DNA of 64,000 bases, from assembly GCA_016208105.1 (NCBI GenBank), contig JACQYS010000001.1, forward strand, positions 62,001 through 126,000. The letters are read 5' to 3'. A model generated the notes under the pieces. The model was not told where the DNA came from, made no database searches, and saw only the letters and a list, made by a program, of their open reading frames with translations. Below are positions 1 to 64,000 of the stretch, piece after piece (position 1 is the stretch's first letter; each line of letters opens with the position of its first letter). The position numbers and the translations under genes were made by a program. The DNA is from Desulfovibrio sp. GTDB taxonomy: Bacteria; Desulfobacterota; Desulfovibrionia; Desulfovibrionales; Desulfovibrionaceae.

Positions 1-600
1 GGCCATGAGCGTGAGCGACACGTAGGGCCAGGAGACCACCTTGTCCCCTCCGATGCCCACCAACAGGGGACCGGCGGCCAAGGGCGCGCCAAGCAGGATG
101 CCCGAGAGGTACTGGCTGGACTCGTCCAGGGGGATGGTGATCTCGCCGCCAGCGAAGCCTGTGGTGCGGATGACCACGGGCGGGTAGCCGGGCTTGCCCT
201 CCCAGTCGAAGGCGGGACCGAGGTGCTTGATCGCGTCGGTCAGCTGGCCGATGGGGCGATCGTGCATGCGGCCTTCGCCATGAATGCGGAAAAGCCCCTT
301 GCCCGCTGCCAGTACAGCTGTGAGCAGTCGGCAGGTGGTGCCGGATTCGCCCACGTTGCAATCGGCCGGTGTTTCGGCTCCGCCCCTGGGCTGACCGCCG
401 ATGCCGGTGATTTCCCAGCCCCGGTAGGTGTTTTTGAAGACTGCCCCGCAGGCGGCCAGGCAGCGCCGGGTGCGGATGAGGTCGTCCGATTCCAGGGCGT
501 CTTTGACCAGGGATTCGCCGTCGGCCAGGGCAGCGCAGATGAACGCCCGGTGCGAGACGGATTTCGAGGCCGGAGCCTTGATGTCTATTGCGGATGGCAT
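1..600 (-). CDS. aroA: 3-phosphoshikimate 1-carboxyvinyltransferase (EPSP synthase), N-terminal part
   Basis: This is the sixth step of the shikimate pathway, joining phosphoenolpyruvate to shikimate-3-phosphate in the cytoplasm. Only the first 200 codons are present; the gene runs off the left edge. The N-terminus begins MPSAIDIKAPASKSVSHRA, the family's substrate-binding start (KxPxSKSxSxRA). It is followed by NVGESGTTCRLL and GEGRMHDRPIGQL, both typical of EPSP synthases. The ATG at 600 lies 2 nt beyond the pheA stop, and a GGAGAGGGGG ribosome-binding site lies inside the end of pheA, so the two are co-transcribed and probably translationally coupled. Confidence 0.95.
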   Translation of the reverse strand, partial: MPSAIDIKAPASKSVSHRAFICAALADGESLVKDALESDDLIRTRRCLAACGAVFKNTYRGWEITGIGGQPRGGAETPADCNVGESGTTCRLLTAVLAAGKGLFRIHGEGRMHDRPIGQLTDAIKHLGPAFDWEGKPGYPPVVIRTTGFAGGEITIPLDESSQYLSGILLGAPLAAGPLLVGIGGDKVVSWPYVSLTLMA

Positions 601-602
601 GA

Positions 603-1748
603 TCACCCCCTCTCCACCACGGCGGTGCCGGACACGTCCAGGTGCGGCCCGGCCGGGTAGCTGCCCAGGATGCGCAGACTGTGCAATTCATTGCGTAATT
701 CGCCGAGCATCTTCCCAAATTCATCACGGCCCAGGTCGCACTGCAGGTCGGCGAAAAACACGTACTTCCATTTCTCGCCGCGCAGCGGGCGCGACTCGAG
801 CTTGGTCAGGTTGATGCCTTCCCCGGCCAGCTTGTTGAGCACGGCCGAAAGCGCTCCGGGCTTGTCCGGCAGGGTGAACAGCACAGATGTTTTGTCGCGG
901 TTGCCGGACTTGGTCTCGGAGGGCCCGATGACCAAAAAGCGGGTCCAGTTGTCCGGCAGGTCCTCGATGCGGCTGGCCAGCACGGTAAGCCCAAGCATCT
1001 CGGAGAGCTTCACATGCCCGATGGCCGCTGCCTTGGGGTTGTAGAGCACACGGCGCGCGGCCGCGGCAGTGGAGTCCGTGGGAACGATGCGGGCCATGGG
1101 CAGGTGGGCCTTGAGCCAGGCCCCGCACTGGGCCAGGGGCTGCGGGTGGGAGTAGACCTCCTCGATGCGCGAGATGTCCGTCCCCTTGGAGAGCAGGGAA
1201 TGGCTTATCTTGCAGTAGAGCTCGGCCTGGATGAACACCTCGTGGCGCATGAACAGATCCAGGCTCTGGCCCACGGTTCCCTGGAGCGAATTCTCCAAGG
1301 GAATGACGCCAAGCTCCGCGTCGCGCAGGCTCACGGCCTCGAAGACCTCGTCGATGGTCTTGCGGGGCTCGAAGTCCGCGCTCTTGCCCAGATAGGAGAC
1401 GGCCGCAAAGTAGGAAAAGGTCCCCTCCGGGCCCAGGTAGGCCACCTTCTGGGTGCGCTGGAGCCTGCGCGAGCTGGACATGATCTCCCGGTAGATGGCC
1501 CGAAGGTGCTCCTCGGGCATGGGGCCGGGGTTTAAGCGCGAGAGCTTTTCCAGCACTTCCTTCTCGCGGAAGGGCTTGAACACGGGGTCGTCGCTTCCGG
1601 CCTTGAGCCTGCCCACCTCGATGGACAGCTCGGCCCTGCGGTTGAGCAGGTTCAGGAGGTCCTGGTCCACCTGGTCGATGGCCTCGCGCACGCCGTCCAG
1701 GGGAAGGTCGCGCGCCGGATCGGCGGGGTCGTTTAAGTCGCTTGTCAT
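603..1748 (-). CDS. pheA: Bifunctional chorismate mutase / prephenate dehydratase (P-protein)
   Basis: This 381-residue enzyme converts chorismate to prephenate and then to phenylpyruvate, the committed branch to phenylalanine. An AroQ-type chorismate mutase helix bundle covers about residues 18-100, with the start VREAIDQVDQDLLNLLNRR typical. A prephenate dehydratase domain follows at about 105-285, with the catalytic TRF motif in NWTRFLVIG. A C-terminal ACT domain (about 295-370) contains ESRP, the phenylalanine-binding signature, so feedback inhibition by Phe is expected. It lies 4 nt after the dehydroquinate synthase II gene. Domain order and length are those of ordinary bacterial P-proteins. 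Confidence 0.96.
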   Translation of the reverse strand: MTSDLNDPADPARDLPLDGVREAIDQVDQDLLNLLNRRAELSIEVGRLKAGSDDPVFKPFREKEVLEKLSRLNPGPMPEEHLRAIYREIMSSSRRLQRTQKVAYLGPEGTFSYFAAVSYLGKSADFEPRKTIDEVFEAVSLRDAELGVIPLENSLQGTVGQSLDLFMRHEVFIQAELYCKISHSLLSKGTDISRIEEVYSHPQPLAQCGAWLKAHLPMARIVPTDSTAAAARRVLYNPKAAAIGHVKLSEMLGLTVLASRIEDLPDNWTRFLVIGPSETKSGNRDKTSVLFTLPDKPGALSAVLNKLAGEGINLTKLESRPLRGEKWKYVFFADLQCDLGRDEFGKMLGELRNELHSLRILGSYPAGPHLDVSGTAVVERG

Positions 1749-1752
1749 GCGG

Positions 1753-2733
1753 CTATCCTTCCTTGATCTCTTCGCTGATGCGCATGCCGAAGTGCCGCCC
1801 TGCCTCGTCCACCTTGCACAACACCTCGTCGCCCACCTTGAGGCTGACCACGCTCACGGGCTCGCCGTCGGCCCTGGTGAGGCGGATGGTTTCCGCGTTC
1901 TGAAGAAAGAGCGCCCCCTCAACATCACCCACCTTGGCAGTAATCAGAAGCATGGGCCGGATTTCCACCTTCACACGGCCGATGGTGGCCAAAGACGTGG
2001 AGCCGTCGGCGGACACCACCAGGACTTCGTTGCCCGAGGAGAGCTCCTCCAGGTAGCGGGTCTTGTCTCCGGGCATCACGGCGTAGGCGTGCACGGCCCC
2101 GGCGTTCACCCTGAAAGGGCGCGCGGCCACGTACGGGTTGGACTCGGTCTCGGCGTGCACCAGGAAGGTGAAGGCGCTGGAGTTGCCCACCAGCATGCCC
2201 TGGCCTTTTTTGAGCATGCTCATGGTGTCCACGCATACCCGGTGCCCGAGCCCTGCGGCCTGGATGGAGGTGATGACGCCCTTGTTGAGCGCCACCTTGC
2301 CCTGGGAGAGCTTCACGTCCGCCACGATCTTTTTAAGATCAGCCGCGGCCTGGGGTAAAACCACGATAACATCCACGCCGCGCTCCAGGATGCCGGCGGC
2401 CAGGCGGGCCTGGTCCAAATCCGCCACCTCGACGCCAAGCCCGGTGGACTGGGCCAGGATGTTTTCCACCGGGATGATTTCCCACCCCAGGGCCAGGGTG
2501 GTCTTCTTGCCCGCCTTCAGGGCGGACACGGCAGTCTCTTCGTCGGCCTTGGAGGAGAGCGTCACCCGGGTGACGTCCCCCGGGGTGAGCACTTCCACCC
2601 GGCCGAGGGCGCGGACGTCCTCGGCGTGCTTGGCATCGGTTATGATGGCGTCCACGCCGGACTCCAGGGCCAGGGTGACCAGCTTCTTGTCAAAGGGAAT
2701 GGCTGAAAACCAGACGTGTTTCACAGTGTCCAC
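1753..2733 (-). CDS. 3-dehydroquinate synthase II (archaeal-type AroB')
   Basis: A 326-residue protein of the DHQ synthase II family first known from methanogens. It deaminates and cyclises 2-amino-3,7-dideoxy-D-threo-hept-6-ulosonate to 3-dehydroquinate with NAD+, replacing the DAHP-based AroB route. Support is the length (about 320 residues in the family), the N-terminus MDTVKHVWFSAIPFDKKLVT, the internal GWEIIPVENILAQ and the C-terminal VGDEVLCKVDEAGRHFGM. The gene abuts the ADH synthase gene (stop at 2734, start at 2733), so both enzymes of the alternative entry are made from one transcript. Confidence 0.93.
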   Translation of the reverse strand: MDTVKHVWFSAIPFDKKLVTLALESGVDAIITDAKHAEDVRALGRVEVLTPGDVTRVTLSSKADEETAVSALKAGKKTTLALGWEIIPVENILAQSTGLGVEVADLDQARLAAGILERGVDVIVVLPQAAADLKKIVADVKLSQGKVALNKGVITSIQAAGLGHRVCVDTMSMLKKGQGMLVGNSSAFTFLVHAETESNPYVAARPFRVNAGAVHAYAVMPGDKTRYLEELSSGNEVLVVSADGSTSLATIGRVKVEIRPMLLITAKVGDVEGALFLQNAETIRLTRADGEPVSVVSLKVGDEVLCKVDEAGRHFGMRISEEIKEG

Positions 2734-3531
2734 CTAGTCCTTGAGCAGTTCCATGGCCTGTTCGACCTCCCAGTTCAGGTGCACCACGCCGTGCAGGGCC
2801 TGAACCAGGCGCGAGGGCTGGGCGTACTGGAAGATGTTGCGGCCAATCGACAGGCCGGATCCGCCTGCCTGAACCGAGTCGTGGGCCATGGTCACCAGGT
2901 CGCGTACGTCGGAGAGCTTGGGGCCGCCCGCGATGACCACGGGGACGCAGCAGGCGTCGCAGACCTTGGCGAAGGATTCAATGTCGCCGGTGTAGGGCAC
3001 TTTGACCACGTCCGCGCCCAGTTCAAGGCCGACACGGGCGCAGTGGGCCACGGTGTCGGGGTCATATTCGTTTTTCACCTTGGGGCCGCGCGCGTAGACC
3101 ATGGCCAGCACCGGAACGCCCCATTCAGTGGCCGTGGAGGTAATACGGCCGAAATCCTCGAGCATGTGGCGCTCGGTTTCGTCGCCCAGGTTGATGTGCA
3201 GGGACACGCCGTCCGCGCCGAGTTTCAGGGCGTCTTCCACCGTGCCCACAAGTGTCTTTGCGTTGGGGAAGGGCGAGATGGTGGTGGAGGCGGAAAGATG
3301 GATGATGAGCCCCACGTCGCGACCGCGCTTGCGGTGGGAGCAGCGCACCAGGCCCTTGTGCATGAGCACGGCGTTGGCGCCGCCCTCGGCCACCTGGTTT
3401 ATGGTCTCGCGCATGTCGATGAGCCCGTCGATGGGGCCCACGGTCACGCCGTGGTCCATGGGCACGATGATGGTGCGGTTGTTGTTCCTGTTGAAAATGC
3501 GTTCGAGTCTGACGGCTTTTCCGATGAGCAT
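2734..3531 (-). CDS. 2-amino-3,7-dideoxy-D-threo-hept-6-ulosonate synthase (ADH synthase, AroA')
   Basis: A 265-residue class I aldolase of the DeoC/FBA family, the first enzyme of the alternative shikimate entry. It condenses 6-deoxy-5-ketofructose-1-phosphate with L-aspartate semialdehyde. The motif VVKVPYTGD holds the Schiff-base lysine, and IIVPMDHGVTVGPIDGL near the N-terminus is diagnostic. It is the first structural gene of the aromatic operon. The leader RNA upstream (3590-3736) forms an attenuator. The ATG at 3531 follows a good ribosome-binding site (GGAGAGGAAC read on the minus strand). Confidence 0.93.
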   Translation of the reverse strand: MLIGKAVRLERIFNRNNNRTIIVPMDHGVTVGPIDGLIDMRETINQVAEGGANAVLMHKGLVRCSHRKRGRDVGLIIHLSASTTISPFPNAKTLVGTVEDALKLGADGVSLHINLGDETERHMLEDFGRITSTATEWGVPVLAMVYARGPKVKNEYDPDTVAHCARVGLELGADVVKVPYTGDIESFAKVCDACCVPVVIAGGPKLSDVRDLVTMAHDSVQAGGSGLSIGRNIFQYAQPSRLVQALHGVVHLNWEVEQAMELLKD

Positions 3532-3589
3532 GTTCCTCTCCTCCGGTTTGCGCCGGGACCGCCTTGCCAGCGGACCTTTGATAAACGAA

Positions 3590-3620
3590 GAGGGCCGCCG
3601 GCTATTCGCCAGCGGCCCTC
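3590..3620 (-). terminator. Attenuator terminator hairpin of the aromatic operon
   Basis: On the minus strand, GAGGGCCGCTGGC and GCCGGCGGCCCTC form a strong GC-rich stem with a short loop, followed by a U-rich tract (UUCGUUUAUC). It lies between the leader peptide and the ADH synthase gene, 59 bp from the start codon, so it is a leader terminator. Its 5' arm contains CCGCTGGC, which can instead pair with GCCAGCGG in the leader peptide (about 3668-3676), giving the antiterminator. Confidence 0.85.
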
Positions 3621-3646
3621 GGTGTGGTTGCTGTCAACTTGTCAGG

Positions 3647-3736
3647 TTAACGTGCACCTCTCCCGATACCGCTGGCGCGGCTAAACCAAAAGTAAAACCA
3701 AAAGTAGAAGCCAGCGGTAAAGTTGGGAGACTGCAT
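3647..3736 (-). CDS. Aromatic operon leader peptide (Phe/Tyr/Trp-rich)
   Basis: A 29-codon reading frame starts at the ATG at 3736 and ends at the TAA at 3647-3649. It reads MQSPNFTAG then FYFWFYFWF then SRASGIGRGAR. Nine consecutive aromatic codons (five Phe, two Tyr, two Trp) mark it as an attenuation leader sensing all three aromatic amino acids. RNA segment 1 (ACCGCTGGC, codons 7-9), segment 2 (GCCAGCGGT, codons 21-23) and segment 3 (CCGCTGGC in the terminator 5' arm) allow 1:2, 2:3 and 3:4 pairing. A ribosome stalled on the aromatic codons would cover segment 1, freeing 2:3 and preventing termination. No Shine-Dalgarno is evident; the message may be leaderless. Confidence 0.88.
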   Translation of the reverse strand: MQSPNFTAGFYFWFYFWFSRASGIGRGAR

Positions 3737-3743
3737 GGCGAGG

Positions 3744-3773
3744 TGATTACCCGCCTGCCTTAAAACATGTCAA
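3744..3773 (-). promoter_or_regulatory. Candidate promoter of the aromatic operon
   Basis: The minus strand reads TTGACA (3773-3768), 18 nt, then TAATCA (3749-3744), a sigma-70-like promoter. The expected transcription start falls at or next to the A of the leader-peptide ATG (3736), which would make the leader mRNA leaderless and fits the missing ribosome-binding site. This is inferred from consensus matching only. Confidence 0.55.
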
Positions 3774-3800
3774 GAGGGAAATTGCTAAAAGCGTAAAAGG

Positions 3801-5012
3801 TCATTTCACTGCCGCCGGATCAAGCCGGTCCATCTTTTTGCGTGTGAAAACCGCGCACAGCGCCAGCGCCAGCAGGCAGGCGGCAGTTCCGAAGAGGAGA
3901 AACCCCACATACCCGAGCTGGTGGACAGCCATTGCTCCCAGCATGGGCCCCAGGAAACCACCCAACTGCTGAAACATGGTGGCCAGATTGGAATTGATGC
4001 CCTTGAACCTGGGCTTGGAGATGCTGAACAGGAGGGAACTCATGGCCGGGGCCCCAACACCCATGCCCAGGCCCATGATCACAGCCGAGGCGTACACCAT
4101 GGACGGGTTGGCGGCCACGGCGGTCAGAAGGCAGCTTGCGCCGGTAAGGACAAAGCAGAGCCGTATAAGGAGCATCTTTCTTATCCGGTCAAAATGATGA
4201 TTCCCCAAGAGCCTGACAAGGATCATGCACACCATCTGCAATGTGAAAAACATGCCCACGTTTTCAAATCCGCGTGCCTGGAAAAAACCTTTGGCCATGA
4301 AGAACACAGCTGAAAACGTGGTTATGTAGAGGGTCATTATGCCCAGCAGCAGGGCGATGGGCGCGGTGGAAACACTCCGTACCATGTCATGGTAGCGTAT
4401 GGACGTGGCCTTGGTATCCCAGGGGTCGGTCCGTTTGGCGCGCAACCCCATGAAAAGTATCAGAACCAGGGCGGGAACAAGGAACAGGGACATGGTCATG
4501 TAGCCGCGCGCCAGGAGTTCCTGGCCGTGGAAAAGGGAATCAAAGGCCGCGGGCACCACAGAATAGGGCAGAAGGATGGCCACCGAGTAGAGTCCGAAGG
4601 CCTGAGCGCTTCGTTCGGCGGGAATTATGCGGACCAAAAGAGTCATGACCGAAGCCGAGAGCAGGTAGAATCCCACTCCGTTGGCCAGGCGCAGGGCCAG
4701 CAGCTCATGCGGCGTGCGCGCGAAGAGGTAGAGGACTCCGCAGGCCAGAAAGAGGATTGATCCCGCGCAGGCGCAGGGAATCGCGGTGCGCACCGTCATC
4801 TTCGGGCTGAAGAGAAGGAAGGAGACGATGGTGGCCAAGGAGGAACTGCCTATCAAAAACCCCCGCCATTGCTGCCCGATGCCGATGAGGCCCAGGTAAA
4901 CGTCAAGGCTGTAGAAAACAGTCGTGTTGCAGTAGGTGAAGAAGATGAGAAGGCATAGCGCCATGAAATCAAACGAAAGGAGGCGGTGGCCGCCGAGTTG
5001 GGGCTTCATCAT
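3801..5012 (-). CDS. Major facilitator superfamily transporter
   Basis: An inner-membrane protein of about 403 residues with roughly twelve hydrophobic segments separated by short basic loops, and a central cytoplasmic loop with GLRAKRTDPWD. It probably exports or imports a small molecule; no substrate can be read from the sequence. The open frame extends to 5072, but that would overlap the upstream TetR gene. A start at the paired Met codons at 5012/5009, just after the TetR stop, is preferred although no clear ribosome-binding site is seen. It is the second gene of a tetR-MFS pair, so the regulator probably controls its expression and the substrate may be its inducer. Confidence 0.82.
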   Translation of the reverse strand: MMKPQLGGHRLLSFDFMALCLLIFFTYCNTTVFYSLDVYLGLIGIGQQWRGFLIGSSSLATIVSFLLFSPKMTVRTAIPCACAGSILFLACGVLYLFARTPHELLALRLANGVGFYLLSASVMTLLVRIIPAERSAQAFGLYSVAILLPYSVVPAAFDSLFHGQELLARGYMTMSLFLVPALVLILFMGLRAKRTDPWDTKATSIRYHDMVRSVSTAPIALLLGIMTLYITTFSAVFFMAKGFFQARGFENVGMFFTLQMVCMILVRLLGNHHFDRIRKMLLIRLCFVLTGASCLLTAVAANPSMVYASAVIMGLGMGVGAPAMSSLLFSISKPRFKGINSNLATMFQQLGGFLGPMLGAMAVHQLGYVGFLLFGTAACLLALALCAVFTRKKMDRLDPAAVK

Positions 5013-5019
5013 AGAGGTG

Positions 5020-5736
5020 TTATTTGGGATCAACGGACGGTTTGGCGCTTTCGGCACCGCCGAGCAGCCCATTCAAGGAGAAATCGGCAACGGCGCGGCT
5101 TATGTCTGCCACGTCTTGGGGAGTGTAGATGTCTTTGCCAGACCACTTGAGAAAGGTGGCGCGGCTTCTGGAAAAGGCGCAGGCCAGCACGAAAACGCCG
5201 AAAGCCAGGGCTTTGTTGTCAAGGCTGGCGCGCGGTTTCGCGCTCGCGGATTCCACAACCCTGGCGAAGGCATCCAGGGCGGGCAGCAGCGCGTCGTCGA
5301 ATATGCGGTCGAAAGCCTCGGTGGGGTCGATGAATTCTCTCTGGAGCAACAGGCTCATCCATCGGGAGCGGGGCGTCATGAGCAGGGACCCGATCAGCCG
5401 GGTGACCATGGAGTGGACGGCTTCTCCGGCTTGGCTCCGGGTGGCGTTTTGCGGAAGGGCCGTGGCCGGGCTGAGGGCTTCCCGGTACAGGGTTGCCAGA
5501 TGCTTTGTGACGTGTTCGATGACCGCGGCGTAGAGCCCTGCCTTGCTCCCGAAGTGGAAGTTGATGGCGGCGGAATTGACGCCGCTCTGCGTTGCCAGTT
5601 CGCGGGTGGACACCGCGTCAAAACCCTTGAGTGCAAAGAGCTTGAGCCCAGCCTCCAGGAGGCTCAGGCGTGTGCGCAGCCCTTTTTCCAGGCGCTGGTC
5701 GGTTTTCGGAAGTGCGGGCAAGGGCGTCATCCTCAT
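5020..5736 (-). CDS. TetR family transcriptional regulator (CecR/DUF1956-like C-terminus)
   Basis: A 238-residue repressor-type protein. The N-terminal helix-turn-helix (about residues 20-70) contains GLKLFALKGFDAVSTRELA and SGVNSAAINFHFGSKAGLY, the usual TetR DNA-binding pattern. The remainder is a helical ligand-binding domain with SLLLQREFIDPTEAF, like the DUF1956/CecR group. It is followed within 10 bp by the MFS transporter gene and is divergent from nothing; the dipeptidase gene upstream runs the same way. A 16-bp palindrome at 5779-5794 just upstream is a likely operator. The exact start (ATG at 5736 or 5730) is uncertain because the ribosome-binding site is weak. Confidence 0.85.
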   Translation of the reverse strand: MRMTPLPALPKTDQRLEKGLRTRLSLLEAGLKLFALKGFDAVSTRELATQSGVNSAAINFHFGSKAGLYAAVIEHVTKHLATLYREALSPATALPQNATRSQAGEAVHSMVTRLIGSLLMTPRSRWMSLLLQREFIDPTEAFDRIFDDALLPALDAFARVVESASAKPRASLDNKALAFGVFVLACAFSRSRATFLKWSGKDIYTPQDVADISRAVADFSLNGLLGGAESAKPSVDPK

Positions 5737-5778
5737 GTTTTTCTTGAAGGGACCGCTAACTCCCGGGAGTGTAGTTAG

Positions 5779-5794
5779 TCAATCGTTTGATTGA
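5779..5794. promoter_or_regulatory. Candidate TetR operator palindrome
   Basis: TCAATC-GTTT-GATTGA is a perfect 6-4-6 inverted repeat 43 bp upstream of the tetR start, in an AT-rich stretch. Its position suits autoregulation of the tetR-MFS pair. No binding evidence exists. Confidence 0.5.
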
Positions 5795-5859
5795 AAATAT
5801 TGTACGCGCAGGCAGGAGAAGGCCTGGGAGAACAGTCGCGGCCAAGGGGGCGGTGGGGC

Positions 5860-6627
5860 TCAGCGCCTGGGCGCGGTCACGGGAAAATCGAAGTAGGTGT
5901 CCGGGAAGGGCTCTTTTCGCAGCGTGAAATGCCACCATTCGTACTCGTAGGGAGAAAATCCGTGTTTCTCCATGAGCTTGCGCAGGAGCATCCTGTTCTC
6001 CTGAGCCACGAGGGGTATTCTGGTAGAAAGGGAGTGGGAGAGTTCGTCCATGCAGTCGAACCCGGTGCCCATATCCAGGGAGCCGTCATTGAAGCGCACG
6101 TCGTAGGGGGCGGTGCAGGGGACAAGCTCCTGACCGGCGGAAAAGGCCACGCCGGGTTTGTAGGGCATGGGGATTATAGTCACATCCACGGTGGAAGCCC
6201 TGGAATGGCCGGATTTCTTGGCCACGTAGCCGAGTTCGAAGAAGTCCTTCTTGTCCACGTTGGGATAGAACTCTGCCTTGGTCAGCTGGTCATCGACAAC
6301 CTTGCTCCAGGTCACGAAGTCCTCGACGGCCCGCTGTGGTCTGTAGCAGTCATACACCTTGAGGCCGAGCCCCGAAGCGTTCAACTCGTCCTGGACGTTT
6401 TTTAACGCCTTGGCCGCGTCGATGGAGAGGATGCATTCCGGGGCCTCGTACCCCTTCACCGGGCGTCCGAGGAAATTGTGAAAGCCGAAGTAGCGGATTT
6501 CCTGCTCAATGGTGGGAGCGATATCTCTGAGGTATGCAAAGCGGGAAGGAAGGACGGAATTATCCTTCGAGGCATGTGCCGGGACAAGCAGCAGAAAGAG
6601 CAGGGCGAAAAGGACTTTTGCGCGCAT
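5860..6627 (-). CDS. D-alanyl-D-alanine dipeptidase, VanX/DdpX type, exported
   Basis: A zinc dipeptidase of the VanX family that cleaves D-Ala-D-Ala. Visible hallmarks are SGHSRASTVDVT (the SxHxxGxAxD-type zinc site), GTGFDCMDELSHS, and EYEWWHF with the catalytic Glu and last zinc His. The ATG at 6627 has a strong site (CGGAGGGACGC) at normal spacing and gives 255 residues, opening with a signal peptide (MRAKVLFALLFLLLVPAHA). The protein should therefore act in the periplasm, suggesting peptidoglycan-fragment recycling rather than vancomycin resistance; no vanHA partners are present. A longer frame to 6717 lacks a ribosome-binding site. Confidence 0.9.
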   Translation of the reverse strand: MRAKVLFALLFLLLVPAHASKDNSVLPSRFAYLRDIAPTIEQEIRYFGFHNFLGRPVKGYEAPECILSIDAAKALKNVQDELNASGLGLKVYDCYRPQRAVEDFVTWSKVVDDQLTKAEFYPNVDKKDFFELGYVAKKSGHSRASTVDVTIIPMPYKPGVAFSAGQELVPCTAPYDVRFNDGSLDMGTGFDCMDELSHSLSTRIPLVAQENRMLLRKLMEKHGFSPYEYEWWHFTLRKEPFPDTYFDFPVTAPRR

Positions 6628-6757
6628 GCGTCCCTCCGTGAAACCCGAGGCTTTGAGACGTTTATTGTCAAAAAATCTATTGAAAACAGCGAGTTCCTTG
6701 CATTTCAGGAACTGCATGAAAGGCTCGCGCGTGGGCAGGAACCGACGCGGGTCGGTC

Positions 6758-7156
6758 TTACCCTATTAAGGCGAACTTGCGCAACTCTCCCAGAAGCTCT
6801 TCAGGGTCAACGGGTTTGGGCAGGAAGCTCATGGCGCCTCCTTGGAAAAAAGCCCGGTTGACGTTCTGGGCGTTGTTTTGGGAGGACACCATGATAACCA
6901 CACTCTCCGCGTTCGGCTTGAGGCTGGCTTCACGTTCCAGGGTCCTGATTTTTTCCAGGGTCTGGTGGCCGTCCATTCCGGGCATGCGTATGTCCACAAG
7001 GACGGCATCAAAGCCGCTGCCTGAACAGAGGGCTTGGTTGAATGCGTCAACTCCCTCGGCACCGGTGGCGGTAGACAGGGTGCTGGCATGGGGGGCCAAT
7101 ACCTCTTCGAAAAAAAGGCGGCTGATGGGGTCGTCGTCTATTATGAGCGCTTTCAT
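6758..7156 (-). CDS. Single-domain response regulator (CheY-like receiver)
   Basis: A 132-residue stand-alone receiver. MKALIIDDDPISRLFF holds the acidic pocket, VDIRMPGMDG the phospho-accepting Asp, VSSQN the conserved Thr/Ser position, and LPKPVDPEEL the conserved Lys. No output domain follows. The ATG at 7156 has GGAGA at proper spacing; the open frame reaching 7447 overlaps the small upstream gene and is not used. It lies downstream of the SpoIIE phosphatase gene on the same strand, an arrangement common in phosphatase-controlled signalling sets. Confidence 0.9.
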   Translation of the reverse strand: MKALIIDDDPISRLFFEEVLAPHASTLSTATGAEGVDAFNQALCSGSGFDAVLVDIRMPGMDGHQTLEKIRTLEREASLKPNAESVVIMVSSQNNAQNVNRAFFQGGAMSFLPKPVDPEELLGELRKFALIG

Positions 7157-7290
7157 GGGTTCTCCAGGCCGGGCGCTCATACATGCTTGGGCCGGGTGTG
7201 TCAAAAAAAGACGCCACGAAACCGGCTTTTTGGGCCGCACTGGAAGGCCATTCTTGTGCGAGCCGGGAGCATCTCTTGGGCTCGCAGCCC

Positions 7291-7536
7291 CTAGCCGAAA
7301 GGATCTTCCGCTTCTTTTTTTGCAGAAGTCGAGAGAAAACCGCCTGTCCTTGCCAATCGCATAGAGCTCACAGGCGCGCTGGCAAGACCGCAGAAACCCA
7401 AGGCCTGCTCGCCCTCGGAATCGTCCAGCCAGCGCCACATCATGCATTGGCCACCCTGGCAGAAGCGCATCTTGCCGTCGGGAGTGGTAAGAAGAGGACA
7501 GAAACGGAACTTCGCATCTTTTTCAGTGGCGGGCAT
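7291..7536 (-). CDS. Small conserved-looking cysteine-containing protein, function unknown
   Basis: An 81-residue protein with four Cys, three in FCPLLTTPDGKMRFCQGGQC and a fourth in LGFCGLA, perhaps a small metal site. Its ATG overlaps the stop of the SpoIIE phosphatase gene (TAATG), which argues for real, coupled translation (CCTCCA/GGAGG upstream inside the phosphatase gene). I do not recognise the family. Its position between the phosphatase and the receiver suggests it belongs to the same signalling operon. Confidence 0.7.
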   Translation of the reverse strand: MPATEKDAKFRFCPLLTTPDGKMRFCQGGQCMMWRWLDDSEGEQALGFCGLASAPVSSMRLARTGGFLSTSAKKEAEDPFG

Positions 7537-9527
7537 TATGAAACCTCCAGTGAAGCGCTTTTGATGACCATCAGAGTGACGTCGTCCTCAAGGGGTGATC
7601 CATTCTTGAATTCCTTAAAGGCGGCCATGAGCGCATCAAGGATATCCTTGGAGTGCGCGCTGGCGTTCTGGCGAAGAATTGCACGCACGCGGTCTTTGCC
7701 GAACATATCCCCCTGCGGGCTTCGGGCCTCCCACAAGCCGTCGGAGCCTATGAGCAGCACGTCGCCGGGAAGAAGGAACGGTCTGGACGCATCGAGAAAG
7801 ACACGGTCTTCGATGACACCGAGCGGAATGCCAGGGCCACCGATATCCTCGAATCCGTCCAGTGCCTGATTGTACAGGATGGCCGGATCGTGGCCGGCCC
7901 GCACCCAGCGCATGCAGTCAGCCACAGGGTCGATCTCCAGGTAGAAGAGAGTCATGAACCGGCCCGAGCCCACGGTGTCCATTGTGAGATAGCGGTTCAC
8001 CGACGTGACCACCTCTGCCGGGGACCCCGGCTGGTGCGCCCGCATGCGAAGGAAAGCCCGGGCCGTGGCCATGAGCAGAGCCGCATCCAGGCCGTGTCCG
8101 GACACGTCGCCTACGAGAACAGCTGTGCGCTCTGAATGCCCGTGGGCTCCCGGGATCACGTCGAAGAAATCGCCACCGACCTCCTCGCAGGAGATGCTCA
8201 CGGCGGAGAGGTCCAGCCCAGGCAGGTCGGGCCAGTGGGCCGGCAGCAGCCTGTGATGGACCTCCTGGGCCAGGGCCATGGCCGAGGTCAGCCTGGTGTG
8301 GTCCTTGAGCTTCGGACCCATCTCGTTGAAGACGCGGCCGAGCTCTTTCAGCTCCCGGCCTCCTTCGGGGACCACGCGGACTTCGAAGTCCCCTTCGCCG
8401 AGTTTGGCCGTAGCCTTGGAGAGATCGGTGATCGGCTTGGTAAAGCTGCGCGACACCAGCCAGGCCGTGAGGGTCACCACAAGAAGGCCGGCCACCAGGA
8501 TGATGAACGTGAGGTGGCGCTGACGCTGGAACCGGCCTTCGATGTACTCGGAGGCCATGGTGGCGTCCGCTGTTATGTCGGTTTTTGGAGCCGCAAGAAT
8601 AAGCGCCGTGCCCTTCAGCTTGGTAGGTGCGTAGGCCCAAAGCCAATCCGTGTTGTTCACCCTGACCTGCCGGACTTCGCTTAAGCCGTTGTTCAGATCC
8701 GAAAGGATGAGCTCCCGCTCGGCCGGGTCGTCCGGGGTCAGCCAGCCCGGAGCTGCCAGCCCCAGCATGCCGCGTCCGGCACCCATTGCGTGGGAAACGC
8801 CATGTTTGGCGTCATCTTTCTCCCCCTTCTCGCACCCCGGTTCTCCGATGATGTGCAATCCCTGCTCCGAAGTGTCATTGGAATCGAACTGCACCAGGTA
8901 TGTTTTCAGATTCGCGGACAGGCTCTGGGTGTGCTCGTTGCTCAAACCACCGATCTCGACAGGGGCCATCAGGGCTGTGACTCCGAGGATACGGCCTGAG
9001 GCGTCCCGGATGGGAATGGACAGAGTGAGTCCGACGCGCCGGGTGGTGGGATCGATCACGGGGGCGGTCCAGATCATTCCACCTTCTTTAACCGCCAAGC
9101 GGTACCAGACGGTCTGGCGGGCGTCGAAGCGGCGGGGCAGCCGGACATCCTCGGATGAAGCCACGACCTGCCCGTCCTCGAACACAGTGATTTGCCCAAA
9201 AAGCTTGTCCGACACATCCCTGGCAGATGAGGCGTAGGCATGGCTCAGTTCCTCACGGCCCTGCCCGGCCAGAGTCCTCTCCACCTCCGAGGCCTGGAGG
9301 CGCATAGTCTGTTCCAGGAGCAAGCCTTCCCGCCGCCACAGTTCGGCGTGGTCCTCCACCATGAGGCGCATGAAGTCCTTGGTCTTAACGATGGTCCGGT
9401 GCCAGGAGCGTTGCACCAGGTCTTGGGAAAGCTCCTGGAAGGTGAACTGGGCGCTTATGCGCAGGACCAGCACAGGAAGAACGGAGAGAACCAGCAGCAG
9501 GAGGAAGAGTTTGACCCTGACGCTCAC
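7536..9527 (-). CDS. Membrane sensor with HAMP and SpoIIE/PP2C phosphatase domain
   Basis: About 663 residues. An N-terminal membrane anchor (VKLFLLLLVLSVLPVLVL) is followed by a roughly 320-residue periplasmic sensor with a dCache/PDC look (WYRLAVKEGGMIWTAPVIDP). Then come a second membrane segment, a HAMP linker (TKPITDLSKATAKLGEGDFEV) and a C-terminal SpoIIE-type PPM phosphatase (CEEVGGDFFDV, GDVSGHGLDAALLMA, GSDGLWEAR, EDDVTLMVI). It probably dephosphorylates a partner Ser/Thr protein in response to an extracytoplasmic ligand. The GTG at 9527 overlaps the helicase stop (GTGA) and has GGAG at 8 nt; the longer frame to 9593 is not preferred. Confidence 0.9.
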   Translation of the reverse strand: MSVRVKLFLLLLVLSVLPVLVLRISAQFTFQELSQDLVQRSWHRTIVKTKDFMRLMVEDHAELWRREGLLLEQTMRLQASEVERTLAGQGREELSHAYASSARDVSDKLFGQITVFEDGQVVASSEDVRLPRRFDARQTVWYRLAVKEGGMIWTAPVIDPTTRRVGLTLSIPIRDASGRILGVTALMAPVEIGGLSNEHTQSLSANLKTYLVQFDSNDTSEQGLHIIGEPGCEKGEKDDAKHGVSHAMGAGRGMLGLAAPGWLTPDDPAERELILSDLNNGLSEVRQVRVNNTDWLWAYAPTKLKGTALILAAPKTDITADATMASEYIEGRFQRQRHLTFIILVAGLLVVTLTAWLVSRSFTKPITDLSKATAKLGEGDFEVRVVPEGGRELKELGRVFNEMGPKLKDHTRLTSAMALAQEVHHRLLPAHWPDLPGLDLSAVSISCEEVGGDFFDVIPGAHGHSERTAVLVGDVSGHGLDAALLMATARAFLRMRAHQPGSPAEVVTSVNRYLTMDTVGSGRFMTLFYLEIDPVADCMRWVRAGHDPAILYNQALDGFEDIGGPGIPLGVIEDRVFLDASRPFLLPGDVLLIGSDGLWEARSPQGDMFGKDRVRAILRQNASAHSKDILDALMAAFKEFKNGSPLEDDVTLMVIKSASLEVS

Positions 9528-11725
9528 GGTTCCATCTCCAGGTATTCGCTGAGGATAACCTTCATGCCGAACCCCGGGAAGTTCACCCGGCATTTGCCCT
9601 CGCCAAGCCTGGCCACCACTTTGCCCCGGCCGAAGATGCGGTGCTGGCAGAACCCAAGGGGGCCCTCTTCGCCGGACGACTTGGCGGAAGCAAAAGGTGA
9701 TGGGGCGGGGTCATACGAACCCTTGCGCGTGCTTTCCGCCAAAGCTTCCCTGCGGGCCGCGGAAAAGGACATGGCGCTCGCGGACGGCTGGAAAGCCTCG
9801 GAAGTGGCCGCTGTCTTAGCCAAAGTTCCGGAGAAGGTTTCGCGCAGTTCCGTATAGAGGTCCTTGGGGAGTTCGCGCACGAAGAGGCTCGGCATGGCGG
9901 GCTGGGAGCCGCCTCCGGCCCGGTTGTAGATGGTGCCGGGCACGAACAGGGTCAGTTGGTCCTTGGCCCGGGTGCAGGCCACGTAGAGCAGCCGGCGTTC
10001 CTCTTCCAGATCTTCCGGCCTGGCCAGGGCGTGGCGTGAGGGGAAGCGGTCGTCCACCAGGTCCAGGAGAATAACGGCGGGCCATTCGAGGCCCTTTGCC
10101 GAATGTACGGTGGAGAGAACCACCGCGTCTTCGCGGATGCCCTTTCGTTCCTCTTCGGGATTCTCCAGGGCCAGGTCCGCCAGGAAGGCCTCCAGGTGGG
10201 CATAGGACGAGGCGATCTGGCCAAGCTGCTCGAGCCCTGCCAGACGACGGGGAAAGTCCTCGGGGTGCATGTGGGTGAGTGTGGGCGTGTAGAAGGTCAC
10301 GGCCCGCTCAAGCATGGAGGCCGGACCGCCCGGGTCGGCGCGCAGGTCCTCCAGGAAGGCGAACAGGGCGTGCAGCCCCGGGTTCTTCTGGCGCTGGGCG
10401 GACAGGTAGGCCTGGTCGCCTTCGCGCACGGCCAGGGCGATCTTGAGGGCGGTCTTCTCGCCAATCTTGTCCACCAACGTCAGCACCCGCTTCCAGGCCA
10501 CGGCGTCGCGCGGGTTGTGCACCACGCGCAGATAGGCCACGGCGTCTTTGACGTGGGCTGCTTCGGAAAAGCGCAGGCCTCCGAACTTCTGGAAGGCGAT
10601 GCCCTCCTTGTTGAGCGCAAGCTCCAGGCCATAGGACTGGTACCCGGCCCGGAAGAGCACCGCGATTTCGCAGGACAGGTATTTGCGCCGAAGTTCCCGG
10701 ATTTTCTCCACGGCCAGCCTGGCCTGGGTCTGGTCGGAATAGGCCTTGACCAGCTCCGGCTTGGGGCCTTCCAGGCGTTCGGAAAAGAGATTCTTGTCGA
10801 AACGGTCCTTGGCCTGGCGCAGGATTGCGTTGGTCAGGTCCAGGATGGGCTGGGTGGAGCGGTAGTTCTGCTCCAGACGCACGATGCGCGCGCCTTCGTA
10901 GATGCGGGGAAAGCTCAGTATGTTTTCAACATTGGCGCCCCTGAATGCGTAGATGGATTGGGCGTCGTCGCCCACGGCCATGACGTTGCCTGCTTCGCCC
11001 GCCAAGAGCTTTACAAGCCGGGCCTGAACCAGGTTGGTGTCCTGGTATTCGTCCACCATTATGTAGCGGTGGCGCTGGCGCAGCTGTTCGAGCAGATCGG
11101 GGGTCTGGATGAGCGCCCTTTCCAGGGTGAAAAGCATGTCGTCATAGTCGAGCAGGCCGTTGTTCTGCTTGTAGGTCTGGTATTCGTCCGCGATATCCTC
11201 AAGAGTGCCGGCGTGGGGCAGCAACTGGTAGGACTCGCGCGAAAGAACGTCGTGGACGGTGAGCTCCTTGTTGCGGGATTTGCTGACCAGTTCCAGCACG
11301 AAGCCCTTCTTTGGGAAACTCTTGTCGCCTTTCCCCGCCCCGAGGTCTGAGATCACGTGCCCCATGACCTCCTCGGCGTCGCCCCGGTCCATTATGGTGA
11401 GCGCTCCCGGATAGCCGGTGGCCTGCGGGTTGCGCCTGAGCGTGGCGAAGGAAAAGGCATGGAAGGTGCCGCCCTGCACGCCGCCCAGAGCCATTCCCAG
11501 GAGCCTTTCAGCTCGGTGCAGCATCTCCTGGGCCGCCTTGCGGGTGAAGGTGAGCAGCAGAATGGAAGAGGGCTCCACGCCCAGGCTCACCAGCCTGGCC
11601 AGACGGTGCACCAGGGTGCGCGTCTTACCTGATCCGGCCCCGGCGATGACCAGCACCGGGCCGTCAGTGGTCATCACCGCTTCCAGTTGGGCGGGGTTGA
11701 GCTGGCTTTTGAAGTCGATGGGCAT
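9524..11725 (-). CDS. uvrD: UvrD/Rep/PcrA-type ATP-dependent DNA helicase
   Basis: A superfamily 1A 3'-5' helicase of about 733 residues. Seen in order are the Q motif (LNPAQLEAV), Walker A (AGAGSGKTRT), LLTFTRKAAQEM, VDEYQDTN (motif II), VGDDAQSIYAFRGA (III), LEQNYRST (IV), TVHSAKGLEWPAVIL (V) and LLYVACTRAKDQL (VI). The C-terminus is poorly conserved as usual. The chosen ATG at 11725 begins MPIDFKSQLNPAQ; the frame extends to 11866, but the extra 47 residues overlap the upstream gene's end and look non-coding. It sits 9 nt after the phosphodiesterase-family gene. Confidence 0.95.
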   Translation of the reverse strand: MPIDFKSQLNPAQLEAVMTTDGPVLVIAGAGSGKTRTLVHRLARLVSLGVEPSSILLLTFTRKAAQEMLHRAERLLGMALGGVQGGTFHAFSFATLRRNPQATGYPGALTIMDRGDAEEVMGHVISDLGAGKGDKSFPKKGFVLELVSKSRNKELTVHDVLSRESYQLLPHAGTLEDIADEYQTYKQNNGLLDYDDMLFTLERALIQTPDLLEQLRQRHRYIMVDEYQDTNLVQARLVKLLAGEAGNVMAVGDDAQSIYAFRGANVENILSFPRIYEGARIVRLEQNYRSTQPILDLTNAILRQAKDRFDKNLFSERLEGPKPELVKAYSDQTQARLAVEKIRELRRKYLSCEIAVLFRAGYQSYGLELALNKEGIAFQKFGGLRFSEAAHVKDAVAYLRVVHNPRDAVAWKRVLTLVDKIGEKTALKIALAVREGDQAYLSAQRQKNPGLHALFAFLEDLRADPGGPASMLERAVTFYTPTLTHMHPEDFPRRLAGLEQLGQIASSYAHLEAFLADLALENPEEERKGIREDAVVLSTVHSAKGLEWPAVILLDLVDDRFPSRHALARPEDLEEERRLLYVACTRAKDQLTLFVPGTIYNRAGGGSQPAMPSLFVRELPKDLYTELRETFSGTLAKTAATSEAFQPSASAMSFSAARREALAESTRKGSYDPAPSPFASAKSSGEEGPLGFCQHRIFGRGKVVARLGEGKCRVNFPGFGMKVILSEYLEMEP

Positions 11726-11733
11726 GCCTAAAC

Positions 11734-13032
11734 CTATGCCGTGAGGCCGAAATGGGCGAACAGTTCCCGCCCGGCAGCGCTTATACGGTCCGGTTTCGAA
11801 CCGGCGGAGTCGTAGAAGATGGCGTCGCCAGGATTGTGGCAGCCGAAGCGTCCGTGAAGTCCGCACATCTCCAGGCGGTTGAACTTTCCGGTGAGCGAGA
11901 TGCCGGGACGCGGTTCGCAGATAAGGTCAGGGGCCTTGCTGGTGAAGGGGCCGGAATAGATCTCTTGCGGCTCGTGTACCGCGGCCATCAGAGGCTTCCC
12001 TTCATGGGAAAGCTCCAGAAGGGCGGCCTTGAGTTCGCCCCGGAGCTTGTCGGCGATGTATTGGTGGAAAACGCCGCGCGCGAAGCGTTCCTTGACGTTT
12101 ATATAGATTCGCCCCGGGTCCAGGGCGAAGGCCGCCGACTCGTGGGGGGCAATGGCTTGGCTGTCGAATTCATTCGACCCGAGATCCTTGAGCTTCAAAA
12201 TGCCCTGCTTCATGAGCCAGACGTTCAGGTCCACTTCGGTCTTGCACTCGGCGAACCCGTGGTCGGCCAGCACGATGAGGCGCTTGGGGCCGGGCAAGGA
12301 CTCGTAGCGGTCCAGCACCTGGCCGATCAGGCGGTCCCACTCGGCCAAGAATTCCATAAAGGCGTCATGCAGGGCATGGTGCGGGTTGGCCACGGCCGGA
12401 TAGAAGAAGTGGAAGATGCGGTCGGTCTCGGTAAGGACCAGCATGAACAGGTCCCAGGCGAGGTCCGGCCAGAAGATTTCCAGTGCCTTGGCCCGGGAGC
12501 GCAATGTGGCGCGCACCTGGGAGAGCATGTAGTCCGGGTCTGCGGCGCCGCGCGTGGTGTCGGCTTCGAGCACGTAGCCCTCCCCGGACAGGATCGAGGC
12601 CAGAAACGGGGGGTGGACGGCACGTGCCAGATCGTGGGCCACGAAACCGGCCACCAGCATGCCGGGAATGGGCTTGGCCGGATAGGCGCCGGGCAGATTG
12701 ATCACCTTGGATGTGAGATTCTTCTCGCCCATGCGCTCGAAGATGGTGGGGGCCTGTATGGCCGAAGAGTCTGTCAGCGAGAGAGCGTACGTGGCCGGGT
12801 CTATGCGCGAGAACCCGAACACGCCGTGCCCGCCGGGGTTCTTTCCGGTGATGAGCGAGGCCCAGTTCACTGGGGAAAGCTCGGGCAGCTCGGCCCGTAT
12901 GGGAAGTGCGTTGGGGGAGAGTGCAATATGAGCCAGATTGGGCAGCTTGCCGGCCTTGCAAAGACTCTGGGCCAAACTGAAGGGCAGGCCATCCAGGCCC
13001 AGCACCACTAGGCGGTTGCGATCATTGTGCAT
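11734..13032 (-). CDS. Alkaline phosphatase superfamily protein (type I phosphodiesterase / nucleotide pyrophosphatase-like)
   Basis: A 432-residue metal-dependent hydrolase. VVLGLDGLPFSLAQ near the start supplies a metal-binding Asp. SPVNWASLITGKNPGGHGVFGF is the nucleophile region, and VLADHGFAECKTEVDLN carries the C-terminal Asp-His metal ligands. No signal peptide or membrane segment is seen, so it should be cytoplasmic. The substrate cannot be assigned; relatives act on phosphodiesters, nucleotides or phosphonates. It is the first gene of the run leading into the helicase and SpoIIE phosphatase. Confidence 0.82.
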   Translation of the reverse strand: MHNDRNRLVVLGLDGLPFSLAQSLCKAGKLPNLAHIALSPNALPIRAELPELSPVNWASLITGKNPGGHGVFGFSRIDPATYALSLTDSSAIQAPTIFERMGEKNLTSKVINLPGAYPAKPIPGMLVAGFVAHDLARAVHPPFLASILSGEGYVLEADTTRGAADPDYMLSQVRATLRSRAKALEIFWPDLAWDLFMLVLTETDRIFHFFYPAVANPHHALHDAFMEFLAEWDRLIGQVLDRYESLPGPKRLIVLADHGFAECKTEVDLNVWLMKQGILKLKDLGSNEFDSQAIAPHESAAFALDPGRIYINVKERFARGVFHQYIADKLRGELKAALLELSHEGKPLMAAVHEPQEIYSGPFTSKAPDLICEPRPGISLTGKFNRLEMCGLHGRFGCHNPGDAIFYDSAGSKPDRISAAGRELFAHFGLTA

Positions 13033-13186
13033 GGCGGGTTCATAGCAGCACCGGGCCGAAGGGCCAAGAGCCTAGATCGCCAAGGCCCGATTCCGGGGGC
13101 GTGTGCGAGGGGAGTGCCCAGAACAAGACGGTTCCCAACGATTGACGCGCTTTCGAGCCAAGGCTAGAAGTGCTGTCCCCCCTCGT

Positions 13187-13275
13187 GCCCGAGTGGCGGA
13201 ATTGGTAGACGCCAGGGACTTAAAATCCCTTGATCCGAAAGGGTCGTGCCGGTTCGAGCCCGGCCTCGGGCACCA
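13187..13275 (+). tRNA. tRNA-Leu (anticodon UAA)
   Basis: An 89-nt gene folds fully: acceptor stem GCCCGAG with CTCGGGC, anticodon arm AGGGA-CTTAAAA-TCCCT with TAA anticodon, a long class II variable arm (GATCC-GAAA-GGGTC), T arm GCCGG-TTCGAGC-CCGGC and an encoded CCA. Its 3' 58 bp are also the left attachment site of the element that follows. Confidence 0.96.
13218..13275 (+). repeat. attL, 3' part of tRNA-Leu
   Basis: The 58 bp from the anticodon loop to CCA recur at 23893-23950 with 52 of 58 identical bases; the first 26 bp are identical. Copies at both ends of a region holding an integrase identify it as the left attachment site. Confidence 0.88.
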
Positions 13276-13340
13276 TGATTTCAATGGGTTAGATGCAAGA
13301 CAGGCCGTTTTTCCGAGACGGAAAATCGGCCTGTTTGACT

Positions 13341-13388
13341 TTTTGCTCCAATTTTGCTCCACCTGCTTCCGAGAAGAGTGGAGCAAAA
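13341..13388. repeat. Left arm-type repeats (TTTTGCTCCA)
   Basis: TTTTGCTCCA occurs at 13341-13350 and again at 13352-13361 (11-bp period), and an inverted copy GTGGAGCAAAA lies at 13378-13388, just before the integrase ribosome-binding site. The same tandem pair occurs at 23764-23784 near attR. The pattern suits integrase or excisionase arm-binding sites. Confidence 0.55.
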
Positions 13389-13399
13389 CGGGAGCGAAA

Positions 13400-14395
13400 A
13401 TGGCGACATTACGCAAGCGCGGCCCCTTCCAGTGGGAGGCCAGAATCCGCAAAAGGGGCTACCCCACCACCTGCAAGACCTTCGACACCAAGGCAGAGGC
13501 TGAAGCCTGGGCCAAGGACGTCGAGACCAACATGAACAGAAGCCTCTTCGTGTCCGCCAAGGAGGCCGAGCAATACACGTTGAGTGAGTGCCTCGACCGC
13601 TACATTGAGGAGTACGTCCCGCGTCTGAAAAACCCCAAACGGGAGATTGACCGCGCCCGATTTATCCAACGGCGGCCCCTCGCCCACCGGATTATGGCCA
13701 CCATCCGGGCCAAGGACATTGCCGACTTCCGACGGGAGCGGGAAGCCGAGGGCGTGAGCGGCAACACTATCCGCCTTGATTTCGCAGTGCTCTCCAAACT
13801 CTTCAACTACGCCCGATCGGACTGGGGCATGGAAAGCCTGCAAAACCCCGTGTCTCTGGCCGCTAAGCCCAAGCCTGGCAAGGGCCGCGACCGACGCCTT
13901 GAAGACGGCGAAGAGGATCGTTTGCTGGAGGCTGCGTCTCCACGATTCAGGCCGGTCATCCAGTTCGCGCTGCAAACCGCCATGCGCCGGAAAGAGATCG
14001 CAGTGCTGGAATGGAAATACGTCAGCCTGGGAGGTCGCCATGTGGTCTTGCCGGAGACGAAAAATAACGAACCCCGTACGGTTCCGCTTGGCCCCACGGC
14101 ACTTTCCATCCTGCGCGAGCAGCCGCGAAGCATCGATCAGAAATCGGTGTTTGGACTTACTGAGCAACAGATCACGACCGCAATGAGGCTCGCGTGCCGA
14201 AAAGCGAAACTCGATGATCTTCGCTTCCACGATCTGCGCCACGAGGCCACCAGCCGTTTCTTCGAGCATACTGACCTGGACGTCATGGAGATCAAAGCTA
14301 TCACCGGGCATAAGACGCTTCAAATGCTGGCGCGGTATACGCACCTGAGGACGGCACGGTTGGCTGACAGGCTGGCTGGTTTAAAGCGGGGGTAG
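13400..14395 (+). CDS. int: Tyrosine site-specific integrase
   Basis: A 331-residue tyrosine recombinase that would insert the element into tRNA-Leu. It has an N-terminal arm-binding region (MATLRKRGPFQWEARIRKRG), a SAM-like core-binding domain (about 60-150) and a catalytic domain with Arg in QTAMRRKEIAVLEW, HxxR in FHDLRHEATS, a later His in ITGHKT and the nucleophilic Tyr in ARYTHL. The ATG at 13400 follows GGAG at 5 nt. Upstream in-frame sequence to 13103 crosses the tRNA and is excluded. The gene sits 125 bp from the attL end, the usual place for an integrase. Confidence 0.95.
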   Translation: MATLRKRGPFQWEARIRKRGYPTTCKTFDTKAEAEAWAKDVETNMNRSLFVSAKEAEQYTLSECLDRYIEEYVPRLKNPKREIDRARFIQRRPLAHRIMATIRAKDIADFRREREAEGVSGNTIRLDFAVLSKLFNYARSDWGMESLQNPVSLAAKPKPGKGRDRRLEDGEEDRLLEAASPRFRPVIQFALQTAMRRKEIAVLEWKYVSLGGRHVVLPETKNNEPRTVPLGPTALSILREQPRSIDQKSVFGLTEQQITTAMRLACRKAKLDDLRFHDLRHEATSRFFEHTDLDVMEIKAITGHKTLQMLARYTHLRTARLADRLAGLKRG

Positions 14396-14581
14396 CCAAG
14401 CTCGCTCTGTGTTTTTGGCATTGCTGCTGGTTGGGGAGATGTGATGTATGGATTGGGCTCTTTGGGCTAGGCGTTTGCCCAATGGGTCTTTCAGGATGAT
14501 ATTGTTAACAAATAGTCTCAGGGGGTTGGGGAGAATGAGTTTTTCTTGATTTTGAGTGTAATTTGATGTTATGTTCTAAAG

Positions 14582-15265
14582 ATGTGTCCTGGCAATGTAT
14601 TAGAAATTCTCCAGAAAACACCATTGTTTTCTTCGTTGAGTTTATCAATGTTGGAGATTCTTGTGAATAATTCAGTGGTACTTGATGTTGCCAGGGGTAG
14701 GGTTGTTTTTCAAGAGGGGTCTGAGCCAAAGGGGCTTTACGTTTTATTGAACGGACAAATAAAATTATACAAAGTATCAGAAACTGGTCGAGAGCAGATT
14801 CTAGATATTGTTGATTATGGGACTCCGGTGTTTGAGGCGTCAGTATTTCACACTGGTGTGTTGCCTGTTAGCGCCATGGCTATCCAGAATAGTAGGCTGT
14901 GGTATGTGGAAAAAGAAGCCATGATGAATTTAATTATGCGAGATACGAGATTTGCGTTGAATTTGCTGGATTCATTGTCTCGGGGCATAGTGCAGATGAC
15001 TGTGTCGATTGGGCAGTTGTCATTGTTTAGCGTGTTGTCTCGTGTTTCATTGTATTTATTGCACTTGGCTGAAGAAAATAAGGCGGATGTATTTGATTTG
15101 GGGATAACAAAATGCAACATTTCTGGGTTGCTGGGTATATCGCGCGAAGCGCTATCAAGGGCATTGTCAAAACTAGTAAGTCAAAATGTGATCATCATGA
15201 AGCACAGAAAAATTACCGTTGTTGATTTTGAGAGGCTTGTAACGTTTGCGGGTGGTACGAATTAG
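14582..15265 (+). CDS. Crp/Fnr family transcriptional regulator
   Basis: A 227-residue protein with an N-terminal cyclic-nucleotide-binding-like beta barrel (about 10-120; GLYVLLNGQIKLYKVSETGREQILDI) and a C-terminal winged helix (CNISGLLGISREALSRALSKL). There is no FNR-type Cys cluster (Cys2 and one near the HTH only), so an [4Fe-4S] sensor of that type is unlikely. The neighbouring qNOR and flavodiiron genes suggest an NO-responsive activator like DNR/NnrR/HcpR. Base composition is markedly AT-rich compared with neighbours. No strong ribosome-binding site precedes the ATG, so the start is moderately sure. Confidence 0.88.
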   Translation: MCPGNVLEILQKTPLFSSLSLSMLEILVNNSVVLDVARGRVVFQEGSEPKGLYVLLNGQIKLYKVSETGREQILDIVDYGTPVFEASVFHTGVLPVSAMAIQNSRLWYVEKEAMMNLIMRDTRFALNLLDSLSRGIVQMTVSIGQLSLFSVLSRVSLYLLHLAEENKADVFDLGITKCNISGLLGISREALSRALSKLVSQNVIIMKHRKITVVDFERLVTFAGGTN

Positions 15266-15440
15266 CGCGGTACATTCAGTGCGATATGGATTGATATGTT
15301 TTGTGCGTTTTATCTTGGGGCTTTGTTGTTTTTGTCGCAGGGGCTGATAAGTCGCTTAAAGAAAAACTGGAGGTGTCCTGTTAATCAAGAGCGGATATAG
15401 TTAGACGCAAGCGCCTTGATAAAGTGCTATGAATCGAAGT

Positions 15441-15456
15441 TCACTTGACCGAGTGA
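15441..15456. promoter_or_regulatory. Candidate operator palindrome upstream of qNOR
   Basis: TCACT-TGACCG-AGTGA is a perfect 5-6-5 inverted repeat in the 347-bp intergenic region between the Crp/Fnr gene and the NO reductase gene. The halves resemble CRP-type GTGA/TCAC elements in inverted order. Significance is unproven. Confidence 0.35.
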
Positions 15457-15482
15457 CTAGGTGAATTAACTTTGATTTTTAA

Positions 15483-15496
15483 TTGAAGACGTTCAA
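15483..15496. promoter_or_regulatory. Candidate FNR/DNR-type box upstream of qNOR
   Basis: TTGAA-GACG-TTCAA has the TTG-N8-CAA geometry of FNR-family sites (consensus TTGAT-N4-ATCAA). It lies about 48 bp upstream of a TTGACT-17-AATATG promoter-like pair (15544-15572) for the NO reductase gene, and the neighbouring gene encodes a Crp/Fnr regulator, so it is a natural target. Confidence 0.55.
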
Positions 15497-15582
15497 ATCA
15501 GCCTGCCCAGCTCATATTTCCCCGATTTTTCGTCCTCACGTCGTTGACTTTACCTTCGTTTGCTCCAATATGGGGCGTATAT

Positions 15583-15596
15583 CTACAATATTGTAG
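15583..15596. promoter_or_regulatory. Perfect palindrome just before the qNOR ribosome-binding site
   Basis: CTACAATATTGTAG is a 14-bp perfect palindrome ending 5 nt before GGAGG (15602-15606). Its place between promoter and ribosome-binding site fits a repressor operator or a small RNA hairpin. Confidence 0.4.
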
Positions 15597-15612
15597 TCCT
15601 TGGAGGTCTGGC

Positions 15613-17898
15613 ATGCAAACGACGTCACAGATTCGAGAGGCCCTATCCCCGTGGTGGAAACAGGGCGTCATTCTGACGCTGCTGATCGGGTTTACCATCC
15701 AGATCTTTATTGCAGTTAAATCCTATGACAATGCGCCTCCTATTCCGGGCAAAGTGCTCGATCCTTCGGGCCAGATAGTATTTACTGGTCAGGACATAAC
15801 CGCCGGTCAGGAGGTGTTCCTCAAGTACGCCCTTATGGAGAACGGTACGGTCTGGGGGCACGGGGCCTATCTTGGGCCGGACTACTCGGCGCAATACCTG
15901 CACACTCTGGGGCTTGAGGCAAATCGGCTACAGGCAAAGAAGTTGTTTCAGCGCGATTTTGATACCCTAAGCCCCGACGAGAAGGATGTGGTATCGGCCG
16001 AGTCCACCGCGTTGCTCAAGCAGAATCGGTACGACCCCCAAAAGGATGTCCTGCTCTTTTCTGACGCAGAAGCGGCCTCATACCGCGATCAAATCGGACA
16101 GTGGGGCAAGTACTTCACGGACACTGTGGCCAATGGAGGCTTACGCAAGAAATACATCAGCGATTCTGAAGAACTGCGAATCCTGACCGCCTTCTTCGCC
16201 TGGACCGCCTGGGTGAGTGTCGCCAATCGTCCAGGTGAGGGCTATTCCTACACTAACAACTTTCCTTACGAGCCCATGCTCGGCAACAAGCCCACCAGCG
16301 CCGCCGTGCTTTGGAGCGGGCTCTCCCTAATCACGCTTCTGGCGGGAATAGCCAGCGTGCTTTTTGTCTTCGGTAAGTTCGACTATCTCGGGTGGAAGGG
16401 CACAGGCGAACACGTACATCCGCATATGCTCCCGGGGGTGGCTAGCCCCACCCAGCGGGCCACCATCAAATATTTCGTGGTGGTCGCCTTGCTTTTCCTG
16501 GTTCAGGTGATGCTGGGCGGTGCTACAGCCCACTTCCGGGCTGATCCCGGCAGCTTTTACGGGTTCGACCTGGCGGAATACTTCCCCAGTACGATCCTCC
16601 GCACTTGGCACTTGCAGTCGGCTATCTTCTGGATAGCCACGGCCTTCGTGGCTGGCGGACTATTGCTGGCTCAAGCTCTTGGTGAGGCCGAGCCCAAGGG
16701 GCAGACCATGGGTATCCACGCTCTCTTTTGGGCGCTGGTGATAGTTGTCGCGGGGAGCTTCCTTGGCGAGATACTGGGCATAAATCAGATGCTTGGCTCG
16801 CTTTGGTTCTGGCTGGGTCACCAGGGCTGGGAATACCTGGAACTAGGGCGTTTCTGGCAGGTGCTTCTGGCCATTGGTCTTATTGGGTGGGTGGTCATGC
16901 TGTTACGCTCCGTGGGGCCAGCCCTCAAGGACCCGGATCGCCGTGAGGTCACCTCGCTTTTTCTTCTGGCGGCCTTGGCCATACCCGTATTCTACCTTCC
17001 TGCCTTTTTCTTCGGCAGCACCACCAACTTCACCGTGGCCGACAACTGGCGCTTCTGGATCATCCATCTGTGGGTGGAGGGGTTCTTCGAGCTCTTCGTC
17101 ACGGTAATGGTGTCCGTGATCTTCTTCCGCATGGGGCTGGTGTCGCGGCTCACGGCTACACGGGTCATTTACCTGGACGCCATTTTGTTCCTTGGCAGCG
17201 GCATCGTGGGCACTGGCCACCATTGGTACTTTACCGGACAGACCAACTTGAACATGGCTCTTTCTGCTCTATTTTCAGCCATGGAAGTGGTACCTCTGAC
17301 GCTTCTGACACTGGACGCCTGGGATTTCGTGAAGCTCACTCAATCCGAGTGCGCCGTATGCGGCAAGAGAGTGAACATCCCTCATCGCTGGGCTTTTTTC
17401 TTCCTGATGGCCGTGGGATTCTGGAACTTTGTTGGTGCGGGTATTTTCGGGTTCCTCATTAACTTGCCTATCGTGAGCTATTTCGAGGTGGGCACGATCC
17501 TGACGCCAAACCATGGTCACGCGGCGCTGATGGGCGTGTTCGGCATGGAGGCAATGGCGCTCATGGTGCTGGCGTTCCGACAGGTACTTGATGACGAGCA
17601 GTGGAAAAAGCCGGAGAAGTTCGTGAAAATATCCTTCTGGGGGCTGAATGTCGGCCTTGCGTTGATGCTGGCTGGAAGTCTCTTTCCTGGCGGGGTGATG
17701 CAGCTCTACGACGTGCTGCAGAACGGCTACTGGCACGCACGCGGTCTGGACTACCTGAATCGGGACATGGTCCGACTGATTGAGTGGGCAAGGATGCCCG
17801 GCGACGTGGTGTTCATCGCCTTCGGCGCTGCGCCGATGGCCGTGGCGGCGGTATTGACGTATATGGAGATGAAGAAGACAAAGCCGGTAACAATCTAG
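15613..17898 (+). CDS. norB: Quinol-dependent nitric oxide reductase (qNOR, single subunit)
   Basis: A 761-residue inner-membrane haem-copper-family enzyme reducing two NO to N2O with electrons from quinol. The long N-terminal extension typical of qNOR (GQDITAGQEVFLKYALMENG, then VWGHGAYLGPDYSAQYLH) follows the first membrane helix. The catalytic part has WRFWIIHLWVEGFFELF and GTGHHWYFTG, with His ligands and the conserved Glu residues, and about 14 hydrophobic segments. The ATG at 15613 follows GGAGG at 6 nt; the open frame to 15544 is not used. No NorC cytochrome subunit is present, as expected for this type. It is mobile-element cargo. Confidence 0.95.
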   Translation: MQTTSQIREALSPWWKQGVILTLLIGFTIQIFIAVKSYDNAPPIPGKVLDPSGQIVFTGQDITAGQEVFLKYALMENGTVWGHGAYLGPDYSAQYLHTLGLEANRLQAKKLFQRDFDTLSPDEKDVVSAESTALLKQNRYDPQKDVLLFSDAEAASYRDQIGQWGKYFTDTVANGGLRKKYISDSEELRILTAFFAWTAWVSVANRPGEGYSYTNNFPYEPMLGNKPTSAAVLWSGLSLITLLAGIASVLFVFGKFDYLGWKGTGEHVHPHMLPGVASPTQRATIKYFVVVALLFLVQVMLGGATAHFRADPGSFYGFDLAEYFPSTILRTWHLQSAIFWIATAFVAGGLLLAQALGEAEPKGQTMGIHALFWALVIVVAGSFLGEILGINQMLGSLWFWLGHQGWEYLELGRFWQVLLAIGLIGWVVMLLRSVGPALKDPDRREVTSLFLLAALAIPVFYLPAFFFGSTTNFTVADNWRFWIIHLWVEGFFELFVTVMVSVIFFRMGLVSRLTATRVIYLDAILFLGSGIVGTGHHWYFTGQTNLNMALSALFSAMEVVPLTLLTLDAWDFVKLTQSECAVCGKRVNIPHRWAFFFLMAVGFWNFVGAGIFGFLINLPIVSYFEVGTILTPNHGHAALMGVFGMEAMALMVLAFRQVLDDEQWKKPEKFVKISFWGLNVGLALMLAGSLFPGGVMQLYDVLQNGYWHARGLDYLNRDMVRLIEWARMPGDVVFIAFGAAPMAVAAVLTYMEMKKTKPVTI

Positions 17899-17922
17899 AA
17901 TTGTCCGAAAGAGTGAACCCAA

Positions 17923-17954
17923 GAGGGGGCCGGATGGCCCCCTCGTCATTTTGT
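17923..17954. terminator. Bidirectional terminator between qNOR and flavodiiron genes
   Basis: GAGGGGGCC-GGAT-GGCCCCCTC is a perfect 9-bp stem with a 4-nt loop, followed by GTCATTTTGTT. It lies between two convergent genes and can serve both. Confidence 0.85.
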
Positions 17955-17968
17955 TCGGCGGGTTGGCT

Positions 17969-19162
17969 TTACGCCAGTGCCTTGCCGATTGTTGTCCCGA
18001 ACTCCTCGCACTGCGCCAAATCTTCTCCTGCGGGTTGCCAGAGCTTTTTCAGTCCTGGGCCTATCAAAGGGATGCCACATTCTTCCAGGCCCTTTTCGAT
18101 CATCTTCACGGACTCCCCACTCCAGCCGTACGAGCCGAAGGCAGCCGCGCGCTTGTTCTTGAAGGACAACCCGCGCATCTCCTCCAGGATGGCCGCAACC
18201 GAACTCAGGATGCCGCGGTTGATGGTGGATGAACCCACCAGTACAGCTTTTGATTTAAAGACTTCTGTGATGGCGTCGTTCTTGTCGGTTTTCCCGATGT
18301 TGATACACTTCACGGTCAGTCCTGGCGAAACGGAGTGGATGCCTCGCGCTATCGCTTCGGCCATAGAGCGAGTGGCGTTCCACATGGTGTCGTAGAGGAT
18401 GGTTACCTGTTCCTCCTGGTAGTCTGCTGCCCATTTCAGATAGGACTCCACAATGCGGGTGGGTTCTTGGCGCCAGATAACGCCATGGCTGGGACAGATC
18501 ATGCTCAGGGGAAGGTTCAGGGCCAGGAATTCCTGGATCTTCTTTGTCACCAGCTTGCTGAATGGAGTCAGGATGTTGGCGTAGTATTTCAAAGCTTCCT
18601 GAAACAGTTCGCACTGATCCACGGTGTCATTGTAGAGTCCTTCGCTGGCGAGGTGTTGACCGAATGCGTCGTTGCTGAACAGGATGGCCTGGCCGGTAAG
18701 GTAGCACATCATGGTGTCGGGCCAATGGAGCATGGGGGCCTCAACAAATACGAGGTCCATGCCCGGTCCCACGTTAAGGGTGGCGCCGGTCTTGACCGGA
18801 TGGAAGTTCCAGTCGGCGTGGTACATGCCGGTCATGGACTTGACGCCGTTGGACGTGCAGTACACGGGTACACCAGGGATGCGCCGCATCAACTCTGGCA
18901 GGGCACCGCTGTGGTCAGGCTCGGCGTGGTTGACCACAACATAGTCTATGGAATTCAAGTCAACGGTGCGGGACAAGGCATCAACGAACTCCCCGGCGTA
19001 GGGTCCCCAAACGGTGTCCACGAGTACGGTCTTTTCTCCCCGAAGCAAATATGAGTTGTATGAGGAGCCGCGATGCGTGCTGTACTCTTCACCGTGAAAC
19101 TTTCTAAGTTCCCAGTCAGTCTTGCCGACCCAAGTGACGACATCATTGATGCGGACGGCCAT
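17969..19162 (-). CDS. Flavodiiron protein (FprA / rubredoxin:oxygen oxidoreductase type)
   Basis: A 397-residue cytoplasmic enzyme reducing O2 to water and/or NO to N2O. The metallo-beta-lactamase-like domain (1-250) has the diiron ligands in VVNHAEPDHSG (HxExDH), a further His in MLHWPDT, Asp in FSNDAFGQH and His in CPSHGVIW. The flavodoxin domain (about 255-397) has the FMN site ILYDTMWNATRSMAEA. No rubredoxin domain is fused, so electrons come from separate rubredoxin. The second Met (19162) is chosen because GGAGG lies 7 nt upstream; ATG 19168 is too close. With the convergent qNOR it forms an NO/O2 defence cargo. Confidence 0.94.
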   Translation of the reverse strand: MAVRINDVVTWVGKTDWELRKFHGEEYSTHRGSSYNSYLLRGEKTVLVDTVWGPYAGEFVDALSRTVDLNSIDYVVVNHAEPDHSGALPELMRRIPGVPVYCTSNGVKSMTGMYHADWNFHPVKTGATLNVGPGMDLVFVEAPMLHWPDTMMCYLTGQAILFSNDAFGQHLASEGLYNDTVDQCELFQEALKYYANILTPFSKLVTKKIQEFLALNLPLSMICPSHGVIWRQEPTRIVESYLKWAADYQEEQVTILYDTMWNATRSMAEAIARGIHSVSPGLTVKCINIGKTDKNDAITEVFKSKAVLVGSSTINRGILSSVAAILEEMRGLSFKNKRAAAFGSYGWSGESVKMIEKGLEECGIPLIGPGLKKLWQPAGEDLAQCEEFGTTIGKALA

Positions 19163-19440
19163 GAACATACCTCCAGATGGTACGGGTTTCCCGGTTGGCA
19201 GGGGGGGAGCTTAGCAGGTCGGGTGTGCCGTATGCAAACGTCAATAAGGTTGGAACCTGTTCAGGTGTCTGGCGTGGTGCTGTATTCCATCGGTTCACAA
19301 CACGTCAGCCAAGTGTTTATCGCGGATGTGATGTCCCGTCTCGAAGGGAATTGTCGTCCTGTAGTCGAGTGTTTGTGATCATCAAAGTTCCGGTGATGAA
19401 TTTCCTGATATAAATGTTGGTCGTTTTACCGTCTATCCAG

Positions 19441-21027
19441 TCACCTTGAACGGGAATATTGACCAGAGCCCTCCCTCCACCTCTCTACTTTACGCTCAAG
19501 ATGACGCTCAAGCGCGTCAACAAGGGCTCCAAATTCGCGTGTATAGTGCTCAAATGCTGCAAGTGCTGCGCTGATTTCTGTTGTTGAGCGCTCAAGCGGG
19601 CGACCTGCTGCTGGAGCTGGTGCAAGGTGTTCGCGTGGATTGCCAGAGCCTGCTGTTGACCGGTAAGGATCTTTTCCTGCCGTTCCTGTGTCTGACGTAA
19701 TTCCTGCTCCATCGCGGCCAACGTGTCCGACAGCAGACGTTCGATTTCGGTCATGACTTACTCCAGTTTCACAGCTTGTTGTTTGCCCATGGTCCACCCT
19801 GTTTTGGGCGTCGTCTTCGGCGGCAGAACGATGAACCGCCCGTCCTGATTCTCCAGGAGCTTCAAGCCCCAGGTTCGATCGTTCAGGTGTGCGACGGTCG
19901 CCTCCAGGCCTGCCTTGTCTTCCCGCAAGTCCTGAATCTCGCTCTGCAAGGCCGTCGCCTTGCTCTGGAGCATGTTCAGCAGACCCCATCCGCCAGAGGC
20001 GACGCCCATCAGAAGGGCCAAGCCCAAGAGCAGGGCTTGCAGCCACTTCCTGCCGAAGGCCAAGCTTAGGGTCTGGCAGCCCGAGGCTATGCTCGCCTCC
20101 AATCGTCCAAGCGCGTCCTGGATAGCGGCTTCGGTTGTACTGAGCGCGTCGGTCGATGATTGCCGCAAGTTCTCGCTCAAGGCGTCGAACTGTTGCCGGG
20201 TCAGGGCTTCGAGTTCCTGTCGATCCTGCTCGGCCTTGGCCCTCAAGCGCTCCGCCAGGGATGTCAGCGAGTTGCCAGTGTTCGGCATATATTCCTCCCT
20301 TGAGCCGGAGCTTCTCGCCGCTCGCGGGGTCTTTGACGGTGATGTATTCCTTGCCAGCCCTGCTGATTTCCAGGTCCGCTTCTTTCAAGATCGTGAGGAC
20401 GTCAGCCCGATTCGCGACCTGTCCCTCCTCGATCTTCATGACCAGGTAAGCGTGGACAGCGTCCTTGGCTTCGGCGCGTGGGTCCTTGCCGGGCGTTTTG
20501 CCCCAGCGGATCAGGCGAGCCTTGCTCAAGTCCGCGTGTTCTGGCGTGCGAAGGCGGGCTCGAGCTGGATCGTCCGGCCTGGCCCAGCCTTCACGATGAT
20601 TGTGCAGATCGCGGAACACATCGAAGTGTTTCTGCCAACCAGGTGGGCAGGGGTTGAATGCCTTGCCGCTCGACAGCTCCACGCGCGGGATGACGAAGTG
20701 CAGCTCATGGTGACGCGCATGGCTATGCCGCACCCAGAGCACGTTCCGCTGGTCCGGCTCCAGTTCGGCGAAGGCCACGGCCTCGAAGTCGTCCATGACG
20801 CGCTTTTCCTGCTCGGGCGTCACGCGTTCGTCCGGATGCCAGGACAACACCCCCGCCGTGAACTTCCACTTGGTGTCCAGGGAATCGATCAGCGCCCGCG
20901 TCAGCTCCGGATTGCCGCGCAGCACCTCGGGCGGATGCTTGTCCCGGTCCGGGTAGTCCGAGCGCACAAGATAGTGCGTCGGCCCATCGCCCCCACCTTG
21001 GCCGTGCGGGAAGACTTTCATGTACAT
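19441..21027 (-). CDS. mobA: Mobilization relaxase, MobA/MbeA (ColE1-like HEN group)
   Basis: About 528 residues. The N-terminal relaxase domain matches the ColE1 MbeA pattern: MKVFPHGQGGGDGPTHYLVR, LRGNPELTRALIDSL, KFTAGVLSW, LWVRHSHARHHELHFVIPR, then the helical YLVMKIEEGQVANRADVLTILKEADLEI region and LRLKGGIYAE. The catalytic motif reads H..HExH where ColE1 has H..ExN, a variant. It would nick oriT and pilot the strand through a helper's pore. The C-terminal third is low-complexity and overlaps two other genes in another frame. GGAG lies 5 nt before the ATG at 21027. Confidence 0.88.
   Translation of the reverse strand: MYMKVFPHGQGGGDGPTHYLVRSDYPDRDKHPPEVLRGNPELTRALIDSLDTKWKFTAGVLSWHPDERVTPEQEKRVMDDFEAVAFAELEPDQRNVLWVRHSHARHHELHFVIPRVELSSGKAFNPCPPGWQKHFDVFRDLHNHREGWARPDDPARARLRTPEHADLSKARLIRWGKTPGKDPRAEAKDAVHAYLVMKIEEGQVANRADVLTILKEADLEISRAGKEYITVKDPASGEKLRLKGGIYAEHWQLADIPGGALEGQGRAGSTGTRSPDPATVRRLERELAAIIDRRAQYNRSRYPGRAWTIGGEHSLGLPDPKLGLRQEVAASPALGLGPSDGRRLWRMGSAEHAPEQGDGLAERDSGLAGRQGRPGGDRRTPERSNLGLEAPGESGRAVHRSAAEDDAQNRVDHGQTTSCETGVSHDRNRTSAVGHVGRDGAGITSDTGTAGKDPYRSTAGSGNPREHLAPAPAAGRPLERSTTEISAALAAFEHYTREFGALVDALERHLERKVERWREGSGQYSRSR
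19485..19754 (-). CDS. MbeD-like coiled-coil mobilization protein, nested in mobA
   Basis: An 89-residue, Gln-rich coiled coil (LSDTLAAMEQELRQTQERQ, HTLHQLQQQVARLSAQQQKS) read in a different frame inside the 3' part of mobA. ColE1 plasmids carry a small mbeD gene in the same nested position with the same Gln-rich helical character. The start is 3 nt after the stop of the MbeB-like gene, so the two nested genes are probably translated together. Confidence 0.72.
   Translation of the reverse strand: MTEIERLLSDTLAAMEQELRQTQERQEKILTGQQQALAIHANTLHQLQQQVARLSAQQQKSAQHLQHLSTIHANLEPLLTRLSVILSVK
19758..20288 (-). CDS. MbeB/MobB-like membrane mobilization protein, nested in mobA
   Basis: A 176-residue protein in another frame within mobA. 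It has an N-terminal charged helix (LAERLRAKAEQDRQELEAL), one membrane segment (WLQALLLGLALLMGVASGGWGLL), a coiled coil and a C-terminal TWGLKLLENQDGRFIVLPP, which resembles MobB-type proteins of ColE1-like and related mob regions. Such proteins anchor or stimulate the relaxase. The overlap in a different frame with mobA is the known ColE1 arrangement. Confidence 0.75.
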   Translation of the reverse strand: MPNTGNSLTSLAERLRAKAEQDRQELEALTRQQFDALSENLRQSSTDALSTTEAAIQDALGRLEASIASGCQTLSLAFGRKWLQALLLGLALLMGVASGGWGLLNMLQSKATALQSEIQDLREDKAGLEATVAHLNDRTWGLKLLENQDGRFIVLPPKTTPKTGWTMGKQQAVKLE

Positions 21028-21046
21028 GGCGTCTCCGAAGAGGGTT

Positions 21047-21400
21047 TTACTCCAAAGGGAGAGAAGAGGCTTGCCGACCATTGCCTTCCGCGCCCGAGTA
21101 GCACTTGAGCGCCCTCTCGATGCTGAGGAGGGCGGCCAGCACCCGGAGTGCCTCTGCCCGGCTTTTGTACGTATTGACCCACCGGGCCAGCTGATTCAGG
21201 TTGGCCCCGATCCGGGCAAGCTGGCGAATGTGCTCTTTCTCCAGCGGCGTCTGGCGAAGGCGGTAGTCCATGGCGCGCTGGCGGATGAAGTCCGTCACGG
21301 TCTGCCCTTGGGCTTTCGCCTTGGCCGTGATCGTATCCTTCTCCGTGGGGGCGACGCGCAGCTTGATCCAGGCCGTGCGGCTCTCTGTTCTCTCTTTCAT
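21047..21400 (-). CDS. mobC: MobC-like mobilization accessory protein
   Basis: A 117-residue protein with an N-terminal ribbon-helix-helix-like part (RTAWIKLRVAPTEKDTITAKAKAQG... TVTDFIRQRA) and the MobC signature RIGANLNQLARWVN. It helps the relaxase open oriT. It precedes mobA by 19 bp, the ColE1 order. The ATG at 21400 begins MKERTESRTAW; the open frame to 21574 is GC-skewed filler without features and is not used. Confidence 0.85.
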   Translation of the reverse strand: MKERTESRTAWIKLRVAPTEKDTITAKAKAQGQTVTDFIRQRAMDYRLRQTPLEKEHIRQLARIGANLNQLARWVNTYKSRAEALRVLAALLSIERALKCYSGAEGNGRQASSLPLE

Positions 21401-21444
21401 GGCGTCAACTGCATTCCGGCCTTTCGCCTCTGGCAGGGTTCGAA

Positions 21445-21497
21445 GGGCGGCACGCCCTCGCCAGCCCCGGCAGGGGGCACCGCGCCAGCGTGTGCCC
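21445..21497. other. Candidate oriT region
   Basis: Between mobC and the DUF3987 gene lie GGGCG-GCA-CGCCC (21445-21457) and GGGCAC...GTGCCC (21475-21497, 11-nt loop), the only clear inverted repeats near mobC. Transfer origins usually sit next to mobC and contain inverted repeats by the nick site. The nick itself cannot be placed. Confidence 0.35.
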
Positions 21498-21595
21498 ACA
21501 ACGGGTAGGCTGGCTCTCCGCGATACCGCCGATGAGCCCGGGCACGCTTGGACAACTCCACCCGGGCGAAACAAGCGAAAAAAGCGAAATAAGTC

Positions 21596-22987
21596 TCATG
21601 CGCCGCTACCGCTTTGATCGCTTTCTTCGCTTTTTTCGCTTAATTCGCGTAGCGTGATGATGATCCGTGGACGGCCTCCGTTCTTCTGTTTCGTGACGCT
21701 GATGCGCTGTTGGGCCTCCAGTTGTTGCAGAAGCGGCTGGAGACGTTCGCGGGACACATGCCTGCTCAAGACCGCGCTGAGTTCGGTCGCCGAGAGGGGA
21801 CCGCCCTTCAGGGCCTCCAGGACCTTCTCCTCCAGCGGATCGATTGCTCGTTCCCCGAAGATGTACAGGGCGGATTCCTGGGCGTAGCGCCACATGGCGA
21901 GGGCTGCGCGGAGATGAGCGTCCGCCACTTGTCCCTGGCCGTCCAACAGGGCGTAGACGAGCGCCAGACGGAGCGTTTGAGCCTCGGCGCGGTTGATGAT
22001 GCTCCCGGCCAGCCCCATGTGTTCCTGGGAGAGTTCCGGGTACATCATTTCCCAAAGCTCAAGGGCCTTGCCGGTCATGGTCATGGTGCCGCATTTCTGA
22101 GCCAGGCCCACCAGACGCCAGAGTTCGCGCTGCAAGGGTGCAAGCTCCTGGTCCGGCATCCGGGACGGCAAAGCCACCAACTTGGAACGCCGGGCGCATA
22201 TCCAGAGGAACCGGTTGCCGAAGCCGTTCACGGCCTGCACCTCGCCCAGGCACACGGCAAGTTCCTGCATGGTGATGTGGGTGATAATGCTGATGTGCGC
22301 TCCCCGCACCACCACGGGGTTGTTCTTGGTAAGCGGCGCATAGTCGCCGGAATCCCAGAAGCAACGGATGCCCATGGACAGCGTGTTGCCCTCGCGCTTG
22401 GTGCAGGCCAGGCCGCTGGCAAACTCCTCGTCCATGATGACGAGCCGCTTGTCGCCAGCCTCCCGGATGGGCTCGGTTGGGTTCTGACGCTGTCGCCGGT
22501 CGCGTTCATCATCGCTTTCGTCGCGCACATGGTTGGCCAACCCTTCGCCTGTGGAAAGCGGGCCGCCGCTCTCCCGGGCGGGGGAAGGCACTCCCCATGT
22601 TTTCAGGTCGGCAGGCTGGCAGTGCTCCCGCCCAAACAGTTTGGTGACCGGATGGCGTGAGGTTCCCTTGCGTGCTTTGCTGGAATTCCCGCAGATCACG
22701 GCGAAGAGTCGCGGGGGGTGGATGGTCTCGCCTACATAGATGTGTGGGCCTTGGTTGGTCGTGTGGCCGTAGATTTCCGCGCCGAAGCGCACCAACGTGG
22801 TGATGCACACCGCCGCCGGATCAGCTTCGCTGTCCCGTGTCGCCAGTCGCACGAATTCGCCCAGAATGCCCGGGCAGGCGTCAAACGAAAACCGGGGCCA
22901 TTCCTTGAGGTTGAGGCCGACCGATTCATCCGGGGGTGTTTCCTGACGCGAACAAGGAAGCGAGCGCACAGCGGGCCTGCCGCTCAT
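21596..22987 (-). CDS. DUF3987 (YfjI-like) protein, probable replication-associated protein of the element
   Basis: A 463-residue protein with the layout of DUF3987 proteins found in integrative elements: FPFDACPGILGEFVRLA-like start (here RFSFDACPGILGEFVRLA), ETIHPPRLFAVICGNSSKARKGTS in place of a Walker A loop, LVIMDEEFASGL, GAHISIITHITMQEL and GFGNRFLWICARRSK, with a C-terminal winged-helix-like tail (LEEKVLEALKGGPLSATELSAVLSRH). These are thought to be primase/helicase-like partners. The ATG at 22987 overlaps the AlpA gene stop (ATGA), fixing the start and showing coupling. The P-loop-like segment GNSSKARKGT lacks a canonical GKS/T. Confidence 0.8.
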   Translation of the reverse strand: MSGRPAVRSLPCSRQETPPDESVGLNLKEWPRFSFDACPGILGEFVRLATRDSEADPAAVCITTLVRFGAEIYGHTTNQGPHIYVGETIHPPRLFAVICGNSSKARKGTSRHPVTKLFGREHCQPADLKTWGVPSPARESGGPLSTGEGLANHVRDESDDERDRRQRQNPTEPIREAGDKRLVIMDEEFASGLACTKREGNTLSMGIRCFWDSGDYAPLTKNNPVVVRGAHISIITHITMQELAVCLGEVQAVNGFGNRFLWICARRSKLVALPSRMPDQELAPLQRELWRLVGLAQKCGTMTMTGKALELWEMMYPELSQEHMGLAGSIINRAEAQTLRLALVYALLDGQGQVADAHLRAALAMWRYAQESALYIFGERAIDPLEEKVLEALKGGPLSATELSAVLSRHVSRERLQPLLQQLEAQQRISVTKQKNGGRPRIIITLRELSEKSEESDQSGSGA

Positions 22988-23271
22988 CTCCCACCCCTGG
23001 CCCTCTGTTCCGTTTTTGTCGGCCTGCCGCGACGCCTGACAGGGGGCACAGAGTGACCTCTTTCGGCGTTCGCCTTGATGTCGGCCTGGGCGGCCTTGGC
23101 ATCGATCCACGCATCAACGGCTTCCACCAGCCAAGCCAAGCGGCGTCCCAACTTCATGGGAGGAGGAACAGCGTCATACTGCTTTCGGGCGAGATGCCCA
23201 TGGACCGCTGCGATGCTTTTCCCCAGGATGGTGGACAGCTCTTCGATGTTGTAAAAACGTTGGGTGACCAT
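22984..23271 (-). CDS. AlpA/excisionase-like helix-turn-helix protein
   Basis: A 95-residue protein opening RFYNIEELSTILGKSIAAVHGHLAR and LGRRLAWLVEAVDAWID, the MerR/AlpA-like winged helix of excisionases. A basic tail (RRRGRPTKTEQRARGG) follows. It probably controls excision and/or the downstream DUF3987 and mob genes. GAGGAG lies 7 nt before the ATG. Three 30-bp direct repeats lie 92 bp upstream and may be its binding sites. Confidence 0.85.
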   Translation of the reverse strand: MVTQRFYNIEELSTILGKSIAAVHGHLARKQYDAVPPPMKLGRRLAWLVEAVDAWIDAKAAQADIKANAERGHSVPPVRRRGRPTKTEQRARGGR

Positions 23272-23362
23272 GGATACTCCTCATTTGTTGTGAAGCGAAT
23301 GAATGAGGAGGCATAAACGCACGTCGTTTAATTTTGTCAAGTCGCGGAAATAATTTCCGATC

Positions 23363-23452
23363 CAACATGTGCTAGTATAATTCAGCATGGATCAACGTGG
23401 TCCAATATTATTCAGCTCGTAGCACCATGTCCCAATATAACTCCATGTGGAC
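23363..23452. repeat. Three tandem 30-bp imperfect direct repeats
   Basis: Units start at 23363, 23393 and 23423, each of the form CAACATGT..CCAATATTATTCAGC.... The core (C)CAATATNATTC recurs exactly every 30 bp, about three helical turns. The AT-rich stretch lies upstream of the AlpA-like gene. It could be iterons of an element replication origin or excisionase sites. Confidence 0.6.
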
Positions 23453-23892
23453 TCGTTGCATCGTATCGAATTGCCTGAGTGTTTCACAACACGGCAACTG
23501 GGCTCGAAAAAAGTGAGAAATAATGGTCGGCGAAGATGGCATTAAATCCGGCAGCTTTGCTTGCCAGGCTCATCTGCCCGGAGGTAAGGAGGGGTTTCGG
23601 GAAGCAGGTCTCGGGGATGCGGATGCTATCGCCCAGGGAGTTCATCCGCTTGTCAGCAACTGCGGGGTGTCCGGTTTATCGGGGTAACTCCAGTGGAAGC
23701 TTTGCAGGGGGCGCGTCTCATCCGGTAAATCGGCCCATGGCGGACGGTCAGATTGAAGCGTTTTTTTGCTCCAAATTTGCTCCACTCGGACTGAAAAACC
23801 GTGATTTTTCGTGAAAACTCATGAACACTCAACCACCTGATAATACTTGATTGTTTATGGTAAGTATTGGATAAGATTGAACGATTTCAGCA
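23453..23892. other. Non-coding right end of the mobile element
   Basis: About 440 bp between the 30-bp repeats and attR. I see no convincing gene; a 92-codon frame (23536-23814) has no ribosome-binding site or recognisable features. Near the right it holds TTTTGCTCCA-A-ATTTGCTCCA (23764-23784), the counterpart of the left arm-type repeats. Confidence 0.6.
23764..23784. repeat. Right arm-type repeats (TTTTGCTCCA)
   Basis: TTTTGCTCCA at 23764-23773 is followed 11 bp on by ATTTGCTCCA (23775-23784), matching the pair at 13341-13361 in sequence, orientation and spacing. It lies 109 bp inside attR. Confidence 0.55.
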
Positions 23893-23950
23893 ACTTAAAA
23901 TCCCTTGATCCGAAAGGGCCGCTCCGGTTCGAGTTTGGCCTCGGGCACCA
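23893..23950 (+). repeat. attR, displaced 3' fragment of tRNA-Leu
   Basis: The 58 bp match attL at 52 positions: the first 26 bp are identical, six changes fall in the variable and T arms, and CCA is kept. The changes break an A-T pair in the variable arm and weaken the T stem, as expected for an unselected remnant left after integration. Confidence 0.88.
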
Positions 23951-24298
23951 ACTCTAGTTATCGCGGCTGATTAGAATCCACTCCTAATGACCTTGCTTCG
24001 GTGAGGACTTCAGGAGGAGCGGAAGTTCTTAATATTTTCTCTTTAATTTCAGGGCAATGCATGATGAACGCAAAGTGATGTGGGAGGGATCTCTATAGCC
24101 AAAAACCAGTGGTCTCTTGAGCTGAATACAGTCCCGGCGTTCACTGATGCGAGATCCTCTAGCGCGACAAATACCACAGGGTATGTGGAATTTGTTTTAC
24201 TTTCCTGGATGTTGTGGTATCTAGAGACAACAGTCTTAAAACCCGCCGGGAAAGACTTGCTCGCGGCGAACAGGAACTTTCATTTGCCTGGGGGCTCG
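23951..24298. other. Intergenic region between attR and the sugar transporter genes
   Basis: About 350 bp with no convincing gene. The XylF frame is open back to 24080, but that part lacks signal-peptide character. It should hold the promoter of the transport operon; I cannot point to a clear one. Confidence 0.5.
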
Positions 24299-25330
24299 AT
24301 GAACCCGCTCGCCTTGTTCAAGTTCGCTCTTCTCTTCCTGGCGCTCATCCTGTCCGCCTGTACTCCCGACAGACACAACGACGGCAAGCTCATCATCGGC
24401 GTTTCCATCCCCACGCAACGCGAAGAACGCTGGGTGCGCGACGTTCAGGTGCTCAAGGCCGAGGCCAAGGCCCATTCGGCAGAGCTGCTCCTCCAAATCT
24501 CCGACAATGACGCCAACCGCCAGCTCGCCCAGTGCGAGAACCTGCTGGCCCAGAACATCGACGTCCTGATCCTCGCCCCGCATGATGCCTCCGCTGCTTC
24601 GATCATTGTGGAAAAGGCCCACCGGGTGGGCGTCAAGGTCATCTCCTACGACAGGCTCATCAGTCACTCCGATGTTGACCTCTACATCTCCTTCGACAAC
24701 GTCAAGGTTGGCGAAATCCAGGGCGCATACCTCACGAACCTTGTACCCAAGGGTGTGTATGCAGTGCTGGCTGGCGCTCCGACCGACAACAACGCCAAGC
24801 TCTTCCACCAGGGAGCTCTGAATGTCTTGAAGCCTTTGGTGGATAAGGGCGACGTGAAGATCGCCATGGACCAGGCGGTCAAGGACTGGCAACCCGTAGA
24901 GGCCATGAAGCTCATTGAGGACACGCTCACCGCCAACAAAAATAGAATCGACGCGGTGCTCGCGCCCAACGACGGAACCGCGGGCGGTGCGATCCAGGCA
25001 CTCGCCCAACAGGGGTTGGCCGGTAAGATCCCTGTCACCGGCCAGGACGCAGAGGCCTCGGCGGCAAAGCGGATCATTGAAGGCACCCAGGCCATGACCG
25101 TCTTCAAGGACACACGCGAACTCGCCAAAGCCGCAATTCAAGCAGCAGCGGATTTCGAAGCAGGCAAAGATCCCGGAGCCACTTCGTCGGTGGATAACGG
25201 CCGGATCAAAGTCCCGTCCTTTCTCATGACGCCTATTGCGGTCGATAAGACCAACATCGACCGCGTGTTGGTGCAAAGCGGTTATCTGCCGCGCGAAGCC
25301 GTCTACGGCAAAAACGCCCAAATCCCTTAA
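24299..25330 (+). CDS. xylF: Sugar ABC transporter substrate-binding lipoprotein, XylF type
   Basis: A 343-residue periplasmic binding protein. A signal peptide ends in a lipobox (LILSACTP), so it is probably a lipoprotein. The body closely follows E. coli XylF patterns: VISYDRLI, ISFDNVKVGEIQG, GAPTDNNAKLFHQGALNVLKPL, LTANKNRIDAVLAPNDGTAGGAIQAL and GQDAEASAAKRI. Xylose or a related pentose or cyclitol is the likely ligand. The ATG at 24299 is chosen for the signal peptide and a GGGGG site upstream. It is followed within 12 bp by the ATPase gene. Confidence 0.88.
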   Translation: MNPLALFKFALLFLALILSACTPDRHNDGKLIIGVSIPTQREERWVRDVQVLKAEAKAHSAELLLQISDNDANRQLAQCENLLAQNIDVLILAPHDASAASIIVEKAHRVGVKVISYDRLISHSDVDLYISFDNVKVGEIQGAYLTNLVPKGVYAVLAGAPTDNNAKLFHQGALNVLKPLVDKGDVKIAMDQAVKDWQPVEAMKLIEDTLTANKNRIDAVLAPNDGTAGGAIQALAQQGLAGKIPVTGQDAEASAAKRIIEGTQAMTVFKDTRELAKAAIQAAADFEAGKDPGATSSVDNGRIKVPSFLMTPIAVDKTNIDRVLVQSGYLPREAVYGKNAQIP

Positions 25331-25341
25331 GCGAGGCGGCC

Positions 25342-26856
25342 ATGGACGACATGATTCTGGAGATGGAAAACATCGGCATGGTCTTTCCCGGCGTGCGCGC
25401 CCTCGACAACGTGACCTTTGGCGTGCGCCGGGGAGAAATCCATGCCCTTGTCGGCGAGAATGGCGCAGGCAAGTCCACGCTCATGAAGATCTTAAGCGGC
25501 GTTTACCCGGCCGGGAGCTATGAGGGGGAGGTCCGCATCGACGGAAATACCTGCCACTTCACGGGTATCAGGGAAGCAGAGAAGGCTGGTGTGGCCATCA
25601 TTCACCAGGAACTTGCCCAGGTCAAAATGCTCTCGGTCATGGAGAACATCCTCCTGGGCAACGAGATTGCGCGGCTGGGCGTGATCGATTGGGACCAATC
25701 GCTTGCCAGGGTGGAAAGCGCGCTCAGTCGCGTGGAGCTCGACGTTCCCCCTGATCGGGAGATCAAACACCTGGGCGTGGGCGAACAGCAGCTTGTGGAG
25801 ATCGCCAAGGCATTTACGAAAAACGCCCGTATCCTGATTCTGGACGAACCCACCGCAGCCCTGTCCGATACGGAGGCTCAACGTTTGTTGGCCATATTGA
25901 CCGGACTTAAGGACGAAGGCGTGACCTGCATCTACATTTCGCACAGACTGGAGGAGGTATTGGCCATAGCCGACCGAACCACGGTGCTGCGAGACGGGAA
26001 AACCGTAGGTACGTATGAAAGGCAGGAACTAACCAAAGACAGCCTCATCGCCAGGATGGTCGGGCGGGAGATGACGGACCTCTACCCTCGCAGGCAACCT
26101 GCGATCGGCGAGCCGTGCCTTACGCTTGAAGACTGGGAGGTCGTGGACGAAGGCTCGGGACGAAGCCTTCACGATATGGGCTTCACCTTGCACCAGGGCG
26201 AAGTGCTGGGGCTTGCCGGTCTGGTAGGCGCGGGCCGGAGTGAGCTTGTCATGAGCCTTTTCAACTGCTGGGGGAAAAAACTCCGCGGCAAAGTTGTTTT
26301 GCTGGGGCGCAGCCTTGAGATCACTTCTCCCCAGGACGCTATCAGTGCAGGCATCTGCCTCGCCTCCGAAGACCGTAAACGCTACGGCCTTATTATTTCG
26401 AGCGACGTTCGCACCAACACCACGCTCTCAGCGCTGGACAAAGTATCCCACCATGGCCTGATCGATTTTGATGAAGAGATCGGCCAGGCCGAAAAGTACG
26501 TTCGGGAACTCACGATAAAGACGCCTTCTATCGAGCAGATCGTCGGCAACTTAAGCGGCGGCAACCAGCAAAAGGTTGTTTTGGCCAAATGTCTGATGAC
26601 CGGTCCCTCGGCCGTCATTCTCGACGAGCCAACCCGGGGCGTGGACGTTGGAGCGAAATACGAAATCTACACCATCATCAACGAGCTGGCCGCGAAAGGT
26701 GTCGGCGTGCTGGTCATCTCTTCGGACCTGCCCGAGCTGCTTGGGATCTGCGACCGCATCCTGGTGATGCACGAAGGTCGCTTCACCGGCGATGTACCCA
26801 TCCAGGAGGCCACACAGGAAAACATCATGGCCTGTGCCGTGGGAATGAACCTTTGA
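25342..26856 (+). CDS. xylG: Sugar ABC transporter ATP-binding protein, XylG type (two ABC domains)
   Basis: A 504-residue protein with two nucleotide-binding domains in tandem, as in XylG, RbsA and MglA. The first has Walker A GENGAGKSTLMK, Q-loop region AIIHQELAQVKML, signature LGVGEQQLVEIAKA and Walker B ILILDEPTAAL. The second has the usual degenerate Walker A (GLVGAGRSELV), signature LSGGNQQKVVLAKCL and Walker B AVILDEPTRGVDVGAKYE. PAGSYEGEV near residue 55 is XylG-like. It energises uptake with the neighbouring binding protein and permease. Confidence 0.93.
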   Translation: MDDMILEMENIGMVFPGVRALDNVTFGVRRGEIHALVGENGAGKSTLMKILSGVYPAGSYEGEVRIDGNTCHFTGIREAEKAGVAIIHQELAQVKMLSVMENILLGNEIARLGVIDWDQSLARVESALSRVELDVPPDREIKHLGVGEQQLVEIAKAFTKNARILILDEPTAALSDTEAQRLLAILTGLKDEGVTCIYISHRLEEVLAIADRTTVLRDGKTVGTYERQELTKDSLIARMVGREMTDLYPRRQPAIGEPCLTLEDWEVVDEGSGRSLHDMGFTLHQGEVLGLAGLVGAGRSELVMSLFNCWGKKLRGKVVLLGRSLEITSPQDAISAGICLASEDRKRYGLIISSDVRTNTTLSALDKVSHHGLIDFDEEIGQAEKYVRELTIKTPSIEQIVGNLSGGNQQKVVLAKCLMTGPSAVILDEPTRGVDVGAKYEIYTIINELAAKGVGVLVISSDLPELLGICDRILVMHEGRFTGDVPIQEATQENIMACAVGMNL

Positions 26857-26872
26857 AGGGGAGCATAACGGC

Positions 26873-28018
26873 ATGAACCACAGCGCAGCGTCATCGGTAC
26901 AGGGCCTTCAGGGCAATTTGCGGAAATACACCATGTTTATCGCGCTCGCCGCGATCTGGATCATCTTCAGCCTTGCCACTGAAGGTATTTTCATCGCGCC
27001 GCGAAATCTTTCGAATCTCTTCCTCCAGACAGTGGTCACGGCCATCGTCGCTTCGGGCATGACGCTCATCATCGTCACCGGCAACATCGATCTGTCGGTC
27101 GGCTCGGTGGCGGGCTTCGCCGGTGCGATAGCCGCAGTGCTGCAGGTGAAGTACGGGATGCCAACCGCCGGCGCCTGGCTCGCGGCACTTGCCGCAGGCT
27201 TGCTGATCGGCGCCTGGCACGGCTTCTGGGTGGCATGCAAGGGGGTGCCATCGTTTATCGTGACGCTTGCGTCGATGATGGTCTTTCGCGGGGCGATCCT
27301 GGGCATAACAGGCGGGGCTACGGTGAGCCCCCTCTCCGAGAGCTTCAAGGCGGTGGGAGTAAATTATTTTCCTCCTGCCGCCAGCGCCATACTCGCTGGC
27401 GTGCTCATTGTGCTCTTCCTGGTAATGTCTTTGCGTCTTCGCGCTTTTAAGGCGAAAAAAGGCCTCTCGGTCGCCCCCCCGGGAATAGCGGCACTCAAAA
27501 TTCTCAGCATTGTCGCGGCCATGGTCGCCTTTTTCGGTATCCTTATCTTCAACCAGGGAATCCCCTATGCCGTGCTGCTGCTCATAGGGCTGGTCTTCGC
27601 GCTCGGATTCCTCGCCCGCGACACAGTGTTTGGAAGGCGCCTCTACGCTATCGGCGGCAATTCCGAAGCAGCCAGACTCTCGGGAATAAACATCCGTTCC
27701 AACCTCATGGCGCTGTTCATGCTCTTCGGGGCCCTGGTAGCCCTTGCGGGCCTGGTCATGACCGCGCGAATCAATGCCGCTACGGTTTCGGCAGGCGTGA
27801 ACATGGAGCTCGACGCCATCGCTGCCTGCGTCATCGGCGGCACGAGCCTCATGGGCGGAGCGGGCACGATCATCGGCTCAGTCATTGGCGCACTTATCAT
27901 GGCCAGCCTCGACAACGGCATGAGCCTCATGAACCTGGATATCACCTATCAATACATCATCAAGGGACTCATCCTGCTTATTGCGGTCTGGATCGACATC
28001 GCCACCCGCAAACAATAA
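26873..28018 (+). CDS. xylH: Sugar ABC transporter permease, XylH type
   Basis: A 381-residue inner-membrane protein with about 10-11 hydrophobic segments. TGNIDLSVGSVAGFAGA and the C-terminal AACVIGGTSLMGGAGTIIGSVIGALIM are the hallmark motifs of the ribose/xylose permease family. KKGLSVAPPGIAALKI forms a cytoplasmic insertion also seen in XylH-type permeases. The gene is 16 bp after the ATPase gene and 15 bp before the aminotransferase gene, so transport and metabolism are in one operon. Confidence 0.92.
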   Translation: MNHSAASSVQGLQGNLRKYTMFIALAAIWIIFSLATEGIFIAPRNLSNLFLQTVVTAIVASGMTLIIVTGNIDLSVGSVAGFAGAIAAVLQVKYGMPTAGAWLAALAAGLLIGAWHGFWVACKGVPSFIVTLASMMVFRGAILGITGGATVSPLSESFKAVGVNYFPPAASAILAGVLIVLFLVMSLRLRAFKAKKGLSVAPPGIAALKILSIVAAMVAFFGILIFNQGIPYAVLLLIGLVFALGFLARDTVFGRRLYAIGGNSEAARLSGINIRSNLMALFMLFGALVALAGLVMTARINAATVSAGVNMELDAIAACVIGGTSLMGGAGTIIGSVIGALIMASLDNGMSLMNLDITYQYIIKGLILLIAVWIDIATRKQ

Positions 28019-28033
28019 CCAAGAGGGGAACTC

Positions 28034-29344
28034 ATGGACGACAAGAACGCTTTTGGCCCACTCGCTCTGGAAGGTGGCAAGCCCGTGCGTACGCTCCCGT
28101 TGCCCTGGGAACTGCCCGGTTCGCACTATATCGGGCAGGAAGAACTCGACATGCTGCGCCAAGTGGTCGAGTCGAGGAGTCCCTTCCGCTACTATGGTCC
28201 GGATTTGCGGCACATGGTCGACCATCTGGAAGACGCCTTTCGTTCCCGCTACGGGAGGGCCCATGCCTTGGGCGTGAACAGCGGCACTGCCGCGCTCCAT
28301 ATAGCCCTGGCCGCAATCGGCGTCGGTCCTGGCGACGAGGTGCTCGTGCCCGGCTACATGTGGGTGAGCTGCTTAAGCGCAGTGGTCCGGCTGGGAGCTA
28401 TCCCCAGGCTGGTCGACATCGACGACACTTTCTGCATGTGCCCGGATGACCTGAAGAAAAAGATCGGGCCCCGGTCCAAAGCGATCATGTGCGTACACAT
28501 GTCCGGTGCCCCCGGGCATATAGACCAGATCTCGGAAATCGCCCGGGGCGCCGGGATTGCCCTGCTGGAGGACTGCGCCCAGGCCAACGGCTCGAGTTTG
28601 AAGGGCAAGCGCGTGGGTACCTTCGGTGATATCGCGATCATGAGTTTTCAACTCAACAAGAACATGACCGCGGGCGAAGGCGGCATGATCGTGTGCGACG
28701 ACGAGGGCCTCTACAACCGTGCCTTTGCGGTCCACGACCTGGGCTATGCCCGGGACGCCTCCGGCAGGCTCGATGTGAAGAACGAAGCCTGCCAGCTCTG
28801 GGGAATAGGCAGCCGCATGAGCGAGATCACCGGTGCATTCGCCCTGGCCCAGGAAAAAAAGCTCGACCGGATCACGGGGGCCATGCGCAGCGCCAAATGG
28901 AAGATCCGCCGGGCGCTCGAAGGAACGCCGGGCCTTGCCTTCCGGAGGATTCTCGATCCGGAAGGAGACTCCGGGCCGTTTCTCATCACCATGCATCCGA
29001 GCGCCGAATACTGCCAACGCTTTAGCACGGTGCTGAAGGCCGAGGGCATCAAGGGCCAACCAGGCGGGCTGGCGTTTCTCCCCATGGAGGAGTGGGGCCT
29101 GCACTGGCATTTCAACAACCAGAGCCTGGTCAGGAAAACGAGCCTCCAGGCGGGGGGATTCCCCTGGTCGCATCCGGCCAACGCATTTGCCGCAGAGTAC
29201 AGTTACGGGCGCGGCACTCTCCCCCGCTGCGACGACCTGTGCGCGCGTTCGAGCCTGCTGACCGTGGCCTCCTGTTTGAGCGAACAGGACATCGACGACA
29301 TCATCACGGCCTTCAAAAAAGTCGCGGCCCATCTCGCGGCGTAA
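28034..29344 (+). CDS. DegT/DnrJ/EryC1/StrS family PLP-dependent aminotransferase
   Basis: A 436-residue sugar aminotransferase-like protein. GVNSGTAALHIALAAIGVGPGDEV is the phosphate-binding segment, LLEDCAQANGSSLKGKRVGTFGD holds the PLP-pyridine Asp, and FQLNKNMTAGEGGMI holds the Schiff-base Lys. Members transaminate keto-sugars or keto-cyclitols (for example scyllo-inosose in StsC-like enzymes). The size and N-terminal extension (LALEGGKPVRTLPLPW) resemble the StsC/AHBA-synthase side of the family. Followed 18 bp later by a Gfo/Idh dehydrogenase that could make the keto substrate. Confidence 0.9.
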   Translation: MDDKNAFGPLALEGGKPVRTLPLPWELPGSHYIGQEELDMLRQVVESRSPFRYYGPDLRHMVDHLEDAFRSRYGRAHALGVNSGTAALHIALAAIGVGPGDEVLVPGYMWVSCLSAVVRLGAIPRLVDIDDTFCMCPDDLKKKIGPRSKAIMCVHMSGAPGHIDQISEIARGAGIALLEDCAQANGSSLKGKRVGTFGDIAIMSFQLNKNMTAGEGGMIVCDDEGLYNRAFAVHDLGYARDASGRLDVKNEACQLWGIGSRMSEITGAFALAQEKKLDRITGAMRSAKWKIRRALEGTPGLAFRRILDPEGDSGPFLITMHPSAEYCQRFSTVLKAEGIKGQPGGLAFLPMEEWGLHWHFNNQSLVRKTSLQAGGFPWSHPANAFAAEYSYGRGTLPRCDDLCARSSLLTVASCLSEQDIDDIITAFKKVAAHLAA

Positions 29345-29361
29345 GCCAAGGTGAACCACCC

Positions 29362-30513
29362 ATGAGAACAATCACCTGCGGCATTATTGGTCTTGGATTC
29401 ATCGGGCCCGCTCACATCGATGCGCTGGTACGCACCGAAGGAGTGCGAATCGCGGCCCTGGCAGACGTCAACGAGGACAACGCCCGTGCGGTCGCCGATC
29501 GGTTCTCTATCCCCAAGGTCCATTCCGACTACCGGGAGCTGTTGAAGGATGAATCGATCGAGGTCGTGCATAACTGTACGCCCAACCATCTTCACTTTCC
29601 GATCAACATGGCGATCATCGCCGCAAACAAACACGTGGTCGGCGAAAAGCCTTTGGCGATTTCCGGGGACGAAGCCCGGCAACTGGTCGTAGCGGCTGAG
29701 CGAGCCGGCATAGTAAACGCCGTATGCTACGTGTACCGGTATTTTCCCATGGTGCAGCAGGCAGCGGCTCTGGTGCGTAAAAACGACATGGGGCGCATAT
29801 TTGCCGTGCACGGGACCTACCTTCAGGACTGGCTGCTCTACGAAACCGACTGGAACTGGCGGCTTGATCCCTCGGCCGCGGGCCAGAGCCGCGCGGTCGC
29901 GGACATCGGCACGCATTGCATGGACCTGGCCCGGTTCGTGATGGGCAAACGAATCACCCGGGTTATGGCCGATCTGTTCACTGTTCATTCTCAACGCAAG
30001 AAGCCTCTCGCCCAGCACGATACCTTCTCAGGCACGCTCTCCGCCGAACCCGCCTGTACCGACGTGGATATTAAAACCGAGGACCAAGCCCACATTTTGA
30101 CCGAATTTGAAGACGGAGCGCGGGGAATATTTTGCATTTCCCAAGTGGCGGCGGGCAGGAAAAACCACCTCTCACTCGAGGTTTGGGGGTCAAAGAAGAG
30201 CCTGTGGTGGGACCAGGAACGGCCGAACGAGCTGTACCTGGGGTGTCGCAACGAGGCCAACCAGCTGCTCATGAAGGACCCGCAGCTCCTCGAACCCGAG
30301 GCTCGCGAATACGCTCACTACCCCGGGGGGCACACTGAAGGCTACCCCACGTGCATGCGGAACCTCTTCCGCAACATCTACCGACGGGTGCGCGAGCCGG
30401 ACCGGCCTGTTGATTTCGCGACATTCAGGGACGGCTGCGAGATCGATCTTTTGGTGGAAGCGATCCTTAGGAGCTGCTCATCGAAGCAGTGGGAAACGGT
30501 ACACCTTGTCTGA
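29362..30513 (+). CDS. Gfo/Idh/MocA family NAD(P)-dependent oxidoreductase
   Basis: A 383-residue dehydrogenase with an N-terminal Rossmann fold (CGIIGLGFIGPAH), the EKP motif in VVGEKPLAIS containing the catalytic Lys, and a C-terminal alpha/beta domain with AVADIGTHCMDLARFVMG supplying the Asp and His. It would oxidise a sugar or cyclitol hydroxyl to the ketone. The ATG at 29362 is chosen to begin the Rossmann fold; the open frame reaching 29092 lies within the aminotransferase gene. The end overlaps the MFS gene start. Confidence 0.9.
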   Translation: MRTITCGIIGLGFIGPAHIDALVRTEGVRIAALADVNEDNARAVADRFSIPKVHSDYRELLKDESIEVVHNCTPNHLHFPINMAIIAANKHVVGEKPLAISGDEARQLVVAAERAGIVNAVCYVYRYFPMVQQAAALVRKNDMGRIFAVHGTYLQDWLLYETDWNWRLDPSAAGQSRAVADIGTHCMDLARFVMGKRITRVMADLFTVHSQRKKPLAQHDTFSGTLSAEPACTDVDIKTEDQAHILTEFEDGARGIFCISQVAAGRKNHLSLEVWGSKKSLWWDQERPNELYLGCRNEANQLLMKDPQLLEPEAREYAHYPGGHTEGYPTCMRNLFRNIYRRVREPDRPVDFATFRDGCEIDLLVEAILRSCSSKQWETVHLV

Positions 30514-31960
30514 AAACGAAGGCCATCCCATAGGCTCGATCCATAAGATCGACAGTGTCCCGGCGGTCACGCGCGCAACGTTCGTGATCGCCTGGACCGC
30601 CCTGTGGGGCAGTCTGCTAGTGGGCTACAACACGGGCATCATGGCCGGGGCGCTCGAGTTCATCGCCGGGGAGTTCCCAATCTCAACGCTCGAAAAAAGC
30701 GTGGTGGTCACGGCCATTCTGGTCGGCGGTTTCCTCGGCGGACTCTTGTGTGGCCTTGTGGCCGAGCGTTTCGGTCAGCGGCCGGTGCTTCTGGCCACGG
30801 CACTCGTGTACACCACGAGCGCCGTGGCCTGCGCATTCGCTGACAGCATAGCGACGCTCATTGTCTGGCGGTTCGTCATGGGGTTCGCGGTGGGCGCCTC
30901 GACCATGGTCCTGCCTGAATACGTTGCTGAAACATCCCCGGCGCGATGGAGAGGGGTATTGGTCTCGATTACACCGCTGGCCATCACCTCGGGGTTTCTC
31001 TTGGCGTATCTCGCGGATTATTCCCTGGCCGCGCAGGGGGATTGGCGCGGAATGCTCGGATCGGGGGTGATCCCCGGCACGCTTATGCTCTTAGGCCTCA
31101 CGCTTGCTCCGGAGAGTCCGGACTGGCTCCTGTGCAAGGGCCGTATTGAAAAAGCCCGGGCCGCCTATCTGGCCGTACACGGCGTTCCATGGCCCCGGGA
31201 GGCCATGGAGTCGGCAAGCTGCGGGAACGAGCAAAGCGTGACCTGGTCCGATGTGGCGGTCAAACCGGTGAGAAGCGTGCTCATTGTGGGTGCCGGGCTC
31301 TTCTTGTTGCAGAACTTAAGCGGCATCGACGCGATTCTTTATTATGCGCCTGAAATCTTCAGGGCTGCCGGATTCGCCTCGGTCGAGGGCAGGCTTCTCT
31401 CCACCGTGGGCCTGGGCGCAGTCAACGTCCTGGCCACGGTGGCCTCGGCCTTGTGTATTGACCGATGGGGAAGGAGGCCGCTGCTGCTCTGGGGCTTGGC
31501 GGTAATGACCGTGGGCATGGGCCTTTTTGCCGCAAGCCACGTCTCATCTCATGATTCAGTGTTACTGCAACGGGTGCAGGTGGCGGCTTTGTCGGCCTTT
31601 ATCGGGGCGTTCGCCTTCGGAATGGGAGCGGTGCCATACATATTGGCTTCGGAGATATTTCCCCTAAGGGTCCGGAGCCGGTCCATCGGGCTGTGTTCGG
31701 CGGCGGCCTGGGGCATCAATATCGTGGTGATCTTGGGATTCTTGCCGCTGGTCGAGCTTTCAAGTCCGGAGGCCGTGTTCGGGTTTTTCACCGTGGTCAA
31801 TCTGTTTGCGTTTTTCTTTTGCCTTTATTTAGTCCCGGAAACCAAGGGGCGCTCGCTCGAGTCCATCGAGAAGAATTTGATCGCGGGTGTGCGAACCCGC
31901 GACCTGGGACAGGTCATTGAATATGAAGGTGGGTCTGGGAAAGACCGCTCTACGCCCTGA
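30506..31960 (+). CDS. MFS sugar porter-like transporter
   Basis: About 484 residues and 12 membrane segments of the sugar porter family. Signatures are GYNTGIMAGAL, VAERFGQRPVLL, VPESPDWLL-like (APESPDWLL), DRWGRRPLLLWG and the C-terminal VPETKGRSLE. A second transporter in an ABC uptake operon could export a product or provide low-affinity uptake. I favour a TTG start at 30506, overlapping the dehydrogenase stop; no ATG is found between it and the first helix, and the open frame extends to 30410. The start is not certain. Confidence 0.85.
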   Translation: MSENEGHPIGSIHKIDSVPAVTRATFVIAWTALWGSLLVGYNTGIMAGALEFIAGEFPISTLEKSVVVTAILVGGFLGGLLCGLVAERFGQRPVLLATALVYTTSAVACAFADSIATLIVWRFVMGFAVGASTMVLPEYVAETSPARWRGVLVSITPLAITSGFLLAYLADYSLAAQGDWRGMLGSGVIPGTLMLLGLTLAPESPDWLLCKGRIEKARAAYLAVHGVPWPREAMESASCGNEQSVTWSDVAVKPVRSVLIVGAGLFLLQNLSGIDAILYYAPEIFRAAGFASVEGRLLSTVGLGAVNVLATVASALCIDRWGRRPLLLWGLAVMTVGMGLFAASHVSSHDSVLLQRVQVAALSAFIGAFAFGMGAVPYILASEIFPLRVRSRSIGLCSAAAWGINIVVILGFLPLVELSSPEAVFGFFTVVNLFAFFFCLYLVPETKGRSLESIEKNLIAGVRTRDLGQVIEYEGGSGKDRSTP

Positions 31961-32037
31961 CGAACTGAGGTGGCAGAAGCGGTCCTTGCCAGTGACGAAG
32001 GGGGCGGGTTAGCCTTCTGCGAGTACCCCCTAGAATC

Positions 32038-33189
32038 CTACCGGTTGACCGGTAAAGTCAGGATAGGGACCGCAGCCGTCACATTTCCTGATTGCAGTGA
32101 AAGCAGCACGGAGATGAAACCAAATGTGCGTTTCGAATTGAAATCATTATCTTTTATATAATACCACGTGTTGCGGTGTCTGACCGTTTGCAAGGCTCCT
32201 GTGGGTGGCACATTGGAGTTCTCCACCACGATGAAGTGTTCCGGATCGTTATATGCCTCGTCTATTCCGAAGGACCGGACGATTCCTTTGTCCAGGTCCG
32301 ATTTCGGCACCTTGACCCCCCTGTCGAGATAGACCAGCACGCCAATGAAGTTTCTGAACGACACCGGGAGGATAACCCCGTCGTTCTTTTGAATGCTCGT
32401 CTTAGGCAGTCCCAGGGATTCGCTGAGAAAAACCTGGGCGAAGATGGCTCCGTCCTGCAGCCTGCTCCGTTCCAGCTTGGCGCCAAGAAGCTTTTCAAGC
32501 GTGTCCGCCTCCTCCGCGCTGGCAAACCTGAACTGCATGGTCAAACTGATGGGATTTTCCTTGTTGGGCTCCTGGTAGAGGAGGGCGAAATCACCGCGAA
32601 GCGAGATCTTGTTCACCAGCTCGACGAATTGCAGGAAGTCCCTCCTTTGAGCCAGAGCGGTCGCATCGGTCATCTGGTAGTGATCTGGATTATGGAGGCT
32701 TCCGATGCGACGGACCATGAGGTTCAGGAGCATGGGCATTTCCCAACCGGCCCGGTGCAGGAACCAGAATCGGCTGGGACTGATGTCGGCCAGCAGCTGT
32801 GAGACGAATTTCTCACCAAGCAGAGGGGAGTAGGTGATCGTGGGGTTCTCGGCGATGCTTCCTCTTACGGACGGAATCAGCTTGGTCATGGGGTACTGAA
32901 CGTATGGTTCAGCCCCCTGGCTGAATTCTCCCCCCCCTCCTAGCGAGGCGGAGTAGCTAAAAGAGGACGAGATGGAACTCACCTGCATGAAGTAGGGGGA
33001 TTCCGAATATTTGATACGCACGAGGTTGAGCAGCAATTCCTCGCTGTCGCTATTCTGGATGCTTTTGTTGTAATCGATTCTATTGCCCTTGAGCTGGGCC
33101 GGTCCCAAGGAACAGGCTGTCGCAATCAGGCAGGATGATATGGTCAGCAGGATGCTTCTCACAGAAGTGCGGACTGAAGTTGTCTGCAT
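32038..33189 (-). CDS. Lipoprotein of unknown function (paralogue of the one at 59.2 kb)
   Basis: A 383-residue exported lipoprotein: a signal peptide ends at the lipobox LIATACSLGP. I do not recognise a named family, but it shares a plan with the protein at 59236-60363: Cys-x-x-GP start, RIDYNKSIQNSDSEELLLNLVRIKY (DYVASLTESWKRQILLNIVKVRY there), YFMQVSSI/FFMDVGDI, NPTITYSPLLGEKF/RPTVTYKPMTGTPF, and an ending WYYIKDNDFNSKRTFGF...LTLPV / WFWVDDRDLATKRVFSF...LTIPV. The start at 33189 has GAGGAA 7 nt upstream and gives the signal peptide directly. Single gene, opposite to both neighbours. Confidence 0.85.
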   Translation of the reverse strand: MQTTSVRTSVRSILLTISSCLIATACSLGPAQLKGNRIDYNKSIQNSDSEELLLNLVRIKYSESPYFMQVSSISSSFSYSASLGGGGEFSQGAEPYVQYPMTKLIPSVRGSIAENPTITYSPLLGEKFVSQLLADISPSRFWFLHRAGWEMPMLLNLMVRRIGSLHNPDHYQMTDATALAQRRDFLQFVELVNKISLRGDFALLYQEPNKENPISLTMQFRFASAEEADTLEKLLGAKLERSRLQDGAIFAQVFLSESLGLPKTSIQKNDGVILPVSFRNFIGVLVYLDRGVKVPKSDLDKGIVRSFGIDEAYNDPEHFIVVENSNVPPTGALQTVRHRNTWYYIKDNDFNSKRTFGFISVLLSLQSGNVTAAVPILTLPVNR

Positions 33190-33467
33190 GGTGTGTTCCT
33201 CGGTAGTGATTGCTGTTCCTTGTGTGTCTACAGAATCCCAGTGGTTATGATGTAATGTCCCAGTTTGGATGCTTGTTTTGCGTGGTACAAATCGATTCAT
33301 TGTATCGGCATTATTAACACTTTAGACGAACTTTCCCGAACGAATTTGCGGATGCCCGAGGGGCAGATTCCCTGCAGTGGCGCTTCATGTGTTACCCAGA
33401 GAATTGGTTGGGAGAAGAGTCCCGTCTGGGTGTTTTCTGAAGAATAATCGTATTCAAGGGGGGAATT

Positions 33468-33593
33468 ATGTCAAAAATTGCCATGGAGCATGTTATTCCG
33501 TGTGAAAAGATTTCTCTTGAACAGGCTGTTACTATTAATAAAAGCACAAACTGCCCTGCTGGTCCACTGAAAAGATTGATGTCGTTCGAGTAA
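33468..33593 (+). CDS. Candidate 41-residue small protein
   Basis: A short frame beginning MSKIAMEHVIPCEKISLEQ and ending KRLMSFE has a very strong ribosome-binding site (AAGGGGGGAATT-ATG) in a region otherwise without genes. Two Cys are present and no signal peptide or membrane segment. Function unknown. It lies about 100 bp upstream of a histidine kinase on the same strand. The case rests on the ribosome-binding site alone. Confidence 0.45.
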   Translation: MSKIAMEHVIPCEKISLEQAVTINKSTNCPAGPLKRLMSFE

Positions 33594-33697
33594 CGAGTAG
33601 GATGTTTAAGGCTTCATTAAAACAGGTAACACGATTTACACTGATCCTCCAGTGAGCCTTCTCGCGAGTGTACATGTTACGAATCAGGAGCGTGCCC

Positions 33698-34882
33698 ATG
33701 AACGACCCTCTCCTTATTTCCCGGTTGGAATTCTTTCGTAACGAAGTCGGCCTGGACAGTTCGAAGTTGGAGGCCCTGCGCCCTTATGCCGCGAAGCTGG
33801 CAGAGCGCGCACCCAAAGCGGGTAAATATTTGGAAGCTCTCTTCCGAAGAATTGCTCCGCGCACCCACATGGAACTCTCCTTGGACTTTTTTAAGGGCAC
33901 GGTAAAATCCTTCTGGAAACGGTGGTACCAATCCCTGTGGAGCAGAGACTGGGATACGCTCTTCCTGGACGAATTGTGGCAGCAGGGTTTTGATTCAGCC
34001 GTTATGGGAATCGACCTTCAATACATGATGCTGGGTGAAATCAAGTGCCGTCAATTCTTCTTGCGAACCATATGGGACTGTGTCCCCCCGGAGCAACGCC
34101 CTCTTGTGGCCTCGTCTGTGAATACCCTTCTGGATCTGTGCATGTTGATACGGGCAAAAGGTCATGCCGCATACACAGCTCGTGTCGCCGCACCTGTGCA
34201 GCAGGGGCTCTTTCACCAGACTCGCAATCCCCTTACCGTAATCGGTTCTGCTGCCAAGCACCTCATCCGCAAAGGTGATGCTGATGCACAAGAGATGGGC
34301 CAGATCATACTGGAAGAAGCTTTGCGTCTTGAGCGCATGACACGCGACATCTCCAGGCTCAATGCCGTGGAGTTGGCCGAGCCTGAATTCAAACCCTTAG
34401 CAATACGGTTGTTTCTGGAGCAAACCATCGAAAGCCTCAGGTCTTGCCCTGCTTGGTTAGAGGGGGGCGAAGTCAGTTACTCCCTGGACCCGGCATATCC
34501 AGAAGTCGAAACCGACTCCTTTCTGGCAGGGGAACTGTTCAGGGAGGTGTTGATCAATGCTCTCGAGGCTTTGCCTCAGGGAGGCCCCAGCATTGTAATC
34601 GGAAGCAATGTGGATCCGAAAAATCCCTCGCACTTGAATGTGACCATCTTTGGAGGGGGTGAACTGCCAGAAGATCAAAAGACTGAAGAACTCTTCCTGC
34701 CTTTCAACTCTTCAAAGCCACATGGAACCGGTTTCGGATTGCCAATCGCCAAGGCGGCGGCCAGAAAGTGTCTTGGGCGGATATCCCTGTCCCAGGCGGA
34801 TCGGGGAGTGTTCTGCACGGTCAAGCTGCCTCTCAAAGGGCGAGTAGATGGTTCGGGTCTATTGACCCAGAAGGATTTTTAA
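33698..34882 (+). CDS. Sensor histidine kinase, soluble, with protoglobin-like N-terminus
   Basis: A 394-residue kinase without membrane segments. The C-terminal half has a HisKA-type H-box (LFHQTRNPLTVIGSAAKHL), N-box (EVLINALEALPQGG) and G-box (GTGFGLPIAKAAARKC). The N-terminal 165 residues are all-helical, with FFKGTVKSFWKRWYQSLWSRDW and GFDSAVMGIDLQYMMLGE, resembling a protoglobin sensor domain, but the usual proximal His position appears to be Ser, so haem binding is doubtful. The start at 33698 has GGAG 7 nt upstream. No response regulator is adjacent. Confidence 0.85.
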   Translation: MNDPLLISRLEFFRNEVGLDSSKLEALRPYAAKLAERAPKAGKYLEALFRRIAPRTHMELSLDFFKGTVKSFWKRWYQSLWSRDWDTLFLDELWQQGFDSAVMGIDLQYMMLGEIKCRQFFLRTIWDCVPPEQRPLVASSVNTLLDLCMLIRAKGHAAYTARVAAPVQQGLFHQTRNPLTVIGSAAKHLIRKGDADAQEMGQIILEEALRLERMTRDISRLNAVELAEPEFKPLAIRLFLEQTIESLRSCPAWLEGGEVSYSLDPAYPEVETDSFLAGELFREVLINALEALPQGGPSIVIGSNVDPKNPSHLNVTIFGGGELPEDQKTEELFLPFNSSKPHGTGFGLPIAKAAARKCLGRISLSQADRGVFCTVKLPLKGRVDGSGLLTQKDF

Positions 34883-35594
34883 TGCCGGGCCGTGTGGGTA
34901 ACTTGAAGTACGAAATTGTCTGATTATCGAGGTCATCTAATGTTTGGCGGGGGCCTTTTGCCTGCTTGTAACCTCTTGTGGAAGGCTGAGTTAAGTATTC
35001 TCTTTGGTTTTCCATACAAGCTTGCCGATGTTTTAATGCGGATGGCGTATTGTGCCTGCTTCCGCGAAGAGGCGAGTTGGCAAACATAGCGCGGGGTGTT
35101 TTTCCTGGAGTTCAGCTCCGGCCCTTTTTTATTTGCAACCACGGGAATTCACTGCTCCGCGACGCGCACAGAGGGAGTGGAGACCAAATACACGCGTTTA
35201 GGACGGCGTTTTTTTCTCAAATTGTGCTCCGCCGCGTGTGCGCACCAGAAATGCCGTACGCGCTTGAGTTCTTTGTGCCCTGGACCCCACCAGGGAAAGG
35301 CGTAGGGTGATTAAAAAGCATTGTAGCTTCAGTTAAAGGGGTCGAGTCGGACCTCCCCGTGCTTCGAGCAGCATTTGAAGAACGTTGTCGAGGTATTCCG
35401 GTCCTTGACCAGAATGCTTCCGATTACTAACATTCTTCAGCGAAACTGTCTTTCCAGCTGACACCATCGGGATCTGTTGGAGAGGGTTGGCGGCGAAGCG
35501 CTTTTCAGGGAGCCAGGTCGCCCTGGAAACAGCAGGTGGACGAGAGCCAGCCGCGCGACGCGGAGTTTGTACCGGGTCAGGCAAGGAGTATTCA
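34883..35594. other. Long intergenic region without a convincing gene
   Basis: About 710 bp between two histidine kinase genes, partly less GC-rich. Short frames on both strands lack ribosome-binding sites or recognisable features. The promoter of the downstream hybrid kinase must lie here or upstream. I see no clear tRNA, terminator or repeat. Confidence 0.5.
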
Positions 35595-37478
35595 TTGATC
35601 CGTTCATTCCCTTATTCATCCCTGTGGTTCAGGGTCGCCCTGCCGGTGGTGGCCGTGGCACTCGCGGCTTTGCTCAGGGGATGGGTCATGGAGGACCTCG
35701 GCGCCCGGTTCCCGTTCGTTACGTTCTTTTACGCCATGATGGTGTCGGCATTCATCGGAGGAGGGTTCTCGGGGCTTTTGGCCACAGTGCTTTCGGTGGT
35801 TGCCGTGGCCGTTATGCTTCCCTCTGATGAACTGCTCGCTTCCAGCCCCGTAGCATGGTTCAGGATGGCAATCTTCGTTTTGACGGGAGCAGCTTTCTCC
35901 TGGCTTTCCGAGGTGTTGCAGAAGGCTCATCGCGAAGCTGCCGAGGCCAAGGCGCTGCGTAAGGACATAGCCGAGCGCAAGCGCATCGAAGAAAGCCTGC
36001 GTCTGGCCAACGAGCAGGTCCAGGCCGCGAGCAAAGCCAAAAGCACCTTTCTGGCCAACATAAGCCACGAGATACGAACCCCCCTTTCCGCCATCCTGGG
36101 GCTGACCGAACTGTGCCGGCGCGGACGCGACCCGGAAAAGATCGCGGCCAACCTGGGGATGATTGAGGATTCAGCCAAGCTGCTGCTGGCCATAGTGGGC
36201 GACGTGCTGGATCTCTCCAGGATCGAAGCCGGCAAACTGGTGTTGGAGACCCGGGCCTTCGAGCTGCCCCAAGTGATCGAAAAAACCCTCGATGCCCATC
36301 GCCTGACCATGAAACGCAAGGACATCGGCCAGAAGCTCGAGGTCTCGAGCGACACGCCGCGCCTGCTCCTGGGTGATCCGGTCAGGCTGGGGCAGGTGCT
36401 CGGGAACTTGGTGGGCAATGCGGTCAAGTTTACGGACACCGGAACCATCTTCGTGTCCGTGTCGGTTTCAGGTTGGCCGGAGTCCGGTCAGGTGGAACTC
36501 CATTTCCAGGTGGCGGACACGGGCATCGGCATTGAACCCCAGATGCTGGACGCCATATTCGACAGCTTTCGCCAGGCCGATTCTTCATTCTCCAAAATGC
36601 ATCAGGGTGCCGGACTCGGGCTGGCCATCTGCCGGGAGCTGACGGGGCTCATGGGGGGGCGCGTCTGGGCGGAGAGCGAACCGGGTATGGGCAGCACGTT
36701 TCATTTCACCGTTCGTTTCGGCCTGTGCGAAAAGGACGAATGCGCTGGTGTTGCCGCCGAGGTTGCCGGGGCTGAGCGCGCCGGCCCCGCTCATGTTCTG
36801 GTTGTCGAGGACAATCCTTTCAATCTCCATGTGTTTGAAGGCTTTCTGGCGGACATGGGCCACCAGGTGACAACGTCGACCAACGGTCGCCAGGCCCTCG
36901 ATTTGTTGCGTTCCAAACACTTCGACTTGGTGCTTATGGATGTGCAGATGCCTGAGATGGACGGAGTGGAGGCTGTACAAAGGCTTCGCCGGGGCGAGTG
37001 TGGGGAGGCAGCCAGAACTCTGCCAGTGATAGCGCTGACGGCTTACGCCATGGCAGGTGACCGGGAGCGTTTTATTCAGGCGGGGATGACAGATTATCTG
37101 TCCAAGCCAGTGAGCCTGGAGCGACTGCGGGAAGCGGTTGCCCGTTACGCCGCGGTGCCGGAAACACAAAAAGGCACTCTCGATTCTTTGCTCCCGGAAG
37201 CCGTGGCCTATCTTACAGACAGGCTGTCTCAGGCCAGGGCCCTGCTTGATGCAGGAGACTATTCCGGAGCGGCCATAGCCGGACACGACATCAAAGGAGC
37301 GGCCATGGGCTTGGCTCTGGCCCCTTTACTTGCTCCGGCAGCGGCGTTCGAGGGTTCCTGCCGGGCTGGCGATGCGGCCTTGGCCGCGAAGCATGCGGGT
37401 GAGATCGAAACTGCTCTCAATGTCGTCCAGGCGGGGGTGGCTTCATCCGGCTCGCCCCTGGATGTGGTGCCTGGCTGA
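35595..37478 (+). CDS. Hybrid sensor histidine kinase (membrane sensor, HisKA, HATPase, receiver, Hpt)
   Basis: About 627 residues. Four hydrophobic segments at the N-terminus form a DUF4118-like membrane domain, followed by a coiled coil, HisKA (FLANISHEIRTPLSAILGL, phospho-His), HATPase (NLVGNAVKFTDTG, VADTGIGI, GAGLGLAICRELTG), a receiver (VVEDNPFNLHVFEG, LMDVQMPEMDGVEA, LSKPVSLERL) and a C-terminal Hpt (AIAGHDIKGAAMGL). It can run a full internal phosphorelay. A TTG at 35595 is chosen: AAGGAG lies 6 nt upstream and the frame starts just before the first membrane helix. The open frame to 35487 lacks a site. No partner regulator is adjacent. Confidence 0.9.
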   Translation: MIRSFPYSSLWFRVALPVVAVALAALLRGWVMEDLGARFPFVTFFYAMMVSAFIGGGFSGLLATVLSVVAVAVMLPSDELLASSPVAWFRMAIFVLTGAAFSWLSEVLQKAHREAAEAKALRKDIAERKRIEESLRLANEQVQAASKAKSTFLANISHEIRTPLSAILGLTELCRRGRDPEKIAANLGMIEDSAKLLLAIVGDVLDLSRIEAGKLVLETRAFELPQVIEKTLDAHRLTMKRKDIGQKLEVSSDTPRLLLGDPVRLGQVLGNLVGNAVKFTDTGTIFVSVSVSGWPESGQVELHFQVADTGIGIEPQMLDAIFDSFRQADSSFSKMHQGAGLGLAICRELTGLMGGRVWAESEPGMGSTFHFTVRFGLCEKDECAGVAAEVAGAERAGPAHVLVVEDNPFNLHVFEGFLADMGHQVTTSTNGRQALDLLRSKHFDLVLMDVQMPEMDGVEAVQRLRRGECGEAARTLPVIALTAYAMAGDRERFIQAGMTDYLSKPVSLERLREAVARYAAVPETQKGTLDSLLPEAVAYLTDRLSQARALLDAGDYSGAAIAGHDIKGAAMGLALAPLLAPAAAFEGSCRAGDAALAAKHAGEIETALNVVQAGVASSGSPLDVVPG

Positions 37479-37612
37479 TAACCGGGAGAGCCACACGATC
37501 TGTATTTGCAAACGCTGGTCTCCGGGTGATCCACCTTCCCCCCGTACTCTTTTTGCCAATTCGCATGCCGTGAGTCTTTCTTCCCGGGCCGATCTTTCAC
37601 GTCCCCGCCGAT

Positions 37613-37645
37613 TGTCAGGAAAATGTCAGGAGTCTCCTGTATCTT
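37613..37645 (+). promoter_or_regulatory. Pho-box-like promoter upstream of the Ser/Thr kinase gene
   Basis: TGTCA-GGAAAA-TGTCA gives two TGTCA repeats exactly 11 bp apart (37613 and 37624), the geometry of a PhoB box (CTGTCATAAAACTGTCAT in E. coli). A -10-like TATCTT follows at 37640-37645, 11 nt after the second repeat, as in PhoB-activated promoters that lack a -35. The same sequence with one change occurs at 40075 and 57673. Confidence 0.72.
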
Positions 37646-37764
37646 TACAAGGATTGGGTGGCATGCCCAGGCGTGGTTCCGCCTTGGCGCCGTGCCATCC
37701 GGTTGCTGTTGCTTTCCATAAGGTTTTTGATAATTAGAAAGTACTTACGGCTTTTGGAGGGAGT

Positions 37765-39447
37765 GTGACTGAAGCCATCCAGCACTACGACATCATCGAC
37801 AAGATCGGTGAAGGCGGTATGGGGATGGTTTACAAGGCCGTGCACCGCACCCTCGAACGTCCCGTCGCCATCAAGCGTCTCGCCGCTCATCTGGCCAAGA
37901 ACCAGAACATGCTTGAGCGCTTCCTCAAGGAAGCCAAACTTCAGGCCAAGTTAAGCCACGCCAATGTCGTCAACATCTTCGACTTCCTGGAATGGGAGGG
38001 CGAAGTCTATCTGGTAATGGAATACGTCTGCGGCCAGTCGGTAAAGGACATGCTCCAGGCCAATGGACGGCTTTCCATCCAAGAAGCTCTCCACATCGCC
38101 GCGGGAGTCCTGTCAGGGCTGGCCTTCATGCACAAAAACGGCATTGTGCACCGCGACATTAAGCCGAGCAACATCATCGTCTCCGAATCCGGGCAGGTGA
38201 AGGTTACCGACTTCGGCATCGCCCGGCTGGTCGAGGACGATTCCGGCCTGACCCGCTTCGGCGCTGGCGTAGGCACACTTCAGTACATGGCCCCGGAGCT
38301 GCTCAAGTCCGGCGAGGTCAGCTTCAGCGTGGACATCTACAGCATGGGCGTCACGCTCTACGAGATGCTTTCCGGAACGGCCCCGTTCACTGGCGTTACC
38401 GATCTGGAGATAATGCTTGGCCATATAGAAAAGACTCCGCCGCCTTTGGATCTCCCCGAGGACGAGGCCGGCTTGGCATGCCGGGAAATGGTGCTCAAGG
38501 CACTTGCCAAGACACCTGGCGAACGCTTTGCCAGCGCGGAGGCTTTTCTGGCCGAGATCAAGCGGATCAGCAGGTTCTTCGCACCTGACCAGGCCGATGC
38601 GTATCCCATGGATTCCGGTCGGACACAGGTGCCCACCGAAAACACCGTGAAGGTCTCCACCCCGGGGGCGGAGAGTCCCGTCAATTTGGATACAGGGAAG
38701 GCCGCCACCATGATGGGAGAGGCTCCCCTGCCGCAGATCCCGTCCGGAGCCCCCCCGGTGAGAAGAAAGGCGATGTTGGCAGCAATGGCCGCTGTGCTCG
38801 TGCTGGGCGTGGGGGGATACTTCCTGCTGGCCAGGCAGGAGGCCCCAAAGGGCTTGCCTGCCCAGAGTGCTCCAGCACCGGCTCCTCTGCTTGCCCCGGC
38901 TCCAACACCCGCGCCTGTGCCACAGGCTGGGACGCCCGTTTCTCCCCCCGACGCGCCTGCCACTGCGCCAGGCACTTCGGCTGCACCAACTGAGCTCGCT
39001 TCCGGGCCCGTATCCGCCGCACAACCCCAGGAACCGGTCAAGACTGAAACAGCGCCTTCCGCACCAGTCTCCCCGGAGTCCGCAGCCAAGCCCGAACCGG
39101 CCCCCCCGTCCTCAAAGGCGCAGGAACAACCCCCTGTCGCCAGCCAACCGGCCGGAGAGCCCAGTATTCTTTATACCCAGGCCAAGGGTGTCCGGCTGAG
39201 GGAGACCCCGGACAATTCGGGAAACATCCTGGCTACCCTTGACGTGAACACAAAGCTGGACGTGATCGAAATCCAGAAAGACTGGGTGAAGGTGACTGCT
39301 CCCCAGGGCCTGACGGGTTACGTCTCAACAGGCCAGCTGGCTTCCCAACAGGCACAGCCCCCTGCGTCGGCCGCGCCGCGCACGCCCGGCAAGACACCGA
39401 AAAAATCAGTACCAGGAGGCGACACGGGATGGCGTATTATCAAATAG
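37765..39447 (+). CDS. PknB-like Ser/Thr protein kinase with membrane anchor and SH3-like domain
   Basis: A 560-residue kinase, GTG start with GGAGGG upstream. The kinase domain (about 8-280) has GEGGMGMVY (P loop), VAIKR with Lys37, HRDIKPSN with catalytic Asp131 and DFG at about 149. A disordered juxtamembrane part, one membrane helix (about 337-356), a long Pro/Ala-rich linker and an SH3-like domain (about 470-525; VRLRETPDNSGNILATL) lie outside. The SH3 part may sense cell wall. It starts the Tad locus and is the natural counterpart of the FHA and PP2C genes at 52.7-57.6 kb. It overlaps the next gene by 19 bp. Confidence 0.94.
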   Translation: MTEAIQHYDIIDKIGEGGMGMVYKAVHRTLERPVAIKRLAAHLAKNQNMLERFLKEAKLQAKLSHANVVNIFDFLEWEGEVYLVMEYVCGQSVKDMLQANGRLSIQEALHIAAGVLSGLAFMHKNGIVHRDIKPSNIIVSESGQVKVTDFGIARLVEDDSGLTRFGAGVGTLQYMAPELLKSGEVSFSVDIYSMGVTLYEMLSGTAPFTGVTDLEIMLGHIEKTPPPLDLPEDEAGLACREMVLKALAKTPGERFASAEAFLAEIKRISRFFAPDQADAYPMDSGRTQVPTENTVKVSTPGAESPVNLDTGKAATMMGEAPLPQIPSGAPPVRRKAMLAAMAAVLVLGVGGYFLLARQEAPKGLPAQSAPAPAPLLAPAPTPAPVPQAGTPVSPPDAPATAPGTSAAPTELASGPVSAAQPQEPVKTETAPSAPVSPESAAKPEPAPPSSKAQEQPPVASQPAGEPSILYTQAKGVRLRETPDNSGNILATLDVNTKLDVIEIQKDWVKVTAPQGLTGYVSTGQLASQQAQPPASAAPRTPGKTPKKSVPGGDTGWRIIK

Positions 39448-39959
39448 CGATTCTGGCCCTGCTGCTCTGCCTTACCCCCGCGTGCGTCAAGAAGGCCCCG
39501 GAACTGGCACCAGAGCCGCCCGCAAAGCCTGCTCCGGGCCCCAAGCTTCTGCTCGAGTATGAAGCATTGTCCAGGGAGCTCCAGTGCGACAATCTGAAGC
39601 TGCCCATGCTCGCACTTGAGGCAAATACATTAAATCCGGAACGGGTCGCTCCAGGTGGTGAAGTGCACCATCGGTTCATCTACGCCTTCTGTCCTGCGTC
39701 GGGCGGCGGATCAGAGAAGGGTGTTCTGACCCGCAAGCTGAGCCTTAAGGGCAAAACTGTTTTTCTCGACCAGGATAAAGATTTCATCCTGACGCCTGGC
39801 CGTTCGGCAGTGGACGCCTTTTTCCTGGTTCCGGAAACCGCGCCGCCAGGCACGTACGTTTTGGAGTTGGACTTCAAAGAACCAGCCAAGGGCCAGCGCG
39901 GATCCAAACCCCCGTCCTTTAACGTCAAGGAAACTCTGTTCATCGGCACTGAGGAGTGA
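39429..39959 (+). CDS. Small exported lipoprotein, function unknown
   Basis: A 176-residue protein with a signal peptide and lipobox (LLCLTPACVKK), a Pro-rich linker, then a compact beta-rich domain (RVAPGGEVHHRFIYAFCP, VDAFFLVPETAPPGTYVLELDF) that looks like an immunoglobulin-like or DUF-type fold. No family is recognised. The start lies inside the kinase gene (19-bp overlap; AGGAGG upstream), so both are co-translated and probably work together at the membrane. A Pho-box promoter follows downstream before the pilin genes. Confidence 0.82.
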   Translation: MAYYQIAILALLLCLTPACVKKAPELAPEPPAKPAPGPKLLLEYEALSRELQCDNLKLPMLALEANTLNPERVAPGGEVHHRFIYAFCPASGGGSEKGVLTRKLSLKGKTVFLDQDKDFILTPGRSAVDAFFLVPETAPPGTYVLELDFKEPAKGQRGSKPPSFNVKETLFIGTEE

Positions 39960-40074
39960 ACGTTCTCGTGGACTCGGGTTTCCCAGGTGTGAGGGGTGTT
40001 CCTGCCTCGAAAGCCTTTCAGCCGGCGGTCGTTTTTTTTCGGTAACAACGATTTTTATGTTTCGTGTGTCTGGT

Positions 40075-40108
40075 TGTAAGGAAAATGTCAGAGGTGGTTT
40101 GCTAAGAT
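40075..40108 (+). promoter_or_regulatory. Pho-box-like promoter upstream of the pilin/Tad genes
   Basis: TGTAA-GGAAAA-TGTCA has repeats 11 bp apart (40075, 40086) and a -10-like TAAGAT at 40103-40108, 12 nt after the second repeat. The core GGAAAATGTCAG is identical to those at 37613 and 57673. The start codon of the first pilin-like gene lies about 40 bp downstream. Confidence 0.72.
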
Positions 40109-40147
40109 AAGACTCACCGCGTGTGTTCGATGGTGCCGGGGGGTGTT

Positions 40148-40402
40148 ATGCATTCAATAGCGAGGAGTTCTTCCTCCAACTCTCCGAATAGATTTCATTT
40201 ATTCAGCTTCGGGCTGGCGCCCTGGAGCGCTCCACTGACCCAGATCGTACGGGCAGAGTCCGGAGCTGTGACTGTTGAATACGCTTTGTGCATGCTCCTT
40301 GCGGCCGCCATATTCATGGGGGTGGAGACCGAGATATTTCGACCAATGGCTAGGGAGATATTGAAAGATTTCATGGGGTTCATTGCCCCCGCATATCCCT
40401 GA
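40148..40402 (+). CDS. Flp-like type IVb pilin-like protein
   Basis: An 84-residue protein with a class III prepilin motif ESG-AVTVEYA followed by a hydrophobic stretch (ALCMLLAAAIFMGVE), so cleavage after Gly by a TadV/CpaA-type peptidase is expected. The leader is long (about 40 residues) and the mature part short, and the hydrophobic part contains a Cys. The ATG at 40148 has GGGGGG 5 nt upstream; ATG 40121 lacks a site. It may be a minor pilin next to the major Flp gene. Confidence 0.78.
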   Translation: MHSIARSSSSNSPNRFHLFSFGLAPWSAPLTQIVRAESGAVTVEYALCMLLAAAIFMGVETEIFRPMAREILKDFMGFIAPAYP

Positions 40403-40429
40403 GACGTCCAACCCACGGAGTTCGCGGAC

Positions 40430-40687
40430 ATGTTAAAGATCGGAAACGCAATCTCTCATCTGCACTGTCGGGCCAGCAATCTCCAGCACGATGTGAAAAA
40501 ACGTCTGCGCGAGTTGAACCTGCGCATGAAAGGCGAAGACGGAGCCACAACCGTCGAATACGCCTTGCTCATCGCTGTCATCGTGATCGGCATCATTGCC
40601 GCGGCCACCTACATGTTCGACCCCCTCAAGGAATTTTTCCAGGAGGTCGTGAAAAAAGTGAAGGATACCGCAGGGCTTAAGAAGTAG
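40430..40687 (+). CDS. flp: Flp family type IVb pilin
   Basis: An 85-residue pilin precursor. The processing motif is DG-ATTVEYALLIAVIVIG, exactly the Flp pattern with Glu and Tyr at positions 5 and 6 of the mature protein. A short charged tail (FFQEVVKKVKDTAGLKK) follows. The leader of about 38 residues is longer than in most Flp pilins. GGAG lies 9 nt upstream. It is likely the major subunit of the Tad pilus or pseudopilus. Confidence 0.93.
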   Translation: MLKIGNAISHLHCRASNLQHDVKKRLRELNLRMKGEDGATTVEYALLIAVIVIGIIAAATYMFDPLKEFFQEVVKKVKDTAGLKK

Positions 40688-40694
40688 CCACAGT

Positions 40695-41147
40695 ATGGCG
40701 TGGTTTCAAGCCATGTCCTTTCCGCGCGGCTTCGTCCGCCGGGCAGGGGCGTGTCCGCCGGGAGATGGGGAGCGCGGGGTGGTGACCGTGGAGTTCGCCT
40801 TCGCCCTGATGTTCATCTTCCTGGTGTTCACAGCCTACATCAATCTCTCGGAGATCTTCCTGGCCCACGAGCGGCTACGCTACGCCACGAATGTGGCCTC
40901 CCGGGCTCACTCGGTGGGTGGGTCCGCGAGCAATGCGGCCTCCAAGATCGACAAGGGCTACGAGCTGAAGACCCAGGGAAAGGCCGGTGGGGACAAGGGC
41001 GGCGAGGGAAGCGTCTCCATGTCCAAGAAGATCGATCTGCCCGAGGCGATAGGCAAGCTGTGGGGGGAAAAGAACGGCTTCACCATTTACCATAAGGTGA
41101 AGACGTACATGGAGCCCAAGCATTCCGGGGACAACAAGGTGAAATGA
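40695..41147 (+). CDS. TadE-like pseudopilin
   Basis: A 150-residue protein with a prepilin-like motif (ERG-VVTVEFAFALMFIFLVF) and a single membrane helix, then a mainly hydrophilic domain with LAHERLRYATNVASRAHSVGG. This is the TadE/TadF plan: pseudopilins processed like Flp and needed for assembly. Its stop overlaps the next start (ATGATGA), showing coupling with the TadG-like gene. Confidence 0.85.
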   Translation: MAWFQAMSFPRGFVRRAGACPPGDGERGVVTVEFAFALMFIFLVFTAYINLSEIFLAHERLRYATNVASRAHSVGGSASNAASKIDKGYELKTQGKAGGDKGGEGSVSMSKKIDLPEAIGKLWGEKNGFTIYHKVKTYMEPKHSGDNKVK

Positions 41148-42475
41148 TGAACAGCGCGGGCATAAAAAGACCGGCCAAAGGCCAGGAGGGGTCCATCACG
41201 GTGATGGTGGCCCTTATGCTGCCCACGCTGGCTCTTATGATCATGCTCGTCTTGGACATCGGCCAGCTCATCTTCGAGAGGGTTCGGCTCCAGAACGTGG
41301 CCGACGCCTGCGCCTATTCGGCGGCCACGGTCCAGGCCGCTGGTTTGAACGAGATCGCGGACCTGAACTATTCGGCCGAGACAGAATACTTCAAGCTCCT
41401 GGGCATCTACATCAAGTCATTCATGTCGCCCTTCAAGCAGGAGCAGGACGGCAAGAACGCCGCCAAGTTCTACGAGGATGTCTTCAAGTATATCAAACAG
41501 TACCAGGACAATGCCAACAAGGAATACGCCCGCAAGGCCATTGAGGTGGCCAAGAGCGTCAAGAAGGCCAACCTGGACGACATCGGCGTCAAGAACGTCA
41601 CCATAAAATCAATCAATCCAAAGACCAGCGAGAGCCAGCCGGGCAAGCTCATGGAGTACGAGCGCAAGAGGGGTTACTACGTCTTCCTGTACTGGACTGA
41701 CGCGGAGTGCCCCGTTTGTCCCGTGCCGGCCAAAATATGGGTAGACGCCAAGGCCATGCCGGCCGAATACGAAGGCGCCCATGACGGCACGATCCCCATA
41801 GTGATAGACCGCTTTCTTCCCCTGCCCTCAGTCGGGAGCTTTGAGTACAAGATAAAAAAGAAGGACAACCCGCTCACCTATTCGGCCTTCGAACTCAAGC
41901 ACCCCCCCCACGACCTGATCTTGGCTCCTTCAGTCTTCGGGCGCACCGAGACCCTGCACGCCGTGGCTGCGGCAATGCCCACCGGCGGTTCAGTGGGGTC
42001 CATGCCCGCGGCCGACGCCGCGATCGCCCTGGCCGGGTGGATGAGCTCCTGGTTGATGCCTTCGGGCCTCTCCATGACAGGCACGTTCTCCAAGGCCGTC
42101 AGTTTCGCCGAAGATGTTGCCGGGTTGCAGAAGAAGCTGGATGAGCTGGAGATGCTGAAGAAAAAATTCCCTTTCAATAGCGGTATCAATTCGGAGGAAG
42201 CCAAGATCAAGCAGTTGCTGAACAGGATGCTCGCCCCAACGGGGATGGACGCCAATACCTTTCTGAAAACGTTTGGCGTGCTCACGGATCTGGTCAACAC
42301 GATCGGGAGCGGTGACACAAGTTCCATCCTCAAGATTTTCGGCATCGACACGGGTTCCGTGGGGGGCTGGGTTCCCCTGGGTGGCTGGCCCCACTACACA
42401 CCCGTGATGGTGCGCCTGGGCGACCTGAAAAACCCCAAACCCAAACTCGACAACCTCTCCAAGGTGCTCCATTGA
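41144..42475 (+). CDS. TadG-like Flp assembly protein
   Basis: A 443-residue protein with an N-terminal membrane segment in a TadG-like setting (GQEGSITVMVALMLPTLALMIMLVLDIGQLIFERVRLQNVADACAY is the TadG_N pattern; seen at residues about 14-60). The Glu at +5 of typical prepilins is replaced, so processing is uncertain. The large C-terminal part is presumably periplasmic and has no von Willebrand motif that I can see, unlike longer TadG proteins. It overlaps both neighbours by 4 bp. Confidence 0.82.
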   Translation: MMNSAGIKRPAKGQEGSITVMVALMLPTLALMIMLVLDIGQLIFERVRLQNVADACAYSAATVQAAGLNEIADLNYSAETEYFKLLGIYIKSFMSPFKQEQDGKNAAKFYEDVFKYIKQYQDNANKEYARKAIEVAKSVKKANLDDIGVKNVTIKSINPKTSESQPGKLMEYERKRGYYVFLYWTDAECPVCPVPAKIWVDAKAMPAEYEGAHDGTIPIVIDRFLPLPSVGSFEYKIKKKDNPLTYSAFELKHPPHDLILAPSVFGRTETLHAVAAAMPTGGSVGSMPAADAAIALAGWMSSWLMPSGLSMTGTFSKAVSFAEDVAGLQKKLDELEMLKKKFPFNSGINSEEAKIKQLLNRMLAPTGMDANTFLKTFGVLTDLVNTIGSGDTSSILKIFGIDTGSVGGWVPLGGWPHYTPVMVRLGDLKNPKPKLDNLSKVLH

Positions 42476-42876
42476 GGCTTTTAAAGCGCGACGGGGCCGC
42501 CAGAACGTCCCGGCACAGTAACAAAGAGAGCGGCGCGGCCATGATCGAAGCGGCCTTCATGCTCTTTTTCCTCTCGTTTTTTCTTATGTTCCTCGTCTAC
42601 GGCTACACGCTCTATGAAAGCATGAGCAGCACCCTGGAGGACCTGCGCTACCAGTGGCGGGACAAGTCCGAACAGGTGGCTGATGGCAAGTTCCAGGCCG
42701 TGAAGAAGGAGAAGAACGCAATCATGCAGGTCTCCGGGGTCATCGGGGACAAGCTCACCGAAAACCCCGTGCAGGTTCCCCTGTTCCTGAAAGGCTACGC
42801 TGGGACATACACCGGTACCGGAAAGAATAAATTCGCCAAACACGGCACGTCAGACCGAACCATAAAAACAGAGTAG
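42472..42876 (+). CDS. Second TadE-like pseudopilin
   Basis: A 134-residue protein with a prepilin-like motif (KESG-AAMIEAAFMLFFLSFF) and one membrane helix, followed by SMSSTLEDLRYQWRDKSEQVADGKF. The start is TTG, overlapping the previous stop (TTGA). Together with the gene at 40695 it makes a pair corresponding to TadE and TadF. The next gene, cpaB, starts 3 bp later. Confidence 0.8.
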   Translation: MRLLKRDGAARTSRHSNKESGAAMIEAAFMLFFLSFFLMFLVYGYTLYESMSSTLEDLRYQWRDKSEQVADGKFQAVKKEKNAIMQVSGVIGDKLTENPVQVPLFLKGYAGTYTGTGKNKFAKHGTSDRTIKTE

Positions 42877-42879
42877 GTC

Positions 42880-43740
42880 ATGAGCAGAGCAAGACTTATC
42901 CTCATCTCCCTGGGAGTGGCGCTTTTTGCGCTGATGCTGGTTTATTCCTACGTGTACAAGAAGGAGAAGGAGATCCTCTCCCTGGGAACCCCGGTCAAGG
43001 TGTTGGCTGCCGCCAAGGACATCCCGGAGGGAACGGTCCTGGACGAGACCATGCTCGAGACCGTGGAAGTACCCAAACAGTTCCTGCAGCCCGGTGCGGT
43101 GCGCGAACTGGCAGAAGCCGCGGACCGGGTGTCCGACGTGCCCCTGCTCAAGGGGACCCAGGTGCTCGAATCCATGCTTCGTTCCTCCAGGGAGGAGGGA
43201 GTGGCCCGGCGGGTTCCGCCGGAAAAGCGGGCCTTCAGCATCGCGGTGAACGAGGTCTCGGCTGTGGCCGGGCTCATCTCCCCGGGCGACCAGGTTGACG
43301 TGCTGCTCACGGCCAACACCGGCTCGATGCAACAGGGACGGGCCGTTGCCGAAGGGACCATCACCCGTGTGCTCCTGCAGAATGTTCTGGTTTTGGCGGT
43401 GAACCAGGTGTCCAGCACCAGGGGCATCCAGCGCGCCGCTTCGCGCCAGAAGGGCGAAGGCAACCTGGTGGGGCAGGCCCCAAGTTCCAGTCAGACCACC
43501 CAGGGCATCCGCACCCTTACCCTGGCCCTTTCACCGGAAGACACCCAGAAGGCCGCCCTGGCCCAGGAGATCGGCTCTCTCTCCGTGGCGCTACGCAGCA
43601 GCTGGCAAAAGGGCGAATCCGCAACGCAGCCTTCCAACATGACGGCCCAGAACGTGCTCGGTACCGAAAAGACCGTGGTGCCCAGAGCACGCCCGGCCTG
43701 GACCGAGTTCCGGGGAACCGAGGAATACCAGCTCCGTTAG
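42880..43740 (+). CDS. cpaB: Flp pilus assembly protein CpaB/RcpC
   Basis: A 286-residue periplasmic protein anchored by an N-terminal helix (ILISLGVALFALMLVYSYVY). A SAF-type domain (VKVLAAAKDIPEGTVLDETML, VEVPKQFLQPGAV) and the RcpC segment AVNEVSAVAGLISPGDQVDVLLTA are diagnostic. CpaB helps the secretin assemble or gate and precedes the secretin gene here, the standard Tad order. Confidence 0.93.
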   Translation: MSRARLILISLGVALFALMLVYSYVYKKEKEILSLGTPVKVLAAAKDIPEGTVLDETMLETVEVPKQFLQPGAVRELAEAADRVSDVPLLKGTQVLESMLRSSREEGVARRVPPEKRAFSIAVNEVSAVAGLISPGDQVDVLLTANTGSMQQGRAVAEGTITRVLLQNVLVLAVNQVSSTRGIQRAASRQKGEGNLVGQAPSSSQTTQGIRTLTLALSPEDTQKAALAQEIGSLSVALRSSWQKGESATQPSNMTAQNVLGTEKTVVPRARPAWTEFRGTEEYQLR

Positions 43741-43783
43741 GCGCTTCACGCGTTCAAACCCAGACCAGAAGGGAAATCCGGTT

Positions 43784-45226
43784 ATGAAACAGGCTTACGT
43801 ATCAACACTTCGTGCATGGATCGCCGCCCTCATGCTCCTGTTCTGTCTGCCCGGCTCGGTCCTGGCGCAGGACGCGGCCAGTTTGGAGATCGTCAACGGG
43901 CAGAGCACGGTGCTCAAACTCGATTTCACCGTGGACAAGGTCGCCGTGGGCGACCCCGAGGTGCTGGGAGTTGCCCGCTCGGGTGATCGCGAGATGCTCG
44001 TGAACGCCAAGAAACCGGGCGTAAGCAACATCCTGGTTCTGGGAACCTCTGGCGAGAAGCGCGAATATTCGGTGCGGGTATACTCGGGAGCCACGGCCGA
44101 GAGCATAGCCGCTCTCAAGGACCTGCTCGCGGGGTACGAGGGCCTGCGCGTACGCCAGCTGGGCCCGAAGATCGTGGTAGAAGGGGACGTTTTCACCTCC
44201 GACCACTTCGACCGGGTGAACAAGCTCCTGGCCAGCATGCCCGAGGTGATCAACCAGGTAAGCATGAGCCCGGTGATGAAGCGGATCATAAGCGAGCAGA
44301 TCGGCAAGGAAATCGACAGGCCGGGCGTGAAGGTCAAGGCCGTCAAGGATTCCTTCATGCTTGATGGACTCGTGGTTTCGACCGAGGAGTCAGAACGGGC
44401 GCAGAAGATCGCGTCGCTCTATTCCAAGAACGTTGTCAACGCCCTACGCGTCTCGGGCGACGCCCCCCAGATATACAGTCAGCCGCGCATGATCGAAGTG
44501 ACCATGAACATCATGGAAGTATCCAAATCCGCTCTGCGCGATCTGGGTATTCACTGGAACCCCCTTGGCTCCAAGTCCGAGGCCACCGGGACCCAGTCCA
44601 GCGACAAGGGCTGGTTCTCGTCGCTTTCGGGCACCATCACGGACCTTTTCCCCAAGATGCGCCGCATACAGGACGAGGGCAAGGGCCGCTCGCTCATGAA
44701 CCAGGCCGTCATCACCAAGCAGGGCGGCCAGGCCAAGTTCTTCGCGGGCACCGAGATTCCCATCTCCATCGCCCAAAGCCTGGGGACAATGTCCGTGGAG
44801 TACAAGAAGGTGGGCATGACCCTCCAGGTCTCCCCCATCATCGACCAAGCCAAGAACATCGACACCTCCATTCAGGTTGAGTCCAGCGCCGTTACCGGAA
44901 CCGGCTCCGGCGGGGCGCCCATCGTGAGCACCAACAACCTGGCCACCGCCCTGAACGTGGCCAGCGGGGCCAGCATCGCCCTGGGCGGTCTTATCGGGCA
45001 GCGCGAACTGGAGCTGATGTCCCAGTCTCCTCCGGACAAGGGATTGAGCCTTCTCCAGCTCAACGCCCGCAAGGAGGCCAGCACGGACACCACCGAGGTC
45101 ATCGTCTTCGTGACCTCGCGCATCCTGGACTCCCCAAGCCAGGCCGCCGAGAACATCGACGCCAAGGTGAACCAGTCCTTCAAGAAACGCGACCTGGAAG
45201 CGCTTCGGGACAAGGCCAAGAAGTAA
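43784..45226 (+). CDS. cpaC: Outer-membrane secretin CpaC/RcpA
   Basis: A 480-residue secretin with a signal peptide (LMLLFCLPGSVLAQ), an N-terminal pilus-assembly domain (GQSTVLKLDFTVDKVAVGDPEVLGVA), a BON-like part (LGPKIVVEGDVFTSDHFDRV) and the C-terminal secretin domain (VEVTMNIMEVSKSALRDLGI-like, VEYKKVGMTLQVSPII, SGASIALGGLIGQ). It forms the outer-membrane channel. It lies 44 bp after cpaB and 8 bp before the ATPase fusion gene. Confidence 0.94.
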   Translation: MKQAYVSTLRAWIAALMLLFCLPGSVLAQDAASLEIVNGQSTVLKLDFTVDKVAVGDPEVLGVARSGDREMLVNAKKPGVSNILVLGTSGEKREYSVRVYSGATAESIAALKDLLAGYEGLRVRQLGPKIVVEGDVFTSDHFDRVNKLLASMPEVINQVSMSPVMKRIISEQIGKEIDRPGVKVKAVKDSFMLDGLVVSTEESERAQKIASLYSKNVVNALRVSGDAPQIYSQPRMIEVTMNIMEVSKSALRDLGIHWNPLGSKSEATGTQSSDKGWFSSLSGTITDLFPKMRRIQDEGKGRSLMNQAVITKQGGQAKFFAGTEIPISIAQSLGTMSVEYKKVGMTLQVSPIIDQAKNIDTSIQVESSAVTGTGSGGAPIVSTNNLATALNVASGASIALGGLIGQRELELMSQSPPDKGLSLLQLNARKEASTDTTEVIVFVTSRILDSPSQAAENIDAKVNQSFKKRDLEALRDKAKK

Positions 45227-45233
45227 CCAGGCC

Positions 45234-47324
45234 ATGGCAGGCAGGCTCATCTCGCTTTATTCCTCCAAGGGGGGAGTCGGCAGGACTTTCCTGGCCGTGA
45301 ACCTGGCCGTGGGCCTGCGCCTGGAAACCCGGGAGAAGACGCTCCTGGTGGACATGGGCCTGCCCCTGTCCCTGGATGCCGCCAAGATCATGGACTTAAA
45401 GGGCGTGGGCACTCTGGATTCAGCCCTGGCCGCAGCGGACAAGATCACACCGGCCATGCTCAAGAGCTTTGCCACCCCGCATCCGGGCGGCATTGACGTG
45501 CTGGGCCTTTCCGGTGGCGGTCAAACCGCCGTGGCCCCGTCGCAGTCCGCCCTGGAAGCCCTGTTCGAAAAGCTCCTGGCGGTCTACGGCTGGGTCGTGG
45601 CCGATCTTGGCCCGGGATACGGGCCGGTCCAGGAGAAGATGCTCGATCTCTCCAGCATGATTCTCATGCCCGCCATCCCGGACCCCCTGGCCCTTGAACA
45701 CACCCAGGCGGACTTGGCGTTCCTCATGCGCAGAAACTATCCCAGCCATGTGGCGCGCCTGGTCCTAAACCGCGCCGGGGAGGACCCCCGCATCACCCGT
45801 CAAGTCGTGGAAGCCATGACAGGGCGCGATGTCCTGGCCGTCATCCCCCACGACAAGGATGTCTGGGCCAACATGTCCGGCGGGCGCACCTACCCGAAGG
45901 ACCATCCCCTCCACGAAACCGCCAAGGCTTTCGACTCCCTGGCTCACGCCATAGTGAAGGCCCTGGCTCAGGACGCACCGGCAGGCACTCCCGGAGAGGG
46001 GCAGGAGGCCCCCCCCGAAGAGAGGGATCTGGACCAGGTCAAGCAGACCGTGCACCAGAAGCTTCTGGAAACCTTCGATCTCAAGTACAGCGACATGCGC
46101 GCCGAGAGCGACCCGGCCAAGCTCGCGGAGCTGCGCGAGGATGTCACCCGCCAGATCATCCTTATCCTGGACCAGGAAGTGCAGATACGCTCCCGTCAGG
46201 CTCGCGACGTCATCGTGCGCGAGGTGCTCCAGGACGTGCTGGGCCTTGGTCCCCTGGAGGACATGCTGGCCGACCCGGGCATCTCCGAGATCATGGTCAA
46301 CCGCTTCGACACCATCTTTGTGGAGCGCAAGGGGAAGATAGAGCCTTCAATTCGTCGCTTCCTCTCGGAGAGCCACCTCATGCGCATCATCGAGCGCATA
46401 GTGGCCCCGCTCGGCAGAAAAATCGACACGAGCACGCCCATGGTGGACGCACGCCTATCGGACGGCTCCCGGGTAAACGCCATCGTCCCCCCTCTGGCCA
46501 TAAAGGGAGCGGTGCTCACTATCCGTAAATTCCCGGAACGCAAGCTCACCAGCAAGGATCTGATCGATCTGGGCTCGCTGGGGACCCAGATGGAGGAATT
46601 CCTGCGCGCCGCGGTGCTCTCGCGGCTCAACGTGCTCATCTCCGGCGGCACGGGCTCGGGCAAGACCACTCTCCTCAATATTTTATCCGAATTCATTCCA
46701 AGCGAAGAGCGCATCATCACGGTGGAGGATTCGGCCGAACTCAAGCTCGTCCAGCCCCACGTGATAACCCTGGAAGGAAGGCCCCCAAACATCGAGGGCA
46801 AGGGCGAGGTGACCATCCGGGACCTGGTGCGCAACTGCCTGCGCATGCGTCCGGACCGCATTGTGGTTGGCGAGTGCCGTGGTTCCGAGGCGCTGGACAT
46901 GCTCCAGGCAATGAACACCGGCCACGACGGATCGCTGACCACCATCCACGCCAACAACGCCCGCGAGGCCTTAAGCCGCCTGGAAACCCTGGTGCTCTTC
47001 GCCGGATTCGACCTGCCGACACGGGTCGTCAGGGAACAGATCACCGGAGCCCTGGACCTGATCGTCCAGATCAAGCGTTTCAAGGACGGCAAGAGACGCA
47101 TCGTGCAGATTTCCGAGGTCACCGGCATGGAGGCGGACATCATCACCCTGGGCGATGTCTTCTCCTTCCGCCAGGAGCCGGCTCCGGAGGGAGAGGTGCG
47201 GGGCGTGTTCGTGGCCACGGGCTATGTGCCACGCTGTCTGGCACGCTTCGAGGAGCGCGGCGTGAGCGTTCCCCGGGAAATATTCTGGGCCGCAGAGAGC
47301 GGGGCGGCGGGAGGCGTACGATGA
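45234..47324 (+). CDS. Fused TadZ/CpaE and TadA/CpaF ATPase
   Basis: A 696-residue protein joining two normally separate Tad proteins. Residues 1-250 are a MinD/ParA-like ATPase (YSSKGGVGRTFLAVNLA deviant Walker A at about 12-18), corresponding to CpaE/TadZ, the localisation factor. Residues about 270-680 are the CpaF/TadA secretion ATPase (GPLEDMLADPGISEIMVNR, Walker A GGTGSGKTT near 471, VVGECRGSEALDM Walker B, HANNAREAL). The linker is Pro/Glu-rich (GEGQEAPPEERD). One continuous frame with no stop spans both. The stop overlaps the tadB start (ATGA). Confidence 0.93.
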   Translation: MAGRLISLYSSKGGVGRTFLAVNLAVGLRLETREKTLLVDMGLPLSLDAAKIMDLKGVGTLDSALAAADKITPAMLKSFATPHPGGIDVLGLSGGGQTAVAPSQSALEALFEKLLAVYGWVVADLGPGYGPVQEKMLDLSSMILMPAIPDPLALEHTQADLAFLMRRNYPSHVARLVLNRAGEDPRITRQVVEAMTGRDVLAVIPHDKDVWANMSGGRTYPKDHPLHETAKAFDSLAHAIVKALAQDAPAGTPGEGQEAPPEERDLDQVKQTVHQKLLETFDLKYSDMRAESDPAKLAELREDVTRQIILILDQEVQIRSRQARDVIVREVLQDVLGLGPLEDMLADPGISEIMVNRFDTIFVERKGKIEPSIRRFLSESHLMRIIERIVAPLGRKIDTSTPMVDARLSDGSRVNAIVPPLAIKGAVLTIRKFPERKLTSKDLIDLGSLGTQMEEFLRAAVLSRLNVLISGGTGSGKTTLLNILSEFIPSEERIITVEDSAELKLVQPHVITLEGRPPNIEGKGEVTIRDLVRNCLRMRPDRIVVGECRGSEALDMLQAMNTGHDGSLTTIHANNAREALSRLETLVLFAGFDLPTRVVREQITGALDLIVQIKRFKDGKRRIVQISEVTGMEADIITLGDVFSFRQEPAPEGEVRGVFVATGYVPRCLARFEERGVSVPREIFWAAESGAAGGVR

Positions 47325-48550
47325 CGTTCTTTCTGGGAGCGACGCTCCTTATCCTTTTCTGGGGCTTAGGCTACCTCTGGCTGGTGACACTATTGCCTCC
47401 AGACCGGCAGGGCTGGCCGCTCAGCCTGGAGAGATACGCCGCCAGGGTGTCCCTGTCTCTGGACGACATGTTTCTGCCGGTGGGGCTGGCCAAAGCCAGG
47501 ACAGCCATCCTTGCCCTGGCAGGAGCGGGCGCGCTGGTGGGATTCATCCTGCCAAGCGCTGCGGACAACTTCGAACGCCTGTCCATCGACCAGGCCGTGG
47601 AGTTCAACCGGGCCGGAAACTACAAGGCGGCCCTTTCCTCACTCTCACGCTATAAAGAGAGCACCTCGGCCCTTGCCCACAATGAATTGGGCGTGGCCTA
47701 CTATGGCACAGGCAACATGGACCAGGCCGAGCAGGAGTTCCAGAAAGCCCTGGAACTCAAACCTCAATACGCCAAAGCCCAATCCAACCTGGCTATCATG
47801 CGCGGCCTGCTAGGAGACCCGCAGCGTCAGGCTTTCGAGGAAGCCCGGGCCAGGCAGGCCGAGCAGTTGCCGATGGACCTGGAGGAGCTCTACCCCCAGA
47901 GCGAAAGCCTGGCAGGAGAGCTGACCCTGCGTCTGTTCTGTGCCGGGATTTTCGCTTTGGCCTTTCTTCAGATCCCCAAAGGGGTCCTGGCGCTCATCAA
48001 GCGAAGGCGCGTCAAGCGCTTCGAGGCCCAACTGGCCGACGGTCTGGTCATGGCCTCCAACGGGTTGCGCGCCGGGTTCAGCCTGCTCCAGGCGCTGGAT
48101 TTGACGGCCTCCAAGAGCCAGGCCCCGCTGTCCCAGGAGTTCGGGCTGGTGCTCAAGGAACACCGCCTCGGCGCGGACTTGAACGAAGCCCTGCGCCATC
48201 TGGCCCAACGCATGCCCACCGCGGACACGCAGATCTTCGTCAACTCCGTGAGCATCCTTCGCGAGACCGGCGGCAACCTCACCGAGATATTCGACACCCT
48301 GGCCGAGACCATCCAGGAACGCAAACAGATACAAACCAAGATCAAGACCATGACCGCCGAGGGCGAAACGCAGGCCTACTTCCTGGCCGCTCTGCCTGTG
48401 GTGCTGGGCTTCATCCTCTACCAGTTGAACCAGGAATCCATGACCCTCTTCTTCACCACGTTCGGTGGCTGGCTCATGCTTATGCTCATGGGCCTCATGG
48501 AAGTGGTGGGTATAGCCATGATGTTTAAGATCGTACGAGTCAAAGTTTAG
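47321..48550 (+). CDS. tadB: TadB-like inner-membrane protein with N-terminal TPR segment
   Basis: A 409-residue protein with a C-terminal T2SSF domain (LADGLVMASNGLRAGFSLLQALD, ILRETGGNLTEIFDTLAETI) and final membrane helices, as in TadB. Unusually, between the first two membrane helices and the T2SSF part lies a TPR-like segment (AVEFNRAGNYKAALSSLSRY, ALAHNELGVAYYGTGNMDQA, FQKALELKPQYAKAQSNLAI, about 85-160). The start ATG at 47321 overlaps the previous stop; the open frame back to 46874 belongs to another frame of that gene. Confidence 0.88.
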   Translation: MTFFLGATLLILFWGLGYLWLVTLLPPDRQGWPLSLERYAARVSLSLDDMFLPVGLAKARTAILALAGAGALVGFILPSAADNFERLSIDQAVEFNRAGNYKAALSSLSRYKESTSALAHNELGVAYYGTGNMDQAEQEFQKALELKPQYAKAQSNLAIMRGLLGDPQRQAFEEARARQAEQLPMDLEELYPQSESLAGELTLRLFCAGIFALAFLQIPKGVLALIKRRRVKRFEAQLADGLVMASNGLRAGFSLLQALDLTASKSQAPLSQEFGLVLKEHRLGADLNEALRHLAQRMPTADTQIFVNSVSILRETGGNLTEIFDTLAETIQERKQIQTKIKTMTAEGETQAYFLAALPVVLGFILYQLNQESMTLFFTTFGGWLMLMLMGLMEVVGIAMMFKIVRVKV

Positions 48551-48559
48551 GGGGTTGCC

Positions 48560-49468
48560 ATGCGTCGATGCTCGTTTTTCGCCGTCATACCGGTACTCCT
48601 GGCTACCTGCTTGTGGGGCTGGCCCGTAAGCGCCGCGGACGACGGGGTACGCTTGGGGCCCCCGGCCCAGGGCAAGGCCAAGGAATCCATCGATCTGCAC
48701 AAGGCTCTCGGCGTGGACATGCGCAATACTCCCGAGGGCCAGCTGCTGATGCAAAAATCCGGCAGCAACATCGAGACCCAGAAGTCCCGTTCAGTGAAGG
48801 CTCCTGGGGGCCAGGACGCCGGACCGTTACGCCAGGCACCCTCCCAACAGTCCGTGAATTCGGTCCAGGGGCCGCAAGCCAAGGGTATGGAGAAGCAGAG
48901 CGGTCCTGGGGCTCGGTCAATCGAAAGCCGCACCATCCAGGAACGGAAAACTCCCGAGGCTCGCGACATCACCGCAGAACAGGCCCCGGAGGCCAGGAAC
49001 CTGGAAAAAATGGACGCTCCAGATGCCAGGGAGATAGAGAAGAAAGAAGCGCCCAAGGCTAAGGAGATAGAAAAGAAAGAGGCGCCCAAGGCCAAGGAAA
49101 TACAGAAGAAGGATGCGCCTGAGGCCAAGGAGATAGAAAAGGTGGACGCTCCTGAGGCCAAGGAGCTGGAGAAACAAAACGCCGCCAATGCCATGGGGAT
49201 AGAGAAGAAGGACGCTCCGGCTGCCAAGGAGACGCAAAGGAAAGATGCTCCTTCCGCCAAGGAAATAGAGAAGAAGGACGCTCCCTCAGCCAAGGAGCTG
49301 GAGAAAAAGGATGCTCCTTCCGCCAAGGAAATGGAAAAGAAGGACGCCCCTGAGGCCAAGGAGATGGAAGAGAAGGAAGCTCCGGAAGCCAAGGAGATGG
49401 AAAAGAAGGACGCCCCTGAGGTTAAGACCATGGAGATGAAGAAGGCGCCGACCGCCAAACCGTTCTAG
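48560..49468 (+). CDS. Exported 11-residue-repeat protein, function unknown
   Basis: A 302-residue protein with a signal peptide (VIPVLLATCLWGWPVSAAD) and a tail made of 14 exact-length 11-residue repeats (consensus APEAKEIEKKD) ending APTAKPF. The repeats are strongly charged and alternate Lys and Glu, so the tail is probably a long extended or helical rod rather than a globular domain. The gene sits between tadB and a thioredoxin-like gene in the Tad operon, suggesting a periplasmic or surface spacer. I know no named family for it. Confidence 0.85.
   Translation: MRRCSFFAVIPVLLATCLWGWPVSAADDGVRLGPPAQGKAKESIDLHKALGVDMRNTPEGQLLMQKSGSNIETQKSRSVKAPGGQDAGPLRQAPSQQSVNSVQGPQAKGMEKQSGPGARSIESRTIQERKTPEARDITAEQAPEARNLEKMDAPDAREIEKKEAPKAKEIEKKEAPKAKEIQKKDAPEAKEIEKVDAPEAKELEKQNAANAMGIEKKDAPAAKETQRKDAPSAKEIEKKDAPSAKELEKKDAPSAKEMEKKDAPEAKEMEEKEAPEAKEMEKKDAPEVKTMEMKKAPTAKPF
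48983..49444 (+). repeat. Fourteen tandem 33-bp coding repeats
   Basis: The 462 bp are exactly 14 units of 33 bp in frame, each encoding a variant of APEAKEIEKKD. Units differ at the third residue (E, D, K, S, A) and the seventh/eighth, so they have diverged at codon level. One unit (AANAMGIEKKD) is the most degenerate. Confidence 0.9.
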
Positions 49469-49510
49469 TGCAAACCGTATTCAACGATTGATCTGTTCAA
49501 GGAGCTTCGC

Positions 49511-50023
49511 ATGAAACGACACCATGTGGCCGCGTTTCTGATGGCCCTGGCCGCTTTTGGGCTCTGCGCCTGCGCCGGGGTCAAACCCAAGTCGCCCCCG
49601 CCTCCGGACGTGGTCAAGCTGGACGCCCAGAGCTTCTCCCGGGAGATCCGTTCCGGCTCGGGCCTGGCCCTGGTGCTCTTCTACAACGACCGCTTCCCGC
49701 AGTCGCGCGAGATGCAGGGCCGGCTGGACAGCCTGGCCGCCAAATACAAGGGCAAGGCCATGTTCGGCTCCTTCTTCTGGGAGCTCGACTCCGACGGAAG
49801 CGCCTACAAACTGGAGATGCTCCCCACCCTCGTGATGTACCGGGACGGCAAGGAAGTGGACCGCATGCGGGGAATTCCCTCTGAGCGGGCCTTTCAGGAA
49901 AGCCTGGGTGACGATTTGGAGCTTTGGCTCTTGAAAACAGGCCTGAGTCTCTCGAGAAATCAATACTATGGGGACTTCACATACCGCTTCAACAACACCA
50001 GCCGTCTGGGTGCGAGCAACTAA
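49511..50023 (+). CDS. Thioredoxin-fold lipoprotein lacking catalytic cysteines
   Basis: A 170-residue lipoprotein (signal peptide with LCACAG lipobox). The body reads like a thioredoxin fold: LVLFYNDRFPQSREMQGRLDSLAAKY where WCGPC would be, and LEMLPTLVMYRDGKEVDRMRG with the cis-Pro loop. The CXXC is absent (the region reads YNDRFPQS), so redox activity is unlikely; a binding or chaperone role is possible. It stands 42 bp after the repeat-protein gene and 18 bp before the GspE-like gene. Confidence 0.8.
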   Translation: MKRHHVAAFLMALAAFGLCACAGVKPKSPPPPDVVKLDAQSFSREIRSGSGLALVLFYNDRFPQSREMQGRLDSLAAKYKGKAMFGSFFWELDSDGSAYKLEMLPTLVMYRDGKEVDRMRGIPSERAFQESLGDDLELWLLKTGLSLSRNQYYGDFTYRFNNTSRLGASN

Positions 50024-50041
50024 GAAGTGGGGAATCCCGGC

Positions 50042-51745
50042 ATGAACGAGGCTGCCACAGCGCTCAATGAGAGGCTCCGCCGGGCTTTCGCCCAGCGGGG
50101 CCTTGCCGGGGCCTTGCTCGACGCCCCCGACGGGACGCTTTTGTCGGACCACCTTCTGGCCCAGGGCAAGGCCTCGGGACAGGCCGTGAACGAGGTCCTG
50201 CAGGAGGTTGCCGGGGTCAAGGCCATGGACCCCTCCCTGGCTCCCTTTGACCCGGAGTTTCTGCGCCAGGCGGGCAAGCTTCTTTCGCGTCAGGAGGCTT
50301 TGGCCGAATCCGCGTTCCCCATCCGGCTGGAGCAGGGCAAGGCCCATGTGGTCATGGCCGTGCCGGGCGACGAAGCCTCCAGGTCCCGGCTTGAGCATCT
50401 GCTCGGCTCTAGCCTGGTAGTCTATGTTTGCCATGGCCAGGGCATCCGCAAGGCCATCGAAACGTCGTTTCCTGAGATTCAGGAAGATCGCCCCTCGTTC
50501 GACCCCGCGGTCCAGGCCGAGCGGGCTGCCAAGGCCATAAGCCGCTTGACGTCGGAGACGGGCAGAGAGCGCGACCCTGCTGAAGACGCGGAAGTGGTGG
50601 CGCTTTTGCGCGCTGTGCTCACGGAGATGGCGTACGACGGGGCTTCGGACATTCATTTCGAGCCCAGCGTCCGCGTCTTTCGGGTCAGATGCCGCAAGGA
50701 CGGCATCATGCGCGTGGGGCATGAGTTCCCTCCTGTGCTGGGCAGGGCCCTGGTCCGCCGGGTCAAGATGCTCTCAGGCATGGACCCGGCCCAGACCCTG
50801 CTGCCCCAGGACGGTTCCATCGAGTGCAATCTGGTCAAGGAAAGGCCCCTGGACATCCGCGTCTCCGCCCTGCCTTCCCTCTACGGAGAGAAATTGGTGC
50901 TGCGCCTGCTGGATACGGGCAAAAAAGGCCTTACCCTGGAGGACTTGAGCCTTGAAGCCCGGGACATGGAGGTTCTTTCCCGGGCCATCGCAGCTCCCAA
51001 CGGACTCCTGCTTGTTACCGGCCCCACTGGAAGCGGCAAGACCACCACGCTCTACGCCGTGCTTGGCCAGCTCAACACCCCTCGGGTGAACATCCTCACC
51101 GCCGAGGACCCGGTGGAATACCGTCTCGACGGAATCACCCAGGTCCCGTGTCCGGGCGGGGACGGCATGACCTTCGCCCAGGCATTGCGCGCCTTCCTTC
51201 GCCAGGACCCGGACATCGTCATGGTGGGCGAGATCCGAGACATCGAAACCGCGGACACGGCGGTCAAGGCGGCCATGACCGGCCATCTGGTGCTCTCCAC
51301 CCTGCACACCAACGACGCGGCCGGAGCCGTCAGCCGTCTGGTGAACATGGGCGTGCCCGCGCACCTCGTGGCCGGAACGCGCATCACAGTGGCGGCGCAG
51401 CGCCTCGTGCGCCGGATCTGCGAAAAATGCCGCAAGGAAGTACCGCCGCCATCCCAAGACCTTTTCCGGGACGTGGCCCTTCTCCCCCCAGGGACAACCT
51501 TTTATTCGGGCGCTGGGTGCGAAGCCTGCCGCGGAACAGGATATTCCGGCCGGATAGGGGTTTACGAAATCTTCACTGTGAGCGAAGAAATGGAGCGCAT
51601 CATCCTGTCCGGGGCAGTAAGCGCGGACATCCGCCGCGCTGCCGAGGCGGACGGTATGACCACGCTGCGCCGGGCCGCGCTTATGCGTCTTGCCCAGGGG
51701 CTTACAACCGTGGAGGAAGTGCTCCGCGTAACCGTGGACTCATAA
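50042..51745 (+). CDS. GspE/PilB-type secretion ATPase
   Basis: A 567-residue hexameric traffic ATPase of the type II/IV pilus class, distinct from the CpaF part above. An N-terminal GspE_N-like domain (about 1-150) precedes the ATPase: ASDIHFEPSVRVFRVRCRKDG, Walker A GPTGSGKTTTLYA, EDPVEYRLDGITQV, Walker B DIVMVGEIRDIETAD, HTNDAAGAVSRL, and the zinc-binding CEKC...CEACRGTGYSGR tetracysteine. The ATG at 50042 has GGGG 9 nt upstream; a GTG at 50027 is possible. It lies between tadB and tadC-like genes, an unusual second motor for a Tad system. Confidence 0.9.
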   Translation: MNEAATALNERLRRAFAQRGLAGALLDAPDGTLLSDHLLAQGKASGQAVNEVLQEVAGVKAMDPSLAPFDPEFLRQAGKLLSRQEALAESAFPIRLEQGKAHVVMAVPGDEASRSRLEHLLGSSLVVYVCHGQGIRKAIETSFPEIQEDRPSFDPAVQAERAAKAISRLTSETGRERDPAEDAEVVALLRAVLTEMAYDGASDIHFEPSVRVFRVRCRKDGIMRVGHEFPPVLGRALVRRVKMLSGMDPAQTLLPQDGSIECNLVKERPLDIRVSALPSLYGEKLVLRLLDTGKKGLTLEDLSLEARDMEVLSRAIAAPNGLLLVTGPTGSGKTTTLYAVLGQLNTPRVNILTAEDPVEYRLDGITQVPCPGGDGMTFAQALRAFLRQDPDIVMVGEIRDIETADTAVKAAMTGHLVLSTLHTNDAAGAVSRLVNMGVPAHLVAGTRITVAAQRLVRRICEKCRKEVPPPSQDLFRDVALLPPGTTFYSGAGCEACRGTGYSGRIGVYEIFTVSEEMERIILSGAVSADIRRAAEADGMTTLRRAALMRLAQGLTTVEEVLRVTVDS

Positions 51746-51757
51746 AGGACGGTTCCG

Positions 51758-52642
51758 ATGGACATCTGGTGGATCAAGGCGGCTGGGTATCTGCTCTTTT
51801 TTGCGGGAGTGTCCGCCAGCGTCTATTTTCTGCTCCCCAGACCATCCGGGGTCAAAGAAACGACCCGGACCGAGGTCGAAGCAGAGGATCTCACTGGCGA
51901 AAGCGCCGGCCTGGCGGGGCTGTTAAAGCCTGTCTACGCTCCGTTGGTCCGCTTTGCCGCCCTCGTGCTCCCCGCGGGGTACGGCCAGAGCTTGAAGAGC
52001 TCCCTGGTCACGGCAGGCATCGATCGCAAGGTCTCGCCAGAGGAGTTTTTGGCCTTCCAGGGGGTCATGCTCTGCATCTTCTGCCTTATGGGGTGGCTGT
52101 TCAAACCGCAGTTCTCCATGGTCCTGGGGTTTGGGGCACTGGGGCTTTTCTATCCCTACTGGTGGCTGGTGGACAAGAAGCAGGCCCGCCAGAAGGCCAT
52201 CACCACGGCCATGCCGGACTCCGTGGACATGCTGGCCCTTTCCACGGCTTCGGGCCTGGACTTCCTGGCCGGAATGAAACGCATCTGCGATCTGACAGCT
52301 AAGCGCGACCCCTTCGTCTCGGAGCTGGTTGTCGCCTACCAGAACATCAAACTCGGAATGTCCACCGAAGAGGCCCTGAAAACCATGGCTCTGCGGGTGA
52401 ACACCCCGGAGATGCACGCTTTTGTCTCCATCCTCATCCAGGCGCAGAAGATGGGGTCGAGCATTTCCGACGTGCTCAAACTCCAGGCCATACGCATGCG
52501 TCAGGACCGCTTCATGCGAGCCGAACGCGCCGGGGCCGTGGCCACCCAGAAGCTCCTGCTGCCGCTGGTACTGTGTCTGTTCCCCATCATTTTCGGCGTG
52601 ATTTTCGGACCCTACGTTTTGAAATACATTTACAGCCGGTGA
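51758..52642 (+). CDS. tadC: TadC-like inner-membrane protein
   Basis: A 294-residue protein with a T2SSF domain: AMPDSVDMLALSTASGLDFLAGMKRI and MHAFVSILIQAQKMGSSISDVLKLQA are the TadC pattern. Hydrophobic segments occur at the N-terminus, at about 100-150 and at the end (LLPLVLCLFPIIFGVIFGPYVLKYI). With TadB it forms the inner-membrane platform for pilus assembly. Starts 12 bp after the GspE-like gene. Confidence 0.9.
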   Translation: MDIWWIKAAGYLLFFAGVSASVYFLLPRPSGVKETTRTEVEAEDLTGESAGLAGLLKPVYAPLVRFAALVLPAGYGQSLKSSLVTAGIDRKVSPEEFLAFQGVMLCIFCLMGWLFKPQFSMVLGFGALGLFYPYWWLVDKKQARQKAITTAMPDSVDMLALSTASGLDFLAGMKRICDLTAKRDPFVSELVVAYQNIKLGMSTEEALKTMALRVNTPEMHAFVSILIQAQKMGSSISDVLKLQAIRMRQDRFMRAERAGAVATQKLLLPLVLCLFPIIFGVIFGPYVLKYIYSR

Positions 52643-52676
52643 GGCCGGTCCATTCCTAATGCCGGAGGCAGCCAGG

Positions 52677-54065
52677 ATGCTGATACTCACAATTAGCAAG
52701 GGCCCCGAAACGGTGTGCTCCCTGGATCTCGGGCCGGGCAAACACCTTGTGGGCCGCAAGGAGGGCTGCGCCGTTGTCCTGGCCGACCCGGACGTTTCTT
52801 CCGTGCACGCTCAGATAGAGGTGGGTGAACGCGAAGTCGTGGTCAAGGACATGGAAAGCCTGAACGGGGTCTTCAGCCGGGGCAACAAAATCGGCAAGGT
52901 CTCGTTCTCCCAGGACGTCGACTTTGAAATCGCGGGATATTCCTTCAAGGGCCGGTTCAAGGCTGAAAAGAAGCGCTTGGGCCTGCCCGCGGTATCCAAG
53001 CCCAGCCTTACTGTGCTGGTTTCGGCAATGCTTCTTTTGGCAACGCTGTGCACGCTGTGCGTCTTCTGGATAGCCGGGGCGAGTTCCGTGCACAATTTTA
53101 CCCAGCGCGAGTCTCTTCGAAGGGGGACACTGCTGGCCCGCTCCCTTGCGGAGCAGAATGTGAGCCCATTAAGGGCTAAGCTTGCCGACCAGGTCCGGGT
53201 GACGCCCGTGTCCGCGGAGGAGGGAGTTCGCTACGCCTTCGTGGCCGATCAGTACGGCAAGGTTCTTGCCCCGGCCCAGGCCATCGGCAAGGTCCTGTCC
53301 CACTCCAAGATCGCTGAGGCCCTGCGCGAGGGCCATACAACCATGTATGACAGCCCCGAGGGCGATACCATCCTGGTAAGCCCCATCAAGGATGCCGAAG
53401 GAGTGCTTGGGGTCGCGGTGTTAAGCTACGCGCCAGGGACCGGGTTGGTTGGTCCGTCCCTCGTATGGTCCGCTCTTTTGGGCATTGTTGCCGCCGTGAG
53501 CCTGGCCCTTGCGGGCGCCTGGATTGTGCTCAGGGCTTTCTTCGGCCAGATCAGGTCCCTGGCTGAACAGATCGGCCTGGCATTGAAATCCGGCAAACAC
53601 GGCCTGAATCTCACCGATATGGACCCCGGTCTGGCCGATCTGGGCCAGGCTGTGGAGCGGTTGCTCCTCCTGCCACGCGCCCAGGGAGAACCAGAAAGAG
53701 ACCACTTTGCAGCAACCACGGCTCCACCCCCCGCACCGTCCGCCCAGGACCGGAACGAGCCGGCCCCGGCAGACGCCGACCTGGAAGCGCAACCAGGCCC
53801 ATGCTTCCTCATGGACTTGGCCGACTACCGCATTCTTGCCTGGAACCAGGCCTTTGGCCCCCTGGCCGCATCAGGGGTCAAGGCTCCCGTGCACTTGTTG
53901 CGTGGGCTGAACGACCCAGACCACCTCACGGCCGTGCTTGGGCTGTTGGAAAATCCCGAGGATCGTGGCGAAAGCCCATTGGCAGGGACTTACTCCTCGG
54001 TGTCCAAGATTCCCGCAGGCCAGGGGCAGGCCGTGTTCCTCTTCAAGGACACGCACCATGGATGA
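52677..54065 (+). CDS. FHA-domain membrane protein with extracytoplasmic sensor region
   Basis: About 462 residues. An N-terminal FHA domain (about 1-90; KHLVGRKEGCAVVLADPDVSSVHAQIEV, SLNGVF) binds phosphothreonine. A membrane segment, a periplasmic domain of about 140 residues with a Cache-like look (RYAFVADQYGKVLAPAQAIG, EGVLGVAVLSYAPG), a second membrane segment, a HAMP-like linker and a C-terminal PAS-like piece (CFLMDLADYRILAWNQAFGPL) follow. It may sense a signal and be regulated by the PknB-like kinase. Start at 52677 with GGAGG 8 nt upstream, preferred over ATG 52659. Confidence 0.85.
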   Translation: MLILTISKGPETVCSLDLGPGKHLVGRKEGCAVVLADPDVSSVHAQIEVGEREVVVKDMESLNGVFSRGNKIGKVSFSQDVDFEIAGYSFKGRFKAEKKRLGLPAVSKPSLTVLVSAMLLLATLCTLCVFWIAGASSVHNFTQRESLRRGTLLARSLAEQNVSPLRAKLADQVRVTPVSAEEGVRYAFVADQYGKVLAPAQAIGKVLSHSKIAEALREGHTTMYDSPEGDTILVSPIKDAEGVLGVAVLSYAPGTGLVGPSLVWSALLGIVAAVSLALAGAWIVLRAFFGQIRSLAEQIGLALKSGKHGLNLTDMDPGLADLGQAVERLLLLPRAQGEPERDHFAATTAPPPAPSAQDRNEPAPADADLEAQPGPCFLMDLADYRILAWNQAFGPLAASGVKAPVHLLRGLNDPDHLTAVLGLLENPEDRGESPLAGTYSSVSKIPAGQGQAVFLFKDTHHG

Positions 54066-55020
54066 CCGCACCCGCTACAGCGCTCCGGCCGCGAGTTACC
54101 TTCTGGTCAAGGAAGGACCGGGCCAGGGGCGCATGTTCCTTCTCCTGGACGGCGAAACCACCATCGGTCGCGCTCCGGAAAACACTATCGTTCTTGATCC
54201 GGGAGACGTGAAGGCCTCGCGGCGCCATGCCCTGATCCGCGTGGAGGCGGGGCTTGTCAGCGTGGAGGATCTTGGGAGCAAGAACGGTACGCTCTTGGAC
54301 GGCAAAGCGGTTACCAAGGCCCCTCTCGCTCCGGGGGCCGAGTTGTGCGTGGGCGAGACGGTGTTCGTGCTCTCCCACGCCGGACAGGAAGAGCACGGTG
54401 CTGAGGATGGGGAGCCTTCAAAAGGCGTGTCCAAGCCCGGCCGTCGCAAGGTACTCTACGTCGCGGTTGCGGTTTTAGCCGTGGGGGCTTTGTTCCTGGC
54501 CATAATGGGCGGTGGGAAAGAGGGCGGCGAGGCCAAGAAACAAGGAGCGACTGGTCAGGCCCAGCAGACCCAGACGAGCCAGGCTCAACCGGGCGAGGTC
54601 CTACCTCCCCAGGCTCCGGCCGCGATTCAGGGAAAGACAATCCAGAGCCAGACCGCCGATGGGCAGGCCCCGCAGACCCAGCCTGGTATTCAAAGCCAGA
54701 CGGAACAATCCATGGAATCCATGCGCCTGGGCCAGTTCTATTACAACTCAGGCAAACTCAAGAAGGCCGTGGAGCAGTGGCGCGAAGCTGTCAGGCAGGA
54801 TCCCGGCAACGCCCAGGCCTCCAAGCTCCTTGTGCGCGCCGAAGGCGAACTGGACCAGCTTGTGGACAAGCACTACCGCCAAGCCCTGCTTGCCCTCAGG
54901 TACCAGCGCACCGAAGAGGCAAAAGCTGAATTGCGTCAGGTGGTGGAGAATTCACCCAACCCGGATGACGAGCGCACCCGGGACAGCCTGAAGAAATTAG
55001 ACGAACTTGGAGGCAGATAG
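54058..55020 (+). CDS. FHA-domain protein with membrane anchor and TPR-like region
   Basis: A 320-residue protein. FHA domain about 12-108 (ETTIGRAPENTIVLDPGDVKASRRHALIRV and LGSKNGTLLDGK hold the pThr-binding Arg, Ser, His and Asn). One membrane helix (VLYVAVAVLAVGALFLAIMGG), a Gln-rich linker (QQTQTSQAQPGE) and TPR-like helices (LGQFYYNSGKLKKAVEQWREA) follow. It overlaps the preceding gene by 8 bp and precedes another FHA gene, so all three are one expression unit. Confidence 0.88.
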   Translation: MDDRTRYSAPAASYLLVKEGPGQGRMFLLLDGETTIGRAPENTIVLDPGDVKASRRHALIRVEAGLVSVEDLGSKNGTLLDGKAVTKAPLAPGAELCVGETVFVLSHAGQEEHGAEDGEPSKGVSKPGRRKVLYVAVAVLAVGALFLAIMGGGKEGGEAKKQGATGQAQQTQTSQAQPGEVLPPQAPAAIQGKTIQSQTADGQAPQTQPGIQSQTEQSMESMRLGQFYYNSGKLKKAVEQWREAVRQDPGNAQASKLLVRAEGELDQLVDKHYRQALLALRYQRTEEAKAELRQVVENSPNPDDERTRDSLKKLDELGGR

Positions 55021-55022
55021 GA

Positions 55023-56840
55023 ATGCTCATTCTGACTGTTTCCCGAGCGGGAGAACACTTCACCGAACTCAAAGCCTCCGGTGATGCACCTGTTACCCTC
55101 GGCAGTTCAAACGCCAATACCCTTCCTCTTCCGGACGACGCCCTGGCCCGCGAGCACTGCGTCCTCTCAATGGCCGGAGCGCAGTGGGTGCTTACGGACC
55201 TGGCCGGTGGCGGCGTTTTCGTGAACAGCTCCCCCGTCACCCAGCGCACCATGGAGGACGGGGACATCATCGGTCTTGGCCCCTTCAAGCTGGTGGTCAG
55301 TATCAAGCCAGACGAGACCCAGGCCAGGCCTCTGTCCCAGGACCCGGTCCAGTCATCCGGGCAGGCTGCCGTGCCTGCTCAAAAGGGCGAGTCGATTCCT
55401 GCGGCGCAGCCTGATTCCGACACCGGGCCAGCCCAGGACAAAACGGTATTCAGGCCTCGCCCCACGTTTGAAGGCCAGGGAGCAAACGCACTCGAGGTGT
55501 TCGAGGGCCCCAGGCAGGGTCTGATCCACCGCTTCGGTGACACGTTGCACATCGGCCGCGCTTCCGATTGCGATCTGGTCCTTGATGATCCGTCAATCTC
55601 CAGGCAGCACGGCCTTGTCTCACGCTCCAAAAAGGGATGGGAAGCTAAAAGCCTGCATGATCGCAACCCCTTGACTCTGAATGGTCAGGCCATAAGGACA
55701 GCGCCCGTCAAGACCGGCGACATTCTTGGCGTGGGACCGGCCCGCCTGCGTCTGGTCCTGTCGGCTGAAGCCGCCGCTCCCAAGCGCCGTTTTGAAATCC
55801 CTCCCGTCCTGCAGAACCGCAAGGTTCTTTTGGGCATAGGAGCCGGCGTATTCCTTGTGCTCGTGCTGGGTCTGTTCCTGTCCGGCCCGGAGAAGAAACC
55901 CGGCGACAGCGTCCTTCAGGAGGCTCGCCAGAAAGAGCGGGCCATGGATGAGGCCGAGATTTCGCGCAAGGTGTCCACACTCATGGTGCAGGGACAGAAG
56001 CTTGTGGATCAAGGAGAGTGGGATCAGGCCGTGGCCCGTTTTCAGGCAGTGCTGGACATCCAGCCTGGCAATGCCGAGGCCACGCGTTCAGTGGCTGATC
56101 TGCGTGGCAAGATCGCCGAGCGCGAGGCCAAGGCCCGCGAGCGGGAGCGTCAGACGGCCGAGCTGCACAAGAAAGTGGTGGGCATGATTGTTGAGGGCGA
56201 CAGGCTGCTGTCTCAGGGTAAATTCGACGAGGCTGCCGCGGCCGTCGGCAAGGCCTTGAAAGTAAGCCCGGACGACAAGGAGGCCCAGGATCTTCTGGCC
56301 AAGATAACCCAGGCATCGGAAGCCTCCCGCCGGGCGGCCGAGGAAAAATCGCGCAAGCAGGCGGAGTCCAGGGCTCGTCTACGGGATGTGTATGCCAAGG
56401 CGGACGAGTATGCCAGAATCGGGCAGCTCTATCAGGCCATGAAGCTCTACCGCGAGGCCTCGGCTGAAGACACGGACCAGGCCAGAGCCGCTGACGCCAA
56501 GGCCAAGGCCGCCCGGCTGCAGGACACCCTGGTGAAGCAGGTGATGCCTGACTACAACCAGGGGCTCAAATACTACTCCCAGAAGAAATACCACGAAGCC
56601 CTCAAATGCTGGCTCAATGTCCTTGCGGTCTATCCCGAGGCCAAGGAGACTAACGCCAAGGTGGCCGAACTCAGGCCGACCATGGAGGCCGAAGCCAAGC
56701 GTCTTTATGAAGAAGGCCTGGTGTATGAGGGGCTTGGCAACCGCCAGGAAGCCATGAAACGCTGGGAAGCCGTTCTGGAGATCATGCCGTTCGAGGACAA
56801 TCCCTATCGCCTGAAAGCACTGGCCAAGCGCGGAAACTGA
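55023..56840 (+). CDS. Double-FHA membrane protein with TPR domain
   Basis: A 605-residue protein with a first FHA-like domain (about 1-95; LGSSNANTLPLPDDALAREHCVLSM) that is less canonical, and a second typical one (about 155-250; LHIGRASDCDLVLDDPSISRQHGLVSR). One membrane helix (LGIGAGVFLVLVLGLFLSG) follows. The rest is a long helical region with TPR-like repeats (VDQGEWDQAVARFQAVLDIQPGN, GLKYYSQKKYHEALKCWLNV, EGLVYEGLGNRQEAMKRWEAVLEI). It has GGAGGCAGATAGGA upstream. It probably scaffolds phosphorylated partners next to the secretion machine. Confidence 0.88.
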   Translation: MLILTVSRAGEHFTELKASGDAPVTLGSSNANTLPLPDDALAREHCVLSMAGAQWVLTDLAGGGVFVNSSPVTQRTMEDGDIIGLGPFKLVVSIKPDETQARPLSQDPVQSSGQAAVPAQKGESIPAAQPDSDTGPAQDKTVFRPRPTFEGQGANALEVFEGPRQGLIHRFGDTLHIGRASDCDLVLDDPSISRQHGLVSRSKKGWEAKSLHDRNPLTLNGQAIRTAPVKTGDILGVGPARLRLVLSAEAAAPKRRFEIPPVLQNRKVLLGIGAGVFLVLVLGLFLSGPEKKPGDSVLQEARQKERAMDEAEISRKVSTLMVQGQKLVDQGEWDQAVARFQAVLDIQPGNAEATRSVADLRGKIAEREAKARERERQTAELHKKVVGMIVEGDRLLSQGKFDEAAAAVGKALKVSPDDKEAQDLLAKITQASEASRRAAEEKSRKQAESRARLRDVYAKADEYARIGQLYQAMKLYREASAEDTDQARAADAKAKAARLQDTLVKQVMPDYNQGLKYYSQKKYHEALKCWLNVLAVYPEAKETNAKVAELRPTMEAEAKRLYEEGLVYEGLGNRQEAMKRWEAVLEIMPFEDNPYRLKALAKRGN

Positions 56841-56857
56841 GCCACGGAGGTCGACTG

Positions 56858-57604
56858 ATGAGGATCGACGCCGCTGGGCTCACTGACAAGGGGAGCGTGC
56901 GGGAAAACAACGAGGACGCCTTTCTGGCGGATTCCCAAGCCGGGCTGTTCCTGGTGGCCGACGGCATGGGGGGGCTTGATGCCGGAGAGATCGCCAGCCG
57001 CATTGCCGTGGAGACCGTGGCCGCGCGTCTCATGGCAGCCAAGGAAGCCCATTGCCAGGACACGTCGCAGGCTCTGGAACGTTTAGTGGCCCAGGCCTTT
57101 GAAGAGGCGAACGAGCGCATCCACCGTTTCGCCCGGCAAGGGGCCGGGCCGGCGGGAACTGGGACCACCCTTGTGGGACTTGTGCGTTGCGGCGACCAGT
57201 TCGTTCTGGCCAACGTGGGCGACAGCCGTGCCTACCTGATAAAGGATCAGGACATCCGGCAACTCTCGGAAGACCATTCGCTGGTCATGGCCAGGGTGCG
57301 CCAGGGCCTCATAACACCCGAGGAAGCCGCGCGCAGTCCGGAGAAGAATGTCATCTACCGGGCGCTTGGCATGGAATCGAATCTTCAGGTGGACACGTGT
57401 GTCGTCCAGGCCTCGGCTGGCGACGTTTTCCTGCTCTGTTCGGACGGCTTGAGCGACGTCCTGGCTGATCACGAGCTTCTTGCCCCAATATCTCAGTCCA
57501 ACGGGGCTCCCTTGAGCGATATCTGCACCCGGTTCATCGACTTGGCCTTGGAGCGTAAAGCCCGGGACAACGTCACCGTGGTCCTGGTGCGGTGTCTCCC
57601 GTAA
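56858..57604 (+). CDS. PP2C-type Ser/Thr protein phosphatase (PppA/PrpC-like)
   Basis: A 248-residue metal-dependent phosphatase. All PPM motifs are present: VRENNEDAFLADSQAGLFLVADGMGG (metal-binding Asp residues), GTGTTLVGL, LANVGDSRAYL, LLCSDGLSDVL and ARDNVTVVLV. It should remove phosphates placed by the kinase at 37.8 kb. It closes the FHA block, like the kinase-FHA-phosphatase sets around type VI secretion. Starts after CACGGAGGTCGACTG. A Pho-box promoter for the hydrolase genes follows. Confidence 0.94.
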   Translation: MRIDAAGLTDKGSVRENNEDAFLADSQAGLFLVADGMGGLDAGEIASRIAVETVAARLMAAKEAHCQDTSQALERLVAQAFEEANERIHRFARQGAGPAGTGTTLVGLVRCGDQFVLANVGDSRAYLIKDQDIRQLSEDHSLVMARVRQGLITPEEAARSPEKNVIYRALGMESNLQVDTCVVQASAGDVFLLCSDGLSDVLADHELLAPISQSNGAPLSDICTRFIDLALERKARDNVTVVLVRCLP

Positions 57605-57672
57605 GCGGGTGACAAATATTTTTCTGCCTTATTGCCTGCCTTTCCCTCTTTCCGCTTTTTTACAGTTCACGT

Positions 57673-57705
57673 TGTAAGGAAAATGTCAGGATTGCCGGGT
57701 ATGAC
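57673..57705 (+). promoter_or_regulatory. Pho-box-like promoter upstream of the hydrolase/lipoprotein genes
   Basis: TGTAA-GGAAAA-TGTCA with repeats 11 bp apart (57673, 57684) and a -10-like TATGAC at 57700-57705, 11 nt after the second repeat. TTGTAAGGAAAATGTCAG is identical over 18 bp to the site at 40074-40091. It is 125 bp upstream of the first hydrolase start. Confidence 0.72.
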
Positions 57706-57829
57706 GCTGTCATCGTGAAGTGTCAGATGTTTTCCGGATTCGGTCACGCGGTTTCCGGCGAGTCGGCATGGAAAACGTTCTCGTCCCGTGCTTTTCGGCG
57801 AACAACTTTCAACCGTGAAGGATCGCACT

Positions 57830-59149
57830 ATGTATAACCGCACCTTGCTGATGGTTTGCACTCTGCTGTCGGCCTGTCTCTTCATGTCGTGCGCGGCCAA
57901 TGGACCTCGGGCCGGTACCGCAGGAGCAAAGGATGCCAAGGTCTCCGGAGCGGCGGAAAAAGAATTCGACATGCACGCCCCCTACGTGCGCTACCATTTC
58001 GCCGACCCGGACATGGACTTCACCTTCGGCTCCGTGGTCCTTGGTTCCACGATCAATCATGGTTGTGAGACTGGGGAGGCCTTCTACACAGCGGCCAACA
58101 TCAAAGACGGCGACGCCGCCAGCTGGCAGGAACAGTGGATAAAGATGGCGGAGAGGGTAGAGGCCAGAGGGGAAAAATCATTGGCCGCCGGGCACAAGGT
58201 AAGCGCGCGCGAGCAGTTGCTCAGAGCCTCCAACTACTATCGCTTCGGGCTGATGGCCATGATGCCTGACGATCCACGTCTGATGGCGATTGGCGCCAAG
58301 AGCCGGGCGGCCATGAAGAAGGCCGGCGCGCTTTTTGACCCTCCTCTCGAGTATTTCGAAGTCCCATTTGAGGGCACGGTGCTCCCGGGCTATTTCCGCA
58401 AGGCCAAGAACGATTCCGTCCCGCGCAAGACCCTTTTGATGCTTGGCGGTGGAGAAACATTCGCCGAGGACCTCGTCTTTTACATCATGCCGCAGGCCAT
58501 AGAGCGCGGGTACAACTTCGTTACGCTCGACATGCCCGGCCAGGGACTTCTTCCCGCGCAGGGGAAAACCTTCCGGCCTGAGATGTACCATGCGGTGAAA
58601 AAGGGAGTGGATTACGCCCTCTCCCGCAAGGAAGTGGACCCCGCCCGTCTGGCCGCCTTCGGGATCTCCGGCGGCGGCGGCTTCGCTCCCCAGGCCGCAC
58701 AGCACGACCCGCGCATCAAGGCCGTGGTCATGAACGCCTGTGTGATCGATGCCCACCCGCTTTTCGCAAGCATGACCCCGGTGGTTACCGCCACACCGGA
58801 TGTCGTCAAGACGTTCACGTCCTTCCACGGTAACACGGTGAAGATAATAGCCTGGCGCTGGGGCGTGAGCATGGACAATGTGCCGGGCCTTGTTGAGGCC
58901 AACAGGGGCTTCAGTTTCGACCCCGCAAAAGTGACCGTACCTGCGCTGTCCCTGGTGGGCGAAGGGGAATACCAGGGCGAGGAAACTCGCAGGCAGCAGA
59001 AACTCTGCATAGACGGGCTGCCCAATCCCATTAAGGGACTGGTGGTAACTCCTCTCAACGAGGGAGCATCCAACCACTGCGTCATGGAAAACCGTAGTCT
59101 GGTGGGCCAGGTTGTGTTTGACTGGCTCGACGAAGTGTTCAAGAAATAA
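57830..59149 (+). CDS. Lipoprotein alpha/beta hydrolase (paralogue 1)
   Basis: A 439-residue exported lipoprotein (LFMSCAANG lipobox). The C-terminal half is an alpha/beta hydrolase: LLMLGGGETFAEDL oxyanion region, FVTLDMPGQGLLPAQGKTF, nucleophile elbow AFGISGGGGFAP, and SNHCVMENRS with the likely catalytic His. The N-terminal 190 residues contain DGDAASWQEQWIKMAERVEARG and a helical region common to the related genes at 62081 and 63509. The family is near FrsA/DUF1100-like and 2,6-dihydroxypseudooxynicotine-type hydrolases; substrate unknown. First gene after the Pho-like promoter. Confidence 0.88.
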   Translation: MYNRTLLMVCTLLSACLFMSCAANGPRAGTAGAKDAKVSGAAEKEFDMHAPYVRYHFADPDMDFTFGSVVLGSTINHGCETGEAFYTAANIKDGDAASWQEQWIKMAERVEARGEKSLAAGHKVSAREQLLRASNYYRFGLMAMMPDDPRLMAIGAKSRAAMKKAGALFDPPLEYFEVPFEGTVLPGYFRKAKNDSVPRKTLLMLGGGETFAEDLVFYIMPQAIERGYNFVTLDMPGQGLLPAQGKTFRPEMYHAVKKGVDYALSRKEVDPARLAAFGISGGGGFAPQAAQHDPRIKAVVMNACVIDAHPLFASMTPVVTATPDVVKTFTSFHGNTVKIIAWRWGVSMDNVPGLVEANRGFSFDPAKVTVPALSLVGEGEYQGEETRRQQKLCIDGLPNPIKGLVVTPLNEGASNHCVMENRSLVGQVVFDWLDEVFKK

Positions 59150-59235
59150 TCGACCAACGGCATCTTTGGCGGCGCGCATCTGGTTCATTCAGGGCGCGCC
59201 GCCGGGTGCCTCGGGGCAGGCCGGGAGGGTGTGAG

Positions 59236-60363
59236 ATGAAAAAAGGTTGTTGCGGCAAAATCATCGTGTTTCTGGTGTTGGCCGCGTTGGCCTTGCTTTC
59301 GGGCTGCTCCTCCATCGGGCCAAGCCGAATGGTCCAGGACCGCACCGATTACGTCGCCTCCCTCACCGAATCCTGGAAGCGCCAGATACTGCTCAATATC
59401 GTCAAGGTCCGCTATGTGGAGCCAATGTTCTTCATGGACGTGGGCGACATTGTGGCCGGCTACACCGTCGAGACCGGGGGCACTGCCGGCTTTTCGCGCT
59501 CCATGTACGACTCGCCGACCCCGATAACAGACAACAACAACCCAGTGTTCGGCAACTTCGGCAGACTGGAATTCGGAGTGAGCGGGCGGTTCACCGACCG
59601 GCCCACCGTCACCTACAAGCCCATGACCGGAACCCCGTTCCTCAAGGGTATCATGTACGCATTGCCCTTGCGTAATATCTTGGGTGGGCTTGATACGGGG
59701 ATATCGGCGCAATTTCTTTTCAATCTTGGCGTTCGCTCAATGAACGGCCTGCGCAATGCGTCGCTAACAGCCAAAGGCAGCGCATCGGCGCAGGATGAAT
59801 TCAGGAAAGCGGTGGAGTTGTTGGCTCAGTTGCAGCTGGCCGGAGCCTTGCGGATAAGGAGCGAGCCCTCCCAGAGCGGCAAAGAGGGGAAGTTGCTGAT
59901 GTCGCTTGGAGGCAAGCGTTCTACCCCGGAGGTGGTCGCTCAAGCAGGGGAGTTGCGGGTGCTTCTCGACTTGGACCCGGCGTTGCAGGAGTATGAGGTG
60001 ATAAACGCCCCGGAAGCCCAGAACCGCGGACAGATCGCGCTGCAGACGTATTCCTTGATGCAGATCATGGCCGCTGTGGCAGCCCGGGTGGACATACCCG
60101 AGGCGGACATCGCCTCGAAGCGGGCCCTTCCCAAACCGCTTGAGGCGGCGGGTGAAGGCGTGATGGGCGCGGTTTCTGTGCGCAGCGGGGCGGTAAAGCC
60201 AGGGGACGCCTTCGCGGCGATCAATTTTCATGGCCACTGGTTCTGGGTGGATGATCGCGACCTTGCCACCAAACGGGTATTCTCCTTTCTCATGCTGGCC
60301 TTCACCTTGATGGATGAAAAGGCAGGTTCTCCGCCGCTGCAATTGACCATACCGGTGCAATAA
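59236..60363 (+). CDS. Lipoprotein of unknown function (paralogue of the one at 32 kb)
   Basis: A 375-residue lipoprotein (ALLSGCSSIGP lipobox). It matches the 32038-33189 protein in order: RTDYVASLTESWKRQILLN, KVRYVEPMFFMDVGDI, FGVSGRFTDRPTVTYKPM and the terminal WFWVDDRDLATKRVFSF plus LTIPV. No enzymatic motif is seen. Placement among exported hydrolases suggests it is a partner, perhaps anchoring or presenting them. ATG 59236 has GGGAGGG upstream. I do not know a named family. Confidence 0.86.
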   Translation: MKKGCCGKIIVFLVLAALALLSGCSSIGPSRMVQDRTDYVASLTESWKRQILLNIVKVRYVEPMFFMDVGDIVAGYTVETGGTAGFSRSMYDSPTPITDNNNPVFGNFGRLEFGVSGRFTDRPTVTYKPMTGTPFLKGIMYALPLRNILGGLDTGISAQFLFNLGVRSMNGLRNASLTAKGSASAQDEFRKAVELLAQLQLAGALRIRSEPSQSGKEGKLLMSLGGKRSTPEVVAQAGELRVLLDLDPALQEYEVINAPEAQNRGQIALQTYSLMQIMAAVAARVDIPEADIASKRALPKPLEAAGEGVMGAVSVRSGAVKPGDAFAAINFHGHWFWVDDRDLATKRVFSFLMLAFTLMDEKAGSPPLQLTIPVQ

Positions 60364-60431
60364 CGCGGCCAGAGCGAGGGACGTTTTAGTCTTTGGGCAG
60401 AGAAGCGGATGCTTCTTTGAAGGAGAGACGC

Positions 60432-62009
60432 ATGAAAACGCACATATTGGTTGCGAACTTCTTTTTCTTGTTGCTCTCTTTACCTGGAGTGGTGTTGGCC
60501 GGAGAGTCCAGAACCGGCGTCGTCTTGCTGGACAGTGGCCCTGTGCGCGGCAAAGTGGAAGGTGGAATACGCGAATTTCTCGGTATTCCCTACGCCGCGC
60601 CGCCCGTGGGCGAACTGCGCTGGAAACCTCCGCAGGCTGTCGCAGCCTGGACAACGGTACGAAACGCCACGGCATTCGGTCCGGCCTGCCCGCAATCTGG
60701 TCCGCTGGAACCCGGCTGCGCCGAGGACTGCCTCTCCCTGAACGTCTGGACGCCCGCCCGCAAGGCCGGGGACAAACTCCCGGTGATGGTTTGGATACAC
60801 GGAGGCGGGTTCAATTTCGGCGCCACCTCGCAGTCGGAATACCACGGGAGAAACCTCGCCGGAAAAGGCGTTGTGGTCGTGACAGTCAACTACCGCCTGG
60901 GGCCACTGGGGTTTTTCGTCCATCCGCAGCTCGCGGCCGAATCCGGAAAGGCCGTGGCCGGAAACTACGGCCTGCTCGATCAGATTGAGGCACTTCAGTG
61001 GGTGCGGCGCAACATTGCCGCATTCGGCGGCGATCCAGACCAGGTGACCATCTTCGGCCAGTCCGCCGGTTCGCGCTCGGTATCCCTGCTTACCCTGAGT
61101 CCTCTGGCCAAGGGGCTCTTCTGCCGGGCCATCGCCCAGAGCGGCGGACCGATTATCGGTTCTGAGTATCTGAACCCTTTCTTTGACGGGAACATGCCCA
61201 ACGTTTCGCGCATGGGCGAAACGTTGGGCGACCGCCTGGGCTGCCCCCAAGGCGTCGACGCCTTGTCCTGCATGCGAGCCAAGCCGGCTAGCGAGGTGAT
61301 CAAAGCGGCGGACTGTAGCACCGGCCTTTTCGACGAAGGTCTCTTTTTCGCCCCGGTATTCGACGGATGGGTTGTCCCCAGCGATGTTCGCACGGCCTTC
61401 TCGCCGGGCGCACCGCACGACGTGCCCATGATTGTGGGAAGCACGGGCGACGAGGGAACCGTCTACCTGCGCGGCGAGAAGGACCTTTCTCTCGCAAAAT
61501 ATCAAGCCTTCCTGAATGCCAGGTTTGGGCAGGACACGGCCGAGGCCTTGGCCATGTTCCCGGCCAAGGACGACCGGGACGTATACCAGGCCATCAATAG
61601 GTTCATAACCGTGGCCGTGAACGCCCAGCCCGCGCGGCTTATGGCCCGGACCCTGGCGGAGGGTAACTCCAAGGCCTTCCTTTACCGTTTCACCCGGCGT
61701 CCGAACACGGCCAAAGCCCGCGAACTGGCGGCCTTCCATGGGGTGGACCTGGCCTACGTGTTCGGAAATATGGCTGATTCTGAAGGGTATACGGCCGCAG
61801 ACAGGGAACTCTCCCGCCAGGTGATGGCCTATTGGGTGAACTTCGCGAAAACAGGCGACCCAAACGGCCCGGGGCTCCCCGCCTGGCCAGCCTATGACGC
61901 ACGGTCCGACAGCAACCTTAATTTTGCGGACACCGTTCAGGCCGAGCAGCATCTTTACCAGAGGGAATGCGATTTCATCGACAAGGTGTCGCGCTTTCGC
62001 CCGAACTGA
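60432..62009 (+). CDS. Exported type-B carboxylesterase
   Basis: A 525-residue esterase with a signal peptide (FFFLLLSLPGVVLAG). It has the carboxylesterase/cholinesterase set: FLGIPYAAPPVGELRWKPP, EDCLSLNVWTP, oxyanion HGGGFNFG, nucleophile FGQSAGSRSVSLL, catalytic Glu in GSTGDEGTVY and His in AFHGVDLAYVFG. It should hydrolyse carboxylic esters outside the cytoplasm. GGAG lies upstream at 60422. It is in line with the surrounding hydrolase genes. Confidence 0.93.
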   Translation: MKTHILVANFFFLLLSLPGVVLAGESRTGVVLLDSGPVRGKVEGGIREFLGIPYAAPPVGELRWKPPQAVAAWTTVRNATAFGPACPQSGPLEPGCAEDCLSLNVWTPARKAGDKLPVMVWIHGGGFNFGATSQSEYHGRNLAGKGVVVVTVNYRLGPLGFFVHPQLAAESGKAVAGNYGLLDQIEALQWVRRNIAAFGGDPDQVTIFGQSAGSRSVSLLTLSPLAKGLFCRAIAQSGGPIIGSEYLNPFFDGNMPNVSRMGETLGDRLGCPQGVDALSCMRAKPASEVIKAADCSTGLFDEGLFFAPVFDGWVVPSDVRTAFSPGAPHDVPMIVGSTGDEGTVYLRGEKDLSLAKYQAFLNARFGQDTAEALAMFPAKDDRDVYQAINRFITVAVNAQPARLMARTLAEGNSKAFLYRFTRRPNTAKARELAAFHGVDLAYVFGNMADSEGYTAADRELSRQVMAYWVNFAKTGDPNGPGLPAWPAYDARSDSNLNFADTVQAEQHLYQRECDFIDKVSRFRPN

Positions 62010-62080
62010 GTGAGCGTCGTGCCCGGTCCGTACCCTTCCGCTTTCTCCGAAACAGGGATCAACGAGAAGGAGCCTGTCCG

Positions 62081-63409
62081 ATGAAACTTGCCCGCATCAA
62101 TCCCCTGGTCATCCTGGCGGTGTTTCTCTTCGCGGCGCTCCTGGAATGGGGCGCTGTTTCTCCGGCGCGGGCCAGCGGCGATACGGCCTCTCAATCCATT
62201 GGCGTCGCCGAACGGGCCATGGACAAATTCCTGTTCAATGACCGGGCCTTTGTGTTCCAGACCCTGTGGCATGCGGGTGTGATCGTTTCCGGCGGGGCGG
62301 ATCTGGGCGAGTTGCTGAGCGTAACCAGCAGAATACAAGATGGCGACACGGAAAGCTGGTACCGGGCCTGGAACGACATGGCCCAAACACTGCGAGTCAA
62401 GGCCGATGCGTACGCCGCTGCCGGTCACGCCCAGAGCGCCATGCAAACCTATCTCCGGGCCACCAACGCCTTCCGGGCCGCAGGGGTTTTCCTCTACGGC
62501 ACCGAACGGGGGGGAGCGTCCTGGCAGGACGGCCGCGACACATTCCTCAAGGCCGCGGCACTCTCCCAGGGACGCATCCGGCCCGTACGCATCCCATACG
62601 AGGGAACCACCCTGCCGGGATACCTGCTCACCCCGGACAACAGCGGCAAAAAACGGCCCCTGTTTCTGCTCCAGACCGGCCTGGACGGCTCGGCCGAGGA
62701 TCTCTATCTCATGGTCGGCGCCCAGGTGGTGAAGCGCGGATACAGTTGTCTGATCTTCGAAGGACCGGGCCAGGGGGAGATGATCATCAAACAGGGCCTG
62801 CCCTTCAGGCCCGACTGGGAGAAGGTGGTCACCCCGGTGGTGGACTTCGCGGTGGCCCTTCCCGAGGTGGACGGCGAACGCATGGCCATCATCGGCTACT
62901 CCATGGCCGTGCCCAGGGCCCTGGCCTTTGAGAAGCGCATCAAGTGGGGCATCGCCAACGGAGGAGTGTGGAGTGTTTATGACGGGATCGTGAACCAGCT
63001 GCCCGAAGCGGTGCGAAAGATTGCCGCAGACCCGCGCCAGGCCGACGCCGTGGACGCGCTTATCTATCAGGAAATGGACAAGAGCCTGGCGATGCGCCAC
63101 GCCATCAACCAGCGGCTGTGGGTCTTCAAGGCCGCTTCGCCAAGTGAGCTGTTCCGCAAACTAAGACCCTACACCGTGGCCGACACCGCAGGCAGGATCA
63201 AGGCTGAAATGCTGGTGGTCAACTCCAATGCCGACACGGTGAACGACTCCCAGGTTCAGTCCAAACAGTTCTACAAAGCGCTCAAAACCAAGAAAACCTT
63301 CCTGGAGTTCGACGCCAGCCAGGGCGCCCAGTTCCATTGCCAGATCGGGGCCTTTCTGGTGTCCAGCGAGGACATCCTCAATTGGCTGGATGAGAGGGCC
63401 AAACCGTGA
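62081..63409 (+). CDS. Exported alpha/beta hydrolase (paralogue 2)
   Basis: A 442-residue protein with a signal peptide (VILAVFLFAALLEWGAVSPARA), without a lipobox, so periplasmic or secreted. It resembles the 57830 protein throughout: DGDTESWYRAWNDMAQTLRVKAD, VRIPYEGTTLPGYLLTPDNS, YSCLIFEGPGQGEMIIKQG and QFHCQIGAF. The nucleophile elbow reads AIIGYSMAVPRA, where the last Gly of GxSxG is Ala. AAGGAG lies 9 nt before the ATG. Confidence 0.88.
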   Translation: MKLARINPLVILAVFLFAALLEWGAVSPARASGDTASQSIGVAERAMDKFLFNDRAFVFQTLWHAGVIVSGGADLGELLSVTSRIQDGDTESWYRAWNDMAQTLRVKADAYAAAGHAQSAMQTYLRATNAFRAAGVFLYGTERGGASWQDGRDTFLKAAALSQGRIRPVRIPYEGTTLPGYLLTPDNSGKKRPLFLLQTGLDGSAEDLYLMVGAQVVKRGYSCLIFEGPGQGEMIIKQGLPFRPDWEKVVTPVVDFAVALPEVDGERMAIIGYSMAVPRALAFEKRIKWGIANGGVWSVYDGIVNQLPEAVRKIAADPRQADAVDALIYQEMDKSLAMRHAINQRLWVFKAASPSELFRKLRPYTVADTAGRIKAEMLVVNSNADTVNDSQVQSKQFYKALKTKKTFLEFDASQGAQFHCQIGAFLVSSEDILNWLDERAKP

Positions 63410-63508
63410 CCATTCAGGCGGCCCAGGGGGGGAGAAGCCTCTGTGCTTGAACCGCAACATCAGCGTCCAGCATGTTGGCCAAAACCATCTCACGCGGGAG
63501 CTCTCTGC

Positions 63509-64000
63509 ATGTCTGTGCGCGCTGTGATGACGGGCTACGCCCTTCTGTCGGCTTGCCTGCTGCTTTCGTGCGCTTCCCAGGCGCCTCAGACCGGTGTTGC
63601 CGAAGCTCAGGGCCCCATGCACGCGCAAACGGCGGATCGGGCGGTGGATCCGCACGCGGCGCATTCGCGTTTCCGCTTCTCGGACCAGACAATGGACTTC
63701 GTGTTCGGTTCTCTGGTCCTTGGTTCAGCCGTGAACCACGGCTGCGAAATTGGCGAAGCATTCGCCACAGCGAACAACGTGAAGGATGGCGACGCGGCGA
63801 GCTGGCAGGAACAATGGCTGAAGACCGCAGCCCTCATCGAGGCGAGAGGTGAAACAGCATTGTCTGCGGGACATGCCGTCAGCGCCAGGGATCAGTTCCT
63901 GCGGGCCAGCTACGCCTACCGACTCGGCATGGTGTCCATGCTCCCGGACGACCCCCGCTTGAGGGAAACGGCCAAGCGCAGCCGCGACCTGATGAACCGG
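63509..64000 (+). CDS. Lipoprotein alpha/beta hydrolase (paralogue 3), N-terminal part
   Basis: The first 164 codons of a third copy; the gene continues past the right edge. A lipobox (CLLLSCASQ) follows a signal peptide. FSDQTMDFVFGSLVLGSAVNHGCEIGEAF and DGDAASWQEQWLK match the 57830 protein closely (TFGSVVLGSTINHGCETGEAF there), closer than either is to the 62081 protein. GGGAG lies 8 nt before the ATG. Confidence 0.85.
   Translation, partial: MSVRAVMTGYALLSACLLLSCASQAPQTGVAEAQGPMHAQTADRAVDPHAAHSRFRFSDQTMDFVFGSLVLGSAVNHGCEIGEAFATANNVKDGDAASWQEQWLKTAALIEARGETALSAGHAVSARDQFLRASYAYRLGMVSMLPDDPRLRETAKRSRDLMNR

Follow-up and report, generated by a model that had tools for sequence, protein, structure and literature searches.

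The leader region in front of the gene for 2-amino-3,7-dideoxy-D-threo-hept-6-ulosonate (ADH) synthase in Desulfovibrio sp. is very likely a ribosome-mediated transcription attenuator of a whole aromatic supraoperon, which extends from ADH synthase to trpA. The locus lies in a stretch of 64,000 nucleotides (G000:C1:62001-126000, hereafter the window), in which a first-pass annotation had proposed an attenuator sensing Phe, Tyr and Trp together. Four observations underlie our reading: the anatomy of the leader, its conservation in relatives, the covariation of its pairing segments, and the gene order of the operon. Leader conservation, covariation and operon content support the proposed attenuator. 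The features of the leader locus were as follows.

3801-5072, minus strand: MFS gene directly upstream of the leader and on the same strand
3768-3773, minus strand: -35 element TTGACA, a perfect consensus by sequence
3744-3749, minus strand: weak -10 element TAATCA, by sequence, with an 18-nt spacer from the -35 element
3736, minus strand: predicted transcription start at the A of the leader AUG, placed by the -35/-10 spacing and the pyrimidine at -1 in relatives
3647-3736, minus strand: leader ORF of 29 codons from ATG to TAA, MQSPNFTAGFYFWFYFWFSRASGIGRGAR, read from the sequence and similar in position and composition in relatives
3683-3709, minus strand: regulatory codons 10-18, F Y F W F Y F W F, read from the sequence
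3710-3718, minus strand: segment 1, codons 7-9, ACCGCTGGC, the perfect complement of segment 2
3668-3676, minus strand: segment 2, codons 21-23, GCCAGCGGT, the antiterminator partner of segment 3
3608-3620, minus strand: segment 3, the 5′ arm of the terminator and alternative partner of segment 2
3590-3602, minus strand: segment 4, the 3′ arm of the terminator with an imperfect U tract after it, from a hairpin scan and the covarying 3:4 stem

The sequence confirmed the 29-codon leader ORF and its uninterrupted run of nine F/Y/W codons, five for Phe, two for Tyr and two for Trp. This ORF ranked first in aromatic density among the window's 845 ATG ORFs with 10-60 codons, having nine aromatic codons per 12 against six in the runner-up. 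Segments 1 and 2 were perfectly complementary at codons 7-9 and 21-23, exactly as annotated. Segment 2 also pairs with CCGCTGGC inside the 5′ arm of the terminator, and this alternative pairing was both seen in the window and found to covary in relatives. The terminator (3620-3590) was a good hairpin whose 13 pairs include 11 G-C pairs, although its U tail (TTCGTTTATC) is imperfect. The ADH synthase gene starts 58 nt past the hairpin. Folding of the leader RNA beat 200/200 dinucleotide shuffles (z -6.4). When positions 3000-4200 of the window were searched with 4227 Rfam families, including Trp_leader (RF00513) and T-box, none reached its gathering score; the three matches at E ≤ 5 in this region were to other families.

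Downstream of the terminator, the following genes were identified up to the window edge.

2734-3531, minus strand: ADH synthase, the first gene of the operon (TIGR01949, 401 bits against a cut-off of 299)
1753-2733, minus strand: 3-dehydroquinate synthase II (NF002628, 565 bits against a cut-off of 508)
603-1748, minus strand: chorismate mutase / prephenate dehydratase, pheA (NF008865, 246 bits against a cut-off of 219)
1-606, minus strand: start of aroA (EPSP synthase), the rest of which lies outside the window

The region beyond the edge (L096, G000:C1:46000-63000) continues after aroA with a prephenate-dehydrogenase-like gene (tyrA), a trpE-like gene, trpG, an ORF of 247 aa and trpD, and the operon ends with trpC-like and trpF-like genes, trpB and trpA, all on the same strand. 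The best matches of tyrA, trpE, trpC and trpF were below the NCBIfam cut-offs; gene order and best matches agreed with each other. The 247-aa ORF between trpG and trpD (L096 11542-12285, minus strand) had no NCBIfam match at E ≤ 1e-20. Judging from strand and spacing, the genes from ADH synthase to trpA would form a single transcript. Because the operon reaches trpA, Phe, Tyr and Trp are all its end products, and since it includes pheA, tyrA and trpE to trpA, sensing of the three amino acids would amount to end-product control of the whole operon. The cluster had been annotated as an alternative-shikimate operon; it is larger than this name implies and runs through pheA to trpA. The best named relative of the enzyme among the matches listed was that of Fundidesulfovibrio agrisoli (L016, 95%).

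Conservation of the leader was investigated with 251 occurrences of ADH synthase, collected from 80 named contigs and from genomes of the genus, order and phylum, which gave 226 unique upstream regions, 224 of them long enough to score. The enzyme was present in 137/140 genomes in the order search (E ≤ 1e-60) and in 76/297 genomes of the phylum sample (E ≤ 1e-70), and a chosen subset of the matches was taken from each. With a leader defined as an ATG ORF of 10-60 codons containing at least six F/Y/W in 12 codons, an aromatic leader was identified in 175 of the 224 upstream regions, compared with 8/224 reverse complements and 31/4480 dinucleotide shuffles; the leader frame is therefore conserved upstream of ADH synthase genes in relatives, as the first-pass annotation had anticipated. 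The rate was 141/168 where the enzyme was at least 63% identical to that of the window and 34/56 for more distant enzymes. The 49 regions below the threshold of six included the downstream members of tandem pairs, several Humidesulfovibrio-type solitary copies and many distant genes, together with weaker leaders such as L012 and L015. A leader candidate with at least three aromatic codons in 12 plus a terminator was found in 172/226 unique upstream regions, and candidates also occurred in other parts of the phylum (Desulfobacterota). Clustering of these 172 yielded a nonredundant set of 126 leaders, which is by construction selected for an ATG ORF, at least three aromatic codons in 12 and a terminator, and a few of which, such as L203, are probably false picks.

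Some loci differed in arrangement. In L030, L055, L152, L154 and L178, two ADH synthase genes stood in direct tandem behind a single F/Y/W leader. L069, L075, L078, L087 and L185, which group with the Humidesulfovibrio-type copies, were without a recognisable aromatic leader, and L084, L093 and L095, close relatives of those copies, carried a Phe-only leader. The Humidesulfovibrio-type copies that have no aromatic leader may either have lost it or be under other control.

The first-pass annotation had placed a promoter-like pair before the leader. Its -35 element proved perfect and conserved, whereas the -10 element was weak; a consensus promoter scan called no promoter at the leader because the -10 is poor. 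Enzymes with at least 66% identity accounted for 98 nonredundant leaders; a perfect TTGACA was present in 93 of these and lay 35-40 nt before the leader ATG in 88 (mode 37). At this spacing, the conserved part of the -10 element was TA, with A in 73/88 at offset 25. Since relatives keep both the -35 element and its distance from the leader ATG, the promoter in the window is credible. A pyrimidine occupied position -1 of the leader ATG in 87/88 relatives, and a Shine-Dalgarno match of at least 5 nt was seen at only 7/98 leader ATGs, compared with 85/98 ADH synthase starts. The simplest reading is that transcription starts at or adjoining the leader AUG, so that the leader would be leaderless in 88/98 of the closer relatives. 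It thus seems to be translated without a Shine-Dalgarno sequence, from the 5′ end or next to it. We consider it rather unlikely that an ordinary 5′ UTR precedes the translated leader, through a start upstream of 3773 or through readthrough from the MFS gene. The weak -10 element of the window would suit such an arrangement, and so would the 28 leaders whose enzyme is less than 66% identical (Desulfovibrio-type ones included): a perfect TTGACA was present in 21 of them, 46-68 nt upstream of the ATG in 20/21, and several that were inspected showed a Shine-Dalgarno-like sequence. The scarcity of Shine-Dalgarno matches in the closer leaders and their nearly constant pyrimidine at -1 speak against it. 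The more distant TTGACA and the Shine-Dalgarno-like sequences of the distant leaders suggest that the leaderless form may be derived.

We next considered which amino acids are read. An attenuator that in effect responds to a single amino acid, be it Phe or else Phe together with Tyr, with the Trp codons incidental, would agree with Phe being the commonest residue in the run of the window (5/9), and with the 14 F-only and 26 F+Y leaders found among 181 leaders with at least five aromatic codons in 12. However, F, Y and W were all present in 141 of these 181, a few of which (e.g. L011) had W only outside the run. The relation of the run to gene context was analyzed in 60 leaders with an operon, tandem or solitary context, taken from 137 rows after leaving out 19 in which no leader was called, 51 whose context is unknown and seven with pheA directly downstream. 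All three residues occurred in the run of 44/45 leaders with an operon or tandem context and in none of the 15 solitary ones, which were eight Phe, five Tyr and two mixed Phe/Tyr leaders, none with Trp in the run. Only one of the seven rows with pheA directly downstream read F+Y+W. On well-supported branches, the leader type changed at least four times for the Phe-type and at least three times for the Tyr-type, where a change is a gain or a loss. Phylogenetically independent contrasts between specificity and context numbered two when well supported (six on the best tree), giving a sign test p of 0.5; with just two such contrasts, the pattern is strong and the formal test weak. Leader specificity seems to follow operon content. 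The distribution of Trp codons between operon and solitary leaders and the presence of trp genes in the operon make the sensing of one amino acid improbable, and favor an attenuator responsive to all three.

The genome of the window contains a second ADH synthase on another contig (L097 6999-7796), with a leader upstream at L011 1305-1457. This leader (MRKPQARPFSCYYYSYGFRIRGTWPGEQS) is of the Tyr-type, with the run FSCYYYSYG and no Trp in it. No aromatic-operon partner was found within 1.5 kb downstream of the gene, whose neighbours we take to be a moaA-like gene and a LysM/transglycosylase-like gene. As this solitary ADH synthase has its own Tyr-type leader, the two isozymes are probably controlled separately.

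The pairing of segment 2 with segment 3 (antiterminator) and of segment 3 with segment 4 (terminator) was then examined in relatives. Across the 126 leaders, the mean energy of the 2:3 duplex was -34.1 kcal/mol for the own segments, -27.3 kcal/mol with partners swapped and -20.6 kcal/mol with segment 2 shuffled, and the own duplex was stronger than the swapped mean in 117/126. An alignment (A1) was made of 54 sequences out of 96 references, with most Phe-only, Tyr and some other leaders left out. In A1, 97.2% of the cells over 10 pairs of 2:3 were paired, against 33-42% when the segments were slid by 1-3 columns, and 13 cells were changed on both sides, against a shuffle mean of 2.0; the number of 2:3 pairs with both-side changes was two, which was not above shuffles (141/500). 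The 3:4 terminator was paired in 92.7%, with 14 both-side-changed cells in five pairs. Both helices thus covary in A1, which the first-pass annotation had suggested as a check of its model.

The clearest column pair in 2:3 was informative about the switch. Column pair 132-213 was UA in 40 rows, CG in eight, AU in three and UG in two, and was unbroken in 53/53 lettered rows of the 54, while its segment-3 base (A, G or U) was unpaired against segment 4 in 47/54. A separate motif count, covering 94/126 leaders, gave a segment-3 base that pairs with segment 2 in 78/90 and with segment 4 in 22/89. Because this base fits the antiterminator yet spoils the terminator, it appears to be kept for the antiterminator, and such a base is hard to explain without selection for a switch. 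Some distant leaders (e.g. L111 and L115) use another segment-2/segment-3 sequence, GGTCTGCCCAC with GTGGGCAGACC, following the same logic.

These results also bear on two further explanations. The leader peptide could be a TnaC-like nascent-chain arrest peptide with which the ribosome would detect a free aromatic amino acid inside its exit tunnel, as the hydrophobic aromatic run close to the ORF end might suggest; it is the composition that is conserved, however, and not the residue order (FYFWFYFWF, QYWYYWF, FYFWYFYF), and the C-terminal 'ACG.G' that recurs in the peptides is encoded by segment 2, whose covariation is seen in the RNA, so that we regard arrest as very improbable. That the hairpin 3620-3590 is the terminator of the MFS gene and the ORF a product of chance is scarcely credible: the position of the MFS gene, just ahead of the leader in the same orientation, and the quality of the hairpin as a terminator would allow it, but an aromatic leader and terminator precede ADH synthase in 126 nonredundant picks, the antiterminator covaries, and the -35 element is conserved just before the leader.

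The attenuator also involves the pairing of segment 1 with segment 2. The 9-bp 1:2 helix was free of mismatches in the window and nearly so in sister species, so the annotated pairing stands for the window; as a 9-bp helix conserved beyond the genus it does not, since a complement of at least 8/9 to the segment-2 core was found in only 10/96 scored leaders. This 9-mer test of 1:2 across relatives was thus negative, and 7/96 leaders beat their own shuffles at P < 0.05. By this comparison of sequences, the exact 9-bp helix is restricted to the genus Fundidesulfovibrio. In a looser duplex test, 1:2 pairing was better than shuffled in 109/122 leaders and better than swapped in 100/122, and many leaders probably hold some 5′ partner of segment 2.

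To relate ribosome position to RNA structure, the RNA was folded before segment 4 is made, with the ribosome masking the RNA as far as 12 nt beyond the A-site codon's first base. In this folding model, segment 3 was mostly paired upstream in 98/98 leaders with the ribosome on the aromatic codons and in 8/98 with the ribosome on the stop codon, and its paired fraction dropped by more than 0.2 in 94/98. The pattern fits readthrough upon stalling and termination upon passage. In the window leader, the paired fraction of segment 3 was predicted to be 0.84 when stalled, 0.02 at its lowest after the run and 0.52 at the stop codon. It is therefore one of the 8/98 exceptions, in which segment 3 is about half paired upstream at the stop codon, and in the model it clearly switches off only with the ribosome over codons 20-23. 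The modelled values at the stop codon were 0.21-0.42 in the sister leaders L005, L007 and L008. Among five modelled Tyr leaders of the genus, L010, L011, L012 and L015 barely changed and L014 dropped from 0.89 to 0.52; the values for L011, the Tyr leader of the second copy, were 0.65 stalled and 0.57 at the stop codon. Without a ribosome, segment 3 was mostly paired upstream in 92/98 leaders, so that the support from the model is confined to termination upon ribosome passage. Equilibrium folding with a masked ribosome was uninformative as a test of the switch, since 3:4 won in 5/5 leaders modelled; given this outcome, the switch would have to be kinetic and dependent on timing.

Here, we propose the following mechanism. 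RNA polymerase would start at or adjoining the leader AUG, and a ribosome would load without a Shine-Dalgarno sequence and trail the polymerase. A shortage of charged tRNA for any one of Phe, Tyr and Trp would stall the ribosome within codons 10-18, leaving segment 2 free to pair with segment 3 before segment 4 is made, and the operon would be transcribed. When all three amino acids are plentiful, the ribosome would pass over segment 2, the 3:4 hairpin would form, and transcription would end near 3590-3580. As a stall on any of the three amino acids would suffice, the run would act as an OR gate over Phe, Tyr and Trp.

Related leaders were searched with a covariance model (R1), which matched 59/61 genomes of the order, many of which had supplied its alignment. 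In the genome of the window, only the two ADH synthase leaders were found at E < 0.01; the other 12 matches there were partial, mainly to the terminator end, and were rejected. Among 15 further matches that were inspected, two were more ADH synthases. Trp-rich leaders were seen before DctP-type TRAP transporter genes, one anthranilate synthase (trpE-like) gene and one TrpB-like gene. Leaders rich in Phe and Tyr preceded one DAHP synthase (L278), one AMP-binding enzyme (L272) and a sodium:solute symporter in two genomes (L266 and L267). L266, L267, L272 and L278 come from other families of the order, and L266, L272 and L278 were checked with Pfam; the AMP-binding enzyme resembles phenylacetate-CoA ligase. 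The leaders suggest that L266, L267, L272 and L278 are under aromatic control and hint at their possible substrates. The weak matches L268, L273 and L276 were not convincing.

Trp-rich leaders (at least three W in 10 codons) were found before 9/19 homologues of one TRAP binding protein in the order, a count made without a shuffle control. The loci are L281 (=L270), L282 (=L279), L283 (=L274), L284, L286, L288, L291 (=L269), L292 and L293, and examples of the leaders before these DctP-like genes are MNWWRFW, GFWWWRSR and STAWWWQWW. The genome of the window had no homologue of this binding protein at the same threshold. The position of Trp-rich leaders before TRAP binding-protein genes suggests that the transporter imports tryptophan or an indole compound. 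There is about an even chance, in our estimate, that all these leaders form one Desulfovibrionales attenuator family with a single architecture, often leaderless, whose codons match the product or substrate of the gene: F+Y+W for the supraoperon, Phe-only or Tyr-type for solitary isozymes, and Trp for the trpE-like gene, the TrpB-like gene and the TRAP transporter, which would then be a tryptophan importer. Escherichia coli has Phe-, Tyr- and Trp-regulated DAHP synthases, and the Phe-only and Tyr-type leaders of solitary ADH synthases would be an RNA counterpart of these enzymes if the family reading is true.

The proposed attenuator shares features with several known systems. In enterobacterial trpL and pheL, each leader has a Shine-Dalgarno sequence, reads one amino acid and controls one branch, and the stall picks 2:3 or 3:4; the stall-dependent choice between a 2:3 antiterminator and a 3:4 terminator is as proposed for the window leader, which would differ in reading three amino acids and, it seems, in lacking a Shine-Dalgarno sequence. 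The ilvGMEDA and thrABC attenuators of enterobacteria are multivalent, one leader reading several end products of its operon, but their codons are for branched-chain amino acids or Thr/Ile, unlike the aromatic codons here. Besides the Trp and Phe attenuators trpL and pheL (PMC11802643), there is aroR-aroF of Corynebacterium glutamicum (Neshat et al. 2014), a Phe-Tyr-Phe leader peptide attenuator that is reported to respond to Phe limitation (PMC11802643, PMC4046766). It likewise places an aromatic leader peptide and ribosome-mediated attenuation before the gene for the first step of the aromatic pathway, but with Phe-Tyr-Phe and a classical DAHP synthase, as opposed to nine codons including Trp, ADH synthase and an operon reaching trpA. 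Leader peptides without a ribosome-binding site are reported for C. glutamicum ilvBNC (Morbach 2000) and for mycobacterial polycysteine ORFs (Canestrari 2020), as cited in PMC4046766 and PMC13236596; the leader of the window would resemble these Actinobacterial leaders in this respect and differs in amino acids and phylum, and the mycobacterial cysteine system is called translation attenuation (PMC13236596). The uORFC-13-1 motif before aroF in Acholeplasma combines a uORF containing at least one Phe codon with a terminator (PMC8632094), a similar layout before a first-step aromatic gene; as described there, it is confined to Acholeplasma and environmental sequences and concerns DAHP synthase. 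Among the open-licence literature matches listed, neither this leader nor any attenuation in Desulfovibrio was described, and none dealt with regulation of the aspartate-semialdehyde entry to aromatics. Nor did these listed matches include a Desulfobacterota attenuator that lies upstream of ADH synthase and responds to Phe, Tyr and Trp alike.

A 2013 survey considered a gamma-proteobacterial origin possible for the Rfam amino-acid attenuators (His, Leu, Thr and Trp), with few transfers (PMC3766115). An aromatic attenuator appears here to be widespread in the order of the window (59/61 genomes). With an operon that makes all three amino acids, the leader would read all of them together, and leaders of solitary first-step isozymes have no Trp in their run. 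The many natural variants make the rules that link codons to response testable, and the leader codons may also suggest substrates for unassigned transporters.
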